The notes beneath the pieces are model-generated. The model was not told the DNA's origin. It saw only the letters and a list, made by a program, of their open reading frames with translations, and searched no databases. Of a DNA stretch of 64,000 bases, positions 1 to 64,000 are shown piece after piece; position 1 is the first letter of the stretch; every line of letters begins with the position of its first letter. Origin of the DNA: Sneathiella sedimenti (GTDB taxonomy: Bacteria; Pseudomonadota; Alphaproteobacteria; Sneathiellales; Sneathiellaceae); contig NZ_JAFLNC010000005.1 of NCBI RefSeq assembly GCF_017313765.1, positions 310,001-374,000 of the forward strand, in the 5' to 3' direction. A program made the translations under genes and the position numbers.

Positions 1-707
1 GCCTTCATCTGCTCATTGAGATAATATTCGCGCTGGGTCTTCTCCATCTGGCGCTTGACCCGGCTGCGGATTTTCTTCTCTACCTGCAGCACACCGATTT
101 CGTCTTCCATCAGCGCGTAGACACGTTCCAGCCGCTCGGTCGCACTCTCGATTTCAAGCAGTTCCTGCTTCTCAGAGATTTTGAGCGCCATATGCGATGC
201 CATTGTATCAGCAAGTTTAGACGGCTCATCAATCTGGTTGAGCGAGACGAGCACTTCCGGCGGAATCTTGCGATTGAGCTTCACATATTGTTCGAACTGC
301 GAAATGACGGACCGGGCGAGCGCCTCTAGCTCCGGCGTATCCGCGTCCTTTTCCTCAAGAATTTCCGCATGCGCCTGGAAGAAATCGGGATTGGCGACAA
401 ATTTGTCGATCCGCGCCCGTTCACCGCCTTCTACCAGCACCTTCACGGTGCCGTCCGGAAGCTTCAACAGCTGCAGGACGGATGCAATGGTGCCAACGCT
501 GTGAATATCTTCCTCTCCCGGATCATCCTGACTAGCATTTTTCTGAGCTACCAGCAGGATCTGCTTGTCATCCTTCATCACGTCTTCGAGCGCCCGCACG
601 GACTTGTCGCGTCCGACAAACAGCGGAACGATCATATGCGGGAATACGACAATATCGCGAAGCGGCAGAACCGGGAATATTTGCGTACGTGGTGTTTCAA
701 TCATCAT
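1..707 (-). CDS. lon: Lon ATP-dependent protease, N-terminal part (cut by window edge)
   Basis: ATP-dependent serine protease that degrades misfolded and regulatory proteins in the cytoplasm. Only the first 235 or so codons are inside the window; the AAA and protease domains lie beyond position 1. The visible part is the Lon substrate-binding domain, with the typical opening PVLPLRDIVVFPHMIVPLFV followed by GRDKS and the later coiled-coil stretch ending in REYYLNEQMKA, which is a Lon hallmark. Two adjacent ATG codons (707 and 704) follow an AGAAGG ribosome-binding site. It is the last gene of the tig-clpP-clpX-lon series on this strand. The call is firm; the symbol follows from the family and this conserved neighbourhood. 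Confidence 0.96.
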   Translation of the reverse strand, partial: MMIETPRTQIFPVLPLRDIVVFPHMIVPLFVGRDKSVRALEDVMKDDKQILLVAQKNASQDDPGEEDIHSVGTIASVLQLLKLPDGTVKVLVEGGERARIDKFVANPDFFQAHAEILEEKDADTPELEALARSVISQFEQYVKLNRKIPPEVLVSLNQIDEPSKLADTMASHMALKISEKQELLEIESATERLERVYALMEDEIGVLQVEKKIRSRVKRQMEKTQREYYLNEQMK

Positions 708-783
708 GTTGCCTTCTGGGACCGGCACTCAGACATGCCGCAGCAGCCGGGAGAAATATGCTGGTCCTGAGTAATTAAAATCA

Positions 784-805
784 GTGGGAAGGGAAATCCT
801 CCCAC
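784..805 (-). terminator. Hairpin between clpX and lon
   Basis: GTGGGA and TCCCAC arms, extended by a GG/CC pair across one bulged base, lie just past the clpX stop codon. On the minus strand the hairpin is followed by a T-rich but interrupted tail. It may be a weak terminator or attenuator for clpX; read-through into lon would be possible. Confidence 0.4.
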
Positions 806-814
806 ATTACCGGA

Positions 815-2077
815 CTATGCGCTACTCGTGGCGTCCTGCCGGTCAGCATATATATGGAGAGGCTGGGTTCCACCGTCAACCACCTCTGCATTAATAACAA
901 TCTCTTCCACGCCTTCAAGGGACGGCAGGTCATACATCGAGTCCAGCAGGATATTCTCCATGATCGACCGGAGACCGCGAGCGCCGGTTTTGCGGACAAT
1001 TGCCTTCTTGGCGATCGACGAAAGCGCATCCTCGGTGAAAGTCAGGTTGACATTCTCCATATCGAACAACCGCTGATACTGTTTGACCAGGGCGTTCTTC
1101 GGTGAGGTCAGGATTTCGATCAGGGCATCCTCATCAAGATTTTCGAGCGTTGCAACAACCGGCAGTCGCCCGACGAATTCCGGGATAAGACCGAATTTCA
1201 GGAGATCTTCAGGCTCTACATCTTTCAGAGTCTCTCCGACATTGCGATCCTCTTCCGCTTCAACGGAGGCACCAAAGCCGATAGACGTATCCTTACCACG
1301 AGAGCCGATGATCTTGTCGAGACCGGCAAAAGCACCGCCGCAGATAAACAGGATGTTCGTCGTATCCACCTGCAGGAATTCCTGCTGCGGATGCTTGCGC
1401 CCGCCCTGCGGCGGAACCGAGGCAACGGTGCCTTCCATGATCTTCAGAAGCGCCTGCTGAACCCCCTCACCCGATACATCGCGGGTGATGGACGGATTGT
1501 CAGACTTGCGGCTGATCTTGTCGACCTCGTCGATATAGACAATGCCGCGCTGCGCCCGCTCTACATTGTAGTCAGCGGATTGCAACAGCTTGAGAATGAT
1601 ATTCTCCACATCTTCACCGACATAACCGGCTTCGGTCAGCGTCGTGGCGTCCGCCATGGTGAAGGGAACATCCAGAATGCGGGCGAGCGTCTGGGCCAGC
1701 AGCGTTTTACCGCAACCCGTCGGGCCGATCAGCAGGATGTTGGATTTCGCCAACTCCACATCATCCGACTTCGCGCTGTGGTGAAGCCGCTTGTAATGGT
1801 TATGAACGGCGACGGACAAAACCCTCTTCGCATGGAACTGGCCGATCACATAATCATCCAGAACCTTACAGATTTCCATGGGCGTGGGTACGCCGTCATT
1901 GGTCTTTACCAATGTGCTTTTGTGTTCTTCGCGAATAATATCCATGCACAGCTCAACACATTCATCGCAAATGAACACAGTTGGTCCCGCGATCAGCTTT
2001 CTCACTTCATGCTGGCTCTTACCGCAGAAGGAGCAGTACAGGGTATTTTTCGAATCTCCACCACTTAATTTGGTCAT
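815..2077 (-). CDS. clpX: ClpX, ATP-binding subunit of ClpXP protease
   Basis: AAA+ unfoldase that recognises tagged substrates and feeds them into ClpP. The 420 residues match the usual family length. The N-terminal zinc-binding domain has its four cysteines at C15, C18, C37 and C40. The Walker A motif GPTGCGKT is at 118-125, the pore loop GYVGED at about 151-156, and Walker B YIDEVD at 181-186. An arginine-finger/sensor region with VGRLPV follows near 300. It lies downstream of clpP with about 210 bases between them, so it may have its own promoter, as in many alphaproteobacteria. No anomaly seen. Confidence 0.98.
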
Positions 2078-2287
2078 AAATACTCCAATAGTCCGTTCGA
2101 CTTTTCATATTAGACGTCGTCACTGCGGGCGACAACAATAATGTTCATCTCGTCGAAATCAATGGCGGCAAACCGTTTTGATCGCCTCGAGGATATATAA
2201 TATGTAAAATTGACTCAACTTTTCGTTAACATGACGCAATTCGCGCCTGCTTTACGAAAAAATAATAAATCTGTATTCGCCGCGGAG

Positions 2288-2932
2288 TTATTTGGATTTT
2301 TTGTCTTCTTCATCCCCGTCGGTGGGGCGCTTCGTCACAACTTCATCAACCAGGCCGAAATCCTTCGCCTCTTCTGCGGTCATGAAATTGTCCCGTTCCA
2401 TGGACTGCTCGATCACATCCAGGGGTTGCCCTGTATGCTCGACATAGAGCTTGTTGAGCCGCGCCCGTACTTTCAGGATTTCGCGGGCCTGGATTTCAAT
2501 ATCCGTGGCCTGCCCCTGCGCACCGCCTGAGGGCTGATGAATCATGATCCGGGCATTAGGCAGGCTGTACCGCTTGCCTTTCGTACCCGCCGTGAGCAGG
2601 AAGGATCCCATGGAGGCGGCCTGACCGATGCATACGGTCGCAATATCCGGCTTGATATACTGCATCGTATCATAGATCGCGAGCCCGGATGTAACGACAC
2701 CCCCCGGAGAGTTGATGTACATGTATATGGGTTTTTTCGGGTTCTCAGCTTCCAAGAAGAGAAGCTGCGCCGTAATCAACCCGGCCATGCTGTCCTGGAC
2801 TTGCCCTGTGACAAAAATAATCCGTTCCTTCAACAGGCGGGAAAAGATGTCGTAGGACCGCTCCCCGCGGGCTGTTTGTTCCACCACCATCGGGACCAGA
2901 TTATTCATATAGGTGTCGATGACATCAACCAT
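2288..2932 (-). CDS. clpP: ClpP, proteolytic subunit of Clp protease
   Basis: Tetradecameric serine protease that degrades proteins delivered by ClpX or ClpA. The catalytic triad is visible: S107 in GQAASMGS, H132 in MIHQPSGG and D181 in MERDNFM, spaced as in the E. coli enzyme. The 214-residue length is normal. The C-terminus is short, acidic then lysine-rich ([10 protein letters not shown]), as in alphaproteobacterial ClpP. It lies between tig and clpX on the same strand, the classical quality-control arrangement. Confidence 0.98.
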
Positions 2933-3022
2933 TCTCGAGTATCCTTAAGTTTAGCAGCTGCGCCACGTCATCATATATGTATGACGAACGCAACTGTAAA
3001 TCCGCAATTCAGGTTTTCCGGA

Positions 3023-4462
3023 TTATTTCTTGTCAGCCTCTTTCTTGGCGGCCGGCTTTTTCGCGGTGGTTTTCTTCGCAGCTGCCTTTTTAGGCGCGGC
3101 CTTTTTGGCGGCCGGCTTCTTCTTAGGCTTGGCGGCTTCTTCCTCGTCCGGATCCTTCATCAGGTCGTCGACAGAGACCGTCTTTTCCGTAATCGTTGCG
3201 AGTTCGGAAATAAAGTCGATGACTTTATCCTCGAAAATCGGCGCACGGAGCTGAGCCTGCATTTCAGGACGCTTCTGGAACATCTCGAAAATCATCTGTT
3301 CCTGACCCGGATAGTTACGCGCCTGCGCAACCATGGCCTGGTTTACCTCGTCCTGGGAAACCTCGATGTTATTGATCCGGCCAACTTCCGCCAGCAACAG
3401 GCCGAGGCGTACCCGACGTTCGGCGATACCCATATACTCGGCGCGCAGTTCCTCTTCGGACTGGTCCTGATCTTCAAGCTTCTGACCGGACTGCTCCAGT
3501 TCCTGCTCGAATTGTGCCCAGATACTGTCGAACTCGCCCTGCTTCATGCCGGGCGGAACTTCGAAATCATGGGCATCGGCCATCGCGTCCAGCATGCTGC
3601 GCTTCAGCAGCTGGCGGGACATCTGTGCATATTGCTGCGCAATCTGACCGCGCACAGCGTCTTTCAGGGCATCCAGGCTATCGAGGCCGAGCTTTTTGGC
3701 GAATTCGTCGTTAATCTCGACTTCTTCTGCCTGCTGAACTTCATGCACATTCACTTCAAACACGGCGTCTTTACCCGCAAGATGCTCCGCGCCGTAGTTT
3801 TCCGGGAAGGTTACCTTGACATCAATTGCGTCGCCGCCCTTGGTGCCGATGAGTTGTTCCTCAAATCCGGGAATGAAGCTGTTCGAGCCAAGCTCCAGCT
3901 GATGGCCTTCCGCGGAACCGCCTTCAAACGCTTCTCCGTCCACCTTACCCACGAAATCAATCAGGAGGGCATCGCCCTCTTTCGATTTGCGGTTTTTGGA
4001 AACGGCAACGAAATTCTTCTGCTGACCGGCAATTTCCTTCAATGCCTCATCAACCTTCGCGTCTTCGACTTCGGCAACCGGCTTTTCCAGTTTCAGCTTG
4101 GAAAAGTCCATCGGCTTGAAGTCTGGCATGATCTCGACTTCAAGCGTGAATTCAAGGTCTTTGCCTTCGTCAAAGCTGGTGATCTCGATCTTCGGCTGCT
4201 GGGCCGGGCGCAGCTCGTTATCATCAAGCGCCTTCTGGCTAATTTCATTGACGGTCAGTTCAAGAACCTCGCCCATGACGGATTTGCCAAAGCGCTGACG
4301 CAAAATCGACATTGGCACTTTACCAGGGCGGAACCCGGGAAGCTTAACTTCCGCACCGACAGTTGTCAGCCGTTCCGTTACTTTCGTATCGATTTCCGCT
4401 GCCTCAACAACAATCGTGAAATCCCGCTTTAAACCGTCAGAGTTTGTTTGTGTAATTTGCAT
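3023..4462 (-). CDS. tig: Trigger factor, ribosome-associated chaperone
   Basis: Binds the ribosome next to the exit tunnel and folds nascent chains. The ribosome-binding signature GFRPGKVP is at about residues 43-50, and an FKBP-type prolyl isomerase domain (VGKVDGEAFEGGSAEG region) follows at about 160-245, then the helical chaperone domain. At 479 residues it is longer than the usual 430-450 because of a C-terminal tail of roughly 35 residues made almost only of K, A, P and T in KKPAAKK-like units. The stop codon at 3023 lies 90 bases upstream of clpP. The tail is unusual among bacteria as a whole but lysine/alanine tails occur in some alphaproteobacteria. Confidence 0.97.
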   Translation of the reverse strand: MQITQTNSDGLKRDFTIVVEAAEIDTKVTERLTTVGAEVKLPGFRPGKVPMSILRQRFGKSVMGEVLELTVNEISQKALDDNELRPAQQPKIEITSFDEGKDLEFTLEVEIMPDFKPMDFSKLKLEKPVAEVEDAKVDEALKEIAGQQKNFVAVSKNRKSKEGDALLIDFVGKVDGEAFEGGSAEGHQLELGSNSFIPGFEEQLIGTKGGDAIDVKVTFPENYGAEHLAGKDAVFEVNVHEVQQAEEVEINDEFAKKLGLDSLDALKDAVRGQIAQQYAQMSRQLLKRSMLDAMADAHDFEVPPGMKQGEFDSIWAQFEQELEQSGQKLEDQDQSEEELRAEYMGIAERRVRLGLLLAEVGRINNIEVSQDEVNQAMVAQARNYPGQEQMIFEMFQKRPEMQAQLRAPIFEDKVIDFISELATITEKTVSVDDLMKDPDEEEAAKPKKKPAAKKAAPKKAAAKKTTAKKPAAKKEADKK

Positions 4463-4555
4463 GAACGATCGCCCGTCATCTTTTATTTAGCAATAAACGC
4501 CTCCCGTCCCATTTCGTGACGAAAAGCGCCAGCCCGAAAGCTTAATTCAATATGT

Positions 4556-4640
4556 TGGTGCGGGTGGAGGGAATCGAACCCCCACTTCGTAAGAAACTGG
4601 TACCTAAAACCAGCGCGTCTACCAATTCCGCCACACCCGC
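4556..4640 (-). tRNA. tRNA-Leu (anticodon TAG)
   Basis: The minus strand folds as an 85-base leucine tRNA with a long variable arm. The acceptor stem is GCGGGTG/CACCCGC and the anticodon stem CTGGT/ACCAG encloses the loop TTTAGGT, giving anticodon TAG. The T arm GGGGGTTCGATTCCCTC is intact, and the discriminator A and the CCA end are encoded. Confidence 0.97.
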
Positions 4641-4893
4641 AACATTTTTTCACCCGTGGCATCCACATAAAACATGGACGCTCGAACAGGGAGCGGCTGT
4701 CTATAGCATATGATTTCTTGGATTGACTAGGGGAATTACCGATAAAGAGTGAGAAAAGTAAAAAGAACCGGCTTGGACGGATTTCGCCGTGTATATGCGG
4801 CGCCTGTTATAGCGGAAAGGCACGCGGAGAATGTGCCGAGGCAACAGGTCGCGGTTATTTACGAACCGTTTTTAAATATGTCTTGAACCTGAA

Positions 4894-5130
4894 TTATTGA
4901 GCGGCCTGAAAATCCCGCTCGAAAATTGCGAGTGCCAGGACATTTGTACCGGCATGTTCCTGATAGCCGGTGCGAAGAACCGTCTTTTCATAGTGAACAT
5001 GCGGAATACCCTGTTCATCATCCTCGACACGAAGAACTTTTGCCTGCTCTTGCAGGCTCAACATCATGCGGCGGTAAAAAATGTCGCCAGAGGCGATCCG
5101 GTCCCGCAAACTTTGCTTCCTAAAAAACAT
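4894..5130 (-). CDS. Small protein of unknown function
   Basis: A 78-residue reading frame beginning MFFRKQSLRDRIASGDIFYR. I do not recognise a family. It is hydrophilic, with no signal peptide or membrane segment, and the C-terminal half looks like a small beta-rich domain (ending ALAIFERDFQAAQ). I prefer the ATG at 5130 because AGGTGAG sits seven bases upstream; a GTG at 5139 would add three residues. It stands alone between tRNA-Leu and the NAD(P)HX repair gene, with AT-rich sequence on both sides. Coding status is probable rather than certain. Confidence 0.6.
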   Translation of the reverse strand: MFFRKQSLRDRIASGDIFYRRMMLSLQEQAKVLRVEDDEQGIPHVHYEKTVLRTGYQEHAGTNVLALAIFERDFQAAQ

Positions 5131-5231
5131 ATTTCTCACCTAAAGATTTTATCGGATTTTCTAGCGATCTCTCCTTATTAAAGGCAAAACGTAAAAAAAC
5201 GGTTGAAAAATGCGGCGATTTTTACGCAGTT

Positions 5232-6713
5232 TCAGAGTTCCCTAAACAACCCAGACAAAATCTCCGGAATGACATTCTCGATATCCTCTGAAATCAGGCC
5301 AGGACCAAGCATGTTTCCTGCAGCGCCATGAATCCAGACGGCCGTGGCTGCAGCCGAAAAGGCCGTCATCCCGCCCGAGAACAACCCGGCGATCAAGCCT
5401 GCCAGCACGTCACCCGATCCGGCCGTCGCAAGATAGGGAGGTGCATTATAGTTGATGACAGCTTTTCCATCCGGCGTTGAGATCACCGTATCTGCCCCCT
5501 TCAACAAAACAACGGCCCCCGAAAGTGCCGCCGCCGTGCGGGCCCGCTCCAGCTTTGAGCCGGCCAGCGAGAAAATCCGCTCGAACTCCGCCTCATGGGG
5601 TGTGAGGACGACTTCGCCTTCATCCTTTTCCCTGATCAAGGAGAATAGCATATCCGGATCATCCCTGAATACAGTCAGGGCATCGGCATCGATCACAACA
5701 TTTGCGGCACTTTCAAGCGCAAGGAGCGTAAATTCACGCGTCCGGTCAGTGACGCCGTTGCCGGGCCCGATCAGCACCGTCCCGATGCGTCGCGCCTGCA
5801 GCCAGTCAGCGAAGTCACCAGCCTCCCCGATCGAGGTGACCATCACGGCCTCCATCGCGGCGGCATAGATCATCAGCGCGGACGGCGGGCTGACAATGGT
5901 GGTCGCCCCTGCCCCGGCCCGCAATGAGGCACGGGCCGCCAGCCGGGCGGCACCGGTCGAGGATATGCCCCCGCCGACAATAGCGGCATGGCCCCGGCTG
6001 TATTTCTGGATCTCCGGCGTTAGCAGCGGCAGATCATCGCGCCAAAGATCAGGGCCATTGAGATGCGTCTCCGGGTCGATTTCTTCCAGATATTCCACAT
6101 CGATCCCGATATCGATAATCTGCAACCTTCCACAGTAAGAGCGGCCGGGATAAAGAAAATGGCCCGGCTTCGCGCGGAAAAAGGTAACCGTCATCGCGGC
6201 TGGAATGGCGCCGGGATCGACTGCACCGGTATCCCCGTTCACGCCGCTTGGCATATCGACGGCGACAACAGGAACGGCCGCTTTCTTCACCCGGGATAGC
6301 AGGGTGGAGATATCGCTTTCAAGGAACCGCGAGAAGCCGGCGCCAAAGCCAGCATCGACGACCAGGTCCAGATCATCGAGCATCACTTCCCGCAGGGACA
6401 GGATATCGTCCTCCCATCTGTCACGCATCAGCGCCGCATCGCCTGTCAGGACTTCGGGATCAACAAGGGACGCAAGGTCAATCTGCCAGCCGGCCTCCGT
6501 CAAATGACGGGCAACGACATAGCCATCGCCCCCATTGTTGCCCGGCCCGCAGATCACAAGACACCTTCCTGTCGGCCAGGTATCGATAATCAGATCCGCA
6601 ATGCCTTTTCCGGCGGCCTCCATCAGGGTCGCACCGGATACCCCCCCTTCCATGGCAAGGCGATCCGCCTGATACATTTCCGCGACACTGAGCAGTTCTG
6701 ACGGCAGCGACAC
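5232..6713 (-). CDS. nnrD: Bifunctional NAD(P)HX epimerase/dehydratase
   Basis: Repairs hydrated NADH and NADPH: the N-terminal YjeF domain epimerises R- and S-NAD(P)HX, and the C-terminal ribokinase-like domain dehydrates the S form with ADP or ATP. The N-terminal domain shows CGPGNNGGDGYVVARHL. The C-terminal domain shows VIDADALTVF, LTPHEAEFERIF, LLKGADTVI and the catalytic TAGSGDVLAG. The longest frame starts at 6824 but would overlap the upstream amidase by about 100 bases. A GTG at 6713, four bases after the amidase stop, gives 493 residues, close to the family norm, and fits a two-gene operon. No strong ribosome-binding site is visible there, so the start may be translationally coupled. 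Confidence 0.93.
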   Translation of the reverse strand: MSLPSELLSVAEMYQADRLAMEGGVSGATLMEAAGKGIADLIIDTWPTGRCLVICGPGNNGGDGYVVARHLTEAGWQIDLASLVDPEVLTGDAALMRDRWEDDILSLREVMLDDLDLVVDAGFGAGFSRFLESDISTLLSRVKKAAVPVVAVDMPSGVNGDTGAVDPGAIPAAMTVTFFRAKPGHFLYPGRSYCGRLQIIDIGIDVEYLEEIDPETHLNGPDLWRDDLPLLTPEIQKYSRGHAAIVGGGISSTGAARLAARASLRAGAGATTIVSPPSALMIYAAAMEAVMVTSIGEAGDFADWLQARRIGTVLIGPGNGVTDRTREFTLLALESAANVVIDADALTVFRDDPDMLFSLIREKDEGEVVLTPHEAEFERIFSLAGSKLERARTAAALSGAVVLLKGADTVISTPDGKAVINYNAPPYLATAGSGDVLAGLIAGLFSGGMTAFSAAATAVWIHGAAGNMLGPGLISEDIENVIPEILSGLFREL

Positions 6714-6717
6714 GGGT

Positions 6718-8133
6718 TCAGAGTAGCTTTTCAAGTTCGGGCCGCGCCCCGGCAACCGGGGAGACCTGCTCAAACGCGAAGGCGGCGTTGAGGACGGAAA
6801 GATCGTCCTGCATCGGCCCGACAATCTGCAGGCCGATCGGCAGACCCTCGCTGGAGAACCCGCAATTGATCGAGCAGGCAGGCTGTTGCGTCAGGTTGAA
6901 CGGATAAGAGAACGGTGTCCAGTCGACCCAGGCCCCGACAGCCGCCAGATCGTCCGGGGCGAGCTTGCCAGCCTCAAATGCGGGGATGCACAGCGCCGGC
7001 GTGACCAGCAGGTCATAGGTTTCGTGGAACTTTCGCATTTTGATGCCAAGGTCGCCTCGGGCCTGGTTCGCTTCCAGATAGTCGGTAAGGGTGATTTTCG
7101 CCCCCTCCTCCACCACGGTGCGAAGCCCTGGATCGAGTTCATCCAGCTGCTTGTCACTAAGATTACGCAGTGCAAAGGCCGCGCCTGACCACCAGAGCGT
7201 ATTGAAAATCGGCAGGGGGTTTTCAAAACCCGGATCAACCTCCTCCACGATCGCGCCAAGATCTTCAAAGAGGAGAACCGCACTCTTGACGGCCGCCGCC
7301 ACTTCAGGATGCACGCTCGCATAACCAAGCGCCGGACTATAGGCGATCTTCTTTCCTCGGATCGAGGCAGACAGCCCCGCCAGGTAATCCGTGTCGGTCG
7401 GCGGCAGCGATGTCCAGTCACGGACATCCGGCCGGCTCATCACCTGGAGCATAATCGCGCTGTCCCGGACGGTGCGCGTCATCGGGCCGACATGGGCAAC
7501 CGTGCCGAAGGGGGAAAGCGGCCAGGCCGGCACACGCCCGTAGCTCGCCTTGATGCCGAATATGCCGGTAAAGGAAGACGGAATGCGGATCGACCCGCCA
7601 CCATCTGTCCCAACGTGAAAGACACCCATTCCCGCGGCGCAGGCTGCCGATGCGCCCCCGCTGGAACCGCCGGGCGTTGTGTTCTTGTTCCATGGATTGC
7701 GGGTGATACCGGTGCGCGGACTGTCAGTCACCCCTTTCCAGCCGAATTCCGGGGTCGTCGTCTTGCCTATGATCACCGCCCCCTGTTCCTTCAGGCGCGC
7801 CGTGCAGGGCGCATCATCATTCCACGGACCCGCGGCGTCCACGCTCAAGGACCCCCGCAAGGTCGGCCAGCCTTCGGTGAGGAGAATATCCTTGATCGTC
7901 GTTGGGATACCGTCAATGAGACCTATCGGAGTCCCCGCCCGCCAGCGCGTTTCCGACTCCCGCGCCCGGGCCAGCGCATAATCCTCGTCTACCAGGACAA
8001 AGGCGTTCAACGCGCCATTATACTTCTCGATCTGGGCCAGCGCCGCTTTCGTCGCTTCCACCGGGGAAATCGCCCCGTCCCTGTACCCATCGAGTAATTC
8101 CGTTGCGGTTGCAAAGGCCAGATCGTTGTTCAT
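6718..8133 (-). CDS. Amidase signature family enzyme
   Basis: Hydrolyses an amide bond; the substrate cannot be told from sequence. The 471-residue protein carries the whole amidase-signature core: catalytic K81 in TTIKDI, the cis-serine in GGSSGG at about 155-160, and the nucleophile S181 in TDGGGSIRIP. It resembles stand-alone GatA-like amidases rather than true GatA, because no gatB or gatC is nearby. A GGGGG ribosome-binding site lies five bases before the ATG. The stop is directly followed by nnrD, implying co-transcription, though no functional link is obvious. Confidence 0.92.
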   Translation of the reverse strand: MNNDLAFATATELLDGYRDGAISPVEATKAALAQIEKYNGALNAFVLVDEDYALARARESETRWRAGTPIGLIDGIPTTIKDILLTEGWPTLRGSLSVDAAGPWNDDAPCTARLKEQGAVIIGKTTTPEFGWKGVTDSPRTGITRNPWNKNTTPGGSSGGASAACAAGMGVFHVGTDGGGSIRIPSSFTGIFGIKASYGRVPAWPLSPFGTVAHVGPMTRTVRDSAIMLQVMSRPDVRDWTSLPPTDTDYLAGLSASIRGKKIAYSPALGYASVHPEVAAAVKSAVLLFEDLGAIVEEVDPGFENPLPIFNTLWWSGAAFALRNLSDKQLDELDPGLRTVVEEGAKITLTDYLEANQARGDLGIKMRKFHETYDLLVTPALCIPAFEAGKLAPDDLAAVGAWVDWTPFSYPFNLTQQPACSINCGFSSEGLPIGLQIVGPMQDDLSVLNAAFAFEQVSPVAGARPELEKLL

Positions 8134-8246
8134 AACGCCCCCTTTTTTATTTAGCCCCTCGAACTAAAATGAGATTAGGCCTTCACGCGAAATCAGGCAA
8201 CTGCCATTCCTTGACGCCGGGTATTTTTACCGTCATATGATCGGGA

Positions 8247-8498
8247 ATGTCCAAAAAGCTCTTCCGAAACCCGAAAACCAAAGTTGGCCGATTTATCGTC
8301 GGCTGGGCGCTTGTTATTGGCGGAATTTTAGGATTTCTCCCCGTTCTCGGTTTCTGGATGATTCCGCTCGGCCTGCTCGTACTCTCGACAGATTACGCCT
8401 TCGCCAGACGTTGGCGCAGGAAACTCAATGTATGGCTTGGGAAACGTCAAAAGAAGCGCGAGTCCGCAAAACAGAACAGCGATAGCTACAAGAACTGA
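8247..8498 (+). CDS. Small PGPGW-type membrane protein
   Basis: An 83-residue protein with one or two closely spaced hydrophobic segments (about 14-50) and then an arginine- and lysine-rich cytoplasmic tail (ARRWRRK, GKRQKKR). The layout GGILGFLPVLGFWMIPLGLL followed by STDYAFARRW resembles the PGPGW putative transmembrane family, with the PGPGW turn replaced by PVLGF. Function of the family is unknown. It is divergent from the amidase gene. A weak match to the motif makes the family call tentative, but coding is likely. Confidence 0.65.
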   Translation: MSKKLFRNPKTKVGRFIVGWALVIGGILGFLPVLGFWMIPLGLLVLSTDYAFARRWRRKLNVWLGKRQKKRESAKQNSDSYKN

Positions 8499-8535
8499 TT
8501 TCCTACCTTATTTTGAATGATCCCACTTCTCCATA

Positions 8536-8577
8536 TTGACATTATTTTAATCATAGATATATTTTATCCATGATTAA
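8536..8577 (+). promoter_or_regulatory. Promoter with overlapping 31-base operator for the Rrf2 gene
   Basis: TTGACA at 8536-8541 is separated by 16 bases from TATATT at 8558-8563. Overlapping the -10 box is a hyphenated palindrome at 8547-8577 with arms TTAATCAT and ATGATTAA (perfect 8 bases) and inner arms GATA and TATC. The Rrf2 ATG is 12 bases further on. Binding of a dimer here would block transcription, so autorepression is the natural reading. Confidence 0.7.
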
Positions 8578-8589
8578 TGAGAGGCACCC

Positions 8590-9096
8590 ATGAAGCTTAG
8601 TGCAGGCATAGAACAGGCAATTCACAGCGTCACCATGCTATGCGGACTTTCGGACGATGGAGTTTTATCCGCCGCAGCTCTTGCCGAATTCCACGGGGTT
8701 TCCACGAGCTATCTTCTAAAGCATCTGCAGGCCCTTTCCGGCCGCGGAATTTTACAGACGGTTCCAGGCCCTAAAGGCGGCTACCGCCTTGCCCGTGCGC
8801 CGGAGGATATTTCCCTACTCGATATCGTGCTGGCCGTGGAAGGGTCCGAACCGGCCTTCCGCTGTCAGGAAATTCGTCAGCGCGGACCGAACCCACTCCC
8901 TGAAAGCACATATGTAAAACCCTGCGGGATCAATGTAGCAATGCTCCGCGCGGAGCAGGCCTATCGCGCGGAACTGCGCAAGGTAACCATCGCCGACCTC
9001 ATTACGGACCTCCGCGCCACCGATGACGGAACTATCATGGAACGGGGCTGCCGATTTCTGACCCTGAACGAACGCCACTCGACCACCAACAATTAA
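8590..9096 (+). CDS. Rrf2-family transcriptional regulator
   Basis: Winged-helix regulator of 168 residues. The N-terminal region has the Rrf2 layout: LAEFHGVSTSYLLKHLQAL is the recognition helix-turn-helix, followed by the wing GPKGGYRLAR. The sensing region carries C92 and C112 and a further cysteine near 153, but not the compact three-cysteine spacing of IscR or NsrR, so an iron-sulfur cluster cannot be assumed. The ribosome-binding site is GAGAGG. The next gene, eight bases downstream, encodes an AhpD-like protein, so a redox or electrophile signal is plausible. The strong palindrome in its own promoter is the likely operator. Confidence 0.9.
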   Translation: MKLSAGIEQAIHSVTMLCGLSDDGVLSAAALAEFHGVSTSYLLKHLQALSGRGILQTVPGPKGGYRLARAPEDISLLDIVLAVEGSEPAFRCQEIRQRGPNPLPESTYVKPCGINVAMLRAEQAYRAELRKVTIADLITDLRATDDGTIMERGCRFLTLNERHSTTNN

Positions 9097-9103
9097 CTTA
9101 ATA

Positions 9104-9580
9104 ATGGAGACTAAATTGCAATCGAGATTAAACTACGCCAAAGCCTCCCCCGCTGCGCTGAATGCCGTCCTCGGGCTAGAGAACTATGTCGTCAATATGT
9201 CGGGTTTGGACCGCAACCTTATTCATCTTCTCAAACTGCGCGCGTCGCAGATCAACGGCTGCGCCTATTGCGTGGACATGCACTCAAAAGAAGCGCGACA
9301 CAGCGGCCTTAGCGAGCAGTGGATCAACCTCGTCAGTGTCTGGCAGGAATCCCCCCTCTTTGATGAGCGGGAACGGGCTGTTCTGGAATGGACGGAAGCA
9401 CTGACGAATGTGGCAAGCACCGGCGCTCCGAGTACGGCCTATGAACCGCTCAAAGATCATTTCACGGAAAAGGAAATCATGGACCTGACGGTCGCGATCA
9501 GCACGATAAACGTCTGGAACCGCCTCGCCGTCGGCTTCCGCTCGCAGCACCCAATCGACGAGGTCAGAAAAGCTTCCTAA
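9104..9580 (+). CDS. AhpD-like carboxymuconolactone decarboxylase family protein
   Basis: A 158-residue helical protein with the alkylhydroperoxidase AhpD core signature: C53-A-Y-C56 followed by H60 in CAYCVDMH. In this family the cysteine pair forms a redox-active disulfide used in peroxidase chemistry, with an upstream reductant. The full domain spans about 25-130. The gene sits eight bases behind the Rrf2 regulator and is almost certainly in its operon, a pairing seen widely in proteobacteria. The exact substrate is not known. The ATG is directly preceded by AATGGAGACTAA-like sequence within the intergenic gap; the second possible start TTG at 9116 is less likely. Confidence 0.88.
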   Translation: METKLQSRLNYAKASPAALNAVLGLENYVVNMSGLDRNLIHLLKLRASQINGCAYCVDMHSKEARHSGLSEQWINLVSVWQESPLFDERERAVLEWTEALTNVASTGAPSTAYEPLKDHFTEKEIMDLTVAISTINVWNRLAVGFRSQHPIDEVRKAS

Positions 9581-9594
9581 TAATTGATGGGAGA

Positions 9595-9629
9595 CAAAAA
9601 AGCCCCGAAATCGTGAGACTTCGGGGCTT
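9595..9629 (-). terminator. Terminator of tRNA-His
   Basis: Arms AAGCCCCGAA and TTCGGGGCTT enclose a ten-base loop. On the minus strand the hairpin is followed by six T residues, which fits Rho-independent termination after tRNA-His. On the plus strand it lies just past the AhpD-like gene and could help there too. Confidence 0.85.
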
Positions 9630-9636
9630 CTGAATT

Positions 9637-9714
9637 TGGGGCGAACGAGGGGTCTTGAACCCCCGACCTCCTGAGTCACAGTCAGGCGCTCTAACCAACT
9701 GAGCTACGTTCGCC
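9637..9714 (-). tRNA. tRNA-His (anticodon GTG)
   Basis: A 78-base cloverleaf on the minus strand. The anticodon stem CCTGA/TCAGG encloses CTGTGAC, giving GTG. As expected for histidine tRNA, the extra G at position -1 is encoded and faces a C at position 73. The T arm GGGGGTTCAAGACCCC is intact and CCA is encoded. Confidence 0.97.
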
Positions 9715-9763
9715 GTAAGAGCGGCCCTGTTTAGCGATACTGCCAACGCCGGTCAAGAAAACT

Positions 9764-10933
9764 TTAGTCTCTTTTCCCAAAAAAATCCTGCAATTTTTCA
9801 ATCGCAGCATCAAGTACTTCGTCCCTCTTGCAAAAGCAGAAGCGGGCAAAATTCGTACGGGCGCCTTCTGATTGATAAAAGGCGCTGAACGGAACGGCGG
9901 CAACCCCGGCCTCCGTCGTGATCAGGCGGCAGAACTCCTCATCGGTGCCGTCAAAGCCGATCGAGCTGATATCCGCGTTGATGAAATAGGTCCCGTCACA
10001 ATCCGCTGTCGTGAAGCCGATCCGCTGGAGTCCATCGCGGAACCGGTCGCGTTTGGACTGCATGGAATTTTTCAGATCCTCATAAAAGGCATCTTCCTTG
10101 GCGAGCCCGTAGGCCACAGCCTTTTGCAAATTCGGCGCTGTCGTGAAGGTGAGGAACTGATGCGCCTTGGCGATGCGTGAGGTCAGCTCTGCTGTCGCCG
10201 TAAGATAGCCTACCTTCCAGCCAGTCAGCGAAAATGTCTTGCCGGCAGACGCGATACGCGCCGTCCGCTCTCCCATGCCCGGCAGAGTGAGTAGGGAGAG
10301 ATGCTTCCTGTCTCCGAAAACAATATGCTCATACACCTCATCACAGATGGCGTAGGTGTCATGCTTGATGGCCAGCTCCGCGATCAATTCCAGCTCTTCC
10401 CGACTAAACACCTTGCCTGTCGGGTTCATCGGGCTGTTCATCAGGATCAGCTTGGTCTTGTCACTGAACGCGGCCCGGAGCTTGCTCTCATCAATCTCCC
10501 AGTTCGGCGGATCGAGACGGACAAACTTCGGGATGCCGCCCGCGAGCTTGATCATCGGCAGGTAGCAATCATAGAGGGGCTCGAACAAGACCACCTCATC
10601 GCCCGGATTGATTAGGCCCAGCATACTCGCAGCAAGGGATTCCGTTGCGCCCGATGTCACCAGGACATCCGTCTGCCAATTGACACTCAGGCCATAGAAA
10701 CGGCTGTCATGCTCGGCGACGGCCTGGCGCAGTTCCGGCACGCCCATCATCGGCGGATACTGGTTCGGCCCTTCCTCTCCTTCTCGCGCGGCGACGGCGC
10801 GTATATCGGCAGGACCGTCCTGATCAGGGAATCCCTGCCCGAGATTAATCGCCTGATGCTCAATCGCGAGTTTCGACATGACTTCAAAAATTGTCGTGCC
10901 GAAACCGGCAAGAACATTACTGGTATTTTTCAC
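9764..10933 (-). CDS. Class I/II PLP-dependent aminotransferase (YbdL/KAT-like)
   Basis: Pyridoxal-phosphate aminotransferase of 389 residues. It opens with INLGQGFPD and NQYPPMMGVPELR, a pattern of the methionine/kynurenine (YbdL-like) subgroup. The PLP lysine is K232 in SAGKTFSLTGWKVG, and the conserved SPMNPTGKVF and CDEVYEH motifs bind substrate and cofactor. Likely transaminates methionine or an aromatic amino acid with a keto acid; the true substrate is unknown. It is divergent from a second aminotransferase of a different subgroup. Confidence 0.9.
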   Translation of the reverse strand: MKNTSNVLAGFGTTIFEVMSKLAIEHQAINLGQGFPDQDGPADIRAVAAREGEEGPNQYPPMMGVPELRQAVAEHDSRFYGLSVNWQTDVLVTSGATESLAASMLGLINPGDEVVLFEPLYDCYLPMIKLAGGIPKFVRLDPPNWEIDESKLRAAFSDKTKLILMNSPMNPTGKVFSREELELIAELAIKHDTYAICDEVYEHIVFGDRKHLSLLTLPGMGERTARIASAGKTFSLTGWKVGYLTATAELTSRIAKAHQFLTFTTAPNLQKAVAYGLAKEDAFYEDLKNSMQSKRDRFRDGLQRIGFTTADCDGTYFINADISSIGFDGTDEEFCRLITTEAGVAAVPFSAFYQSEGARTNFARFCFCKRDEVLDAAIEKLQDFFGKRD

Positions 10934-11113
10934 TGGGCCGTCCCTGTCAGAATTTCATTGCGCGCACAAATTACGCCCGGTTAAGCGCGAATATCAAGCG
11001 AAACCATTCTGACACCGCTGAAGCATCCCCTTGAGACACGGATTCTTTCCTTGCCCCGGCCCCGAAAGCGCGGCATATCTTTGGACAAAACCAGAAGTAC
11101 TAAAGGGAAGTGC

Positions 11114-12283
11114 ATGAGTATTTCAGCGAAGATGTCCCGACTTGGGACAGAGACCGCCTTCGACGTGCTGGCGCGGGCCAACGCCCTGGCGGCAAACGGC
11201 ATGGATATCATCAATCTCGGCATCGGCCAGCCGGATTTTCCGACACCGGACAATATTGTTGAAGCGGCTGTCAAAGCCCTTCGGGACGGCGCGCATGGTT
11301 ATACGGCGGCGAACGGTATCCCGGAACTCCGTGAAGCTGTGGCCGAGGACATCGCCAAATATCGTAACGTGACCGTCAACCCCGACCATATTATTGTTGT
11401 GCCGGGCGGCAAGGTGACCATGGCCTTCGTCATCGAGATGTTTGGAGAGGATGGTGCGGAGATCATGTATCCCAATCCCGGCTTCCCGATTTATGAAAGC
11501 ATGATCCGTTATACCGGCGCGACACCGGTTCCCATCCCCCTGATCGAGGAAAACGGCTTTTCCTTCGACGCGGAAACGGTGCTCTCAAACATAACGGACC
11601 GGACACGGCTGATTATCCTGAATACGCCGGCCAACCCGACCGGCGGCATCGTGCCCGCGGCGGAACTCGAGAAACTCGCAGCGGGCCTCAAGGATTTCCC
11701 GGATGTATATGTTCTATCCGATGAAATTTACAGCCGCATGACCTATGACGGCCAAGGTCATTGCAGCATGCTGAATTTCCCCGAGTTGCGGGATCGACTG
11801 ATCATTCTCGACGGCTGGTCAAAAACCTATGCCATGACCGGATGGCGGATGGGTTGGGGTCTCTGGCCTGAAAAGCTCGTTCCACATGCACAACGCCTCT
11901 GCGTGAATTTTCATTCCTGCGTCAACGCTGCGGCACAGTTCGCCGGGATAGAGGCGCTTCAGGGCGATCAGGGGCCCGTCGATATGATGATGGAGGCGTT
12001 TGACGCCCGCCGCAAACTCATTCATGCGCGCCTCAACGCCGCGCCGGGGGTAAGCTGCGTGATACCGAAGGGCGCGTTCTATGCCTTCCCCAATATATCG
12101 GGCACGGGTCTCTCGGCGAAGGAAATGCAGGACCGGCTCCTCAACGAAGAAGGGGTGGCGGTCATCGCCGGTACCAGCTTCGGCGCCTATGGCGAGGGAT
12201 ATGTTCGCTTTTCCTATGCCAACTCACTAGAGAATATCGAGCGCGCCATGGACCGTTTCGATACCTTTCTGAAAGGGCTTTGA
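11114..12283 (+). CDS. Class I PLP-dependent aminotransferase (aspartate/aromatic type)
   Basis: A 389-residue fold-type I aminotransferase. INLGIGQPDFPTPDN, GYTAANGIPELR and NTPANPTGG are family motifs, and the PLP lysine is K237 in GWSKTYAMTGWR. I take the ATG at 11114, preceded by AAAGGGAAG, rather than an in-frame ATG at 11051 that would add 21 basic residues without a ribosome-binding site. It could serve aspartate, alanine-type or aromatic transamination. slyX follows seven bases after the stop. No regulator site seen. Confidence 0.9.
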   Translation: MSISAKMSRLGTETAFDVLARANALAANGMDIINLGIGQPDFPTPDNIVEAAVKALRDGAHGYTAANGIPELREAVAEDIAKYRNVTVNPDHIIVVPGGKVTMAFVIEMFGEDGAEIMYPNPGFPIYESMIRYTGATPVPIPLIEENGFSFDAETVLSNITDRTRLIILNTPANPTGGIVPAAELEKLAAGLKDFPDVYVLSDEIYSRMTYDGQGHCSMLNFPELRDRLIILDGWSKTYAMTGWRMGWGLWPEKLVPHAQRLCVNFHSCVNAAAQFAGIEALQGDQGPVDMMMEAFDARRKLIHARLNAAPGVSCVIPKGAFYAFPNISGTGLSAKEMQDRLLNEEGVAVIAGTSFGAYGEGYVRFSYANSLENIERAMDRFDTFLKGL

Positions 12284-12290
12284 TTAGACT

Positions 12291-12494
12291 ATGGAGGACA
12301 AGCGCTTAACCGATTTGGAACTCAAATTCATGGAGCAGGACCAGGCGATTGCCGAACTCAGCGATATCGTCAATCGCCAGTGGCAGGAGATTGAGCAGCT
12401 CAAGCGCAAGCTTTCGCATACGCATGAGCGAATCATTTCTCTGGAGGATGCCGTCCCTGCCCCCTCCACAAATGAGAAGCCACCGCACTATTGA
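12291..12494 (+). CDS. slyX: SlyX family protein
   Basis: A 67-residue, almost entirely helical coiled-coil protein (LTDLELKFMEQDQAIAELSD, then heptads up to about residue 50) ending in the conserved KPPHY. Length and both ends match SlyX. The biochemical role is unknown, although it is widespread in proteobacteria. It follows the aminotransferase closely and is probably co-transcribed. Confidence 0.85.
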   Translation: MEDKRLTDLELKFMEQDQAIAELSDIVNRQWQEIEQLKRKLSHTHERIISLEDAVPAPSTNEKPPHY

Positions 12495-12575
12495 ATGAGA
12501 GGGCAATTGTCACGATCCTTGCATTATTGATTCTGTATCTATAGAACCGCCTTTTCCTGAAATCTGGGAGACGAT

Positions 12576-12893
12576 ATGACCGACGAGACCAACAATTCAG
12601 ACAATGCCGGAAAACCTATAGCAGAGGATGATCCGATCGTGGACTATATCCTTCGGGCGGTCGACGCCGGTACAGAGGTGTCGCCGCAGGAAATTGCCCA
12701 GACTATTGCCAACGACCGCGCGAAACCGTCCGCCCCAAAGGATGTTTGGCGGAAATACATGACGGCAGTTCGCCAACAAGCCATCCATCTCGCCCGTGAT
12801 GGTCGCCTGCATATCATCCGCAAAGGTGAAATCGCCGATCCGAATAAGCTTAAGGGTCTCTATAAATTACGCAAGGTCACAACTGATCAATAA
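12576..12893 (+). CDS. DUF3253-like small protein
   Basis: A 105-residue protein whose middle (about 18-95) has the layout of DUF3253: a VDYILRAV helix, PQEIAQTIAND, then WRKYMTAVRQQAIHLARDG and a wing-like GRLHIIRKGEIADPNKLKG. This reads as a small winged helix-turn-helix, so nucleic-acid binding is possible, but no function has been shown. The ribosome-binding site is CTGGGAGA. It stands between slyX and the glnB promoter, about 80 bases after slyX. Confidence 0.75.
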   Translation: MTDETNNSDNAGKPIAEDDPIVDYILRAVDAGTEVSPQEIAQTIANDRAKPSAPKDVWRKYMTAVRQQAIHLARDGRLHIIRKGEIADPNKLKGLYKLRKVTTDQ

Positions 12894-13015
12894 ATAGTCA
12901 TATGCCTATTTTTTAATCGCCTATTTTTTGACCAGCCTGCACACGGCGGCGCTAACTCCACAAGAATTCGCAGTTTTTTGCGACTCTCGCGTGCGACAAT
13001 ATTACTTCCCAATTC

Positions 13016-13031
13016 TGGCACGCCTCATGCT
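13016..13031 (+). promoter_or_regulatory. Sigma54 promoter of glnBA
   Basis: TGGCACG-CCTC-ATGCT matches the sigma54 consensus TGGCACG-N4-TTGCW with one mismatch. The essential GG (13017-13018) and GC (13029-13030) are separated by exactly ten bases. Transcription would begin near 13042, about 47 bases before the glnB start. NtrC activation under nitrogen limitation is expected from the glnBA context; no clear NtrC site pair is obvious upstream. Confidence 0.85.
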
Positions 13032-13064
13032 ATAGAATGGTCATAGACACCTTGGAAGATATGA

Positions 13065-13427
<363 letters not shown>

Positions 13428-13497
13428 ATAATACGCAGCCCGGCGAACGGGCGGCGACTGAATTTACCCCTGAATAGTTATACAGAGAGACGTTAAA

Positions 13498-14901
13498 ATG
13501 GCTGCTGATGTTCTTAAAATGATTAAGGAAAATGAAGTCGAATATGTAGATCTTCGTTTTACCGACCCGAAAGGTAAATGGCAGCATCTCGCTATGCATG
13601 TAGATGTTGTTGACGAAGATATGTTCGAAGACGGCGTGATGTTCGACGGTTCATCCATCACAGGGTGGAAGGCCATCAATGAGTCAGACATGACCCTAAT
13701 GCCTGACGCCTCCTCGGCTGTCATGGATCCCTTCGCAGCGCGGCCGACACTGATTGTCTTCTGCGACATTCTCGATCCGCTCAGCGGCGAAAGCTATGAA
13801 CGCGATCCGCGCTCCGTTGCCAAAAAAGCGGAAGCCTATCTTGCCAGCACAGGCATCGGTGATACCGCCTATTTCGGTCCGGAAGCCGAGTTCTTCATGT
13901 TTGACAATGTCCAGTTCGAAAACAGCAGTCACCACACTTTCTACAAGCTTGATGACGTGGAATCAGCGACCATGACCGGGGCGGAAATTGAAGGCGGCAA
14001 CTCAGGCCATCGTCCGCGCGTCAAGGGCGGCTATTTCCCGGTTCAGCCCATTGATAGCGGCGCAGACATTCGGAGCGAAATGGTAACCGTCTGTAAGGAA
14101 ATGGGCCTTTCCGTTGAAAAGCATCATCATGAAGTGGCGCCTAGCCAGCATGAGCTGGGTATGAAGTTCACGACTCTTGTTAAGGCCGCTGACGAAATGC
14201 AGAAGCAGAAGTATGTTGTTCACAACATTGCCCATGCCTATGGCAAAACCGTCACCTTTATGCCGAAACCAGTTTCCGGCGACAACGGATCAGGCATGCA
14301 CACGCATATGTCCATCTGGAAAGGCGGCAAACCGACATTCGCCGGTTCCGGCTATGCTGATCTGTCCGAGTCGGCGCTCTACTATATTGGCGGCGTCATC
14401 AAGCACGCGAAGGCGATCAATGCCTTTACCAATGCGAGCACCAACTCCTACAAACGGCTGATCCCGGGCTTTGAAGCGCCGGTCCTACTCGCCTATTCCG
14501 CGCGCAACCGTTCTGCTTCCTGCCGTATTCCGTACTCTCCAAGCCCGAACGGCAAACGCGTTGAAGTCCGCTTCCCCGATTGCACGGCCAACCCATACCT
14601 CGCCTTCGCCGCGATGATGATGGCGGGCCTTGACGGTATCCAGAACAAGATCCATCCGGGCGATGCCATGGACAAGGATCTTTACGACCTGCCGCCGGAA
14701 GAGTTGAAAGACATCCCGACGGTTTGTGGCTCCCTCCGTGAAGCGCTCGAAGCTCTTGATGCGGACCGCGAGTTCCTGAAAAAAGGCGGCGTTTTCACCG
14801 ACGATATGCTTGATGGTTATATCGCGATGAAGTGGGAAGATGTGTTCAAATTCGAACATGCGCCGCATCCGGTCGAGTTCGATATGTACTACAGCGTCTA
14901 A
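13498..14901 (+). CDS. glnA: Glutamine synthetase, type I
   Basis: Makes glutamine from glutamate, ammonia and ATP. The 467-residue length and the motifs [11 protein letters not shown], the metal-binding [13 protein letters not shown] and [11 protein letters not shown] fit GSI-beta. Y396 in [10 protein letters not shown] is the site adenylylated by GlnE, so activity should be under adenylyl control. It ends with FDMYYSV and is followed by a strong terminator. The glnB-glnA transcript is probably driven from the sigma54 promoter upstream of glnB. Confidence 0.98.
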
Positions 14902-14920
14902 GCGCCACATATAACAATGA

Positions 14921-14951
14921 AAAAGGCTGCCAGGAAACTGGCAGCCTTTTT
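14921..14951 (+). terminator. Terminator of glnA
   Basis: A perfect nine-base stem GGCTGCCAG/CTGGCAGCC with a GAAA tetraloop is followed by five T residues and preceded by A residues. The hairpin therefore can act for the convergent thioesterase gene as well. Confidence 0.92.
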
Positions 14952-14994
14952 CATTTCAACTGGCTAAAGCTATGACATGTCGGCCATAGCGCGA

Positions 14995-15369
14995 TTACTG
15001 GTCAACGGGTCGCGGCTTGCCGTTATCGTCAATGGCCACGAAGACATAAATACCTTCCGTGACTTTTATCTCTTCAGGGTCCAGTTTCCGCGTGACGATA
15101 GTTGTTAGTTTCACGGCAACGGAAGTCCGCCCCACCCTCTCGATCTCGCCATAGATACTGACGACATCGCCAACCTTGATCGGCTGGTGAAAGGTCATGG
15201 CCTCGACTGCGACCGTAACAGTACGCCCCTTCGCCCGACGCGCCGCCATGATGCCGCCCGCCATGTCCATTTGAGACAAAACCCAGCCACCAAAAATATC
15301 GCCATTGTTGTTACAATCACTGGGCATTGGCGCGGTACGGATTACGGGGTCACGGAATTCGATACTCAT
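14995..15369 (-). CDS. Acyl-CoA thioesterase, YciA/hotdog type
   Basis: A 124-residue hotdog-fold protein. N22-G-D-I-F-G-G-W carries the conserved asparagine/aspartate region, MDMAGGIMAARRAKGR is the central helix, and the strand TVAVEAMTFHQPIKVGD matches YciA/BACH-type thioesterases. It would hydrolyse short or medium acyl-CoA; the preferred chain is unknown. It converges on glnA and is divergent from parE. Confidence 0.88.
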   Translation of the reverse strand: MSIEFRDPVIRTAPMPSDCNNNGDIFGGWVLSQMDMAGGIMAARRAKGRTVTVAVEAMTFHQPIKVGDVVSIYGEIERVGRTSVAVKLTTIVTRKLDPEEIKVTEGIYVFVAIDDNGKPRPVDQ

Positions 15370-15485
15370 GATCTTTAGGCTTCCTTATCACTGTAGATTA
15401 AGAGTATAACCTATACAGATTCAGCCCGTGGGGCGAACAAATTTTAATGCGTGCAACGTTTCAAAACAGTCAGTGAATTGTCTTA

Positions 15486-17447
15486 ATGTCCGATCTTTTT
15501 CAGCAACCAAAATCCGAAAGTGCAGATTACTCCGCCAAAGACATCGAGGTCCTTGAAGGACTGGAACCGGTCCGGTTACGACCAGGTATGTATATCGGTG
15601 GTACGGATGAACGGGCGCGCCATCACCTGGCGGCCGAGGTCCTGGATAATTCGATGGATGAGGCCGTGGCTGGCCATGCGACACGCATTGAGGTGGAGCT
15701 GTTTGCAGACGGCTCACTCAGCATCCGGGACAACGGCCGGGGCATTCCCATTGATCGGCATCCCAAGTTCAAGGACAAGTCCGCCCTTGAAGTCATTCTG
15801 ACAACGCTCCATTCAGGGGGTAAATTCTCCAACAAGGTATACCACACAGCAGGCGGCTTGCATGGCGTCGGCATTTCGGTCGTCAATGCCCTGTCCGACC
15901 GTATGACGGTTGAGGTTGCCCGCGACAAAGAGCTGTGGCGACAGGAGTTTTCCAAGGGCGTTCCCGTGACGGCGCTCGCGAAGGTCGGGGCCGCGCCAAA
16001 TCGACGCGGCACTTCCGTCCAGTTTCACCCCGACCCGGAGATATTTGAAGCCGGCACGGCCCTTCGCCCGGCAAAGCTATACAAGCTGGTTCGCTCAAAA
16101 GCCTACCTGTTTCGCGGTGTTGAAATTCGCTGGAAATGCGACGAGGAATTAATCAAGGATGAGACACCGGCCGAGGCAACGCTGCACTTTCCGGGAGGCT
16201 TGCGCGATTTTCTGAGTGCGTCTCTCGACGGCATCAAGTCCGTTACCCAGGAACCTTTTGCCGGTCGCGTCGAGATTGACAATGACCGGGGTCGCGTCGA
16301 ATGGGCCATTGCCTGGCCGCTGACGAATATGACCTTTCTCAACTCCTATTGTAATACCGTCCCGACGCCGGAGGGAGGCACCCATGAACTCGGCTTTCGG
16401 GGCGCGCTGTTGCGCGGGCTCAAAGCCTATGGGGAACTGATCAACAACAAGAAAGCGGCACAGATTACGGCTGAAGATATCCTCTCCGGCGCCGCGGCTG
16501 TCCTTTCCGTCTTTATTCCCGACCCGCAATTCCAGGGGCAGACGAAGGAAAAGCTGACCACGACGGAGGCGAGCCGCCTTGTCGATCTCGCCATTAAGGA
16601 TCACTTTGACAACTGGCTTGCGGCCGCCCCGGATCAGGCGAACAACCTGCTTGCTTGGGTGATCGAAAAGTCTGAAGAGCGCCTTCGCCGCCGCCAGGAA
16701 AAAGAAACGAGCCGCAAGACCGCGACCAGCCGCCTGCGCCTGCCCGGCAAGCTCGCCGATTGCAGCAAGAGCGGACGCGACGGCACCGAGATTTTCATCG
16801 TCGAGGGCGACAGCGCCGGTGGTTCCGCCAAGCAGGGGCGCGACCGCAAGACACAGGCAATTCTGCCGCTCCGCGGTAAAATTCTCAATGTCGCCTCCGC
16901 CACTAATGACAAGATCAAGGCTAATCAGGAATTAAAAGACCTGGTACAGGCGCTCGGCTGCGGCCTGCGCGAAAAATACAGAAGCGAAGATCTGCGCTAC
17001 GACAAAGTCATCATCATGACGGATGCCGATGTCGACGGCGCCCATATCGCCTCCCTACTCATGACGTTCTTCTATCGTGAGATGCGCCAGTTGATCACTG
17101 ACGGCCATCTCTATCTGGCACAGCCGCCGCTCTACCGGCTCTCGCAGGGGGGGAAAACCTTCTACGCCATGGATGACACTCATAAAGACAAACTCATGGA
17201 AACTGAATTCAATGGCCGCGGCAAGGTCGATATCAGCCGCTTTAAGGGCCTAGGTGAAATGCCGCCAGCACAGTTGAAGGAAACAACCATGAACCCGGCG
17301 AAGCGGGTCCTTCTCAAGGTTGATGTGCCGATGGAGGAATTCGGGGAAACTGCCGATCGCGTTGAAAGCCTGATGGGTAAGCGGCCGGAACTCCGCTTCT
17401 CCTTCATCCAGGAAAATGCCCGCTATGTCGAGGATCTGGACGTTTAA
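15486..17447 (+). CDS. parE: DNA topoisomerase IV subunit B
   Basis: ATPase subunit of topoisomerase IV, which decatenates daughter chromosomes with ParC. The GHKL ATPase region shows EVLDNSMDEAVAGHA and GGLHGVGISVVNALS. The TOPRIM region shows VEGDSAGGSAKQGRDR and MTDADVDGAHI, and the C-terminus has GRGKVDISRFKGLGEMP. At 653 residues it is ParE-size rather than GyrB-size (about 800), and it lacks the GyrB insert. The stop is eight bases from the stop of the convergent hydrolase gene. The match to ParE is strong. Confidence 0.96.
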   Translation: MSDLFQQPKSESADYSAKDIEVLEGLEPVRLRPGMYIGGTDERARHHLAAEVLDNSMDEAVAGHATRIEVELFADGSLSIRDNGRGIPIDRHPKFKDKSALEVILTTLHSGGKFSNKVYHTAGGLHGVGISVVNALSDRMTVEVARDKELWRQEFSKGVPVTALAKVGAAPNRRGTSVQFHPDPEIFEAGTALRPAKLYKLVRSKAYLFRGVEIRWKCDEELIKDETPAEATLHFPGGLRDFLSASLDGIKSVTQEPFAGRVEIDNDRGRVEWAIAWPLTNMTFLNSYCNTVPTPEGGTHELGFRGALLRGLKAYGELINNKKAAQITAEDILSGAAAVLSVFIPDPQFQGQTKEKLTTTEASRLVDLAIKDHFDNWLAAAPDQANNLLAWVIEKSEERLRRRQEKETSRKTATSRLRLPGKLADCSKSGRDGTEIFIVEGDSAGGSAKQGRDRKTQAILPLRGKILNVASATNDKIKANQELKDLVQALGCGLREKYRSEDLRYDKVIIMTDADVDGAHIASLLMTFFYREMRQLITDGHLYLAQPPLYRLSQGGKTFYAMDDTHKDKLMETEFNGRGKVDISRFKGLGEMPPAQLKETTMNPAKRVLLKVDVPMEEFGETADRVESLMGKRPELRFSFIQENARYVEDLDV

Positions 17448-17455
17448 TCGCCGTT

Positions 17456-18163
17456 TTACGTCCGGGCGAGCCAGTGACGCATATATTTGCTGGTCATCTC
17501 CGGCTCTTCCATGGTTGGCAGATGACCGCAATTGGGGATTTCGACATATTGCGCTGTCGGGATTTCGACGGCCATTTCCCGCTGGATTTTTGCCGGGGTC
17601 AACTTGTCATCAGCGCCCGACAAAACCATTGTCGGGCAAGTGATTGTTTTTAGAACATCCCATAGTGCGATGCGATCCAACGAAGCGCGTTCCTGACGAA
17701 GGAAAGCGTCCTTTCCGACATCTTCGGCCATTTTGAAAATACGGGCGACAAGCTCTTCGTCTTCCAGTCGCGATTCATGGATCAGGATTGGCAGAAGGCT
17801 ACGGGTCACACCCTTGAACGCAGAGCCCTGCTCCACCAGCTTAATGAAATCGATCCTCTTCTGGCGTTCCTCCGGCGTGTCCGCCACGGCGCGCGAATCC
17901 ATGATGGCCAGATGTGTTACCCGCTCAGGCGCGTGACGCATTATCTCCAAAGCGATATAACCGCCCATTGACAATCCGGCGAGCGCAAACTTCTCTGGCG
18001 CTGCGTCAAGTATTCGGCGGGCAATTGCCGACATGCTGTCGTCCTGCGTATGATCCCCGATGGTAATTTCGGCGATATCGGAGAGCGCACTGATCTGGTC
18101 GCGCCACAAATCCGCCGTGCACAACAGCCCCGGAACAAGAACAAGTGAATGTTTTTCTGTCAT
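17456..18163 (-). CDS. Alpha/beta hydrolase
   Basis: A 235-residue hydrolase of the PcaD/esterase-like group. The catalytic triad is readable: nucleophile S65 in GLSMGG, acid D186 in GADDKLTP, and H214 in NCGHLPTMEEP. VLVPGLLC near the N-terminus forms the oxyanion strand. The small cap between about 105 and 165 suggests a soluble substrate, but none can be named. It converges on parE and is divergent from the helicase gene. Confidence 0.9.
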   Translation of the reverse strand: MTEKHSLVLVPGLLCTADLWRDQISALSDIAEITIGDHTQDDSMSAIARRILDAAPEKFALAGLSMGGYIALEIMRHAPERVTHLAIMDSRAVADTPEERQKRIDFIKLVEQGSAFKGVTRSLLPILIHESRLEDEELVARIFKMAEDVGKDAFLRQERASLDRIALWDVLKTITCPTMVLSGADDKLTPAKIQREMAVEIPTAQYVEIPNCGHLPTMEEPEMTSKYMRHWLART

Positions 18164-18328
18164 TTTTGCGCGCTTTGCTGTAATTTGGTGGAGATTTTCG
18201 GTTCTTGGCTCAGTCTTTCTTTTACAGATTGGATTTCAGCTTGAGAACCGTTAACTTTAAAATACAGCATATTTGGTGTAATACTCCTGCTGCATGCCCG
18301 GTTTTACTGGGCAAATCGCAGGAATCAT

Positions 18329-18356
18329 TTGACAGAATGCGCATATTCACTAGATT
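18329..18356 (+). promoter_or_regulatory. Candidate sigma70 promoter of the RhlE-type helicase
   Basis: TTGACA at 18329-18334 and TAGATT at 18351-18356 with a 16-base spacer; the -10 matches four of six. It would give a short 5' leader of about 45 bases that is T-rich and lacks an obvious ribosome-binding site before the ATG at 18410. Confidence 0.5.
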
Positions 18357-18409
18357 GCGCACAGTTTTAAGATGATTTTATTTTTTTTACGAACGGTAGT
18401 TCTCTCTAT

Positions 18410-19855
18410 ATGAAATTTGTAGATCTCGGCCTTAGCCCCGAAGTGTTGAAAGCGGTTGAGGAAACCGGTTACGAAAATCCGACGCCTATTCAGGAAAAAG
18501 CCATTCCCTATGTATTGATGGGGCGTGATGTTCTGGGTACGGCGCAAACCGGCACCGGCAAGACGGCAAGCTTCACCCTTCCGATGATTGATATTCTCGC
18601 CTCTGGTCAGGCGAAAGCACGGATGCCGCGCTCCCTGATCCTGGAACCAACGCGGGAACTCGCGGCGCAGGTCGCGGACAATTTTGAAGTTTACGGTAAA
18701 TACAGCAAACTCTCCATGGCGCTTCTTATTGGCGGCATGTCATTCGCGGATCAGGATAGCAAGCTCGACAAGGGTGTGGACGTGCTGATTGCAACGCCGG
18801 GTCGCCTTCTCGATCATGTTGAACGCGGCAAGGTTCTCCTCAATGGCGTGAAAACCCTGGTGATCGACGAAGCCGACCGGATGATGGACATGGGATTCAT
18901 TCCAGACGTTGAGCGGATCGTCTCCCTATTGCCGCCGCTTCGCCAGACGCTCTTTTTCTCCGCCACCATGTCGAAGGAAATGCGGAAACTTGCGGACAAG
19001 TTCCTTCTCAACCCGAAGGAAGTGGCCGTCTCCCCACCGACATCAACCGCAGCTACGGTGACTCAGGGCCTGCTTTTGGTGCAGAAGGCGGAAAAGCGTC
19101 CGGCTTTGCGCAAGCTTCTTAAACAGGAAAAAGTGAAGAACGCCTTTATTTTCTGCAACCGCAAGAAAGATGTGGATATTCTTCTCGGCTCCCTGACCAA
19201 GCATGGCTTTAATGCCGGCGCGCTGCACGGCGACATGAGCCAGAGCCATCGCATGGAAACGCTCGACAAGTTCAAAAGCGGCGAGATCAAATTGCTCGTT
19301 TGCTCCGATGTTGCTGCCCGCGGAATCGATGTCAGCTCCGTCAGCCATGTGTTCAACTTTGACGTTCCGACCCATTCTGAAGATTACATTCATCGCATCG
19401 GGAGAACGGGACGCGCGGGTCAGGAAGGCCACGCCTACACGATCGTCACGAAAAGCGAGACCAAGTATCTGGACGGGATCCAGAAACTGGTAGGCCGGGA
19501 CCTTCCGATCATCACCCTTGACGGCATGGAAGAAGTCGCCGAGGAAGCTGCTGCCATCGCAGAACGTGAGAAAAACTCGGGACACGGTGAAAAGAAGGGT
19601 CGTCGGCGCAAGAGTGAGGATTCGGGCTCGGCAAGACCTCCGCGCAAGAGTGCTCCCCGGGACGAAAAAGCCCCTTCAAAGAAGAATGAGGCAAGTGGTT
19701 CCGACGCAAAGGCAAAGGACGAGAAGACCAGGGACAAAAAGCCCCGCCGTTCGCACCATCAGGCAAATGACGATCAGGATACCCCGGTCGTCGGACTCGG
19801 AGACAACGTTCCGGCCTTCTTCAAAATTCCCTTGCGAAAGACGGCGCAGAAATAA
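18410..19855 (+). CDS. DEAD-box RNA helicase, RhlE type
   Basis: ATP-dependent RNA helicase of 481 residues. The Q motif (PTPIQEKAIP), motif I AQTGTGKT, Ia PTRELAAQ, II DEADRMMDMG, III SAT, and VI HRIGRTGRAGQEG are all present in the first 370 residues. The C-terminal tail (about 390-470) is disordered, made of K, E, S and A with REKNSGHGEKKGRRRK and similar stretches, as usual for RhlE/CsdA-like helicases that act in ribosome assembly and cold adaptation. A strong terminator follows. Which RhlE paralogue this is cannot be decided from sequence alone. Confidence 0.92.
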   Translation: MKFVDLGLSPEVLKAVEETGYENPTPIQEKAIPYVLMGRDVLGTAQTGTGKTASFTLPMIDILASGQAKARMPRSLILEPTRELAAQVADNFEVYGKYSKLSMALLIGGMSFADQDSKLDKGVDVLIATPGRLLDHVERGKVLLNGVKTLVIDEADRMMDMGFIPDVERIVSLLPPLRQTLFFSATMSKEMRKLADKFLLNPKEVAVSPPTSTAATVTQGLLLVQKAEKRPALRKLLKQEKVKNAFIFCNRKKDVDILLGSLTKHGFNAGALHGDMSQSHRMETLDKFKSGEIKLLVCSDVAARGIDVSSVSHVFNFDVPTHSEDYIHRIGRTGRAGQEGHAYTIVTKSETKYLDGIQKLVGRDLPIITLDGMEEVAEEAAAIAEREKNSGHGEKKGRRRKSEDSGSARPPRKSAPRDEKAPSKKNEASGSDAKAKDEKTRDKKPRRSHHQANDDQDTPVVGLGDNVPAFFKIPLRKTAQK

Positions 19856-19870
19856 TCATTCTTCGCACCG

Positions 19871-19897
19871 GGCTTCCTGAAAAAGGAAGCCTTTTTT
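19871..19897 (+). terminator. Terminator of the helicase gene
   Basis: Seven-base stem GGCTTCC/GGAAGCC with an A-rich loop, followed by six T residues, about 15 bases past the stop codon. Confidence 0.92.
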
Positions 19898-19988
19898 GTT
19901 TTCATACAATTGTGTAATTTGTAGTATTCAGCAAGTTTTACATGCCAGAACATGAGCAGTAGCGACGCTGCGGGAAAGGTGGCTTCTC

Positions 19989-20231
19989 TTGAAAACGATT
20001 TTTATCATGGTGAAATGTGAACTCGGCAAGGCATATGATGTTGCGGCAGAAGGCGTCGAAAATGTAGAGCAGGTCTCAGAGGTTTATTCCATTTCCGGAA
20101 AATACGACCTGATGATGAAATGCTATCTCGATGATGACCAGGACATCGGGCATTTCGTCAACGAACAGATTCAGACCCTGCCGGGCATAAAAGATACCTT
20201 CACCATGATCACATTCAAGGCATTCAGTTAA
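19989..20231 (+). CDS. Stand-alone Lrp/AsnC ligand-binding (RAM) domain protein
   Basis: An 80-residue protein containing only the ligand-sensing alpha/beta domain of Lrp/AsnC regulators (IFIMVKCELGKAYDVA to the end), without a DNA-binding domain. SGKYDLMMKCYLDD and LPGIKDTFTM are the usual motifs. Such proteins can form octamers or modulate Lrp proteins, but no function is known here. The TTG at 19989, preceded by AAAGGTGG, is a good start; the first ATG would cut off the first strand. It lies between the helicase terminator and livK, in its own short transcript or as the head of the liv operon. Confidence 0.8.
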   Translation: MKTIFIMVKCELGKAYDVAAEGVENVEQVSEVYSISGKYDLMMKCYLDDDQDIGHFVNEQIQTLPGIKDTFTMITFKAFS

Positions 20232-20365
20232 TCTTTTCAATCGACTCAGGATACGGCGCCGGAAAACATTTCCTTTGCGCGCCTGTCAAAATTACTTAAT
20301 CTATAGATCGCTTTAGGGAGTAGAGCGGGACAACCGTTTCTGAGACTGCACAGGGAGACTACATT

Positions 20366-21541
20366 GTGAAAAAGAAATTTATCAGCCTGATTTCTGCGGC
20401 CGCCATGATGGCGGTGCCAGCCATGGCAAACGCCGCGGATCCCGTTAAAATAGGATTTGTCACCACCTTGACAACCGGCGCTGGCGCGATCGGCAAGGAT
20501 ATGCGCGAGGCGGTGGATCTTGCTGTCATTCATCTTGGGGGCAAGATGGCAGGACGCGATATCGACGTCATTTATGAAGATGACGGCTTCAAGCCGGAAA
20601 TCGGCAAGCAGAAAACCGATAAGCTGGTCAAGAAGGACAATGTCGACTTTATCGCCGGCTATATCTGGAGCCATGTACTGATGGCGTCCTATAAAAGTGC
20701 CGTAGACAGCGGGACATTCCTGATCAGTTCGAATGCGGGCCCGAGCGCGCTTGCCGGCAAGCTCTGCCATGAAAACTTTTTCTCGACCTCCTGGCAGAAT
20801 GACCAGACACCGATGGCCATGGGCGAGGTGCTGAACCAGCGCGGCGTCAAGCGGCTGTATATCATGGCCCCCAACTACGCGGCGGGCAAGAATATGGTGA
20901 CCGGCGTTGAACGGACATTCAAGGGCGAGATCGTCGGCAAGGATATGACGAAATTCCCGGCCCAGCTCGACTTCTCTGCTGAATTGGCCAAGGTTCGGGC
21001 TGCAAAGCCGGATGCACTCTTCGTCTTCTATCCGGGTAAACATGGCGCACAGTTCATGGCCCAGTATGCCCAGGCCGATCTGGCAACATCCGTACCTCTC
21101 TATACGACCTTCACGATCGACTCGATCAGCCTGCCCCGCATTGGCGAACAGGCAGAAGGCAGCCTGATGACCATGTTCTGGTCTCCGGACCTCGACACTC
21201 CGGCCAACAAGCGCTTCGTCGGCGACTTCATAGCGAAATACGGCCATTACCCGAGCCATTACGCCGCGCAATCCTATGACTCGATCATGCTGATCAACAG
21301 CGCAGTGGAAAAGGTCAAGGGGGACCTGAGCAACAAGGATGCTGTCCGGGCAGCGCTCAAGGCCGCCGAGTTTGAAAGTGTCCGCGGCAAGCTGAAATTC
21401 GGGAATAACAATATTCCTATCCAGAATTTCTATCTGCGGCAGGTCGTCAAGGATGATAAGGGACAGTACACAACGAAAATTGTTTCTACAGTCTATGAAG
21501 ACCATCAGGATACATATGCTAAAGAATGCAAAATGAAGTAA
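20366..21541 (+). CDS. livK: Branched-chain-amino-acid-type ABC transporter substrate-binding protein
   Basis: Periplasmic binding protein of the LivJ/LivK (type I) family, 391 residues. The signal peptide is clear: KKKF, a hydrophobic core, and cleavage after NAADP-like ANA (around residue 24). The mature protein starts DPVKIGFVTTLTTG and shows IGKDMREAVDLAV and the hinge-region FISSNAGPS. The start is a GTG at 20366 behind AGGGAG. The ligand is uncertain: sequence family alone does not separate amino acids from aromatic acids, and the liv genes are followed by phenylacetate genes. The gene symbol names the family, not the ligand. Confidence 0.88.
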   Translation: MKKKFISLISAAAMMAVPAMANAADPVKIGFVTTLTTGAGAIGKDMREAVDLAVIHLGGKMAGRDIDVIYEDDGFKPEIGKQKTDKLVKKDNVDFIAGYIWSHVLMASYKSAVDSGTFLISSNAGPSALAGKLCHENFFSTSWQNDQTPMAMGEVLNQRGVKRLYIMAPNYAAGKNMVTGVERTFKGEIVGKDMTKFPAQLDFSAELAKVRAAKPDALFVFYPGKHGAQFMAQYAQADLATSVPLYTTFTIDSISLPRIGEQAEGSLMTMFWSPDLDTPANKRFVGDFIAKYGHYPSHYAAQSYDSIMLINSAVEKVKGDLSNKDAVRAALKAAEFESVRGKLKFGNNNIPIQNFYLRQVVKDDKGQYTTKIVSTVYEDHQDTYAKECKMK

Positions 21542-21564
21542 TCCCATTTGCGTTTTCCAACACT

Positions 21565-21605
21565 GAAAAAGGTGCGTAAATCGTCATGATCTGCGCACTT
21601 TTTTT
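21565..21605 (+). terminator. Attenuator-like hairpin between livK and livH
   Basis: GGTGCG and CGCAC(T) arms, extended by AAAA against TTTT, surround an 18-base loop and are followed by seven T residues. This would let most transcripts stop after livK and some continue into livHMGF, giving more binding protein than membrane subunits. Confidence 0.65.
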
Positions 21606-21641
21606 CACATGCCAAACAAAGCGACACGGTAAGGCTAATCG

Positions 21642-22571
21642 ATGAACTGGTTATTACTGCTGGAACAGATATTGAACGGGTTCCAGCTTGGCCTGCTCCT
21701 CTTTCTGCTGGCGGCGGGTCTCACGCTCGTCTTCGGTATTATGGATATGGTGAACCTTGCCCATGGCTCGCTCTATATGATGGGCGCGTATTTCTGTGCG
21801 ACCTTCACGGGATGGACCGGGTCCTTCCTGCTGGGTGCCCTCCTCACTTTGCCTGCGGTCTTTTTACTCGGCATCATCGTCGAGGTAGTTGCCCTGCGCA
21901 CCCTCTACGCCCGCGACCATCTGGATCAGGTAATGGCGACATTTGGCCTGATCCTCTTTTTCAATGAGGCAACACGCCTGATCTGGGGCCCGATCGGCCT
22001 GGTCATCCCGCTCCCGGACTTTCTCAACCAGACAGTGGAGATAATCCCCGGCGCGCCCTACCCCGCCTTCCGGCTGGCGATCATTATTGTCGGCTTTCTG
22101 ATCGCCGGACTGCTGTATCTGATAGTCTCCCGGACGAAGCTCGGCATGTTGATCCGCGCCGGTGCGAGCAATCGCGAGATGATCGGCGCACTGGGCATTA
22201 ACATCCGCCTACTTTTCACGCTTGTCTTCGGCCTCGGCGCGGCACTGGCCGGCCTTGCCGGATTAATGGCGGGGCCTATCCTCTCGGTCGAGATCGGCAT
22301 GGGTGAGGGCATCCTGATCCTGACCCTCGTCGTGATCGTTATCGGCGGAATCGGGTCTATCAAGGGGGCCTTTATTGCAGCCATCCTGATCGGTCTGATT
22401 GACACGGTCGGCCGCTCCTTCCTGCCAGAGATACTGGATCTTATTTTACCGTCCCAGACAGCAGCAACGGCAGCCCCGGCCATTTCCTCAATGATGATTT
22501 ATCTTCTGATGGCGCTGGTCCTGGCGATCAAGCCGCAAGGACTGTTTCCGCCGAAGGGAGTTGGCCGATGA
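21642..22571 (+). CDS. livH: ABC transporter permease, LivH type
   Basis: Inner-membrane permease of 309 residues with eight or so hydrophobic segments and the LivH signature VFGIMDMVNLAHGSLYMMGAY near the N-terminus. The EAA-like loop appears around SRTKLGMLIRAGASNREMIGALG. The end overlaps the start of livM by four bases, indicating translational coupling. Confidence 0.93.
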   Translation: MNWLLLLEQILNGFQLGLLLFLLAAGLTLVFGIMDMVNLAHGSLYMMGAYFCATFTGWTGSFLLGALLTLPAVFLLGIIVEVVALRTLYARDHLDQVMATFGLILFFNEATRLIWGPIGLVIPLPDFLNQTVEIIPGAPYPAFRLAIIIVGFLIAGLLYLIVSRTKLGMLIRAGASNREMIGALGINIRLLFTLVFGLGAALAGLAGLMAGPILSVEIGMGEGILILTLVVIVIGGIGSIKGAFIAAILIGLIDTVGRSFLPEILDLILPSQTAATAAPAISSMMIYLLMALVLAIKPQGLFPPKGVGR

Positions 22572-23560
22572 GCTTGTCTTCCCGCCAAGTGATAAACTCC
22601 GCCCTCCTCGTTTTCCTGGCCGCCCTGCCCTTCCTGACGGACTGGGTCGGCGACAGCTTCTATACCGGGCTGGTCGCCCGTATTCTTATTCTCGCGATCG
22701 CGGCCTTAAGCCTAAATCTGCTGATCGGATATGGCGGCATGGTGAGTTTTGGGCACGCCGCCTATATCGGTGTCGGCGCCTATGTGGTCGGCATCGGCGC
22801 GTTTCATGCGTTCGAGGATGGGATTGACTGGATGCTGAACGGCTATGTCCAGCTTGTTGCGGCAATTCTTGGGTCGGCAGTGATTGCCCTTATCATCGGC
22901 GCGATCAGCCTCCGGACCCGCGGGGTCTATTTCATCATGATAACGATGGCCTTTTCCCAGATGTTGTATTTCACCGCTGTTGGCGTTGAAACCTATGGCG
23001 CGGACGATGGGCTGTCGATCTACTCCCGGAGTGACATGCTGGGCCTGATCGACCTGAATGACGAAAAAAGCCTCTACTACCTGATATATGTCTCCCTGCT
23101 CGTCGTCCTCTATCTGATGCATCGGCTGGTCGGCTCGGCCTTCGGGAACGTTATCCGGGGGAGTAAGTCTAACGAGGCACGCATGCGCGCAATTGGCTTT
23201 TCCCCCTACAAGTACCGCCTGACGGCTTTTGTTATCGCGGGGGCGATTGCCGGATATGCCGGATTTCTCATGGCCAACCTCAATGATTTTGTCAGCCCCG
23301 ATGTGATGCACTGGACGCGATCGGGCGACCTGATCATCATGATCCTGCTGGGCGGGATGGCGAGCCTGTTTGGCCCTTTATACGGTGCGCTGGCCTTCCT
23401 GATGCTGGAGGAGCTTCTCTCATCAATCCCGCTTACAGTTGGGGGACTCCGCGTCGGTGAATATTGGCAACTGTTGTTCGGTCCCCTTCTTATCCTGGTC
23501 GTGCTTTACGCCCGAAACGGCGTGGACAGCTTCTTACCCGGTGCAAGGAAGGGCTCATGA
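22568..23560 (+). CDS. livM: ABC transporter permease, LivM type
   Basis: Second permease of the transporter, 330 residues. It carries the LivM pattern NLLIGYGGMVSFGHAAYIGVG and the cytoplasmic loop SKSNEARMRAIGFSPYKYRL. Nine or ten hydrophobic stretches are visible. The stop codon overlaps the next start in ATGA, typical of this operon. Confidence 0.93.
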   Translation: MSLSSRQVINSALLVFLAALPFLTDWVGDSFYTGLVARILILAIAALSLNLLIGYGGMVSFGHAAYIGVGAYVVGIGAFHAFEDGIDWMLNGYVQLVAAILGSAVIALIIGAISLRTRGVYFIMITMAFSQMLYFTAVGVETYGADDGLSIYSRSDMLGLIDLNDEKSLYYLIYVSLLVVLYLMHRLVGSAFGNVIRGSKSNEARMRAIGFSPYKYRLTAFVIAGAIAGYAGFLMANLNDFVSPDVMHWTRSGDLIIMILLGGMASLFGPLYGALAFLMLEELLSSIPLTVGGLRVGEYWQLLFGPLLILVVLYARNGVDSFLPGARKGS

Positions 23561-24309
23561 CGACACCAGACCTCCTGATCGTTGAAAATCTGGTCAAACG
23601 GTATGACGGGCTGCTTGCCACGGATGATCTGTCCCTGACGGTGCGTCAGGGGGAACTGCACGCGATTATCGGCCCGAATGGCGCCGGCAAGACGACCTTG
23701 ATCAAGCAGCTCACCGGTGAAATACGGTCTGATGCCGGACGGGTGATATTTGCCGGTCAGAATCTAAAGCGAGTGTCGGAGCCCGGCCGTTCCCATATCG
23801 GACTTGCACGGTCGTTTCAGATTACCTCACTTTTTCAGAATTTCACGGTACTGGAGAATGTCTGCCTCGCCGTTCAGGCCCATAGCGGACACTCCTTTCG
23901 TTTCTGGAAAAAAATCAATAATGATACAAATTTGACAGAGCCCGCCCTGACCATTCTCCAGCATATGGGGCTAGAGCAACGGGCCCACACAGTCACCTCC
24001 AGCCTCAGCCACGGGGAACAGCGTCAACTTGAAATTGCGGTAGCCCTGGCAACCAAACCCAAACTGCTGTTACTCGACGAACCTATGGCGGGGATGTCAA
24101 AAGAAGACAGCGAGACGCTAATTGAACATCTTCTAGAGTTGAAAAACCGCTATACCATCCTTTTGATCGAGCATGACATGGATGCTGTCTTCAGTCTGGC
24201 GGACAGGATCAGTGTCCTTGTATATGGACGGGCCATCGCCACCGGAACGCCTGATGAAATCCGTAACAACGAGGACGTCCGGCAAGCCTATCTTGGTGAG
24301 GAGGCCTAG
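23557..24309 (+). CDS. livG: ABC transporter ATP-binding protein, LivG type
   Basis: Cytoplasmic ATPase of 250 residues. Walker A GPNGAGKTTL, signature LSHGEQRQLEIA and Walker B LLLLDEPMAGMS are present, followed by HDMDAVFSLADRISVL. LivG-type proteins have the GIARSFQ loop after Walker A: here LARSFQITSLFQNFTV. The ATG at 23557 overlaps the livM stop; an earlier in-frame ATG (23464) would overlap livM by almost 100 bases and is rejected. Confidence 0.94.
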   Translation: MTTPDLLIVENLVKRYDGLLATDDLSLTVRQGELHAIIGPNGAGKTTLIKQLTGEIRSDAGRVIFAGQNLKRVSEPGRSHIGLARSFQITSLFQNFTVLENVCLAVQAHSGHSFRFWKKINNDTNLTEPALTILQHMGLEQRAHTVTSSLSHGEQRQLEIAVALATKPKLLLLDEPMAGMSKEDSETLIEHLLELKNRYTILLIEHDMDAVFSLADRISVLVYGRAIATGTPDEIRNNEDVRQAYLGEEA

Positions 24310-24310
24310 C

Positions 24311-25012
24311 ATGTTGGAAGTGAATGCCATCGACAGTTTTTATGGCCAAAGCCAGGTGTTGTTCAACATGTCCCTGACCGTGAAAGACGGCGAGGTCGTC
24401 ACCCTCATGGGCCGCAATGGGATGGGCAAGACAACCACTATCCGCTCGATCATGGGACTCACGCCGGCCCGGCAGGGAACCATCAGGTTCAAGAAAAAAG
24501 ATATTACCTCCCAATCCCCATACCGGATCGCGCGGCTGGGAATTGGCCTGGTGCCGGAAGGCCGGCTGGTATCACCAAACCTGAGTGTGGAGGAAAACCT
24601 CGTCGCGACCGCCAATGCGGGTCCCGGCGGCAAGGGACGCTGGGATCTTGAGTCCATCTGGAAAATGTTTCCCAAACTCCGCGAACGAAAAAGCAGCATG
24701 GGCAATCAGATTTCCGGCGGCGAACAGCAAATGCTCGCCATCGCCCGAGCCCTGATGACAAACCCGGAACTTCTGCTGCTCGATGAAGCGACGGAAGGAC
24801 TGGCGCCCCTCATCCGGCAGGAAATCTGGCGTTGTCTTCGCAACTTGAAAGACGAAGGTCAGTCCATTCTTGTTATCGATAAAAATATCCAGGCTCTCGC
24901 CGAGATTGCCGACAGACATTACATCATTGAGAAAGGATCCGTTGTCTGGGAGGGAACGTCTCAAAGACTGCTTGAAGACCAGACGGCGAAACAACAGTAT
25001 TTAGGCATATAA
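24311..25012 (+). CDS. livF: ABC transporter ATP-binding protein, LivF type
   Basis: Second ATPase of the transporter, 233 residues. Walker A GRNGMGKTT, the LivF-specific LGLVPEGR-like segment (GIGLVPEGRLV), signature ISGGEQQMLAIARAL and Walker B LLLLDEATEGLAP are all visible. The ATG at 24311 directly follows the livG stop codon. No terminator follows at once; the intergenic region to the GGDEF gene is very AT-rich. Confidence 0.94.
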   Translation: MLEVNAIDSFYGQSQVLFNMSLTVKDGEVVTLMGRNGMGKTTTIRSIMGLTPARQGTIRFKKKDITSQSPYRIARLGIGLVPEGRLVSPNLSVEENLVATANAGPGGKGRWDLESIWKMFPKLRERKSSMGNQISGGEQQMLAIARALMTNPELLLLDEATEGLAPLIRQEIWRCLRNLKDEGQSILVIDKNIQALAEIADRHYIIEKGSVVWEGTSQRLLEDQTAKQQYLGI

Positions 25013-25192
25013 GGGTAATCTATAATTATATTTAGAAATATAGCACCCACAAGTTTAGAAAATTTTCACGCTTTCTATCTATTATATTTACATTTCAGAA
25101 TATTTTTTTTAATTATACGTCGCCAATAATATTTTATACTGACAAAATACCATTCTTGGGAAAATCCGCAATTAATATGGAGGCTTGATGCT

Positions 25193-26230
25193 TTGGCAGT
25201 GACGGAGGATTATCGGAAAGTACGTGTCATAGCCAAAAAGACACTTGCCCTGATCGAAGAACAAGGCATTCGACCGACACCCCATAATTATGCTGTCTGG
25301 TTTGAGTATTTGCAGGAAACTAATCCGGATTTAACTCGGGCGCTCAACGAGCTGTTGGCAAAGAACGGCAAATATTCCGAAAATATGGGAGTTGAACTTT
25401 TCAAACTGTTCTTTACCCGTGAAAAAGAAGGGCGGATTGTCCAGGAAACCAATCGCCTGGTCCAGAAATCAATGGACAATGTAATGGGCAACCTGAAAAG
25501 AACAACGGCGGATTTTTCGACCTACGGTGAACAGCTAAATGATTTTGCGCTTAAAGCCGAAGGGATGAACGGGCAGGATCTGCAGGACATTATTAATGAA
25601 ATTGTCTCCCAGACGAATTCAATGTCTGACAATACCTCTTCCCTCTATAAAGGCCTTGATTTTGCTTCGCGCGAAATAGCGGAACTGAAACGGCGCCTCC
25701 AGCATGTCCAAAGAGAAGCCTATACCGACTCCCTAACTGGCATTCCAAACCGTAAAAGTTTTGATAGCGTGTTATCAAGGGAGATAGCGGTCGCACGTGA
25801 AAACAAATCAAACTTGTGCCTTCTGATGGCAGATATTGATCATTTTAAGCAATTCAATGACCTCCACGGTCATACATTTGGGGATCAGGTCATCAAGCTT
25901 GTCGCGTCTACCTTGGCAAAAGGCATAGGGAAAAATGCATTGGCCGCAAGATACGGCGGTGAAGAATTCAGTGTGATCCTTCCGGCGACCGACCTTGCAG
26001 ATGCTGTCAATCTCGCTAACGACCTGCGAATGGCCATTGCGGCAAAAAGACTGATTCAAAGATCGACAAAAAAGGATGTCGGAAAAATCACCATGTCATT
26101 CGGTGTTACGGCGTATACAAATTCGGAAGATCCGACCGCCTTTATCAATCGGGCGGACCAGGCGCTCTATTCCGCGAAAAATGCCGGACGAAACTGCGTA
26201 AAGCATCTTCAATCCAGTACCGATTTTTAA
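25193..26230 (+). CDS. Diguanylate cyclase (GGDEF domain) with conserved N-terminal helical region
   Basis: Predicted to make cyclic di-GMP from two GTP. The last 170 residues form a GGDEF domain with the active-site motif RYGGEEFSVILPA (GGEEF variant), preceded by DSLTGIPNRKSF and LCLLMADIDHFKQFND. The inhibitory RxxD site is absent: GKNA occupies its place. The first 170 residues are helical (VIAKKTLALIEEQGIRPTPH, then coiled coil), with no membrane segment, so the protein should be cytoplasmic. The likely start is TTG at 25193, nine bases after GGAGG; a GTG at 25199 is an alternative. The GGDEF protein sits alone between the liv and paa genes. Confidence 0.9.
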   Translation: MAVTEDYRKVRVIAKKTLALIEEQGIRPTPHNYAVWFEYLQETNPDLTRALNELLAKNGKYSENMGVELFKLFFTREKEGRIVQETNRLVQKSMDNVMGNLKRTTADFSTYGEQLNDFALKAEGMNGQDLQDIINEIVSQTNSMSDNTSSLYKGLDFASREIAELKRRLQHVQREAYTDSLTGIPNRKSFDSVLSREIAVARENKSNLCLLMADIDHFKQFNDLHGHTFGDQVIKLVASTLAKGIGKNALAARYGGEEFSVILPATDLADAVNLANDLRMAIAAKRLIQRSTKKDVGKITMSFGVTAYTNSEDPTAFINRADQALYSAKNAGRNCVKHLQSSTDF

Positions 26231-26250
26231 GACCCAATCCTTACCCAGAG

Positions 26251-26269
26251 ACACCTACGAGATAGGTGT
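26251..26269. promoter_or_regulatory. Inverted repeat upstream of the paa genes
   Basis: ACACCTA-cgaga-TAGGTGT, a perfect seven-base repeat with a five-base spacer, about 125 bases before paaG. No T tract follows, so it looks more like an operator (for example of a TetR- or GntR-type regulator) than a terminator for the GGDEF gene. Confidence 0.45.
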
Positions 26270-26392
26270 TACAATGTGAATTCTTGCGTCGCCTAATTTT
26301 CAGATGCTAGAGAAAATCCTGTTCTCCCCGCTGCTATTCGACTAATCTTGTTGGATATACACTCTCAAAAAAACAACAAAGTGCGGGACCTA

Positions 26393-27175
26393 ATGACATA
26401 CGCAACGATTAAATTCGATATAAAGGACGGCGTTGCCAGGATAACGCTGAACCGTCCCGATAAACTCAACTCCTTTAGCGACGAGATGCATGAGGAACTT
26501 CGGTCCATCATGCCCGTTCTTGAAGGCGACGATGTGCGCGCCGTTCTGATCACCGGCGAAGGCAGGGCCTTCGGCGCCGGCGCCGATCTTTCCTCAAGCA
26601 GTGCGTCCGGAGGTGTCCTTGATGCCGGGGAAACACTGGAAAAAAATTACAATCCGCTGATCCTGTTTGTCAGGAATCTGGAAAAACCTGTTATTGCGGC
26701 TGTCAACGGCATCGCCGCCGGCGCGAGCATGAGCCTTGCGCTCTCCTGTGATATCGTGCTGGCCGCAAAATCCGCGTATTTCCTTCAGGCCTTCTGCCAT
26801 ATCGGGCTGGTACCGGATGCGGGCAGCACCTACTTTCTCCCTCGCCTTGTCGGAACGGGCAAGGCAATGGGCCTAGCAATGCTGGGCGATAAGCTTCCGG
26901 CCGAAGAGGCGGAGAAAATGGGCCTGATATGGAAAACCTATGAGGATGACGAGCTGATGCCCGCGGCGGAGGCCCTCGCGGCTAAACTGGCGGCAGGACC
27001 GACGAAGGGGTATGCCTATATCAAGCAGGCAATGAATGCCAGTCTTGCAAATGACCTTGAAGCGCAGTTGAAAGTGGAACGGGATTTCCAGCAGAAGGCA
27101 AGCCGGACGGAAGACTTTATCGAAGGAGTCTCCGCCTTCCTTGGCAAACGGAAAGCCAATTTCAAGGGCCGCTAG
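26393..27175 (+). CDS. paaG: 1,2-epoxyphenylacetyl-CoA isomerase (crotonase family)
   Basis: Isomerises ring-1,2-epoxyphenylacetyl-CoA to the oxepin form in aerobic phenylacetate degradation. The crotonase fold shows TLNRPDKLNSFS, FGAGADLSS and NGIAAGASMSLALSCDI, and the PaaG-type active-site segment GLVPDAGSTYFLPRLVG, with the conserved aspartate. It has 260 residues from the ATG at 26393; an upstream in-frame ATG (26348) would add 15 residues of unlike sequence. It is the first gene of paaG-paaI-paaJ-paaK. The match to PaaG is good, but other crotonases share much of it. Confidence 0.82.
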   Translation: MTYATIKFDIKDGVARITLNRPDKLNSFSDEMHEELRSIMPVLEGDDVRAVLITGEGRAFGAGADLSSSSASGGVLDAGETLEKNYNPLILFVRNLEKPVIAAVNGIAAGASMSLALSCDIVLAAKSAYFLQAFCHIGLVPDAGSTYFLPRLVGTGKAMGLAMLGDKLPAEEAEKMGLIWKTYEDDELMPAAEALAAKLAAGPTKGYAYIKQAMNASLANDLEAQLKVERDFQQKASRTEDFIEGVSAFLGKRKANFKGR

Positions 27176-27176
27176 G

Positions 27177-27641
27177 ATGTCCGGAAACGACGGGCTGAAT
27201 GCCGCCGATATTGCCAGAACCGTTGGCGAAACCATGTACCGCAAGGATACAGCGGCGCAGCATATCGGGATTGCCCTGAAAGAGATTGGCCCCGGCCGGG
27301 CCGTGATGACCATGCGGGTGACGGACTATATGCTGAATGGTCATCATATCTGCCATGGTGGCTATATCTTCACCCTAGCCGATACCGCCTTTGCCTATGC
27401 CTGCAACAGTTACAACCAGAATACAGTCGCGCAGGCCGCCCAGATCAATTTTATCCAGCCAACACCGTTGAATACGCTTCTGACGGCAACGGCGAGCGAA
27501 ATTGCACGGACCGGCCGGACCGGACTTTATGATATTACCGTTCACGATGAAAACGGTGAAACCGTCGCCTTTTTTCGCGGCAACTCTCACACCATAAGGG
27601 GACAAATGATCCCGGGTCTTAATGAAAGAAAAGAAAAATGA
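27177..27641 (+). CDS. paaI: Hydroxyphenylacetyl-CoA thioesterase PaaI
   Basis: Hotdog thioesterase of 154 residues. HICHGGYIFTLADTAFAYACN and QAAQINFIQPTPL carry the catalytic hotdog-helix motifs of PaaI. In the phenylacetate pathway it removes dead-end or stalled CoA intermediates, freeing CoA. The ATG at 27177 is one base past the paaG stop; an ATG at 27141 inside paaG is less likely. It overlaps paaJ by four bases. Confidence 0.9.
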   Translation: MSGNDGLNAADIARTVGETMYRKDTAAQHIGIALKEIGPGRAVMTMRVTDYMLNGHHICHGGYIFTLADTAFAYACNSYNQNTVAQAAQINFIQPTPLNTLLTATASEIARTGRTGLYDITVHDENGETVAFFRGNSHTIRGQMIPGLNERKEK

Positions 27642-28840
27642 AAAACGCGTATATCTGTGATGCAGTTCGAACCCCGATTGGCCGTTATGGCGGCAGCCTG
27701 TCTGCTGTCCGCCCTGATGACCTTGGGGCGATCCCGATCAAGGCCCTGATGGACCGCAATCCGTCCGTCAACTGGGAAAAGGTCGATGATGTCATCTATG
27801 GCAATGCGAACCAGGCGGGAGAGGATAACCGCAATGTTGCCCGTATGAGTGCCCTGCTCGCGGGGTTGCCCGAAAGTGTCGGTGGCGCCACGATAAACCG
27901 CCTCTGCGGCTCCGGCATGGACGCCACGGCAACGATCGCCCGCCAGATTATGACCGGCGAAGCCAATCTCGGCATTTCCGGCGGCGTGGAAAGCATGAGC
28001 CGTGCACCGTTCGTCATGGGCAAGGCAACGACGCCCTTCTCGCGCAATGCCGAGATTTTCGATACCACCATCGGCTGGCGCTTCGTCAACAAGAAGATGA
28101 AGGATCAGTACGGCATCGATTCCATGCCCGAAACGGCAGAAAATGTGGCGGAGGATTATCAGATCCGGCGCGAGGATCAGGATCTGTTTGCCCTCCGCAG
28201 TCAGGAAAAAGCAGCCGCGGCACAAGCCAATGGCTCCTTCAATGATGAAATCATTCCGGTCCAAATCCCGCAGCGCAAGGGCGACCCGATCATCGTCGAC
28301 AAGGACGAACATCCCCGCGCAACGAGCATCGAAAAACTCGCTGCCCTTAAGGCGCCATTCCGGGCAGGCGGCTCCGTTACCGCCGGGAATGCGTCAGGTG
28401 TCAATGATGGCGCCTGCGCGATCCTGCTCGCCTCCGATGAGGCAATAGAGGAATATGGCCTGACCGCAAAAGCGCGTATCCTCGGCGCGGCGACAGCCGG
28501 CGTACCACCGCGGATTATGGGAATCGGTCCCGCACCCGCCAGCCAGAAGCTGCTGTCTCGTCTCGGGCTCACCATGGATGACATGGATGTGATTGAACTC
28601 AACGAGGCTTTTGCCGCACAGGGCCTCGCCGTCATGCGCGAGCTTGGCCTTAAAGATGATGACCCTCGCGTCAATCCGCTGGGCGGCGCGATTGCTCTTG
28701 GCCATCCGCTCGGCATGTCCGGCGCACGGCTGCTGACAACGGCGATGTATCAGTTGCACCGCACCGGTGGACGCTATGCGCTTTGCACCATGTGTATCGG
28801 TGTTGGCCAGGGGATCGCCACCGTCATCGAGAGAGTCTGA
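27638..28840 (+). CDS. paaJ: 3-oxoadipyl-CoA / 3-oxo-5,6-dehydrosuberyl-CoA thiolase
   Basis: Cleaves beta-ketoadipyl-CoA and the dehydrosuberyl analogue into acetyl-CoA in phenylacetate catabolism. The 400-residue thiolase has the nucleophile C90 in NRLCGSGMDA, the GGAIALGHPLGMSGARL histidine, and the C-terminal TMCIGVGQG cysteine. The start ATG at 27638 overlaps the paaI stop. It could equally be named pcaF; the paa neighbours make PaaJ the better name. Confidence 0.9.
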   Translation: MKNAYICDAVRTPIGRYGGSLSAVRPDDLGAIPIKALMDRNPSVNWEKVDDVIYGNANQAGEDNRNVARMSALLAGLPESVGGATINRLCGSGMDATATIARQIMTGEANLGISGGVESMSRAPFVMGKATTPFSRNAEIFDTTIGWRFVNKKMKDQYGIDSMPETAENVAEDYQIRREDQDLFALRSQEKAAAAQANGSFNDEIIPVQIPQRKGDPIIVDKDEHPRATSIEKLAALKAPFRAGGSVTAGNASGVNDGACAILLASDEAIEEYGLTAKARILGAATAGVPPRIMGIGPAPASQKLLSRLGLTMDDMDVIELNEAFAAQGLAVMRELGLKDDDPRVNPLGGAIALGHPLGMSGARLLTTAMYQLHRTGGRYALCTMCIGVGQGIATVIERV

Positions 28841-28856
28841 CGACTATGAGGGCGGC

Positions 28857-30155
28857 ATGCGTCTGAACCCACCGTCGAGAGACGAGTTTGATCCGATCGA
28901 GATTGCCAGCCGGGATGAAATCTCGGCGCTGCAGCTGGATCGGCTCAAATGGAGTTTGACGCATGCCTACCAGAATGTTCCGCTCTTCCGGAAGCGGTTC
29001 AATGCAGCCGGCGTTCACCCCGACGATTTAACCTCCCTTGAGGATCTAGCGAATTTTCCCTTCTGCAAAAAACAGGACCTCAGGGATAACTATCCCTTCG
29101 GCATGTTCGCCGTTCCAAAGACGGATGTTGTCCGGCTCCATGCCTCCTCCGGTACGACCGGCCGAGCGACAGTTGTCGGCTATACGCAAGGCGATGTGGA
29201 TAACTGGGCCAATCTCGTCGCGCGCTCCATACGCGCCTCTGGAGGTCGGAAGGAACATACGGTCCATGTAACCTACGGCTATGGCTTGTTTACCGGCGGT
29301 CTCGGGGCGCATTATGGTGCCGAGCAACTGGGCTGCACCGTTGTGCCCATGTCCGGTGGCCAGACTGAACGACAGGTACAGATCATCAGTGATTTTGGCG
29401 CCGACATAATCATGGTCACGCCGTCCTACATGATGGCCATCGCGGAAGAGTTCGAGCGACAGGGTCTCGATCCCCGCAAATCCCCCCTGAAGGCCGGGAT
29501 ATTCGGTGCTGAACCCTGGAGTGAGGCGATGCGCCGCGAGATCGAGGCACGGTTCGATATCGACGCGCTGGATATCTATGGCCTGTCGGAGGTGATGGGC
29601 CCCGGGGTTGCAAGCGAATGCATTGAGGCGAAGGACGGCCCGGTCATCTGGGAGGATCATTTCTATCCCGAGATTATTGACCCGGAGACTGGCGAGGTAT
29701 TGCCGGATGGCGAAAAAGGCGAACTTGTCTTTACAACCCTCACCAAGGAAGCTTTCCCCGTGATCCGCTACCGCACCGGCGATTTGTCCCGGCTGCTGCC
29801 GGGCACCGCGCGATCTATGCGCCGGATGGAAAAGGTTACCGGCCGCACGGATGACATGCTGATTATTCGCGGTGTTAACCTCTTCCCCTCCCAGGTTGAG
29901 GAGTTGGTGGTCCAGACAGAAGGACTTTCCTCTCATTATGTGTTGGAGGTCCGTCGCGAGGGCGCGCTCGACAGTCTCACTGTCAGGGTCGAACACGCCC
30001 TTTCAGGCGCCGCATCTGCGGACACCGCCGGGAAGCTTCGTGACCGGATCAAGGGCGTCCTGGGCGTCAATGCCATTATTGACATTTGCGAGCCGGGCTC
30101 GGTCGAGCGCTCCCTCGGCAAGGCCAAGCGTGTCATAGATCACAGAAAGAATTAA
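28857..30155 (+). CDS. paaK: Phenylacetate-CoA ligase
   Basis: Activates phenylacetate to phenylacetyl-CoA with ATP, the entry step of the pathway. The 432-residue protein shows the adenylate-forming motifs LHASSGTTGRATVVGYT and YGLSEVMGPGVASEC, and YRTGDLSRLLPG. RMEKVTGRTDDMLIIRGVNL is the family hinge. I chose the ATG at 28857, after GAGGG, rather than one inside paaJ. The ring oxygenase (paaABCDE), paaF, paaH and paaZ/N are not in this window, so the pathway is incomplete here. Confidence 0.93.
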   Translation: MRLNPPSRDEFDPIEIASRDEISALQLDRLKWSLTHAYQNVPLFRKRFNAAGVHPDDLTSLEDLANFPFCKKQDLRDNYPFGMFAVPKTDVVRLHASSGTTGRATVVGYTQGDVDNWANLVARSIRASGGRKEHTVHVTYGYGLFTGGLGAHYGAEQLGCTVVPMSGGQTERQVQIISDFGADIIMVTPSYMMAIAEEFERQGLDPRKSPLKAGIFGAEPWSEAMRREIEARFDIDALDIYGLSEVMGPGVASECIEAKDGPVIWEDHFYPEIIDPETGEVLPDGEKGELVFTTLTKEAFPVIRYRTGDLSRLLPGTARSMRRMEKVTGRTDDMLIIRGVNLFPSQVEELVVQTEGLSSHYVLEVRREGALDSLTVRVEHALSGAASADTAGKLRDRIKGVLGVNAIIDICEPGSVERSLGKAKRVIDHRKN

Positions 30156-30164
30156 AGGCGTCTT

Positions 30165-30866
30165 ATGACGAACAGTTTTCAAGGTTTCCCGAAGGATTTT
30201 CTACGCTTTTATGCCGAGCTTATCGCGAATAACAATCGCGACTGGTTCGCGCAAAACAAGCAGCGCTATAAGGATGTGGTCGTCTATCCGATGTGTGACT
30301 TCATCGAGGCAATGGCGCCGCGGCTTGAAGCCATCGCGCCGATGTTTATCGCCGACCCGCGCCCCAACGGGGGTTCCATGTTCAGGATTTACCGCGACGT
30401 GCGGTTCTCCCGCGACCCCAAGCCTTATAAAGAGCATGCCGCGTGCCAGTTCCGTCATCAGGCCGGACGGGATGCCCATGCGCCGGGTTATTATGTCCAT
30501 CTCGCCCTGGACGGGGTGCGCTTTGGCGGCGGTATCTATCTGCCCCCTGCCCCGGTGCTCAATAAAATCCGCCATGCCATTGACGGGAAAAGCGCGGACT
30601 GGAACGCTATCAAGGACGATCCGGGCTTCAAGGCGACATTTATTGACGGCATTCGCGGCGATGGCCTCAAACGCGCACCAAAGGGCTTTCCCATTGATCA
30701 CCCTGAAATCGAGGACCTGCGGCGCAAAACCCTGTTCGTCATGAAACCTCTCGCGAATATAGAGAAAATCACTACGCCGGAATTTGTTGATGAGGTGGAC
30801 GAAGCCTTTCAAAAAGCGACCCCCTTCATGCGCTTCCTGACCAACGCGGTGGAGCTTCCCTTCTAG
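30165..30866 (+). CDS. DUF2461 family protein
   Basis: A 233-residue protein of the TIGR02453/DUF2461 family. FPKDFLRFYAELIANNNRDW at the N-terminus and FRIYRDVRFSRDPKPYKEHA in the middle are its hallmark motifs. No enzyme activity is established for the family. It begins nine bases after paaK and may be read through from the paa transcript, though I see no link to phenylacetate. Another possible start GTG or TTG is not needed since the ATG has an adjacent GGCGTCTT-like leader. Confidence 0.86.
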   Translation: MTNSFQGFPKDFLRFYAELIANNNRDWFAQNKQRYKDVVVYPMCDFIEAMAPRLEAIAPMFIADPRPNGGSMFRIYRDVRFSRDPKPYKEHAACQFRHQAGRDAHAPGYYVHLALDGVRFGGGIYLPPAPVLNKIRHAIDGKSADWNAIKDDPGFKATFIDGIRGDGLKRAPKGFPIDHPEIEDLRRKTLFVMKPLANIEKITTPEFVDEVDEAFQKATPFMRFLTNAVELPF

Positions 30867-30964
30867 CGGTAATTTCAAGCTCACCGGCATTAACCTTCTT
30901 TTAAGACAAGTTTTCTAAAATTAGCGGCAAGTTGACTAAACGGCACCGCTTGAGGATTAATGCC

Positions 30965-31189
30965 ATGATGAATATCATTGAATTACACCGCGATACGACA
31001 ATTGACCTATACAGCACGGCGCACAACCTGATTGTTCATCAGGGAGAAAACGCCATTGAAATGCTGACGGCAGAGGCAAATGCTTTACGCCGGAATGACC
31101 AGGCAGAGGAAGATCTTTACGCCTGCATTGAGCTGATGCGCGTTGTGAATGAACTCATCGACATGGAAATTGCCGGTCCGATACATTAA
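30965..31189 (+). CDS. Small helical protein of unknown function
   Basis: A 74-residue protein beginning MMNIIELHRDTTIDLYSTAH. It is almost all alpha-helical and acidic (LTAEANALRRNDQAEEDLYA), with no signal peptide. It ends at 31189 and is followed by a strong terminator shared with the convergent alcohol dehydrogenase gene. I see GAGGATT ahead of the ATG. No family recognised. Confidence 0.65.
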   Translation: MMNIIELHRDTTIDLYSTAHNLIVHQGENAIEMLTAEANALRRNDQAEEDLYACIELMRVVNELIDMEIAGPIH

Positions 31190-31210
31190 TCGCAGAAGCG
31201 ACAAGTAACA

Positions 31211-31242
31211 AAAAAGGCGGCACTTAAAATGCCGCCTTTTTT
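31211..31242. terminator. Bidirectional terminator between the small protein and the alcohol dehydrogenase
   Basis: Stem GGCGGCA/TGCCGCC with a seven-base loop, flanked by five A residues on the left and six T residues on the right. Both flanks fit: the small gene on plus and adh on minus. Confidence 0.9.
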
Positions 31243-31261
31243 GTCGGTATAAACCCGATAT

Positions 31262-32311
31262 TCAGCTTTGCAGCACCACCCGGCCAACAATCTTGCCGGC
31301 GCGAAGATCTTCAAGAGTGTTGTAGGCCTCCTTCATCGGGCGCGGCGTAATGGAAAGTTCATTCAGTTTGCCGGCCTTGGCCAGCTCCATCAACTCCCGC
31401 ATCTCCTGAAGGTTTCCGACATAACTTCCCTCAATCGAGATAGCCTTGATCGGGAACATGGGCAACGGCATGGAGAAACCGCCGCCGAAGAGACCTACGA
31501 TGACCAGCTTGCCACCTTTGGTGAGCACTTTGGCACCGAAGGCCGCGCTGCTTTCCGCCCCAACAAAATCGATGGTCGCATTAACGCCGCCACCGGTCAT
31601 GCCCATAAAGCTTTTAAAGGCTGCCGGATCGGAAGGGTCAATTGCCGCAACGGCACCGGCTTTGATGCCAGCTTCCCGTTTTTCGGGATCGATATCGGCA
31701 ACATAGATTTCGGCATCTGTCACGGACTTGGCAATGGCCATTCCCGCCAGACCGACACCGCCCGCTCCGATAACCAGAAGTTTTCCGCCATCAGCCCGCG
31801 ACTTCACTTTCTGAAGTGCGCTATACGCCGTAAGGCCCGAGCAGGTATAGGTACAGGCCAATTCCTTCGAGAGTGAGCCATAATCCAGCAAATAGCGGGA
31901 ATGGGGCACCAGCAAGGTATCGGAATAGCCTCCTGCGACATCAACACCGAGTTGGCGGGGACGATTACAAAGCTGTTCCTCCCCCGATTTACAGATGGGA
32001 CATTCACCACAGCCAATCCAGGGATAGACAACCCGTTTGTCCCCGACCTTCACGTCCGTGACCTTCTCACCAACTGCCGTGACGGTGCCGACAATTTCAT
32101 GACCCAAGGTGTGCGGCAATTCCCGCCCACCCCGGATATCGAGCTTCCGCTCATTGCCGAGGTCGAAATACCCTTCCCAAATGTGAATATCGCTGTGGCA
32201 GACACCGCAGGCAGTGACATCCATCAGCACTTCTTCACCGCTCACACTTGGTGCCGAGCCGGTTTTCTCGACCAGCGGGGCGCCATATTCTTCAAATTGA
32301 TAGCTCTTCAT
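31262..32311 (-). CDS. Zinc-dependent alcohol dehydrogenase
   Basis: NAD(P)-dependent alcohol dehydrogenase of the MDR family, 349 residues. Catalytic zinc ligands are C38 in CGVCHSDIH and H71 in GHEIVG; the structural zinc is held by C101, C104, C107 and C115 in GCGECPICKSGEEQLC. The cofactor fold is GAGGVGLAGMAIAKS. A GGAGGAAAAA ribosome-binding site precedes the ATG. The aldehyde dehydrogenase gene lies upstream on the same strand with 32 bases between, suggesting that the two enzymes oxidise an alcohol to an acid in sequence. The substrate is unknown. Confidence 0.94.
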   Translation of the reverse strand: MKSYQFEEYGAPLVEKTGSAPSVSGEEVLMDVTACGVCHSDIHIWEGYFDLGNERKLDIRGGRELPHTLGHEIVGTVTAVGEKVTDVKVGDKRVVYPWIGCGECPICKSGEEQLCNRPRQLGVDVAGGYSDTLLVPHSRYLLDYGSLSKELACTYTCSGLTAYSALQKVKSRADGGKLLVIGAGGVGLAGMAIAKSVTDAEIYVADIDPEKREAGIKAGAVAAIDPSDPAAFKSFMGMTGGGVNATIDFVGAESSAAFGAKVLTKGGKLVIVGLFGGGFSMPLPMFPIKAISIEGSYVGNLQEMRELMELAKAGKLNELSITPRPMKEAYNTLEDLRAGKIVGRVVLQS

Positions 32312-32343
32312 TTTTTCCTCCCAGAGTTCTTGAAACTCAGCGA

Positions 32344-33849
32344 TCAGGCAATGTTGATCCAGGTTGTTTTCAGCTGAGTGTATTTTTCAAGAGCATGAAG
32401 AGACCGGTCACGACCGTTACCAGACTGTTTGTATCCCCCAAATGGTGTGGACATATCCACATCATCATAGGTATTCACCCAGACAGTACCGGCCTTCAGA
32501 GCCTGCGCGAGCTGGTGTGCCTTGGAGATATCCCGTGTCCAGACCGACGCCGCCAGACCATAGATCGTGTCGTTGGCAATCTTGATCCCTTCTTCCATAT
32601 CCTTGAAGGTGATCGTGCTGACAACCGGGCCGAAAATTTCTTCTCTTGCAATGGTCATATCATTGGAAACACCATCGAAAATCGTCGGCTCAATATAGAA
32701 ACCACCGGTTTCCTGACGGACCTGCTTTCCGCCATAGTGTAGTTTTGCGCCTTCTTCCTGACCCTTATTGATATAGCCCATGACGCGATCTGTCTGGGAT
32801 TTGTCCACCATGGCGCCAATAATTGTTTTGGCATCCAATGGATCGCCCGGCTGCAATGTTTTTGCGACATTGGCGATCTTCTCAACCAGTTCATCCTTGA
32901 TGCTGTCCTGGACAACCACACGAGACGCCGCCGTACATACTTCACCCTGGTTGAAGAACACGCCCATAGCGATTTTCTTCGCGGCAAGATCAAGATCGGC
33001 ATCCGCCATCACAATGCTCGGGCTTTTGCCACCGCATTCAAGACCGACTGCCTTCAGGTTGCTCTCACCGGAATAGCGCATGAAGAGCTTGCCGACCTCT
33101 GTCGAGCCCGTGAAGGCCAGAGCATCCACGTCCATATGTCGGCCCAGTGCCTGACCCGCAGTTTCGCCGAAACCGGGAAGGACATTGAAGACGCCTTCGG
33201 GAATACCGGCCTCAATGGCGAGTTCAGCAACACGCAACGCGGTAAGCGGTGATTGTTCAGCCGGCTTCACGATAACGCTGTTACCCGCCGCAAGTGCCGG
33301 GGCAAATTTCCAGGCGCCCATCAACAGCGGGAAGTTCCAGGGAACCACGCAGGCGACAACACCGATCGGCTCGCGGGTGATCATGGCGATGGAGCGGCGG
33401 CGATCCGTCGGGGCGATTTCATCATAGACCTTGTCAATCGCCTCTGCATACCAGGAGATACTGCCCGCAGAACCCGGAATATCAACGGCACCCGCCCATT
33501 TAACAGGCTTGCCCATATCCAGACATTCAAGCAGCGCCAGCTCATCCTTGTTCTTCATGATCAGACCGGCAAATTTCTGCAACACGGCCTTGCGCTTTGC
33601 CGGCGCGGCGCGGGACCAGGAGCCGGCCTCAAAGGCTGCACGCGCAGCAGCCACAGCCCGGTTCACATCCTCTACATCACAGGCGGCAACTTGAGTAAGA
33701 ACGCGGCCATCAACGGGGCTGACGCAATCGAAGGTTTTTCCGGAGGCGGCGTCAACATACTGGCCATTGATGAAGGCCTTGTTGCGAATTGAAATCTCGC
33801 TTTCGAGTTTTTCCCAGTCTTGACGTGTAGGGGCAGGTGCTGCGGACAT
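32344..33849 (-). CDS. Aldehyde dehydrogenase
   Basis: NAD(P)-dependent aldehyde dehydrogenase, 501 residues. The catalytic cysteine is C305 in NQGEVCTAASR and the general base E271 in GLECGGKSPS. WNFPLLMGAWKFAPALAAGN and TGSTEVGKLFMRYSG are family motifs. It groups with PuuC/AldH-type gamma-aminobutyraldehyde dehydrogenases by pattern, but no specific substrate can be claimed. It is followed downstream by adh and divergent from a LysR gene that is the most likely regulator. Confidence 0.93.
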   Translation of the reverse strand: MSAAPAPTRQDWEKLESEISIRNKAFINGQYVDAASGKTFDCVSPVDGRVLTQVAACDVEDVNRAVAAARAAFEAGSWSRAAPAKRKAVLQKFAGLIMKNKDELALLECLDMGKPVKWAGAVDIPGSAGSISWYAEAIDKVYDEIAPTDRRRSIAMITREPIGVVACVVPWNFPLLMGAWKFAPALAAGNSVIVKPAEQSPLTALRVAELAIEAGIPEGVFNVLPGFGETAGQALGRHMDVDALAFTGSTEVGKLFMRYSGESNLKAVGLECGGKSPSIVMADADLDLAAKKIAMGVFFNQGEVCTAASRVVVQDSIKDELVEKIANVAKTLQPGDPLDAKTIIGAMVDKSQTDRVMGYINKGQEEGAKLHYGGKQVRQETGGFYIEPTIFDGVSNDMTIAREEIFGPVVSTITFKDMEEGIKIANDTIYGLAASVWTRDISKAHQLAQALKAGTVWVNTYDDVDMSTPFGGYKQSGNGRDRSLHALEKYTQLKTTWINIA

Positions 33850-34007
33850 GCTTATTCCTCTTTTATCTTATTGATGTCTGACATGATTTAATTTTGGCAA
33901 AAGCATAAACAATGCGCTGCCATCGCGAAAGAGTTAGTTTGCGTGACTTATCAATTTTTACTTGTTAAATTTGTAGAAACGCTCCTGACATTACCTCCAG
34001 CTTATTA

Positions 34008-34037
34008 TATAACTCTTTTTTACCATATCTAGTTATA
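34008..34037. promoter_or_regulatory. TATAAC/GTTATA inverted repeat upstream of the LysR gene
   Basis: A six-base inverted repeat with an 18-base spacer lies 18 to 47 bases before the LysR start. It is AT-rich and may be an autoregulatory site or part of the shared aldehyde dehydrogenase/LysR promoter; the spacing is longer than a usual LysR box. Confidence 0.35.
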
Positions 34038-34054
34038 ATCAATAGGACAATTTT

Positions 34055-34972
34055 ATGGTGCCGGGAAATATTAATTTGACCCAGCTTCAGACTTTCCTCT
34101 GGGTTGCTTCCTTGCGCAGTTTCCGCAAAACAGCCGAAAAAATGAATACAACGCAGCCGGCTATTTCCGCAAGGGTTGCACGGCTGGAAGAGACGCTGGG
34201 CGTCCGGCTATTTGAGCGGGAAGCAAGTATTATTCGTTTAACGAGCAAGGGTATCGAACTCCTGCCATATGCGGAAAAGCTGTTGAGAACATCCGCACTG
34301 CTTGTGGAACGGATTGGTCAGGAAGAAAATCTCGCTGGCATCATACGTCTGGGCGTTTCCGAAACCATAGTCCATACGTGGCTTCCGGCCTTCCTCTCGG
34401 GATTACATCAGAAATATCCGGCAATCGAAGTGGAGATTGTCGTCGATACAACGATTAATCTCCGGAAGGAGCTGACAGATAGGTCTCTCGACTTTGCTTT
34501 CCTCATGGGCCCGGTAACTGATTTCCAGATTGAGAACCATGACTTGATTGAATTCGAGGTTGTTTGGGCTGCGTCCCGGTCGCTCGAGATCGACGCAGGC
34601 GCCCCACTTTCCCTTGATGAACTTGCAAGAATTCCGTTGATTACCTTTGCTAAAAACACACCTCCATTTGCCGAAATTTCCCGGCAACTCAGGAAAAACA
34701 CCGACTTGCCGGCTCGTATTTTCCCCTGCAGTTCGTTGGCCGCAATTCTGAAAATGGCGCAGGATGGTATTGGCGTCGCCACCCTGCCCCGCAAAATGAT
34801 TCAGGCGGAACTTGCAAACGGTACCTTGAAGGAGGTTCCCTGCGATTGGCGCCCCCCGAACCTGCGATTTACGGCGTCTTATCCAACAGAACCGTATAAT
34901 CCGGTAACGGAAAAGTTCATCAGCCACGCGCTTGAAACGACCAAAGAATATCAAAAGCAGGTTATCACTTAG
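34055..34972 (+). CDS. LysR-family transcriptional regulator
   Basis: A 305-residue regulator. LTQLQTFLWVASLRSFRKTAEKM and NTTQPAISARVARLEETLGV form the N-terminal winged helix-turn-helix; the rest is a periplasmic-binding-like effector domain (from about residue 90). The ribosome-binding site is AGGA, eight bases from the ATG. Being divergent from aldehyde dehydrogenase, it probably controls the aldh-adh operon in response to an aldehyde or acid. The effector is unknown. Confidence 0.93.
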   Translation: MVPGNINLTQLQTFLWVASLRSFRKTAEKMNTTQPAISARVARLEETLGVRLFEREASIIRLTSKGIELLPYAEKLLRTSALLVERIGQEENLAGIIRLGVSETIVHTWLPAFLSGLHQKYPAIEVEIVVDTTINLRKELTDRSLDFAFLMGPVTDFQIENHDLIEFEVVWAASRSLEIDAGAPLSLDELARIPLITFAKNTPPFAEISRQLRKNTDLPARIFPCSSLAAILKMAQDGIGVATLPRKMIQAELANGTLKEVPCDWRPPNLRFTASYPTEPYNPVTEKFISHALETTKEYQKQVIT

Positions 34973-35083
34973 GGAGGCATTGCCCATCGGGATTATCGTC
35001 AATTTTCCATGTGCCCGATTATCTCATGGCGGAAAATCGGGCAAAAAGGGGCGCAATTATGCTATTCTTAACGATGGTTGATG

Positions 35084-35192
35084 TATAATATTAGGGGGCA
35101 ATGGCGAATCAGAGCGGTCAGCCGGAGATGTCATTGCCATTGGACCTCCGGTGGTGGTGGGCTTGAGCCCGAAGTAAAGAATTGAGAGAACG
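35084..35192 (+). promoter_or_regulatory. Promoter and structured leader of the small gene at 35193
   Basis: TATAAT at 35084-35089 is a good -10 box. From about 35095 the transcript has CAATGGC (35099-35105) able to pair with GCCATTG (35136-35142), and a second small hairpin GGGCTTGAGCCC near 35159-35170. The latter sits just ahead of the GAGAG ribosome-binding site. A structured leader or small RNA is possible; the fold was judged by eye only. Confidence 0.4.
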
Positions 35193-35393
35193 ATGAGTAC
35201 TTACGTTTTTTCCGTTTATCATGCTGAAGCGCGGGTTGCGCTGAAAAACAATCAGGAACATCCCCATATTTCGATGCGCTGGGCCCAGCCTTGCCGTTTC
35301 GCAATCGAGGCCGAGAGTTCTCGGGAAGCGGAAAATTGCATTACAAAGAAATATCCGCGTGAAAAGGGATTCGTGACGAAACGGTTGAACTGA
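35193..35393 (+). CDS. Small protein of unknown function
   Basis: A 66-residue protein starting MSTYVFSVYHAEARVALKNN. It has mixed charge, two cysteines (C34 and C49) and no signal peptide or membrane segment. I recognise no domain. Evidence for coding is a GAGAG ribosome-binding site and a convincing promoter and leader upstream. The stop at 35393 is followed by about 100 bases before the crotonase gene. Confidence 0.55.
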   Translation: MSTYVFSVYHAEARVALKNNQEHPHISMRWAQPCRFAIEAESSREAENCITKKYPREKGFVTKRLN

Positions 35394-35496
35394 CGCGCAC
35401 GCCGGTTCAAAAAAGTTTCACCTGAACGGATTGTTTGCCGTACCATATCAGGATCGTGAGCACCCTGCCGCGATGACACTATGGTAACGGAAACAA

Positions 35497-36270
35497 ATGA
35501 CACAAGAACAAAAAATAATAACCGAAACAAACGGTCCGGTGACCACAATCATTATCAACCGGCCAGAGGTCCGAAACGCCCTGGACCAGGAGACTTCTGA
35601 CTTGCTGGCGCAGGCATTTCGCGAGTTTGACGCGGATGATACCCAGCGGGTTGCCGTCGTTACAGGCGCCGGAGGCGCTTTCTGTGCGGGTGCTGACCTG
35701 AAGGAAACAGCGACCCGTGTCGATTACAAGGCCTGGGCCGGCCATCCGGAGGGGCCGTTTCACGCCCCCCTGTCAAAACCCCTCATTGCCGCCGTAGAGG
35801 GACATGCAGTTGCCGGCGGTATGGGCCTCGCCCTCTATTGCGATATCCGCATAGCGTCTGACTCAGCCGTTTTTGGCATTTTCTGCCGCCGCTGGGGTGT
35901 CCCGATGAGTGACGGGACGACAGTCCGGCTGCCCCGCGTTATCGGTATGGGACGCGCCCTCGACATGATGCTGACTGGAAAGCCAGTTTCCGCGGACCAA
36001 GCCCTTTCCATCGGACTTGCCACACGTGTTGTTCCCACTGGCACCGCGCGTACCGCCGCGGAAGAGCTCGCCCTTCAAATTGCGAATTTTCCGCAAATCG
36101 CCATGCTGTCGGACCGCGAGAGCATCTATATGCAGGAAGGAAAGACCGATGCAGACGCCATTCACTTCGAAATGACCGCTGCGGAAGAGGCCAAGCAGAA
36201 AGAAGCGCAAGTTGGCGCCGCCCGCTTCGCCGCCGGTGAAGGCCGACATGGGGACTTCAAAAAAACCTAG
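35497..36270 (+). CDS. Crotonase-family protein lacking both hydratase glutamates
   Basis: A 257-residue enoyl-CoA hydratase/isomerase-family protein. The fold is clear: INRPEVRNALDQETSD, GAFCAGADLKE for the first oxyanion region, and EGHAVAGGMGLALYCDIRIA for the second. However, at the positions of the two catalytic glutamates of crotonase (E144 and E164 in rat) it has G in GGMGLAL and C in FGIFCRRWG. An aspartate in VPMSDGTT lies where isomerases keep an acid. Function is therefore probably not classical hydration. It converges tail to tail with the lrp gene, overlapping by four bases. Confidence 0.85.
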   Translation: MTQEQKIITETNGPVTTIIINRPEVRNALDQETSDLLAQAFREFDADDTQRVAVVTGAGGAFCAGADLKETATRVDYKAWAGHPEGPFHAPLSKPLIAAVEGHAVAGGMGLALYCDIRIASDSAVFGIFCRRWGVPMSDGTTVRLPRVIGMGRALDMMLTGKPVSADQALSIGLATRVVPTGTARTAAEELALQIANFPQIAMLSDRESIYMQEGKTDADAIHFEMTAAEEAKQKEAQVGAARFAAGEGRHGDFKKT

Positions 36271-36722
36271 AGGACCGGATAGCCTTTCCACGTCTTGATC
36301 GCGCGGAGCGCAAAGGTGGATCGCATACTCGCAACATGGGGCAGCTTGGCCAGGCAGTTGCGGTGGATGCGGTCATAATCCGGCACGTTCCGCGCCGCCA
36401 CCCGGATGATATAGTCGGCGTTGCCCGTTGTCAGATGGCATTCGAGAATTTCGTCATAGTTCATGACTGCTTTCTCAAAAAGATCAAGTGTTTCCTGGCT
36501 TTGGGACGTGAGGGAAATTTCAACGAAGACATCAGCTTCGAGACCCAGCGCGTGCCGATCGAGCCGCGCCGCGTAGCCGTCAATCACACCCGCCTCTTCC
36601 AGCATTTTTATGCGCCGATGACAGGCGGAGAGCGAAAGATTGACCCGCTCCGCTATCTCAGAAATCGACTTGCCGGAGTCGCTCTGCAATTCAGATAATA
36701 TTTTGCTATCAAAGTGGTCTAT
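36267..36722 (-). CDS. Lrp/AsnC-family regulator, probable start codon ATA
   Basis: A 151-residue transcriptional regulator if it starts at the ATA at 36722. The N-terminal helix-turn-helix (ISEIAERVNLSLSACHRRIKML) is followed by a hinge and an Lrp ligand-sensing domain (about 65-140). The first conventional start, TTG at 36689, would remove the conserved helix DHFDSKILSELQ that opens nearly all Lrp proteins. ATA is preceded by AGGAA at an eight-base spacing, and an in-frame stop lies further upstream. It is divergent from the alanine dehydrogenase gene, so it is probably its regulator (AldR-like). Confidence 0.85.
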   Translation of the reverse strand: MDHFDSKILSELQSDSGKSISEIAERVNLSLSACHRRIKMLEEAGVIDGYAARLDRHALGLEADVFVEISLTSQSQETLDLFEKAVMNYDEILECHLTTGNADYIIRVAARNVPDYDRIHRNCLAKLPHVASMRSTFALRAIKTWKGYPVL

Positions 36723-36761
36723 AGAATATTTTCCTAATATTCGTGTCTAGAACCGTATTTT

Positions 36762-36794
36762 ACACCAAATTAAGGTGTCACGGAAATAAATTTC
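36762..36794. promoter_or_regulatory. Two small palindromes between lrp and ald
   Basis: ACACC-aaattaa-GGTGT (36762-36778) and GAAAT-AA-ATTTC (36783-36794) lie in the divergent region. AT-rich centres with short symmetric arms suit Lrp-family binding; they are candidate operators for ald. Confidence 0.45.
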
Positions 36795-36864
36795 GGAAAA
36801 TATACCGGTGAGAAAAAGCTATACTCCGACAATCAACTCAATCTGCAAACAGGGAGCAAAAGGC

Positions 36865-37983
36865 ATGATCGTTGGAACGCCTAAAGAAATCAAAAACCAT
36901 GAATATCGCGTCGGGCTGACACCGGAAAGCGTCGGTGAGCTCGTCGCGCATGGACATGAAGTGCTGGTCGAAACCGACGCGGGCAAGGGCATCGGCGCCC
37001 TAAACGATGCCTACGAAGCAGCCGGCGCAAAAATAGTAGATACTGCGGAAGAAATTTTTACCCGCGCTGACATGGTGGTTAAGGTGAAGGAACCACAGGC
37101 GGCGGAACGGGCAATGCTGCGCGAGGGCCAGATCCTCTATACTTATCTTCATCTTGCCCCCGACCCTGAGCAGACCCATGACCTGATGAAATCAGGCGCC
37201 GTCTGCATTGCCTATGAAACAGTAACGGATAACAACGGCGGCCTCCCGCTCCTCAAACCCATGAGTCAGGTAGCCGGCCGCATGTCCGTGCAGGCAGGCG
37301 CCTCGGCACTCGAAAAATCCCACGGCGGCCGCGGCGTGTTGCTGGGCGGGGTGCCGGGCGTTGCACCGGGCAAGGTCGTCATCATCGGCGGGGGTGTTGT
37401 CGGCTTTAACGCCGCTCAGATGGCAATCGGCATGCATGCGGATGTCACCATCCTTGATCGCAATCCGATGGCGCTGGAGCGCCTCGAAAATCACTTTGAA
37501 TCCTCGGCCAAGGTCATTTACTCCACCAATGCCTTGCTTGAACGGCTCGTCATGGAGGCCGATCTTGTGATCGGCGCGGTGCTGATCCCGGGCGCAGCGG
37601 CGCCGAAGCTGGTGACGCGAGAGATGCTGAAAACCATGCAGGACGGTTCGGTCATTGTCGATGTCGCGATCGACCAGGGCGGTTGTTTCGAAACATCAAA
37701 GGCGACGACCCACGCGGATCCGACCTATGTGATCGATGGCGTTGTGCATTACTGCGTTGCCAACATGCCGGGCGGCGTTGCCCGGACGTCAACCTACGCG
37801 CTCAACAATGTCACCCTGCCCCACGCTCTTAGAATCGCTGACAAGGGTTGGAAACAGGCATTGAAAAACGACCCTCATCTGGCAAACGGGCTCAATGTCT
37901 GGAACGGCAAGGTCACCTGCGAACCTGTTGCCCAGGATCTCAAGCTTGACCACACCCCTCTCGAAGCTGCCCTTCAGGGCTGA
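36865..37983 (+). CDS. ald: Alanine dehydrogenase
   Basis: Reversible NAD-dependent oxidative deamination of L-alanine to pyruvate and ammonia. The 372-residue enzyme starts [20 protein letters not shown], the usual family opening, and has the NAD fold [19 protein letters not shown] and [12 protein letters not shown]. The ATG at 36865 after AGGGAGC fits the family length; the ORF extends upstream without support. It is under the divergent Lrp-family regulator and ends at a strong terminator. Confidence 0.96.
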
Positions 37984-38005
37984 GCGAGTACGAACAAAAC
38001 AGATA

Positions 38006-38032
38006 AAGCCCGGCCATAATGGCCGGGCTTTT
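38006..38032 (+). terminator. Terminator of ald
   Basis: AAGCCCGGCCA and TGGCCGGGCTT form an 11-base stem with a TAA loop, followed by a T-rich tail (TTTT). Confidence 0.92.
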
Positions 38033-38222
38033 AAAATAAGGGCGATGGCATCGTGATAGTCCTGCCCAACGGGTCGAGAAATTTCCTGTGGAGAAACCGC
38101 ATCACTGTATTTCAGTCGAAGTACTGAGAATCTGGCAAAGGCTTTCAGGTATCCAAATCAAATAATTGCCGGCGTTACACGATTTTAAATATAGGCGACC
38201 AGTTCCATTCTGCCCGAACATC

Positions 38223-39359
38223 TCATTCCTTGAGGAACTGCAAGATTTCGTCACGCATCGCCATGGTATCCCCATATCCGAGATCGATCAGGCTGCCGAT
38301 ATATCCCGGTTCAAACAATAAATAGCTTTCCAGCATACCGACCTTCATCGACGAGCCTTGACTTGCCAGTATCCATTTCATGGTACGAGGCATTTCGTGC
38401 CGATAGCGCAATGCCATCTGGGTCAGATTCTGCGATGGATTTATTACCAGCGTCTCAATATGCCTTAACCGCGTGTTTTGGCGGCTTTCTCCGGGAATGA
38501 GCTTGAGTGTCTGGTTGATACGCTGCAATCGCTCAATATCGGCATCCAGGTTATCATGGAATATGGTGTCCAGCGCATAACCGGTCAGATCACCAACAGA
38601 TGGATACTGGGAGGCAAAGCCATCCTCCAAAGATGTCGCCTGGATTATATCGCGGGTTCCAACAATGAGCAGTCTTGTTCCTCCCAAATGGATTGAAGGA
38701 GCGAGCGGAGAGGTTAAACGCAATGAACCGTCCCCAAAATACTCATTGCCGATTTTTACCGCCGGAAACAGTAACGGCAACGCCGAGGATGCCATGACAT
38801 GATCAATGGTTAGATGACTGCGCACACCTTCCCGACGTTCGCGCTGCCAATCCGGGATTTCTGAAGCCGTCTCGAAAAATGTCTTGGCATTACCGCTGGA
38901 ATAGCCGGAGCAGGTAATGCCAATGGAATAAAGTTCCTTTGCCGTGATTGAACGTGAAATGCTGGAAAAATCCAGGCCCTGACGAAGGGATTGCCGCAAC
39001 GGATCGTTTTCAAATAGCGATTTTGGCGTATTACGTCTAAAAACGGAAAAGAATTCAGACAGAAACATTCGAAAACCATTTAACAGAACCGTTGTTATAC
39101 GGGCGTCCAGCACATCCTCAATATGCAGTTTTCGCCAGAACTTCTCTATCAACTGTACTGAGTATTTGAAATTGTCGAAATTTGATGCAAGCGCAGCCGC
39201 GTTAATTGCGCCAACCGAGACCCCCGTGATAACCGGAAACGCAACGGGTTTCTTTTCCGAGATTTCAGCCAACGCCTTGAGGACACCCACTTGATAGGCG
39301 CCCCTAGCTCCGCCCCCCGTCAAAACAATTGCAAATCGCTGGTCGGCAGTTTTTGTCAT
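38223..39359 (-). CDS. Patatin-like phospholipase
   Basis: Serine-aspartate lipid acyl hydrolase of 378 residues. The oxyanion loop GGGARGAYQVGVL (about 15-27) and nucleophile S48 in GVSVG are typical. The catalytic aspartate is D210 in FGDGS; most patatins have DGG or DGA, and S at the third position is a mild deviation. It has no signal peptide and is probably cytoplasmic or peripheral at the membrane. It stands alone, with terminators and AT-rich gaps on both sides; substrate unknown. Confidence 0.9.
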   Translation of the reverse strand: MTKTADQRFAIVLTGGGARGAYQVGVLKALAEISEKKPVAFPVITGVSVGAINAAALASNFDNFKYSVQLIEKFWRKLHIEDVLDARITTVLLNGFRMFLSEFFSVFRRNTPKSLFENDPLRQSLRQGLDFSSISRSITAKELYSIGITCSGYSSGNAKTFFETASEIPDWQRERREGVRSHLTIDHVMASSALPLLFPAVKIGNEYFGDGSLRLTSPLAPSIHLGGTRLLIVGTRDIIQATSLEDGFASQYPSVGDLTGYALDTIFHDNLDADIERLQRINQTLKLIPGESRQNTRLRHIETLVINPSQNLTQMALRYRHEMPRTMKWILASQGSSMKVGMLESYLLFEPGYIGSLIDLGYGDTMAMRDEILQFLKE

Positions 39360-39630
39360 GTGTGTTTTATAGACTCATACATTTACACAAATGCCTGTTT
39401 CAAATCTCCGTCTTGGCATTTTACGGAAACAAAGCGTCGACAGGGTAAGTCACCCCTTCTTCCAATCCAGTATCGACTTTAGCCAATTACACTGTCAACA
39501 TTTGTACAGTATCGACGTCTACCCAGAATCCATATGCAAAAATATACGTTAGCCATGCATCGTGAATGATCCATAGAACGGTTGACCATTCCCCTAGATA
39601 ATACTGCCCGCGTAGGCATAAAATAATCGA

Positions 39631-40182
39631 CTATTTCGCGGATGTATGTTCATGGCAAATCTGCTTGGTTTGCGGTGGCGATAGAGGCAGGTTGAGCAAG
39701 TTACAGTAGCCGCCTTCCGCCTCCTTACGATGATAGCTGCAGGTGTCGCAAACCCCGAAACTCTTATATCCCCTTTGCTTTAATGCCGTGCGAGCCAGCG
39801 CCTCGAGACCGGCGAGTAGAGTGGAAACCTCCTCCCCGCCCAACTGCAATGCCGCCTCTTCGATCGTGCTTTCCTTCTTAAAGAGCTTCTCGCCCTTTTC
39901 AGTGATCGAATAGGAAATTGATCTTTTGTCATGCTCAGATCGGATCTCGGTGATGAGTCCTTTTCGGGCGAGTGCCTTGAGTGTCTGGGAAACCGTTCCC
40001 CGCGTTGTCGTCATGAAATCGGCAACATGGGACGGAGAACGCGAAAAACTGTTGGCCCGTGACAGGTAGGAGAGTGCCGTCCACTGGGTCGGGTTGATGT
40101 CATCGCCCCATTCATCCGCAGCAGTGATGCGGTCAAGCCTCTCAATCAGTTCCTTGATACGTCTCTTATCATTCATTTTCAT
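39631..40182 (-). CDS. MarR-family regulator with C-terminal cysteine cluster
   Basis: Winged-helix regulator of 183 residues. Helix-turn-helix SPSHVADFMTTTRGTVSQTLKALARKG (about 50-76) and the wing with SEHDKRSISYSITEKG are typical MarR. Beyond residue 140 there is an extra domain with C145, C148, C160 and C176 (spacing C-X2-C-X11-C-X15-C) plus H151, H177 and H179. A bound zinc ion, iron-sulfur cluster or redox switch is possible, but this is inference. It is divergent from a secreted-protein gene with matching palindromes in between, suggesting that it controls that gene and itself. Confidence 0.9.
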   Translation of the reverse strand: MKMNDKRRIKELIERLDRITAADEWGDDINPTQWTALSYLSRANSFSRSPSHVADFMTTTRGTVSQTLKALARKGLITEIRSEHDKRSISYSITEKGEKLFKKESTIEEAALQLGGEEVSTLLAGLEALARTALKQRGYKSFGVCDTCSYHRKEAEGGYCNLLNLPLSPPQTKQICHEHTSAK

Positions 40183-40193
40183 GGTATCGAAGA

Positions 40194-40254
40194 TAGCGAG
40201 TCGAAATTATTATTGCAATATCCAATTTTTCCCGTTACTAGTATCGAGTCGATA
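40194..40254. promoter_or_regulatory. Two copies of a 13-base palindromic operator
   Basis: TATCGAGTCGATA at 40242-40254 is a perfect palindrome around a central G. TAGCGAGTCGAAA at 40194-40206 matches it at 11 of 13 positions. They flank the start of the MarR gene (40182) and precede the secreted protein ATG (40274), an arrangement typical of MarR self-regulation plus control of a divergent gene. Confidence 0.75.
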
Positions 40255-40273
40255 TTATATTTAGGAGCACGCT

Positions 40274-41029
40274 ATGAGAACCTTGGTCATTGGAATAACT
40301 CTACTCTTCAGCACCAGCTCTGCATTTGCGGATGCCAGCCACAAATCCCACGCAATCAACCAGGAGGGTGCTGTTGTCTCTCCGGCGGATGGGTCAAAAA
40401 TAGCTGCCTTTGACATTCTGGCGGCACATGTTCACCGCAAGGGACGCTCGGTCACCTTTCACATGACCACAAACGGCCTTGCGGGTTCGGAAGTGCCATC
40501 CCCCACCGGCTCTCTGGGGGGCGCCACCGTTTTGTCCTATGTCTGGCCGACATCTCTTGACCCTTCGTCCGTCGGATTCGAAGGAAAAACGGGAATATTG
40601 GCGCTTGTCGCCACAAGCCACCCTGATTTTGATGACACTCCGCTATACGATGAGGATGGTGACGGTGACCCGACAAATGACGGAACAAAGTGGCATACTC
40701 ACTGGGTCGTCCTCACGCCGACAGAAGCATGTGGCGACGGCGCATTGGCCGTTCGGGATATTCCTGAAGGCGAGACTCCGGCTATGCCCGCCACCTGGCC
40801 GGGCCTTCCTATCTTTATCGACAGCCCTGGTTTCACTCCCTTATTTGACGGGCCTGAAATCAAGATCAATGTTTCCTTTGCCGATACAATAGAGATTGCG
40901 GGGGCCTCATATGACGGCGTTACCGCTGCGTTGAAAGTGAACGCAAATGTTCACGCACCTCTTCTGTGTGTGACAGATGTCTTCGATGTCGCGTCAAGTG
41001 ATCTTAGTCTGCCCGGCAAGCTAAAGTAA
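40274..41029 (+). CDS. Secreted protein with calcium-loop-like segment, unknown function
   Basis: A 251-residue exported protein. The signal peptide (about 1-19) ends AFA before DASHKSHA. No domain is recognised. Notable are DEDGDGDPTNDG at about 126-137, like a calcium-binding loop, immediately followed by KWHTHWVVLTPT with histidines at 141 and 143; and two cysteines (C153 and one near 232) that could form a disulfide. It is divergent from the cysteine-rich MarR gene and its promoter carries the palindromic operator. A metal- or small-molecule-related role is a guess. A 9-base hairpin without T tract follows. Confidence 0.75.
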   Translation: MRTLVIGITLLFSTSSAFADASHKSHAINQEGAVVSPADGSKIAAFDILAAHVHRKGRSVTFHMTTNGLAGSEVPSPTGSLGGATVLSYVWPTSLDPSSVGFEGKTGILALVATSHPDFDDTPLYDEDGDGDPTNDGTKWHTHWVVLTPTEACGDGALAVRDIPEGETPAMPATWPGLPIFIDSPGFTPLFDGPEIKINVSFADTIEIAGASYDGVTAALKVNANVHAPLLCVTDVFDVASSDLSLPGKLK

Positions 41030-41385
41030 GCGGTCTTCAAGCGAACATGGTGAGGCATCCAGTTGCCTCACCGACCCTTCGATTTAAGAGAACTCAAAAA
41101 GCTGGTTGTCATTTAAACGACAACCCAGATGGCCATAAGCTTTGATAACATCCCAAGAAAAAGAGCCCGACTTACCGGGATGTCCGGTGATTATGCTACT
41201 CTCTTTCCGCTCCGTCCCGAGGAGAATAGGGTCGATTGTCTATCTTCTAAGTTTTGGCATACAGATTGAATTATTACCGGTGTGAGGTAATGAAAAACGG
41301 CTTCCGCTTTGCTGTTGTCGTTTCTCGAACACTTTTCCGCCAAAACAAATGGCTTACCGAATAAACGGTAAGCCATTGGAATAAG
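41030..41385. other. 356-base intergenic region with two hairpins
   Basis: It starts with hairpin GGTGAGGCA/TGCCTCACC at 41049-41072, and a second at 41104-41125 with GGTTGTC/GACAACC. Neither is followed by a T run on the plus strand. The rest holds no convincing reading frame, and the last 40 bases hold the tRNA-Arg terminator. A small RNA is possible but not shown. Confidence 0.5.
41349..41376 (-). terminator. Terminator of tRNA-Arg
   Basis: ATGGCTTACC and GGTAAGCCAT form a ten-base perfect stem with an eight-base loop, followed on the minus strand by TTGTTTTG. Confidence 0.75.
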
Positions 41386-41462
41386 TGGTGACCCCGGCAC
41401 GATTCGAACGTGCGACCTATTGATTAGAAGTCAATTGCTCTATCCAACTGAGCTACGGGGCC
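41386..41462 (-). tRNA. tRNA-Arg (anticodon TCT)
   Basis: A 77-base cloverleaf on the minus strand. The anticodon stem ATTGA/TCAAT holds the loop CTTCTAA, giving TCT. The acceptor GGCCCCG/CGGGGTC has one G-T pair, and CCA is encoded. Confidence 0.96.
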
Positions 41463-41486
41463 ATCATCTCGTATCGAATTTCCCTC

Positions 41487-41789
41487 TTACCCACGAACGC
41501 GCGTATAAGAGAAATTATCGGCATAAGTCTTGAGGTGGAGCCGACGGTGTTTGGGTTCGACGACCGTATACTCGATATTGTTGTTCTTGCAAAAGGCGAT
41601 CGCACTTTCCTTGTCGTCAAAATCGATCGTCACTTCCGCATTCATATCGCGTGACCCTGTCCAGCCCATTAACGGCTCAACATATCTGGCTTCTGCCGGT
41701 GCAAATTCAAGACGCCAGTGCTTCGTTCCTCTACGGCCCGATTGCATGGCGTTTTTCGCCGGTTGAAATAGTCTCGCCTTCGCTGTCAT
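41487..41789 (-). CDS. NDUFS4-like complex I accessory subunit
   Basis: A 100-residue protein matching the small NADH:ubiquinone oxidoreductase 18-kDa (NDUFS4/AQDQ) family: MTAKARLFQPAKNAMQSGR at the start, then HWRLEF, and the conserved WTGSRDMN and FDDKESAIAFCKNN in the middle. In alphaproteobacteria and mitochondria it joins the peripheral arm of complex I. The ATG at 41789 is chosen because the longer frame overlaps the upstream PA14 gene. It begins seven bases after that gene's stop codon, so the two are probably co-transcribed, which is unexpected. Confidence 0.88.
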   Translation of the reverse strand: MTAKARLFQPAKNAMQSGRRGTKHWRLEFAPAEARYVEPLMGWTGSRDMNAEVTIDFDDKESAIAFCKNNNIEYTVVEPKHRRLHLKTYADNFSYTRVRG

Positions 41790-41796
41790 TGCGCGG

Positions 41797-42417
41797 TTAC
41801 TCTCCAATATGACCAAACACCTCGGCCGGAACATAGTCCATTTCACCGAATCCCGGGGCTTCCCAGTATAACTCCAGTGTTGAGGTATTTTTCTTTTCGA
41901 AATATTTAATGTGGATCGGATACCAGCCCGGTTCCGAAATCTCAACAACTATTTCATCTGAGAACCGGTCTGCATGAACGTCCGGGTCCTCATAGATCAA
42001 TTTATCACCAATTGCGACCCAGACGCCGTCATTCGAATGCACCATGAAAACATAGCGGCCCGGCTGTTCCATCTTGATAAAGCCCTTGATGATCGCCCCA
42101 ACCATGTCGTTGCTGTTGGAGGTGAGCACATTTCCGGCCCCTACCTGATAGTTCAGCATCGGAATAGGCGCGCCGGGCTTACCGTCCATATAGCCCATAT
42201 TCTCTTCAAGCTCTCTGATGCTGTCGACCTTCACCCCGTAATAGGTGACCGCAAGGCCAGGCTTCAAGTTGGCAGGATCGGGCTGTGGTGACGCTGGCTT
42301 GAGCCCGGTAAAGGTTTCCGCATGCGCCAATACAGGCAGAATCGCAAGACCAAACAATAGAACAATTAACCGCGTTCCGAACCTGAACTTCCCATGTGCA
42401 CTTACGTTAGTCATCAA
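41797..42417 (-). CDS. Exported PA14-domain protein
   Basis: A 206-residue protein with a signal peptide (LIVLLFGLAILPVLAHA, cleaved about residue 33). The remainder resembles a PA14 beta-barrel: GLAVTYYGVKVDSIRELEEN near the start, FIKMEQPGRYVFMVHSNDGVWVAIGDKLI in the middle, and LELYWEAPGFGEMDYVP near the end. PA14 domains bind carbohydrates or sit in enzyme and adhesin assemblies. It lies upstream of the NDUFS4-like gene in an apparent operon. No partner enzyme is nearby. Confidence 0.85.
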   Translation of the reverse strand: MMTNVSAHGKFRFGTRLIVLLFGLAILPVLAHAETFTGLKPASPQPDPANLKPGLAVTYYGVKVDSIRELEENMGYMDGKPGAPIPMLNYQVGAGNVLTSNSNDMVGAIIKGFIKMEQPGRYVFMVHSNDGVWVAIGDKLIYEDPDVHADRFSDEIVVEISEPGWYPIHIKYFEKKNTSTLELYWEAPGFGEMDYVPAEVFGHIGE

Positions 42418-42543
42418 TTTGGTGCCTCCTCCTGACCATCTATGACAAGATCACATTTTAGTGAAAATTCAACAGACAGCAAACTAAAGCGCAAAAGAGC
42501 GGGAAATTTAAACAAACTGTCAAATACGGCACTGAATTTTGTC

Positions 42544-42581
42544 AAAAAAAAAGCTTTGCAATCCATTGAATTGCAAAGCTT
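42544..42581 (-). terminator. Terminator of tRNA-Pro
   Basis: A 12-base perfect stem AAGCTTTGCAAT/ATTGCAAAGCTT with a seven-base loop; the minus strand continues with a T tract opposite the A run at 42544-42550. Confidence 0.92.
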
Positions 42582-42586
42582 TTTAT

Positions 42587-42663
<77 letters not shown>

Positions 42664-42738
42664 CGCGGTGAATGTGATGATCTATACTATCAAGGCCCGG
42701 CCCGCAAGCCAGAATTGCCTGCAGGTCCCAATAAATTT

Positions 42739-43170
42739 CTATCGTCTTGCGTGAACATAGTGAAAAATTGCGTCTGCCTTGAAAATTACCCTCTTCCCGA
42801 CTTTCAACTCCCCGCGCACGAATGCGACGGAGCGCGTGCTCCGGATCACCTCGACATCGGATTCCACCCAATCCCCCTCGCGGGCTGGCGAGAGAAATTC
42901 AGAGTTCATCTTGATGGTAACACTGGACCGGCCACTAACGTGCCGGACGGCCGCCGCCAAGGCAGAATCTGCGAAGGTCATCAACATGCCGCCATGGACT
43001 ATCTTGATGCTGTTAAGATGACGCTTCTCGACGCGGAAGGCCCGGACGACCTTCTCCTTACTGACTATTTTGCCAAAAAAGGGCCCGTTGATATCTGTGA
43101 AAGGACCTTTTCCTTCGATGATCTCAAATCCCTCGGGAACGGAGAGGATTCCGGTGTTTTGTTTATTCAT
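42739..43170 (-). CDS. PaaI-like hotdog thioesterase
   Basis: A 143-residue hotdog protein. [19 protein letters not shown] is the catalytic-helix signature of the PaaI/4HBT group, and [19 protein letters not shown] the following strand. It probably hydrolyses an aryl- or acyl-CoA. It is downstream of the DUF192 gene with 14 bases between and probably in one operon. Substrate is unknown; it is not part of the paa cluster. Confidence 0.86.
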
Positions 43171-43184
43171 TGTTATTCCGGCAC

Positions 43185-43649
43185 TTACTTATTTTCAAAA
43201 AGGGGGTGGGACAGCATGTCCCCCACCTGAACAGAATTTTTTCGCGCAAACCCGCCATTCACTTCGAGTACGGCCCGCGCGGGCTGATCATGTGTAATGA
43301 TTTCAAGCGAATGAGGTTCTGCCTCTTCCTTAATGTAAAGAATTTTCCCGGTTGCATCCACAAAGAACATATCCAGAAGAATTTCCGTATTTTTCATCCA
43401 CATTGTAATCGGCTTGGTCTCTTGAAAATCAAACAGCATGCCGGCATGTGGCGGGAGATAGGTTACATGCATCAGGCCTTTGCTGCGCTCAGCGCTGTCA
43501 TCCGCGACTTCCACATCCAACTCAATTGACTGATCCGCCGTTATAACGACAAGCCGTTCCGCCATCGTCACCCGTGCCGGCCCCAATATCGCGGCTGCAA
43601 CGACAATAAGAAACAGCGCGGCGGCGTAATTTCTAGGCGGTGTTGACAT
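43185..43649 (-). CDS. DUF192 family exported protein
   Basis: A 154-residue protein with an N-terminal hydrophobic segment (about 7-30), so exported or membrane-anchored. The DUF192 core follows: [41 protein letters not shown] and [18 protein letters not shown]. The domain is small and all-beta; no activity is established. It is divergent from the thiamine riboswitch region and operonic with the thioesterase. Confidence 0.88.
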
Positions 43650-43699
43650 CGATAAGATTAATCCTTTGCCTGCAAACGATATTTCACTATATTGAAGCC

Positions 43700-43790
43700 T
43701 CCTCGGGGGGAGCCATTATGGCTGAGAGGTTCCGTTGCACGGGACGACCCCGATTACCTGATCAGGTTAATACCTGCGTAGGAACGAGAT
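43700..43790 (+). ncRNA. TPP (THI-element) riboswitch
   Basis: The conserved core is evident: GGCTGAGAGG at 43720-43729, then ACCTGATCAGGTTAATACC and GCGTAGGAACGAG ending near 43788. The P1 stem can form between CTCG (43702-43705) and CGAG (43785-43788). The CGAG arm lies six bases before the ATG at 43795, so binding of thiamine pyrophosphate would hide the ribosome-binding site and shut off translation of the thi transporter. Confidence 0.95.
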
Positions 43791-43794
43791 ATCA

Positions 43795-44604
43795 ATGGAA
43801 CCTGACAATCCAACCTATTCCGATGCTGCGGAATCTATGCCCGATGTCTTGCATGATCAAGGCGAAGCCGGCATTGGCGTCGATCTTTCCCTGGACGAGC
43901 TGGTCTTTGACGGGGACACGATCCTGAGTGATCTCAATCTCGAGCTCGAGCCGGGAAAAATCACCTGCCTGCTCGGGCCAAGCGGTGTCGGCAAGAGCAG
44001 TATCCTGAAAATTCTGGCCGGGTTTATCCCTCTTCCCGGCAACAGCCGCGTTACCACGAGCGACGGCAAGAGCCTTGAGGGTCGACTTTCCTATATGGAC
44101 CAGAAGGACCTGCTGTTGCCCTGGGCGTCGGTTTTCGACAATCTTCTTATTGGCAACCGCTTGCGGGGCGAAATTCCGGATCGCGTGCGCGCTGACAGGC
44201 TGATCAAACAGGTCGGCCTTGAAAAGTGGCGGGACAGCCGGCCTGACACTCTGTCCGGCGGCATGCGCCAGCGGGTTGCACTTGCCCGCACCCTGATGGA
44301 AGGGAGTTCCATACTTCTTATGGATGAGCCTTTTTCCGCCCTCGACGCGATCACCAAATTCCGGCTGCAGGGACTGGCGGCGCGATTGCTCACCGAAAAA
44401 ACCGTCCTTTTGATAACACATGACCCGATGGAGGCCTTGCGTCTGGGCGATGTTATCTATGTGCTGGCCGGTCATCCTGCGCGCCTCTCGGAAGCGATCA
44501 GGCCGGAAAAAGACATTCCGCGTGACCCGGCGGATGACGCTTTCTCGCAGCATTATTCCGCGATTATGACGCGCCTTGCCGGAGAAACAGAGGACGCATC
44601 ATGA
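43795..44604 (+). CDS. thiZ: ThiZ-type ABC transporter ATP-binding protein
   Basis: ATPase of a thiamine-precursor importer, 269 residues. Walker A is GPSGVGKSS, signature LSGGMRQRVALART and Walker B LLMDEPFSALD. It belongs with the thiX and thiY genes that follow and is under the TPP riboswitch directly upstream. ThiXYZ systems import the pyrimidine FAMP (formylaminopyrimidine). The start ATG at 43795 is inside the riboswitch control region. The overlap with thiX is four bases (ATGA). Confidence 0.9.
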   Translation: MEPDNPTYSDAAESMPDVLHDQGEAGIGVDLSLDELVFDGDTILSDLNLELEPGKITCLLGPSGVGKSSILKILAGFIPLPGNSRVTTSDGKSLEGRLSYMDQKDLLLPWASVFDNLLIGNRLRGEIPDRVRADRLIKQVGLEKWRDSRPDTLSGGMRQRVALARTLMEGSSILLMDEPFSALDAITKFRLQGLAARLLTEKTVLLITHDPMEALRLGDVIYVLAGHPARLSEAIRPEKDIPRDPADDAFSQHYSAIMTRLAGETEDAS

Positions 44605-45383
44605 GACTGTTGCGCGCCGGGATTACCCTCGCCGGGTTTCTCCTCATTTGGGGGTTGATCACTGCAATACTTGGATTGCCGAAATTCCTGCTCCCCTCCC
44701 CGCTGATCGTCGCGGAGGCCCTGCTGACCCACGCGAGCCTGATCGCGGACAATGCAATGACAACGGCAATCGAGATTCTGGTCGGCCTTATACTTGGGGT
44801 CCTGTTCGGGATGGTCTCCGCCCTGTTGATTTCCGCCTACAGGCCTGTAAAGCAGTGGGTTTTTCCCTTGCTGATAGCAAGCCAGGCGATCCCGGTCTTT
44901 GCCATTGCCCCCTTACTGGTGCTCTGGCTGGGCTACGGGATGGCACCAAAAATCGTGATGAGCCTGCTGATTATCTATTTTCCGGTCACAGTCGGCTTTC
45001 TCGACGGCCTCAACCGGACAGAACCGGTATGGCTCAATCTCGCGGGGCTTTTGCAGCAATCGGGCCGCACCGGGCGCTTTCGAAAGCTCGTCAATCTTTA
45101 TCTCTATATCAAGATCCCCTTCGCATTGCCTTCCCTCGCCTCCGGCATCCGGGTCGCGGCGGCTATTGCGCCGATCGGCGCCGTGGTCGGCGAATGGGTC
45201 GGCGCCTCATCCGGGCTTGGTTACTTGATGCTGCATGCAAATGCCAGAGTGCAAACGGACCTCATGTTCGCGAGCCTGCTGGTCCTGACCGCCATGGCGC
45301 TTCTTATCTATTATCTTATCGACGCCTTGCTTCTGCGCGCCCTGCCCTGGCTTTCAACTCACAACAACAATACAACTCAATAA
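44601..45383 (+). CDS. thiX: ThiX-type ABC transporter permease
   Basis: Inner-membrane permease of 260 residues with about six hydrophobic segments. The binding-protein-dependent transport signature is visible at GASRFRKLVN-like positions (LINLY replaced by VNLYLYIKIPFALPSLASGI). It resembles SsuC/TauC-family permeases; in the thi context it is ThiX. It is translated with thiZ via an ATGA overlap. Confidence 0.88.
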   Translation: MRLLRAGITLAGFLLIWGLITAILGLPKFLLPSPLIVAEALLTHASLIADNAMTTAIEILVGLILGVLFGMVSALLISAYRPVKQWVFPLLIASQAIPVFAIAPLLVLWLGYGMAPKIVMSLLIIYFPVTVGFLDGLNRTEPVWLNLAGLLQQSGRTGRFRKLVNLYLYIKIPFALPSLASGIRVAAAIAPIGAVVGEWVGASSGLGYLMLHANARVQTDLMFASLLVLTAMALLIYYLIDALLLRALPWLSTHNNNTTQ

Positions 45384-45394
45384 TGGAGCTTTAG

Positions 45395-46336
45395 ATGAAA
45401 CGACGAATACTTTGGCCACTTCTGGCCGCCTTCCTGATTCAGGGAACGACGGCGCAGGCTGCAGAAAAGCTTACCGTTCTGCTCGACTGGTTCGTGAACC
45501 CTGATCATGCCACCCTGATCATCGCCGATGAGAAAGGTATTTTCGAAAAGCATGGGCTGGATGTGGAAATGATCGCGCCTGCCGATCCGAGCGCACCGCC
45601 AAAGCTTGTTGCGGCCGGCAAGGCCGATCTGGCCATTTCCTATCAACCACAGCTACATTTGCAGGTGGAGGAAGGGTTGCCGGTCAAGCGGATCGCAACC
45701 CTGGTTGCGACACCGCTTAACAGCCTTGTCGTGCTGAGGGACGGACCCGTGAAAACCCTCGCTGATCTGAAAGGCAAGAAAATCGGCTATTCGGTCGGCG
45801 GGTTTGAAACTGCCCTGCTGACGGCCATGCTCTCGCCTCATAACATTTCCGCGGATGATGTGACGCTGATCAACGTCAATTTTTCCCTGTCACCCAGCCT
45901 GCTTTCCGGGCAGGTCGATGCAGTGATTGGCGCCTTCCGGAATTTCGAGCTTAACCAGATGGATATTGAAGGCTATCCCGGTCGTGCCTTCTACCCCGAA
46001 GAAGAAGGTGTTCCGGCCTATGACGAACTGATCGTTATCGCCCATTCAGACAAGCTGGACGACCCGCGCCTGAAACCGTTCGTCGATGCGTTGGAAGAAG
46101 CAGTGCAATTTCTTGTCAACCATCCGGACGAAAGCTGGAAACTGTTTATCAAAAATCACAAAGAGCTGGATGATGAATTGAACCGGCGCGCTTGGGCCGA
46201 TACCTTGCCGCGTTTTGCGCTACGACCAGCGGCCCTTGATGTTGGCCGATATGAGAGGTTTGCCGCCTTTATGCAGGCGCAGGGCTTGATTAAAGAAACG
46301 AAAAGTGCGGATAGCTACGCCGCCGTTGTTAACTAG
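45395..46336 (+). CDS. thiY: ThiY-type substrate-binding protein (NMT1 domain)
   Basis: Periplasmic pyrimidine-binding protein of the NMT1/THI5-like family, 313 residues. Signal peptide ends at about AQAA (residue 22) before EKLTVLLDWFVNPDHA, the hallmark start of ThiY proteins. ADPSAPPKLVAAGKADLAIS and GAFRNFELNQMDIEGYPG line the ligand site. It binds FAMP or HMP for salvage into thiamine. The ribosome-binding site is GGAG. It is the last gene of the riboswitch-controlled operon. Confidence 0.93.
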   Translation: MKRRILWPLLAAFLIQGTTAQAAEKLTVLLDWFVNPDHATLIIADEKGIFEKHGLDVEMIAPADPSAPPKLVAAGKADLAISYQPQLHLQVEEGLPVKRIATLVATPLNSLVVLRDGPVKTLADLKGKKIGYSVGGFETALLTAMLSPHNISADDVTLINVNFSLSPSLLSGQVDAVIGAFRNFELNQMDIEGYPGRAFYPEEEGVPAYDELIVIAHSDKLDDPRLKPFVDALEEAVQFLVNHPDESWKLFIKNHKELDDELNRRAWADTLPRFALRPAALDVGRYERFAAFMQAQGLIKETKSADSYAAVVN

Positions 46337-46364
46337 CGACTAAAAAAAAGAGAAAAGATGTGTC

Positions 46365-46384
46365 GTCCGGAAATTATTCCGGAC
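46365..46384 (-). terminator. Terminator of the double cold-shock gene
   Basis: GTCCGGAA-ATTA-TTCCGGAC is a perfect eight-base stem that includes the stop codon of the cold-shock gene. On the minus strand it is followed by a T-rich tract. It may also stop transcription from thiY arriving on the plus strand. Confidence 0.7.
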
Positions 46385-46943
46385 GCTCAATCTCTGCTAC
46401 CTGTGGCCCCTTCGGGCTATCGCCAATCCGGACATTCATCTTCTGGCCTGCCTGTACCGGCAGGGCGCCTTCACGGCGCAGTGTTTCCATATGAACGAAG
46501 ATGTCCTGGGTTCCATCGCCTCGTGTCAGGAAGCCATATCCCTTGACCGGGTCAAACCACTTGACTTCCACCTCGACGAAATCCCCTTCTGGCTGCACAG
46601 CAGGGTGATTGGTCACGTTGTTTTTCTCTGGCACCCGAGGTTCAAAAGGAACAGCCGTCGATGTATCGATATCAAGAACCTTAATTGCCTGCAGACCCTT
46701 CGATCGACGCACAACAACACAGGTTACGCTAACACCTTCCGCCACATATTCATGACCCGCTTCGCGCAAACAAGAAAGATGCAGAAAGATATCACCCGGT
46801 TCGTTATTCGGTGTTAAAAAACCAAAACCCTTGACCGTGTTGAACCATTTAACACGTCCTGTCATTTCAAAGGTTGCTTCCGGGGATTCGTTCGATTTTG
46901 CCTCTTCCTGCTTACTCCGCAATTGTTCAATTTTGGCTGTCAT
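46374..46943 (-). CDS. Protein with two cold-shock domains
   Basis: A 189-residue protein with two cold-shock domains, probably binding single-stranded RNA or DNA. Domain 1 (about 25-95) has RNP1 KGFGFL at 38-43 and RNP2 DIFLH at 51-55; domain 2 (about 120-188) has KGYGFL at 134-139 and DIFVH at 147-151. The linker (about 95-118) is loose. Such tandem CSD proteins are typical of alphaproteobacteria. It is divergent from the Mrp operon and convergent on thiY. Confidence 0.94.
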   Translation of the reverse strand: MTAKIEQLRSKQEEAKSNESPEATFEMTGRVKWFNTVKGFGFLTPNNEPGDIFLHLSCLREAGHEYVAEGVSVTCVVVRRSKGLQAIKVLDIDTSTAVPFEPRVPEKNNVTNHPAVQPEGDFVEVEVKWFDPVKGYGFLTRGDGTQDIFVHMETLRREGALPVQAGQKMNVRIGDSPKGPQVAEIERPE

Positions 46944-47243
46944 ATATTACTCCCGAACTTGACGGACGAATTGTGACGTCTCGCCAGAACAACAGTTTAA
47001 CACAATATTAAGGAAACTTTCAATATTCGAATTAGTTAAGCCTTAACTGTTCTATCGATGATTAAAAAGGACGTAGAATTCACTGATAATCGGCAGTCTG
47101 TTCGCCAATTCGATTTCTCCACCGTTGATACTTGCGAACATGGAAATCCCGTGGCATATACGGAGGCAAGTCATCGATCACCCAGGAGTGTCACTCCCTA
47201 AAATTTAACCATGACGACAAACGACAGGGAATAAAGGACGTTG
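46944..47243. other. 300-base divergent region before the Mrp operon
   Basis: It holds two perfect palindromes: AGTTAAG-C-CTTAACT (47034-47048) and GGAGTG-T-CACTCC (47185-47197). The second lies about 50 bases before the Mrp operon start. I see no reading frame worth calling. A -10/-35 pair could not be assigned with confidence. Confidence 0.55.
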
Positions 47244-47717
47244 TTGAAAACCATTAGTTTGTTTCTTGTGCTTATGGCTGTCTGGCTTTTGTTGTCGGGG
47301 CATTACACGCCGCTGATCACAGGGTTTGGCGTTGTGTCCTGCCTGTTGTCTGCGCTCATTGCCTATCGCATGGACGTGATCGATCATGAAGGTCATCCCA
47401 TCTATCTGGGCCCCCGTATAATTTTCTATTGGGGCTGGCTGGTCGGTGAAATCTTCAAGGCGAATATCGATGTCGCCAAATGCGTCCTGTTCCCAAAGAA
47501 GTTTCTACGGCCAAGCATGTTCACGGTCGTCGCCAGCCAGAAATCCGATCTCGGGCGAGTCATCTATGCCAACTCCATCACCTTGACACCGGGCACCGTG
47601 ACCGTCGATCTCGACGACGACAAGGTTATGGTTCATGCCATGACGACAGGTTCTGCGGACGGCGTGAAAGGCGGGGATATGGACCGCCGGGTAACCAAGG
47701 TGATGAGAGAGACATGA
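47244..47717 (+). CDS. mrpE: Mrp-type cation/proton antiporter subunit E
   Basis: Small membrane protein of 157 residues with two or three N-terminal transmembrane segments and a soluble C-terminal half that includes LGRVIYANSITLTPGTVTVDL, the MrpE/MnhE signature. Two TTG codons open the frame (47241 and 47244); the second has AGGA five bases upstream, so I prefer it. It heads the Mrp operon and overlaps subunit F by four bases. Confidence 0.9.
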   Translation: MKTISLFLVLMAVWLLLSGHYTPLITGFGVVSCLLSALIAYRMDVIDHEGHPIYLGPRIIFYWGWLVGEIFKANIDVAKCVLFPKKFLRPSMFTVVASQKSDLGRVIYANSITLTPGTVTVDLDDDKVMVHAMTTGSADGVKGGDMDRRVTKVMRET

Positions 47718-48004
47718 TGATTTACGCAATTACCGCCATCGCCATATTGATCAGCATTGCGCTTGCCCTCACCCGGGCTATTCTGGGCCCGACATCCTAT
47801 GATCGCATTTTGTCAGCCAATGCAATCGGAACAAAGACCGTGCTGCTGATCGGGGTCATGGGATTTCTTGCCGGGCGCCCTGACTTCCTGGATCTCGCCC
47901 TGGTCTATGCGCTTGTCAATTTCATTGGCACCCTCGCCGTTTTGAAATATTTCAAATTTGGAACCTTGCGCGGCACTCTTTCAAAACCGGCGGATAATTC
48001 CTGA
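47714..48004 (+). CDS. mrpF: Mrp-type antiporter subunit F
   Basis: A 96-residue membrane protein with three hydrophobic segments. ALTRAILGPTSYDRILSANAIGTKTV and LVYALVNFIGTLAVLKYFKF match MrpF/MnhF (PhaF). The start ATG at 47714 overlaps the E stop. It is within an uninterrupted operon. Confidence 0.9.
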   Translation: MMIYAITAIAILISIALALTRAILGPTSYDRILSANAIGTKTVLLIGVMGFLAGRPDFLDLALVYALVNFIGTLAVLKYFKFGTLRGTLSKPADNS

Positions 48005-48342
48005 TGGATCTTATACTTGATATCGCCACCTGGGTCCTGTTGCTGGCCGGTAGTGCGCTCCTGCTTATTACGGGGCTTGGCCTGCTGCGACTGCCTGATC
48101 TGTATACCCGCATCCACGCCGGCGGCATGGCCGATACGCTGGCAACATTCCTGATATTTGTCGGGCTGTCATTGCAAAGTGGCTTTTCCCTTGTCTCGGT
48201 CAAGCTTCTGTTGGTGATCGTATTCATATTCTTCACCAGCCCAACCGCTTCCTACGCCTTGGCACAGGCGAGCTTCGTTGCGGGGCTTAAGCCAAAACTC
48301 GACGGCTTTGGCGATAGAGATCAAACAAAAGAAGACGCGTAA
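48004..48342 (+). CDS. mrpG: Mrp-type antiporter subunit G
   Basis: A 112-residue membrane protein. GLGLLRLPDLYTRIHAGGMAD is the MrpG/MnhG signature, followed by two more hydrophobic segments. Its ATG overlaps the F stop by one base. The stop at 48340-48342 is followed by 30 bases before the ATA start of the next gene. Confidence 0.9.
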   Translation: MDLILDIATWVLLLAGSALLLITGLGLLRLPDLYTRIHAGGMADTLATFLIFVGLSLQSGFSLVSVKLLLVIVFIFFTSPTASYALAQASFVAGLKPKLDGFGDRDQTKEDA

Positions 48343-48372
48343 CCAAATTCTGAGCGAGAGGGAGACAGGACC

Positions 48373-49425
48373 ATAGCCGCCTTTGTAGATGTTTTTCTGA
48401 TGCTATTGCTGATTGCCGGGACCATGGCCGTTCTTTTGGTGCGAAATCTTTTCGTCGCGACCATGCTTCTGGGAATTGTCAGTTTCACCATGGCGCTGAT
48501 TTTTATCAGCCTGGATGCGGTTGATGTTGCCTTTACCGAAGCCGCGGTCGGTGCTGGTATCAGCACAGTGCTTTATATTGGCACCCTGGCCCTTGTTGGC
48601 TCGCAGGAGAAGGATAAGCCGAGATTTGCGGCCGGGCCCATGGTCATCTGTCTCGCGGTAGGGGCCGTTCTTTATTATGCGACCTATGAAATGCCCCGCT
48701 TCGGCGAGGCGGATAATCCGGTCCATACGCATGTCGCCCCGCGCTATATCGAGGATAGCCCGACTGAAATCGGCGTTCCCAATATGGTGACTTCAGTTCT
48801 CGCAAGCTATCGCGGATACGATACCTTTGGTGAAACCACCGTGATTTTCACAGCCGGGATTGGCGTTCTCCTCATCCTGCGGCAACGTCGGCGGCGCAAG
48901 AATGAGGATGATGAGACTGACGTCCCGCTTGATGAGGGGAAAACCGGACGAAAGGGAAGCCTGAGCGGGCTTGGAAGTGAGCATGATCTTATTCCCCATG
49001 TGATCGCCAAGCTCTTGATTCCGTTCATATTTGTTTTCGCCCTCTACGTCCAGTTCCATGGCGACTACGGTCCGGGCGGCGGCTTCCAGGCAGGTGTGAT
49101 TTTTGCGGCAGGCATTATTCTGTACGCCCTCGTTTTCAGTCTTGAATATGCGCGGCACGTCATCAATGAAAAGGCGATCCTTCTCCTGATTTCTGCTGGT
49201 GTCCTGCTCTACGGCGGTGTTGGGGTCGCCAGCATGTTGCTTGGCGGTAATTTCCTCGACTACAACGTTCTCGCGAGTGATCCGGTGGCAGGTCAGCATC
49301 TTGGTATTCTGTTGGTGGAACTGGGTGTCGGCATAACGGTGACAGCAGCCATGCTGGCCATTTTCTACGCCTTTGTCGGGCGCGCCGACCTGATTGCCGC
49401 CAAGGCAGAGCAGGAGAATAACTGA
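48373..49425 (+). CDS. mrpB: DUF4040-MrpB fusion protein, probable start codon ATA
   Basis: A 350-residue membrane protein. The N-terminal part (about 1-180) is a DUF4040 module (DAVDVAFTEAAVGAGISTVL), equivalent to the C-terminal part of MrpA; the second part (about 205-345) is MrpB, with LYVQFHGDYGPGGGFQAGVI. The first ATG (48400) would lose nine residues of the first transmembrane helix. ATA at 48373 keeps them, and an AGGGAG ribosome-binding site lies eight bases upstream. No ATG, GTG or TTG occurs in frame between the preceding stop and 48400. No full MrpA gene is present. Confidence 0.88.
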   Translation: MAAFVDVFLMLLLIAGTMAVLLVRNLFVATMLLGIVSFTMALIFISLDAVDVAFTEAAVGAGISTVLYIGTLALVGSQEKDKPRFAAGPMVICLAVGAVLYYATYEMPRFGEADNPVHTHVAPRYIEDSPTEIGVPNMVTSVLASYRGYDTFGETTVIFTAGIGVLLILRQRRRRKNEDDETDVPLDEGKTGRKGSLSGLGSEHDLIPHVIAKLLIPFIFVFALYVQFHGDYGPGGGFQAGVIFAAGIILYALVFSLEYARHVINEKAILLLISAGVLLYGGVGVASMLLGGNFLDYNVLASDPVAGQHLGILLVELGVGITVTAAMLAIFYAFVGRADLIAAKAEQENN

Positions 49426-49790
49426 TGTCCTTTGGTTTCTTCAATTACTGGGTATTCATCATCCTGCTGATGATCGGCCTGTACACGGTGATGAGCCGGT
49501 CCAACCTCGTCAAGAAAATGATCGGGCTCTCACTTTTCCAGATTTCCGTTTTTCTGTTTTACATCAGCATGGGCAAAATCAGTGGCGGCACGGCCCCCAT
49601 TGTTGTTGAGAACATCACAGACGGAGCCGCTCCCGTCTATTCGAACCCGCTCCCGCATGTGCTTATCCTGACGGCGATTGTTGTCGGTATCGCCACAACG
49701 GCACTCGGCCTGTCGCTGGTCGTGCGTATCCGGGAATCCTTTGGCACCATAGACGAAGAAGAAATTCTCGAGATGAAGGATGGCGCCTGA
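49425..49790 (+). CDS. mrpC: Mrp-type antiporter subunit C
   Basis: A 121-residue membrane protein, homologous to NuoK. FQISVFLFYISMGKISGG and LPHVLILTAIVVGIATTALGLSL match MrpC/MnhC. The ATG shares a base with the preceding stop (TGATG). It sits between the fused B protein and three D subunits. Confidence 0.92.
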   Translation: MSFGFFNYWVFIILLMIGLYTVMSRSNLVKKMIGLSLFQISVFLFYISMGKISGGTAPIVVENITDGAAPVYSNPLPHVLILTAIVVGIATTALGLSLVVRIRESFGTIDEEEILEMKDGA

Positions 49791-51288
49791 CATGCTGTCT
49801 ATGAGTTCCCAGTTCCCCATTTTAGTAGCAATCATTCCCCTAATGGCGGCGCCTGTCTGCGCGTTATTGCGAGGGAGAAACGCCCCATGGGCCTTCACGA
49901 CGATTGCCAGCGCCTTTGCGTTTTATGTCAGCCTTCAACTTCTCCTGACCGTTGCGTCCTCCGGCCCGATCTCCTATGAGCTCGGCGGCTGGGCCCCGCC
50001 TTGGGGAATTGAGTATGTGGTCGATCTGTTAAGCGGCTTTTTGCTGGTGTTGATCAGCGGGATCAGCACAGGCGTCCTGCTCTTCGCCAGAGAAAGTGTC
50101 GTAAAGGAAATTCCAACCTCGCAGCTCGGCCTGTTTTTCGCGGCCTATTTGCTGGCGCTGACCGGCATGCTCGGCATCTGTATCACGGGCGACGCCTTCA
50201 ACGTCTTCGTATTCCTGGAGATCATGTCCCTCTCCTCCTACGCGCTTATCGCCATGGGAGAACGGACCGACAAACGCGCCCTGACCGCTGCGTTTCAGTA
50301 TCTGATCATCGGCACCGTCGGCGCAACCTTCTATCTGATCGGCGTCGGCCTCATCTACATGATGACCGGGACGTTGAATATCGCGGATATCGCGGCGCGC
50401 TTTCCTGAAATCGAAGGCACCCGTCCGATACTGGCGGCCGCCGGGTTTATCGTCATCGGACTGGCGATCAAGCTGGCGCTCTTTCCGTTTCATGTCTGGC
50501 TGCCGAACAGCTATACCTATGCGCCCAGCATCATAACCGCCTTTTTTGCCGGAACGGCAACCAAGGTCGGGGTCTATCTGTTGATCCGCTTTATTTTCAC
50601 GGTGTTCGGCGTGAACTACAGCTTCACCGGCCTCGAACTTACGGATATCCTTCTGCCGCTCGCGGTTCTCGGGTTTCTATCAATGTCGGCCGTGGCGATT
50701 TACCAGACAAATATCAAGCGGCTCCTCGCCTATTCCAGTGTCGCCCAACTCGGATATATGATTCTCGGGCTGGCACTTGCGAGCGAGAGCGGACTAACGG
50801 CATCGATCGTGCATATCTTCAACCATGCCATCGTCAAGACAGGTCTATTTCTGTCCGTGGGCTGCATGTTTTATGTCGTCGGCTCAAACTACCTGAAGGA
50901 TTTGGACGGGATCGGGCGAAGGATGCCGATTACCACGTTCGGCTTTGTTCTGGGCGGGCTTGGCCTGATCGGCGTCCCGCTGACTCCCGGCTTTATCAGC
51001 AAATGGTATCTGGTGGTGGCGGCTCTCGAAAAGGGATCGTTCATCGGATACGGCCTGGTCGCCCTCCTGATGGTATCCAGCTTGCTCGCCGTGATTTACA
51101 TCTGGCGGGTGGTAGAGGTCGCCTATTTCCGCGATCCACCCGATGGTGCAGAAAAAGAGGAAGCACCGATGTCCCTCCTGGTACCGACCTGGCTCTTCAT
51201 TCTGGGCAGTTTCTATTTCGGCATAGAAACCAGCTTTAGCGTCGGCATGGCCAAAGCGGCCGCCGCCTTTCTGATGGGGGGCGCGTAA
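49780..51288 (+). CDS. mrpD: Mrp-type proton-conducting subunit D (first copy)
   Basis: NuoL/M/N-like antiporter subunit of 502 residues with about 14 transmembrane segments. Conserved charged residues of the ion path are present: E147 in FVFLEIMSLSSY and K231 in LAIKLALFPFHVWLP, numbering from this start. The alternative ATG at 49792, one base past the C stop, would make it four residues shorter. It keeps the family's HVWLPNSYTYAP segment. It is the first of three D-type genes in this operon. Confidence 0.92.
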   Translation: MAPDMLSMSSQFPILVAIIPLMAAPVCALLRGRNAPWAFTTIASAFAFYVSLQLLLTVASSGPISYELGGWAPPWGIEYVVDLLSGFLLVLISGISTGVLLFARESVVKEIPTSQLGLFFAAYLLALTGMLGICITGDAFNVFVFLEIMSLSSYALIAMGERTDKRALTAAFQYLIIGTVGATFYLIGVGLIYMMTGTLNIADIAARFPEIEGTRPILAAAGFIVIGLAIKLALFPFHVWLPNSYTYAPSIITAFFAGTATKVGVYLLIRFIFTVFGVNYSFTGLELTDILLPLAVLGFLSMSAVAIYQTNIKRLLAYSSVAQLGYMILGLALASESGLTASIVHIFNHAIVKTGLFLSVGCMFYVVGSNYLKDLDGIGRRMPITTFGFVLGGLGLIGVPLTPGFISKWYLVVAALEKGSFIGYGLVALLMVSSLLAVIYIWRVVEVAYFRDPPDGAEKEEAPMSLLVPTWLFILGSFYFGIETSFSVGMAKAAAAFLMGGA

Positions 51289-51292
51289 AATC

Positions 51293-52798
51293 ATGTTTGC
51301 CCTTGAAACCCATGTCGCTCTTTCCCTGATTATTCCGCTTGTTGGCGCTATCGGAATTGCGATTACGTCGTCCGCGCCCAACATCCGCGAAACAGTCACG
51401 CTGGTCACCTCGGTCCTGCTTTGCCTCAATGTCTTCAGCATTCTGCCCGGGATCATGGATGGCGCGGAACCCGCTGTTTTACTGGTCGAATTGCTCCCCG
51501 ACATTGCGCTCACCCTGAAGGTCGAGCCCCTCGGCATGACATTTGCGGCCGTGGCGTCTTCTCTCTGGATCATCAACTCGATCTATTCCATCGGCTATAT
51601 GCGCGGGAATAACGAGCCCCGCCAGACCGGCTTTTATATCTGCTTTGCCATCGCGATTGCCGCGACGATGGGCGTCGCTTTCTCCGGCAACCTGCTGACC
51701 TTGTTCGTATTTTACGAGGTCCTGACGCTGTCGACCTATCCATTGGTCACGCATAAGAAGAACGCGGATGCCCTGAAAGGCGGCCGGATCTACCTTGGTA
51801 TCCTGATCGGCACCTCCATCGGGCTGTTCCTGCCCGCGATCATCTGGACTTGGACCCTTGCGGGAACGGTCGATTTCGTAAAGGGTGGCATCCTTTCAGG
51901 CCATGCCGGCGCCGGGGTAACGGGAGTTCTTCTGTTCCTCTTTATGTACGGGATTGGCAAGGCCGCCTTGATGCCGATCCATCGCTGGCTACCCGCCGCA
52001 ATGGTGGCCCCGACACCGGTCAGCGCCCTGCTGCATGCTGTCGCCGTGGTGAAAGCCGGCGTGTTCTCAGTGCTGAAAGTAGTAATTTATATTTTCGGCA
52101 TTGATTTTCTTACAGAGACAGGCGCGGCAGAATGGCTTACATGGGTCGCTGCCTATACACTTATCGCGGCTTCGGTCGTTGCGCTCACCAAGGATAACCT
52201 GAAAGCGCGGCTCGCCTATTCCACCATCAGCCAGCTCGCCTATGTGGTTCTCGGGGCCTCGATGGCAACGTCCATGGCGGTGGCTGGCGGCGCACTCCAA
52301 ATCGTCATGCATGCCTTTGGCAAGATCACCCTCTTTTTCTGCGCAGGCGCCATCTATACTGCTGTGCATAAAACAGAAATCAGTGATATGCGCGGCCTCG
52401 GCCGGCAGATGCCCATTACCTTCATCGCCTTCCTGATCGGCTCCCTCAGCATCATCGGCCTGCCGCCACTCGGCGGAAGCTGGAGCAAGTTTTACCTGAT
52501 GCTTGGAGCCGCAGAGGCCGATGAGATTTACCTGATGATCGTGCTGCTGGTAAGTTCGCTCCTCAACATCGCGTACCTGCTACCAATTGTTGCCCGCGCC
52601 TTCTTCTATCCGCCGCTCGGGCAGATCGAAGAGCCGACACCGGTCGGATATGAAAAATCCGATTTTTCCTGGCGGAATATACAGGAGGCACCGCTCTTTT
52701 GTGTGCTGCCTCCGGTGCTGACCGCTCTGGCCTGTGTGGTCCTCTTCTTCCTTGCGGACCCGATCGTCAGGCTGATCGAACCCATTTTGACGCCATAG
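51293..52798 (+). CDS. Mrp-type proton-conducting subunit D (second copy)
   Basis: A second NuoM/N-like protein of 501 residues. E142 in FVFYEVLTLSTY and K223 in YGIGKAALMPIHRWLP mark the conserved ion path. It differs from copies one and three and so is not a recent duplicate. It begins five bases after the first copy. Its exact role in the complex cannot be told from sequence. Confidence 0.92.
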   Translation: MFALETHVALSLIIPLVGAIGIAITSSAPNIRETVTLVTSVLLCLNVFSILPGIMDGAEPAVLLVELLPDIALTLKVEPLGMTFAAVASSLWIINSIYSIGYMRGNNEPRQTGFYICFAIAIAATMGVAFSGNLLTLFVFYEVLTLSTYPLVTHKKNADALKGGRIYLGILIGTSIGLFLPAIIWTWTLAGTVDFVKGGILSGHAGAGVTGVLLFLFMYGIGKAALMPIHRWLPAAMVAPTPVSALLHAVAVVKAGVFSVLKVVIYIFGIDFLTETGAAEWLTWVAAYTLIAASVVALTKDNLKARLAYSTISQLAYVVLGASMATSMAVAGGALQIVMHAFGKITLFFCAGAIYTAVHKTEISDMRGLGRQMPITFIAFLIGSLSIIGLPPLGGSWSKFYLMLGAAEADEIYLMIVLLVSSLLNIAYLLPIVARAFFYPPLGQIEEPTPVGYEKSDFSWRNIQEAPLFCVLPPVLTALACVVLFFLADPIVRLIEPILTP

Positions 52799-52809
52799 GG
52801 ATTGAAAAG

Positions 52810-53082
52810 ATGTCAAAACCGGATGACGAGAAAAAATATTGGCTGGATGAGCCAAAGAATATCGACAAGGTGTTTTACGCCGTCCTGATTCTTTGTGCGT
52901 TGGTAGCCGTACCCGACATTCTGTCGCTTCTCAATATTCTCTACCACAAGCATATCGAATTTGAGTTTGAGAATATCTTCGAGTTTTACTCCCTGTATGG
53001 TCTGGTTTGCTACGTCGGGCTCGTTTTGATCGCCAAGAAACTCCGTAACGTCTTGATGCGGGATGAGGATTACTATGATTGA
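52810..53082 (+). CDS. Small membrane protein of the Mrp-like operon
   Basis: A 90-residue protein with two predicted transmembrane segments (VFYAVLILCALVAVPDILSL and YGLVCYVGLVLIAK) and acidic ends (KPDDEKKYWLDEP, MRDEDYYD). I do not recognise a named family. The ATG at 52810 is twelve bases past the second D copy, and the stop overlaps the start of the third. It is likely an accessory subunit. Confidence 0.8.
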   Translation: MSKPDDEKKYWLDEPKNIDKVFYAVLILCALVAVPDILSLLNILYHKHIEFEFENIFEFYSLYGLVCYVGLVLIAKKLRNVLMRDEDYYD

Positions 53083-54790
53083 AGGTCTTAATCCCGGGTT
53101 CATCCTGATTTTCGGCGCCCTGCTGGTCCCGTTCACGAATGGGATCATCCGTTCTATTCTGCTCCTGACGCTGCCCGTCCTCGCGCTCGCACAGATTTAT
53201 ACCCTCGGGCTTGGCACCTGGGGCCAGTATGAATTTCTCGGTCTTTCAATCGAGTTGACCCGTATAGATCCCCTTGCGCGGATATTCGGCACTGTCTTCT
53301 GCCTGGCGGCTTTTATGGGCATGATCTATGCCCTACACGTGAAAGACACGGTCCAACATTTCGTTGCCCTGATCTATATCGGCTCCGCCATCGGCGCAGT
53401 CTTTGCCGGCGACATGGTGACGCTCTTCGTTTTCTGGGAGCTGACGGCAATATCCTCCGTCTTCCTGATCTGGGCAAGCCGGACGGAACGCGCCTACAAG
53501 GCGGGCATGCGGTACCTGATCATCCAGGTGTCCTCCGGCGTTATTCTGCTCGGCGGGATCATTCTCTACTATCAGGAAACCGGCTCGATCGCCTTCAACT
53601 ATATCGGGCTCACAGGCCTTGCGAGCGGATTGATACTGGTTGCCTTCGGCATCAAGAGCGCGTTTCCCTTCCTGCATAACTGGATGCAGGACGCCTATCC
53701 GGAAGCGACCGTCACCGGCACGGTGATCCTCTCCGCCTTTACGACGAAGCTTGCTATCTACACGCTGGCGCGGGCCTTTCCCGGAACGGATATCCTGATC
53801 CCGATCGGTGGCGCCATGACCGTCTTCCCGATCTTCTTTGCTGTTTTGGAGAACGATCTCCGGCGTGTCCTTGCCTACTCTCTCAATAACCAGCTTGGCT
53901 ATATGGTGATCGGCGTTGGCATCGGGACCGAACTTGCGATTAACGGTACCGCGGCCCATGCCTTCGCGCATATTATGTACAAGAGCCTGCTGTTCATGTC
54001 GATGGGCGCTGTCCTGTTCCGAACCGGCACGATCAAGGCGTCGGAATTAGGCGGGCTATACAAATCCATGCCCATAACAATGATCTTCTGTATCATTGGC
54101 GCCGTTTCCATTGCGGGATTCCCTCTGACCGGCGGGTTCGTCTCGAAGGCCATGATCCAGTCGGCGGCCGCAGACGGCGGCATGGTCGTGATCTGGCTTG
54201 TCATGCTGTTCGCCAGCGCCGGTGTGATGGACCATTCCGGCATCAAGGTGCCCTTCTTCACCTTCTTCGCCCATGACAGCGATATCCGGGTAAAGGAAGC
54301 GCCGAAGAACATGCTGTTTGCAATGGGATTTGCTGCGTTCTTCTGCATCGGGATCGGTGTCTTCCCAGGGCTGCTGTACGAACTGCTTCCCTATGAGCCG
54401 ACCTATCATCCCTACACAGCAGGTCATGTGATTACCTCACTGCAGCTCCTGTTCTTTGCCACGCTCGCCTTCGCACTCCTGATGCGCTACAAAATCTACC
54501 CGCCGGAGCTTCGGTCTACGAACCTCGATTTCGACTGGTTTTATCGCGTCCCGCTGAAATGGCTGGCCCTGTATACAGGCCGGTTGATCCTGATTGTCTG
54601 GAACTGGATCCTGGGTATTGCGAATAACATTGTCTACAGCGTCATTAATACAACGGCCAACACGCATGGAAACGGCAAGATCCTCGCACGGACAACGGCG
54701 TCTAGTACGGCGGTGATGATCATCGTGGCGGTGCTGGGCTTTGTTGTGGTGTTCTTCTACCGCTTCCTGCAGCAGCCGGTGCCAATGTAG
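53075..54790 (+). CDS. Mrp-type proton-conducting subunit D (third copy)
   Basis: A third NuoL/N-like protein of 571 residues, longer because of a C-terminal extension with two more membrane segments and an amphipathic helix (FDWFYRVPLKWLALYTGRLI). E122 in FVFWELTAISSV and K194 in FGIKSAFPFLHNWM are conserved. The ATG at 53075, after GAGGA, overlaps the small-protein stop; a start at 53063 would add four residues. It closes the operon. Confidence 0.92.
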   Translation: MIEGLNPGFILIFGALLVPFTNGIIRSILLLTLPVLALAQIYTLGLGTWGQYEFLGLSIELTRIDPLARIFGTVFCLAAFMGMIYALHVKDTVQHFVALIYIGSAIGAVFAGDMVTLFVFWELTAISSVFLIWASRTERAYKAGMRYLIIQVSSGVILLGGIILYYQETGSIAFNYIGLTGLASGLILVAFGIKSAFPFLHNWMQDAYPEATVTGTVILSAFTTKLAIYTLARAFPGTDILIPIGGAMTVFPIFFAVLENDLRRVLAYSLNNQLGYMVIGVGIGTELAINGTAAHAFAHIMYKSLLFMSMGAVLFRTGTIKASELGGLYKSMPITMIFCIIGAVSIAGFPLTGGFVSKAMIQSAAADGGMVVIWLVMLFASAGVMDHSGIKVPFFTFFAHDSDIRVKEAPKNMLFAMGFAAFFCIGIGVFPGLLYELLPYEPTYHPYTAGHVITSLQLLFFATLAFALLMRYKIYPPELRSTNLDFDWFYRVPLKWLALYTGRLILIVWNWILGIANNIVYSVINTTANTHGNGKILARTTASSTAVMIIVAVLGFVVVFFYRFLQQPVPM

Positions 54791-54796
54791 GTTTGG

Positions 54797-55408
54797 TCAA
54801 TTCAGGACGACATTATCCTTGGTGACAATCCGTTTCTTGGGCATCCATCGGGTGACGGAGCGTCCGTCGGCGGTAAAGCGGACCTCTTGTTTCTCGGTCG
54901 GGGCCGCCTCAAGGTTTGTCCGGCCGCCATCGCGAAATGACGGAACGGGTTGGGCAGGATCATTGCCGACACCCGGTGATGGTACCCCTTTCCGGTAGGC
55001 TGTAGCCATATCAGCGATCTGAATTTCCGAATTCCGTCCGCGCGCCATTGCCGAGCGGATCGCCGTATCCTTTGACAGAATAAAGTCCAGCTCCGTCTCG
55101 CCTTTGTCCTTGAACTCCGCATGAAAGGTAGAGAGATATCCCTCAACTTCTACGCTCGGCGTCAACGGATTGCTGACCTTGAGGTTATTCTCAAGCGCCA
55201 GGAATATATCCGGCTCAATCGGTCCGGCCGCGGTTGCGAGAAACGTTGCCGGCATTAGTTTTCTCTGCTTATGGGTCGCCGCATAAAGCGCCTGTGACAG
55301 ATAGAGAAGTTTCAGCAAAAAAGGCACATCAGACGCCTTGTCGGACGTCCAGCGTTGATTTTTCAGCCAGCAGAGAATGTCAAAAGTCGAGCGTGTCGCA
55401 GGGCGCAT
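54797..55408 (-). CDS. Panacea-like (DUF4065/SocA-type) protein
   Basis: A 203-residue soluble protein. TFDILCWLKNQRWTSDKASD and FLLKLLYLSQALYAATHKQ, then AAGPIEPDIFLALENN resemble the Panacea (SocA/GepA, DUF4065) antitoxin-like domain at about 5-105. The remainder is disordered and charged. Panacea domains act as antitoxins or chaperone-like adaptors; no toxin gene is adjacent. The ATG at 55408 is preferred to a TTG at 55444 without a usable ribosome-binding site. It converges on the Mrp operon. Confidence 0.7.
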   Translation of the reverse strand: MRPATRSTFDILCWLKNQRWTSDKASDVPFLLKLLYLSQALYAATHKQRKLMPATFLATAAGPIEPDIFLALENNLKVSNPLTPSVEVEGYLSTFHAEFKDKGETELDFILSKDTAIRSAMARGRNSEIQIADMATAYRKGVPSPGVGNDPAQPVPSFRDGGRTNLEAAPTEKQEVRFTADGRSVTRWMPKKRIVTKDNVVLN

Positions 55409-55622
55409 ATATCTGGTCCCGTTAAGTTTTTTTATATGGCCCAACCTACGAGGTAATGGTTAATCCCCGCTTAATAAAAAGCCGACTTCGTTGTCTTAAT
55501 GTCACAAAAAATTGCAATTAACCCAAAGTAACCGGACACACTACCTTTAGACGAATAAATATGTTGTAAAATCTCTGTATATAATTTATTTCTGCGCGGC
55601 CATTTTTTGACCGAGAGGCGAA

Positions 55623-56123
55623 ATGTTGATGACGGATTTTACCACATCTCTTGACGAGATTACCCACCCGGCGCTGGTTGATCTGGTGAAATACTGGCAA
55701 CAACTCGACCCTGCGCCGACAATACCAAACCGCCAGCAGTTCAATCCCGTCGATATCCCGCATTGCCTTCGGCACATCGTCCTTTTTGATGTTGGTACCG
55801 ACAGGCCAAGATATTACATCCGTCTCGCTGGCTCACTGGTCAATCCCGTCTATCAAAAATCCATAACCGGGCAATATCTCGAAAACATTCTAGACGAGCA
55901 GGACCGCGAGAAGATTATCGCCCAGTTCGACTACACGGTTACCCATCAGCAGCCAACATACATGGCCAGTTCGGCCCGCACCCCCTCTGATCAGAATCTA
56001 AATTATGAGCGTGTTGTGCTGCCCCTGACGACAAGCGGCGACAAGGCAGACAAGTTACTGGTGGGCATAAATTTTTTCAATGTCAGGCACCATCTGATAG
56101 ACCGCCCGAGATTCAAATTGTAG
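55623..56123 (+). CDS. PAS-domain protein of the PAS_5 type
   Basis: A 166-residue protein. Its whole length fits the PAS_5 family: LVDLVKYWQQLDPAPTIPNR, HCLRHIVLFDV, YYIRLAGSLV, and YMASSARTPSDQ. It has no output domain, so it would act as a sensor or adaptor. GAGAGGCGAA precedes the ATG. It is isolated between the Panacea-like gene and coxG. Confidence 0.85.
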   Translation: MLMTDFTTSLDEITHPALVDLVKYWQQLDPAPTIPNRQQFNPVDIPHCLRHIVLFDVGTDRPRYYIRLAGSLVNPVYQKSITGQYLENILDEQDREKIIAQFDYTVTHQQPTYMASSARTPSDQNLNYERVVLPLTTSGDKADKLLVGINFFNVRHHLIDRPRFKL

Positions 56124-56205
56124 GCCCCGATAACGGGCTTGCTCTTCCTGTTCTTCATGGAGTAGGCTAGATGTAATCAATCAAGTCAACGTCGGGAGAG
56201 ATACC

Positions 56206-56850
56206 ATGCAAATGAGCGGTGAGGAACTTATCAACGCCTCACGGGCGGAGGTCTGGGACGCGTTGAACGATCCCGAAATTCTGCGCCAGTCAATCCCTGG
56301 ATGCCAGTCTGTCGAAAAGGTGAGCGACACGGAATTTACCGCAACAGTAAAGGTCAAGGTAGGCCCCGTCTCCGCCAACTTCAAAGGCAATGTAACGTTA
56401 AGCAATATTGATGCCCCGAACGGCTATACCATTACCGGAGAGGGTAAGGGCGGCGCGGCGGGCTTTGGCAAGGGCAGCGCGGATATTTCCCTGAAAGACG
56501 GCGATAACGGTACTTTGCTCTCCTATGACGTTAACGCGTCCGTCGGCGGAAAAATGGCGCAGATCGGCTCCCGCCTGATAGATGGCACGGCAAAGAAGCT
56601 GGCGTCCGAATTTTTCACAAAATTCAATGAAATTGTCAGTTCCGGCCATCAAGAACCTGAGGTTGAACATTTGGTGGCTGAGGAAACTCCCGCCAGCGAA
56701 GCCCCTGTCCCTGAAGCAGGTGCGCAGGCAAAGGCATCATCGCCCCCGCGTGCAGAGAAAGCCGCCTCACCCGACTGGATGCGGCCCGCGATCCTGATTC
56801 CGCTGGGGATTATAGCTGCCATCATACTGTTCTATCTTGCCGGCGACTGA
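56206..56850 (+). CDS. coxG: CoxG-like membrane-anchored SRPBCC protein
   Basis: A 214-residue protein with an SRPBCC/CoxG domain at about 1-145 (INASRAEVWDALNDPEILRQ, GCQSVEKVSDTEF), then a Pro/Ala/Glu-rich linker and a C-terminal membrane anchor (AILIPLGIIAAIILFYLAG). CoxG proteins help hold or mature molybdenum hydroxylases at the membrane. GGGAGAG precedes the ATG. It lies 147 bases before coxS. Confidence 0.9.
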   Translation: MQMSGEELINASRAEVWDALNDPEILRQSIPGCQSVEKVSDTEFTATVKVKVGPVSANFKGNVTLSNIDAPNGYTITGEGKGGAAGFGKGSADISLKDGDNGTLLSYDVNASVGGKMAQIGSRLIDGTAKKLASEFFTKFNEIVSSGHQEPEVEHLVAEETPASEAPVPEAGAQAKASSPPRAEKAASPDWMRPAILIPLGIIAAIILFYLAGD

Positions 56851-56909
56851 TTTTAATCTTTGAAAAGCCTTTACAGCTATTGACGTCGCGCTAGATCAGT
56901 TGGAAACTC

Positions 56910-56921
56910 TTATTCGAATAA
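56910..56921. promoter_or_regulatory. Twelve-base palindrome upstream of coxS
   Basis: TTATTCGAATAA is perfectly symmetric and lies about 77 bases before coxS, in the only non-coding stretch between coxG and the main cox genes. It is a candidate operator for coxSLM; the regulator is unknown. Confidence 0.35.
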
Positions 56922-56997
56922 AACGAAAGTTCTGTATTTCAGTCTGGCACATCGAAACGAACTCAAACAAAACGTTAGATCAAGGGAGGAAGATCAT

Positions 56998-57465
56998 ATG
57001 ACAACCGTTAACATGACGGTGAACGGGAAAAAGGTTAGCGCCGATGTTGCGCCCAACACCCTGCTCGTTCAATTTATCCGTGAAAATCTCCGACTGACCG
57101 GCACTCACGTTGGTTGTGATACCAGCCAGTGCGGTGCCTGCACCGTTCATGTCGACGGTGATAGTGTCAAATCCTGTACGATGCTGGCGGTTCAGGCTGA
57201 CGGCGCGGAGGTCACCACCATTGAAGGTCTGGCGAAGAATGGCGAGTTGCATCCGATGCAGGCCGCCTTCAAGGAAAACCACGGCCTGCAGTGCGGCTTT
57301 TGCACTCCCGGCATGATCATGAGCGCGGTTGACCTTGTAAAGCGCAACCCGAACCCTTCCGAGGAGACAATCAGGACCGAGCTTGAGGGCAATATCTGCC
57401 GATGCACGGGCTATCATAACATTGTCAAATCAGTCAAAGCAGCAGCGGAGAATATGGGAGGGTGA
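56998..57465 (+). CDS. coxS: Molybdenum hydroxylase small (2Fe-2S) subunit, CoxS
   Basis: Electron-transfer subunit of 155 residues holding two [2Fe-2S] clusters. The plant-type cluster is bound by C40, C45, C48 and C60 ([12 protein letters not shown]); the second by C99, C102, C134 and C136 ([19 protein letters not shown]). GGGAGG lies before the ATG. The gene order coxS-coxL-coxM is that of form II clusters. Confidence 0.95.
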
Positions 57466-57468
57466 TCA

Positions 57469-59820
57469 ATGTCTGTCGAAAATGGAATTGGCGCCTCAGT
57501 CAGGCGTAAGGAAGACCAACGGTTTATAACCGGCAACGGCCACTATCTGGACGATATCAACAGGGTTGGGCAGGCCTACGGCTATTTTCTGCGCTCGCCC
57601 TATGCGTTTGCCAAAATCAAGAATATTGACCTGAGCGCAGCCAAGGCAGCACCGGGGGTTGTCGATATCTTCACAGGCGCGGATATGGTTGCCGATGGGA
57701 TTGGCGGCCTGATCTGCGGCTGGGGCATTACCAGCAAGGACGGCTCGCCCCATAACGCCCCTCCCCATAACAGCCTCGCCGTTGATGCGGTCCGGCATGT
57801 CGGGGACCAGGTTGCCTTCGTGATTGCCGAAAGCCTGCAGCAGGCAAAAGACGCCGCAGAGCTGATAGAGGTAGATTACGAGGTTTTAACCCCCGTTACA
57901 AACATTTCCAAAGCCTTGGATTCAGGCGCTCCACAGATACATGACGAAGCGCCCGGAAACCTCTGTTATGACTGGGAATTGGGTGACAAGGCGGCGGTGG
58001 ATGCCGCCTTTGCCAATGCGGCTCATGTCTCGAAGATTGACGTGGTGAACAACCGTCTTTCGCCGAACCCGATGGAACCACGTGCCGCCCTCGGCGAGTA
58101 TGACGCAGGCAGTGGGGAGCTGACCCTTCACACGACCAGCCAGAATCCCCATGTCGCCCGCCTGATCATGTCAGCTTTCCTGGGCATCGCGCCTGAGAAC
58201 AAGCTGCGCGTGATCGCCCCAGATGTGGGCGGTGGCTTCGGCAGCAAGATTTTTGTCTATGCCGAGGAAACGACGACCATCTGGGCAGCCCGGAAAATCA
58301 ACCGTCCCGTCAAATGGACGGCCGATCGATCCGAAGCATTCCTCACGGACGCCCATGGCCGCGATCATGTCACTCATGCGGAACTGGCAACGGACAGTGA
58401 CGGCAAGATCCTGGCGTTCCGGGTCTCGACCCAGGCGAATATGGGGGCTTATCTCTCGACCTTCGCCAGTGCCGTGCCAACCTATCTTTACGGAACTCTC
58501 TTAAGTGGTCAGTACAAAATCCCGAGCATCTATTGCGAGGTGCAGGCCGGGTTCACCAACACGACGCCGGTGGATGCCTATCGCGGCGCCGGCCGGCCGG
58601 AGGCCACCTACGTTGTCGAACGCATGATGGATACGGCAGCGCGGGACCTCAAGATGGATCCCACGGAATTCCGCCTTAAAAACTTTATCCAGCCGGATGC
58701 CTATCCGTATGAGACACCGGTCATCATGACCTATGACTCAGGCGATTATCCCCTTGCCATGAATATGGCGAAGGACATGATCGACTATAACGGATTTGCC
58801 GCCCGCAAGGCCCAGTCAGAGGCCAATGGCAAGATCCGCGGTATCGGCGTCGCCGCCTATATCGAGGCCTGCGGCATTGCCCCTTCTGCGGCCGTCGGCT
58901 CGCTCGGGGCCGGCGTGGGTCTCTGGGAATCAGCAGAGGTTCGCTTCAACCCGACAGGCAGCGTGACAGTCTTTACCGGCAGTCACAGCCATGGACAGGG
59001 CCATGAAACAACTTTCGCCCAGATTATCTCCGACAAGCTCGGCGTGCCGATCGAAAGTGTCGAGGTGGTGCATGGTGACACCAGCAAGGTGCCCTTCGGA
59101 ATGGGCACCTATGGGTCCCGTTCCCTCGCCGTCGGCGGATCAGCCATAGTGAAAGCCATCGACAAGATCGTCGAGAAATCGAAGAAGATTGCCGCCCACC
59201 TCATGGAAGCCTCGGTCGAGGATATCGAGCATGAACATGGCGTCTTCTCGGTCGCCGGGACAGACAAGAAACTGACCATGGGCGAGATCGCCTTTGCGGC
59301 CTATGTCCCGCATAATTATCCCGCGGATCTGGAGCCGGGCATGGCGGAAAATGCCTTCTATGACCCGCTCAACTTCACTTTCCCGGCGGGGACCCATATT
59401 GCGGAAGTCGAGATTGATCCGGCGACAGGCGTTGTCGACATTGTCGACTGGGCGGCCGCAGATGACTTCGGCAATATCATCAACCCAATGATCGTTGAAG
59501 GGCAGGTTCATGGCGGTGTCGCACAAGGCATTGGTCAGGCGCTGCTTGAAGGCGTGGTCTATGACGATGAAAGCGGACAGCTTCTCACTGGTTCCTACAT
59601 GGATTACTGCATGCCACGGGCCGATGATCTTCCGAGTTTCCGCATCGCTACGACGAACACCCCCTGCCCCAGCAATCCGCTGGGCGTCAAGGGGTGCGGC
59701 GAGGCGGGCGCCATCGCGGCCCCCGCGGCCCTTATGAACGCTATCGTCAATGCGTTGGGTAAAGATATTGATATGCCGGCGACGCCTGAAAAGGTCTGGC
59801 GCGCCATCAACAGCAACTAA
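57469..59820 (+). CDS. coxL: Molybdenum hydroxylase large subunit, form II CoxL type
   Basis: Molybdopterin-cytosine-dinucleotide-binding catalytic subunit of 783 residues. The active-site loop at about 370-376 is AYRGAGR, the form II signature; the true CO dehydrogenase form I has AYRCSFR with a cysteine that carries copper. E745 in GCGEAG matches the catalytic base of the hydroxylase family. [14 protein letters not shown] and [13 protein letters not shown] are cofactor motifs. Without the form I loop, CO oxidation is not assured; another small substrate, such as an aldehyde or purine-like compound, is possible. Confidence 0.93.
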
Positions 59821-59834
59821 GAAGGGACCAACCC

Positions 59835-60623
59835 ATGTATTCATTCGATTATGAACGCCCTTCGGGGGTAAATGAGGCAGTTTCCGCCATTGGTGAAGAC
59901 GACAAGTTTCTGGCCGGCGGCCAGACCTTGCTGCCGACCCTTAAGCTCCGTCTTGCGCAGGCGGGGAAGCTGGTTGATCTTGGCGGGATTGCGGAACTTA
60001 AAGGTATCAGCGTCAGCGGGTCAGAGGTTTCCATCGGTGCCATGACCCGTCATGTTGATGTCGCCAATTCAGCAGATGTCAAATCCGCTATCCCTGCCCT
60101 TAGCTATCTTGCCAGCCATATTGGCGATGCACAGGTGCGAAACCGGGGCACGATTGGCGGCTCCATCTCTAACAATGATCCGGCGGCGGATTATCCGGCA
60201 GCCCTTGTAGGACTTGGTGCAACGGTTCACACCAACAAGCGCAGCCTCTCGGCGGAGGATTTCTTTGTCGACCTTTTTGAGACTGCGCTGGAAGAGGATG
60301 AACTGGTCACCAAGGTCACCTTCCCCATTCCCGAGAAGGCGGGGTATGCTAAGTTTCCAAACCCGGCGTCCCGTTATGCCCTAACCGGCGTCTTCGTCGC
60401 GAAAACGGCGCAAGGCGTGCGCGTTGCGGTCACCGGCGCAGGTCCATGCGTGTTCCGCCAGACGGATATGGAAGCTGCGTTATCCAGTAACTTTTCAGCG
60501 GACGCACTATCGGGCATCAAGACCGAGGCATCGGGCCTGAGTGCCGATATCCATGCCTCCGCCGACTACCGGGCAAACCTGATCTCCGTCATGGCGGCGC
60601 GGGCGGTTAAGGCCGCGTCATAA
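59835..60623 (+). CDS. coxM: Molybdenum hydroxylase medium FAD subunit, CoxM
   Basis: FAD-binding subunit of 262 residues. FLAGGQTLLPTLKLRLAQ and RGTIGGSISNNDPAADYPAA are the flavin-binding motifs, followed by the C-terminal dehydrogenase domain. It transfers electrons from CoxL via CoxS to its FAD. An interval of 14 bases separates it from coxL. Confidence 0.94.
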   Translation: MYSFDYERPSGVNEAVSAIGEDDKFLAGGQTLLPTLKLRLAQAGKLVDLGGIAELKGISVSGSEVSIGAMTRHVDVANSADVKSAIPALSYLASHIGDAQVRNRGTIGGSISNNDPAADYPAALVGLGATVHTNKRSLSAEDFFVDLFETALEEDELVTKVTFPIPEKAGYAKFPNPASRYALTGVFVAKTAQGVRVAVTGAGPCVFRQTDMEAALSSNFSADALSGIKTEASGLSADIHASADYRANLISVMAARAVKAAS

Positions 60624-60650
60624 TCTACCCCGGTAATGCGGACAGCGACT

Positions 60651-60676
60651 AAAGGGGAAGTTTTGGCTTCCCCTTT
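60651..60676 (+). terminator. Hairpin after coxM
   Basis: AAAGGGGAAG-ttttgg-CTTCCCCTTT is a perfect ten-base stem, with only three T residues at the end. It may partly end transcripts after coxM, leaving the later maturation genes at lower level. Confidence 0.55.
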
Positions 60677-60758
60677 CCACTTTAATCCCCATTTCCCCAA
60701 TTCGGGGTCAAGTTTCCGGCGCAACCAGGATTAAGTAACCAAGGAAAATCCGACGATC

Positions 60759-61676
60759 ATGACAAATGTCCAACCGCAATCCATCGATGCCGTACAGGAC
60801 CTGTTACAAAACGCTAATTATGTGGCGGATCGCAGCCTGGCCACTGTCCTCTTTCTGTCGCTCAAAATGGGGCGTCCGCTGTTTCTGGAAGGGGAAGCCG
60901 GGGTTGGCAAGACGGAAATCGCCAAGGTGCTGGCGGAACAGCTGGGGCGCCCGTTGATCCGGCTGCAATGCTATGAAGGCCTCGACGTCAGTTCCGCCGT
61001 CTATGAGTGGGACTATGCCCGCCAGATGATCGAGATCCGGCTGGCAGAGGCAACCGAAACGGCCGACCGTGACCGCCTCAGCAGTGATATTTTCTCGGAA
61101 AAATTTCTGATCAAGCGGCCGCTTCTGAAGGCCCTGGAAAGCACTGTCGGCGGGGCGCCTGTCCTGTTGATCGATGAGCTGGACCGGACTGACGAGCCGT
61201 TTGAGGCGTTCCTGCTCGAGGTTCTTTCAGACTTCCAGGTGACGATCCCGGAGTTTGGCACCATCAAGGCGAAGGAGCCGCCGATTGTCGTTATCACATC
61301 GAACCGGACGCGGGAGATTCATGACGCGCTGAAGCGCCGCTGTCTCTATCACTGGGTCGATTATCCAAATGCAGCGCGCGAAAAGGAAATCATCACCCGG
61401 AAAATCCCCGGTGTGGAGGAACGCCTGTCAGAGCAGATCGTGCTGTTCATTCAGGAACTGAGAAAAGACCCCAATCTGTTCAAGCTGCCGGGCGTCGCGG
61501 AAACGCTGGACTGGACCAATGCGCTCAAGGAACTCGATATCATCTCCCTCGATCCGGATGTCATCAATGACACCCTCGGTGTGCTCCTTAAATATCAGGA
61601 CGATATCGTGAAAATTCAGGGCAGCGAGGCCGCCGACATCATCCAGAAAATCAACACGGAGTTGGAAGCCACATGA
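60759..61676 (+). CDS. coxD: MoxR-type AAA ATPase, CoxD-like
   Basis: AAA ATPase of 305 residues. Walker A is GEAGVGKT at about 45-52, Walker B VLLIDELDRTDEP, and the arginine-finger segment TSNRTREIHDALKRR. MoxR proteins with a VWA partner mature metal centres; CoxD of Oligotropha helps insert sulfur and copper. It overlaps coxE by four bases. Confidence 0.93.
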   Translation: MTNVQPQSIDAVQDLLQNANYVADRSLATVLFLSLKMGRPLFLEGEAGVGKTEIAKVLAEQLGRPLIRLQCYEGLDVSSAVYEWDYARQMIEIRLAEATETADRDRLSSDIFSEKFLIKRPLLKALESTVGGAPVLLIDELDRTDEPFEAFLLEVLSDFQVTIPEFGTIKAKEPPIVVITSNRTREIHDALKRRCLYHWVDYPNAAREKEIITRKIPGVEERLSEQIVLFIQELRKDPNLFKLPGVAETLDWTNALKELDIISLDPDVINDTLGVLLKYQDDIVKIQGSEAADIIQKINTELEAT

Positions 61677-62893
61677 AGGACCCGGCGGCACATACCGGCG
61701 GCACTTTCGCGGAAAACATCATGCATTTCGCGCGAACGCTACGCCGGGCCGGGCTGCCTGTCGGTCCCGGTCGGGTAATGGAGGCGATCCGCGCGGTAGA
61801 GGTGGCCGGCATTCGCCGCCGCGATGATTTTTACTGGACCCTGCATTCGGTTTTCGTCAACCGCCGCGATCAATGGGATATCTTCGATCAGGCGTTTCAC
61901 GTTTTCTGGCGTAATCCGGAGCTCCTGAAGAAGATGATGGATATGATGCTGCCGACGACTTTTCTCGACAGTACCAAGCGCGATGATCAACCAGAGTTAA
62001 ACCGGCGTCTTTCCGAGGCCCTGGCCCCCTCTCCCGCTGCTGACTCCGACCAGGAAAGCGAGCAAGAGGAAGTGGAGATAAACGCGACCCTCACCGCCTC
62101 GGATAATGAACTCCTGCAGTCCAAGGACTTCGAAAGCATGAGCAGGGAAGAAATGGAGGAAGCCAAAAAGGTCATGGCCACCATGCGTATGCCGATCATG
62201 GAAGTAAAAACGCGCCGCCATCAGGCGGATTTTCATGGTGGTGTGATCGATATGCGCCGAACCATGCGCGCGAGCCTTCGAAGCGGTGGGGCCAGCATTC
62301 CGCTGCGCTTCAAATCCCGCGTGACGCGGCATCCTCCCCTGATCATCCTCTGCGATATTTCGGGATCCATGGCGCAGTACAGCCGGATGCTGCTGCATTT
62401 CATGCACGCACTCACCAACGACCGCGATCGCGTCCATACATTTGTATTTGGTACGCGGCTGACTAATATAACAAGATACATGCGCTATCGGGATGTGGAT
62501 GCGGCACTAGATGCGGTCAGCGAAAAAGTGGAGGACTGGTCCGGCGGCACCCGTATCGGCGCAACGGTGAAGGAATTCAACAAGTTCTGGTCGCGCCGTG
62601 TTCTTGGACAGGGGGCGGTGGTGCTCCTCATTTCCGACGGGCTCGACCGGGACGCAGGAGAAGGATTAGGCGTTGAGATGGAACGGCTGCATAAATCCTG
62701 CAGACAACTGATCTGGCTGAACCCCCTGCTCCGCTATCAGGGGTTTGAGCCACGCTCCAAGGGCGTCAAGGCGATCCTGCCCCATGTCGATCAGTTTCGG
62801 ACGGTCCATAATCTCAACAGCCTGCGGGACCTCGCTGATATCCTGTCAAATCCTTTGGGCGCGCAACCTGAGAAGAGGAGTTTTGCAGCATGA
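61673..62893 (+). CDS. coxE: VWA-domain protein, CoxE-like
   Basis: A 406-residue partner of the MoxR ATPase. The C-terminal von Willebrand A domain begins near 220; MIDAS motif DISGS at 228-232 in ILCDISGSMAQ, with further conserved TRIGATVKEF and ISDGLDRDA. The N-terminal half is helical. In CODH clusters CoxD and CoxE act together in maturation. It overlaps coxD and xdhC-N in ATGA junctions. Confidence 0.92.
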   Translation: MKDPAAHTGGTFAENIMHFARTLRRAGLPVGPGRVMEAIRAVEVAGIRRRDDFYWTLHSVFVNRRDQWDIFDQAFHVFWRNPELLKKMMDMMLPTTFLDSTKRDDQPELNRRLSEALAPSPAADSDQESEQEEVEINATLTASDNELLQSKDFESMSREEMEEAKKVMATMRMPIMEVKTRRHQADFHGGVIDMRRTMRASLRSGGASIPLRFKSRVTRHPPLIILCDISGSMAQYSRMLLHFMHALTNDRDRVHTFVFGTRLTNITRYMRYRDVDAALDAVSEKVEDWSGGTRIGATVKEFNKFWSRRVLGQGAVVLLISDGLDRDAGEGLGVEMERLHKSCRQLIWLNPLLRYQGFEPRSKGVKAILPHVDQFRTVHNLNSLRDLADILSNPLGAQPEKRSFAA

Positions 62894-63228
62894 CCAACCC
62901 CACAACGACCCTGCCCGAAGACGACATTCTGGCCCAGGCGCTCAACTGGAAGAAAGACGGGCGGAAGGTCGCCCTCGCGACCGTTATCAGCACTTGGGGA
63001 TCCGCGCCCCGTCCGGCGGGAAGCCAGCTCGCCATCGATGAAACCGGCCAGATGGCCGGCTCGGTCAGTGGTGGCTGCGTGGAGGGGGCGGTCATTCAGG
63101 AAGCGCTTGAGATCATCAAGAGTGGCGCACCGAAGACCCTGGAATTTGGCGTTAGTAACGACGAGGCCTGGGAAGTCGGCCTTGCCTGTGGTGGTAAGAT
63201 CAATGTCTTTGTCGAGAAACTGGACTAA
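62890..63228 (+). CDS. XdhC/CoxI N-terminal domain protein
   Basis: A 112-residue protein equal to the N-terminal XdhC_CoxI domain only. STWGSAPRPAGSQLAID and GSVSGGCVEGAV are the family hallmarks. XdhC binds molybdenum cofactor and helps its sulfuration. In many bacteria both domains are one protein; here the C-terminal half is a separate gene nine bases downstream. Confidence 0.9.
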   Translation: MTNPTTTLPEDDILAQALNWKKDGRKVALATVISTWGSAPRPAGSQLAIDETGQMAGSVSGGCVEGAVIQEALEIIKSGAPKTLEFGVSNDEAWEVGLACGGKINVFVEKLD

Positions 63229-63237
63229 GGCGGCGCG

Positions 63238-63927
63238 ATGAAAACGGCTCTCCTTGAAGAACTGCAACAGGCCCGCACGGAAAAGCGTCAGGTCGTCCTC
63301 GCGACTAATTTAAAGTCCGGTGATCAGAAACTATTATATCCCTTTGAAACTGAATATAGTTCTGATCTGTCAGAAGCGGCAAGAAATGCGCTTCGGAGCG
63401 ACAAACCGGCCACATTTGAGGCGGAGGACGGCCCGGTTTTCCTGAATATATTCAATCCGCCGCTCCGCCTTTTTATCGTCGGCGCGGTCCATATTGCGCA
63501 GGCTCTCGTCCCCATGGCGGCAGCTGCGGATTATGAGGTGACCGTCATCGATCCGCGCCGGAGTTTCGGTTCCAGTTTTCGCTTCCCCAATGTCACCCTT
63601 GATAATCGCTGGCCCGATGAAGCATTTGAGTCGTTATCTCCCGACCGACGCTCGGCCATCGTGACACTAACCCATGATGCAAAACTGGATGACCCAGCCC
63701 TGCAATTTGCCCTGAAATCCGACGCTTTTTACATTGGTGCCCTCGGCAGCGGAAGAACCCATGCAAAAAGACAGCAACGGTTAATCTCCGCCGGCTTTAC
63801 CGAAACGGATTTCAGTCGCATACATGGCCCGATCGGTCTTGACATCGGCGCCAAGTCGCCAGCGGAAATTGCCATTTCCATCATGGCGGAGATTATCGCC
63901 GTTCTCCGCCGGAAGGAGGTCAAATGA
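63238..63927 (+). CDS. XdhC Rossmann domain protein
   Basis: A 229-residue protein holding the C-terminal Rossmann domain of XdhC. FIVGAVHIAQALVPMAAAAD and VIDPRRSFGS are its motifs, with IGALGSGRTHAKRQQRL further on and SPAEIAISIMAEIIAV near the end. Together with the separate N-terminal domain it would make one XdhC function. The stop overlaps the start of the next gene. Confidence 0.9.
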   Translation: MKTALLEELQQARTEKRQVVLATNLKSGDQKLLYPFETEYSSDLSEAARNALRSDKPATFEAEDGPVFLNIFNPPLRLFIVGAVHIAQALVPMAAAADYEVTVIDPRRSFGSSFRFPNVTLDNRWPDEAFESLSPDRRSAIVTLTHDAKLDDPALQFALKSDAFYIGALGSGRTHAKRQQRLISAGFTETDFSRIHGPIGLDIGAKSPAEIAISIMAEIIAVLRRKEVK

Positions 63928-64000
63928 ACTTCGGCCGTCTAGCAGTAGAAAACGCGGAAGGGATTGTACTTGCCCATGCGGTGGAGGTTGCACCGGGCAA
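63924..64000 (+). CDS. Molybdopterin-binding/nucleotidyltransferase gene, start only (cut by window edge)
   Basis: The first 25 codons (MNFGRLAVENAEGIVLAHAV) match the start of the molybdopterin-binding proteins that end cox clusters, often fused to a MobA/MocA-like cytidylyltransferase. GGAAGGAGGT is a strong ribosome-binding site. The ATG overlaps the preceding stop. The rest lies beyond 64000. Confidence 0.7.
   Translation, partial: MNFGRLAVENAEGIVLAHAVEVAPG

Follow-up and report, generated by a model that had tools for sequence, protein, structure and literature searches.

The window, a stretch of 64,000 nucleotides from Sneathiella sedimenti, carries on its minus strand a gene for a regulator of the Lrp/AsnC family (lrp, 36270..36722), whose 151 codons run from an ATA at 36722 to a TAG stop at 36269-36267. 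The ATA codon (36720..36722, minus strand) is preceded by a Shine-Dalgarno-like AGGAA (36731..36735, minus strand), with eight bases, AATATTCT, lying between the two, and similar sequence is found at the same place in relatives. An in-frame TAG (36747..36749, minus strand) stands nine codons upstream of the ATA, and from this stop to codon 12 the minus strand of the window has no in-frame ATG, GTG, or TTG, the first conventional start being the TTG of codon 12 (36687..36689, minus strand). A previous sequence-only reading had described this lack of an early conventional start before TTG 36689, as well as the ATA, the AGGAA, and the upstream stop; re-reading the sequence and the frame confirmed the description, and all of its coordinates are correct.

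Divergently from lrp lies a gene (36865..37983, plus strand) that we take from its sequence to be ald, coding for alanine dehydrogenase, with an ATG start that aligned in five species. The two genes adjoin each other in this divergent arrangement in all 11 Sneathiella loci. Inspection by eye of the intergenic region revealed a possible -10 element of the lrp promoter, TAAAAT (36757..36762, minus strand), which occurs at the same distance in all five species with the ATA codon, and a conserved box, TCCGAAATTTATTTC (36783..36797), recognisable in most of the 11 loci. This box may be a putative operator common to lrp and ald.

The lrp product matches the Pfam models AsnC_trans_reg (6.6e-20), HTH_24 (5.5e-18), and HTH_AsnC-type (5.4e-13), and it possesses the N-terminal AsnC-type helix-turn-helix (HTH) and the C-terminal AsnC ligand-binding domain that place it in the Lrp/AsnC family. 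When the protein is read from the ATA, all three AsnC models (two HTH and one ligand-binding) score above the Pfam cut-offs, and the additional N-terminal residues raise the scores from 47.9 to 64.7 bits for HTH_24 and from 29.2 to 49 bits for HTH_AsnC-type, relative to the version starting at the TTG. The best solved relative found in a PDB search is the leucine-responsive regulatory protein 2gqq (E 2.4e-23), and the lrp product is predicted to be an amino-acid-responsive DNA-binding regulator.

As the sequence-only reading had proposed, relatives were aligned at the lrp start codon. With an E value of up to 1e-40 as the threshold for orthologs, 11 of the 25 genomes of the family carry lrp, all of them within the genus (24 genomes), and an order-level search for lrp orthologs, which covered the same 25 genomes, added none; the named matches at 77-92% identity are mostly Sneathiella. 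The codon aligns without gaps with ATA in four other Sneathiella, namely, S. chungangensis KCTC 32476 (G003), MAG em_oilr2 (G021), Sneathiella sp. HT1-7 (G018), and MAG IN21 (G010), and with ATG in the remaining six (G023, G019, G013, G011, G020, and G007), giving ATA in 5/11 and ATG in 6/11. Five outgroup orthologs from Geminicoccaceae (L024, G311, G219, G105, and G279) have ATG at the same codon, as does one of the two lrp copies of G352. Nioella and the second G352 copy have a conventional start a few codons further upstream, so their aligned codon does not serve as the start. The lrp codon resembles conserved non-canonical (AUA) starts in that it aligns with the AUG of orthologs, lacks an alternative start, and is present in several species.

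Several observations bear on where translation begins in the five ATA species. None of them has a conventional start upstream of the ATA before the in-frame stop, and the next one downstream differs among them: TTG at codon 12 in the window only, ATG at codon 14 in IN21, and, in the three others, an ATG that lies within the DNA-binding domain at codon 40. The ATA is the only start candidate that is common to all five and that gives the whole DNA-binding domain. Furthermore, the differences between the five species in codons 2-12 fall on third positions in 27 cases, on first positions in 14, and on second positions in none, whereas the 60 bases upstream of the ATA show no such strong bias (57/65/79 differences by position); this contrast indicates that coding begins at the ATA. 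Synonymous codon differences exceed non-synonymous ones both in codons 2-39 (109 versus 55) and in codons 40-150 (463 versus 144). The use of AUA as the start of lrp, which the sequence-only reading had put forward, is strongly supported by these comparisons and by the recurrence of ATA in the orthologs, and translation of the regulator from AUA is very probably the best explanation of the data.

The other explanations that we considered for the start fare much worse. TTG is a common start codon and is available in the window, which speaks for translation from TTG 36689 or from another downstream codon, to yield a truncated protein; yet the TTG is not conserved, codon 12 reading CTG in three of the other four ATA species and TTA in the fourth, a start at codon 40 would delete most of the HTH in the three species where it comes next, and codons 2-39 are under coding constraint. 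We rejected the TTG as the conserved start and regard any such truncation as very improbable. No more credible is a start provided by a different non-standard codon upstream or by a frameshift: two ATA species do keep the frame open for about 33 codons before the ATA, but the three others have stops at codons -9, -7, and -6, no start-type codon upstream is common to the ATA species (by eye), and the upstream differences lack a coding pattern. Decay of an untranslated lrp in the ATA species, for which loss of the canonical start would be the usual first step, deserves as little credence, since none of the orthologs contains an internal stop and the excess of synonymous differences persists over codons 40-150. 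Finally, the sequence-only reading had offered an ATG misread as ATA as an alternative, and the ATG of the six sister species might be taken to favor a sequence error or a recent mutation private to this genome. The identical ATA in five separately assembled genomes removes this option, which we consider practically negligible, and the ATA of lrp, on the strength of these alignments, is a codon kept in nature and not a sequence error.

Two controls addressed how often an aligned start codon is ATA by chance. In the local control, which comprised 65 frames around the window with the start aligned in up to five species, ATA occurred in none of 238 filled cells. The wider control compared 374 kb of the same contig with parts of the genomes of two relatives and yielded 285 accepted frames with matches in both relatives, 274 of which had a conventional start on which two or more of the three species agreed. 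Only 1 of 817 filled start cells was ATA, directly before an ATG in a presumably gltX-like gene of HT1-7. The other 11 frames, in which no conventional start was agreed within the range scanned, were lrp, six whose conserved ATG lies deeper in the frame, and four untrusted frames that appeared by eye to be antisense, tRNA-derived, or short; lrp alone among them has an ATA behind a Shine-Dalgarno-like sequence. In the frame at contig positions 358355-359425, an ATA is aligned ahead of the agreed start, a conserved ATG that explains the gene. No other credible AUA start was found among the 274 neighboring genes in the three species, and the ATA start of lrp exceeds chance expectation. Of note, two frames vary at the start in other ways. 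The frame at 9077-9580 (plus strand) has TTG in the window at 9116, the corresponding codon of HT1-7 and S. chungangensis being ATG, and the frame at 48004, with ATG in the window and in S. chungangensis, aligns there with an ATT of G007, which may be another non-canonical start or reflect a shift of the start.

The history of the codon was examined with the neighboring genes included. Among the five ATA species, only 37 of 333 four-fold positions in lrp, ald, and ech do not vary, and the pairwise JC distances at these sites range from 0.73 to 1.43; by this measure of sequence divergence, the ATA of lrp has outlived wide divergence. Around the lrp start itself, the third position is invariant at 6 of codons 2-13 (by eye), and since third positions are partly conserved there, the persistence of the A is weak proof of selection. 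A gene tree of lrp was built from 16 rows, with the start codon excluded and with Nioella and both G352 copies left out. It requires two changes of the start codon, as does the tree of lrp, ald, and ech together, and the tree of ald and ech requires three (15 rows in each of the latter two). A clade made of the five ATA rows alone was rejected (p-AU 0.0006 and 0.0025, tested post hoc, after the first tree). Once G023, which has ATG, is added to the five ATA rows, a modestly supported branch (77/79) separates these six rows from the rest in the tree of the three genes, and this group is not rejected with ald and ech (p-AU 0.24). Both a single gain of ATA followed by a return to ATG in G023 and multiple gains fit these results. 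Because G023, a species within the ATA group or adjacent to it, has ATG, the AUA of lrp is not indispensable.

The same codon starts another gene of these organisms. We located infC, the gene for initiation factor IF3, by PF05198 in 23 of the 24 Sneathiella genomes, and its start is ATA in all 23 (L059, G000:C1:1066288-1066491, and 22 other loci), behind AAGGAG or a close variant, with a stop codon (TAA or TAG) mostly abutting the ATA. Elsewhere in the class, 58 genomes were searched and 56 gave a match; 30 loci were inspected, and 23 of these could be placed by motif. By eye, 17 of the 23 placed loci show, 14-22 codons ahead of the motif, an ATA that follows a Shine-Dalgarno-like sequence, and two more have ATC, which makes AUA on infC ordinary for the class. 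The Shine-Dalgarno pairing energy is -7.1 for infC and -3.9 for lrp, the latter close to the median of -4.0 for 236 genes, so that lrp does not have an extended Shine-Dalgarno of the Staphylococcus aureus type. RNA structure around the lrp start was not clearly above that of shuffled sequences in the three species analyzed (z 0.20, -0.59, and 1.15). A-to-I editing of the AUA and a special initiator tRNA were also considered. For the latter, a scan of 32 loci from among the 46 tRNA matches recovered the initiator with anticodon CAU and no UAU anticodon. As a separate observation, made by eye, this initiator tRNA (L092:39-115) has C1 facing A72, and its anticodon stem ends in AGG/CCU and not in the usual GGG/CCC.

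IF3 rejects non-AUG starts. We propose that the ordinary initiator tRNA (CAU) would read AUA with two bases paired and the third mismatched and, from established knowledge, that this pairing at two bases would still place fMet as the first residue of Lrp. The discrimination of IF3 against mismatched pairs would in turn make translation of lrp weak and probably sensitive to IF3. IF3 disfavors weak codon-anticodon pairs according to PMC10158994, a statement on such pairs at large that does not name AUA with CAU. In S. aureus, infC, ccpN, and citZ are described as having AUA starts, and reporters with three non-canonical starts reached about 10% of the AUG level, the ccpN AUA reaching up to 30% in rich medium (PMC13009471). 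Based on this precedent and on the CAU mismatch, we presume low-level synthesis of Lrp from the AUA. By analogy with infC in the same genome, which likewise starts at AUA, the weak start probably keeps the regulator scarce and may tie its synthesis to the level of IF3; from this we infer a regulatory benefit.

Whether selection has favored such an effect is a question on which we stay cautious. It is conceivable, albeit unlikely, that the AUA of lrp was selected as a throttle governed by IF3, that its presence on both infC and lrp couples a regulator of alanine metabolism to the translation machinery, and that species toggle the control by a single A/G change. It may instead be, and we find this quite possible without holding it as probable, that the AUA is used but merely tolerated, slightly harmful and devoid of a regulatory role, having persisted by drift while reverting, as the ATG of G023 would illustrate. 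The nesting of one ATG species among ATA species, the local synonymous conservation, which makes the retained A less telling, and the only average Shine-Dalgarno of lrp all agree with tolerance. Against it, the few invariant four-fold sites imply ample time for a one-step return to ATG, and AUG-to-AUA is not among the switches that PMC5622118 lists for 61,358 ancestral AUG starts.

Three known systems help to situate lrp. Like lrp, infC has AUA behind a Shine-Dalgarno, in Sneathiella itself, and a start of the type discriminated by IF3; it differs by its strong AAGGAG and by encoding the discriminating factor, whereas lrp has an average Shine-Dalgarno and encodes a transcription regulator. Regulators of the Lrp/AsnC family beside ald are known as the AldR type, and they share with lrp the domain make-up and the position; they start with AUG, unlike lrp, whose effector and binding sites are putative. 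The S. aureus repressor gene ccpN, as described in PMC13009471, likewise has a conserved AUA start on an HTH transcription regulator, although it belongs to a Firmicute and to another regulator family, has an extended Shine-Dalgarno, and had its start mapped experimentally, that of lrp coming from comparison. Among the papers searched, none treats both Sneathiella and Lrp, and the closest precedent found was the S. aureus study.

Regulator genes with conserved AUA starts are thus already known, and the lrp of Sneathiella adds one to them. It is notable in view of the absence of AUG-to-AUA from the switches in the start-codon reconstruction of PMC5622118. With gene callers that accept only ATG, GTG, and TTG, the gene would come out truncated or misplaced. 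Together, the sister species, some with ATA and others with ATG at the start of the same regulator, form a natural set in which to test the cost and the use of a weak start, in a genus that also carries infC with the same AUA codon.
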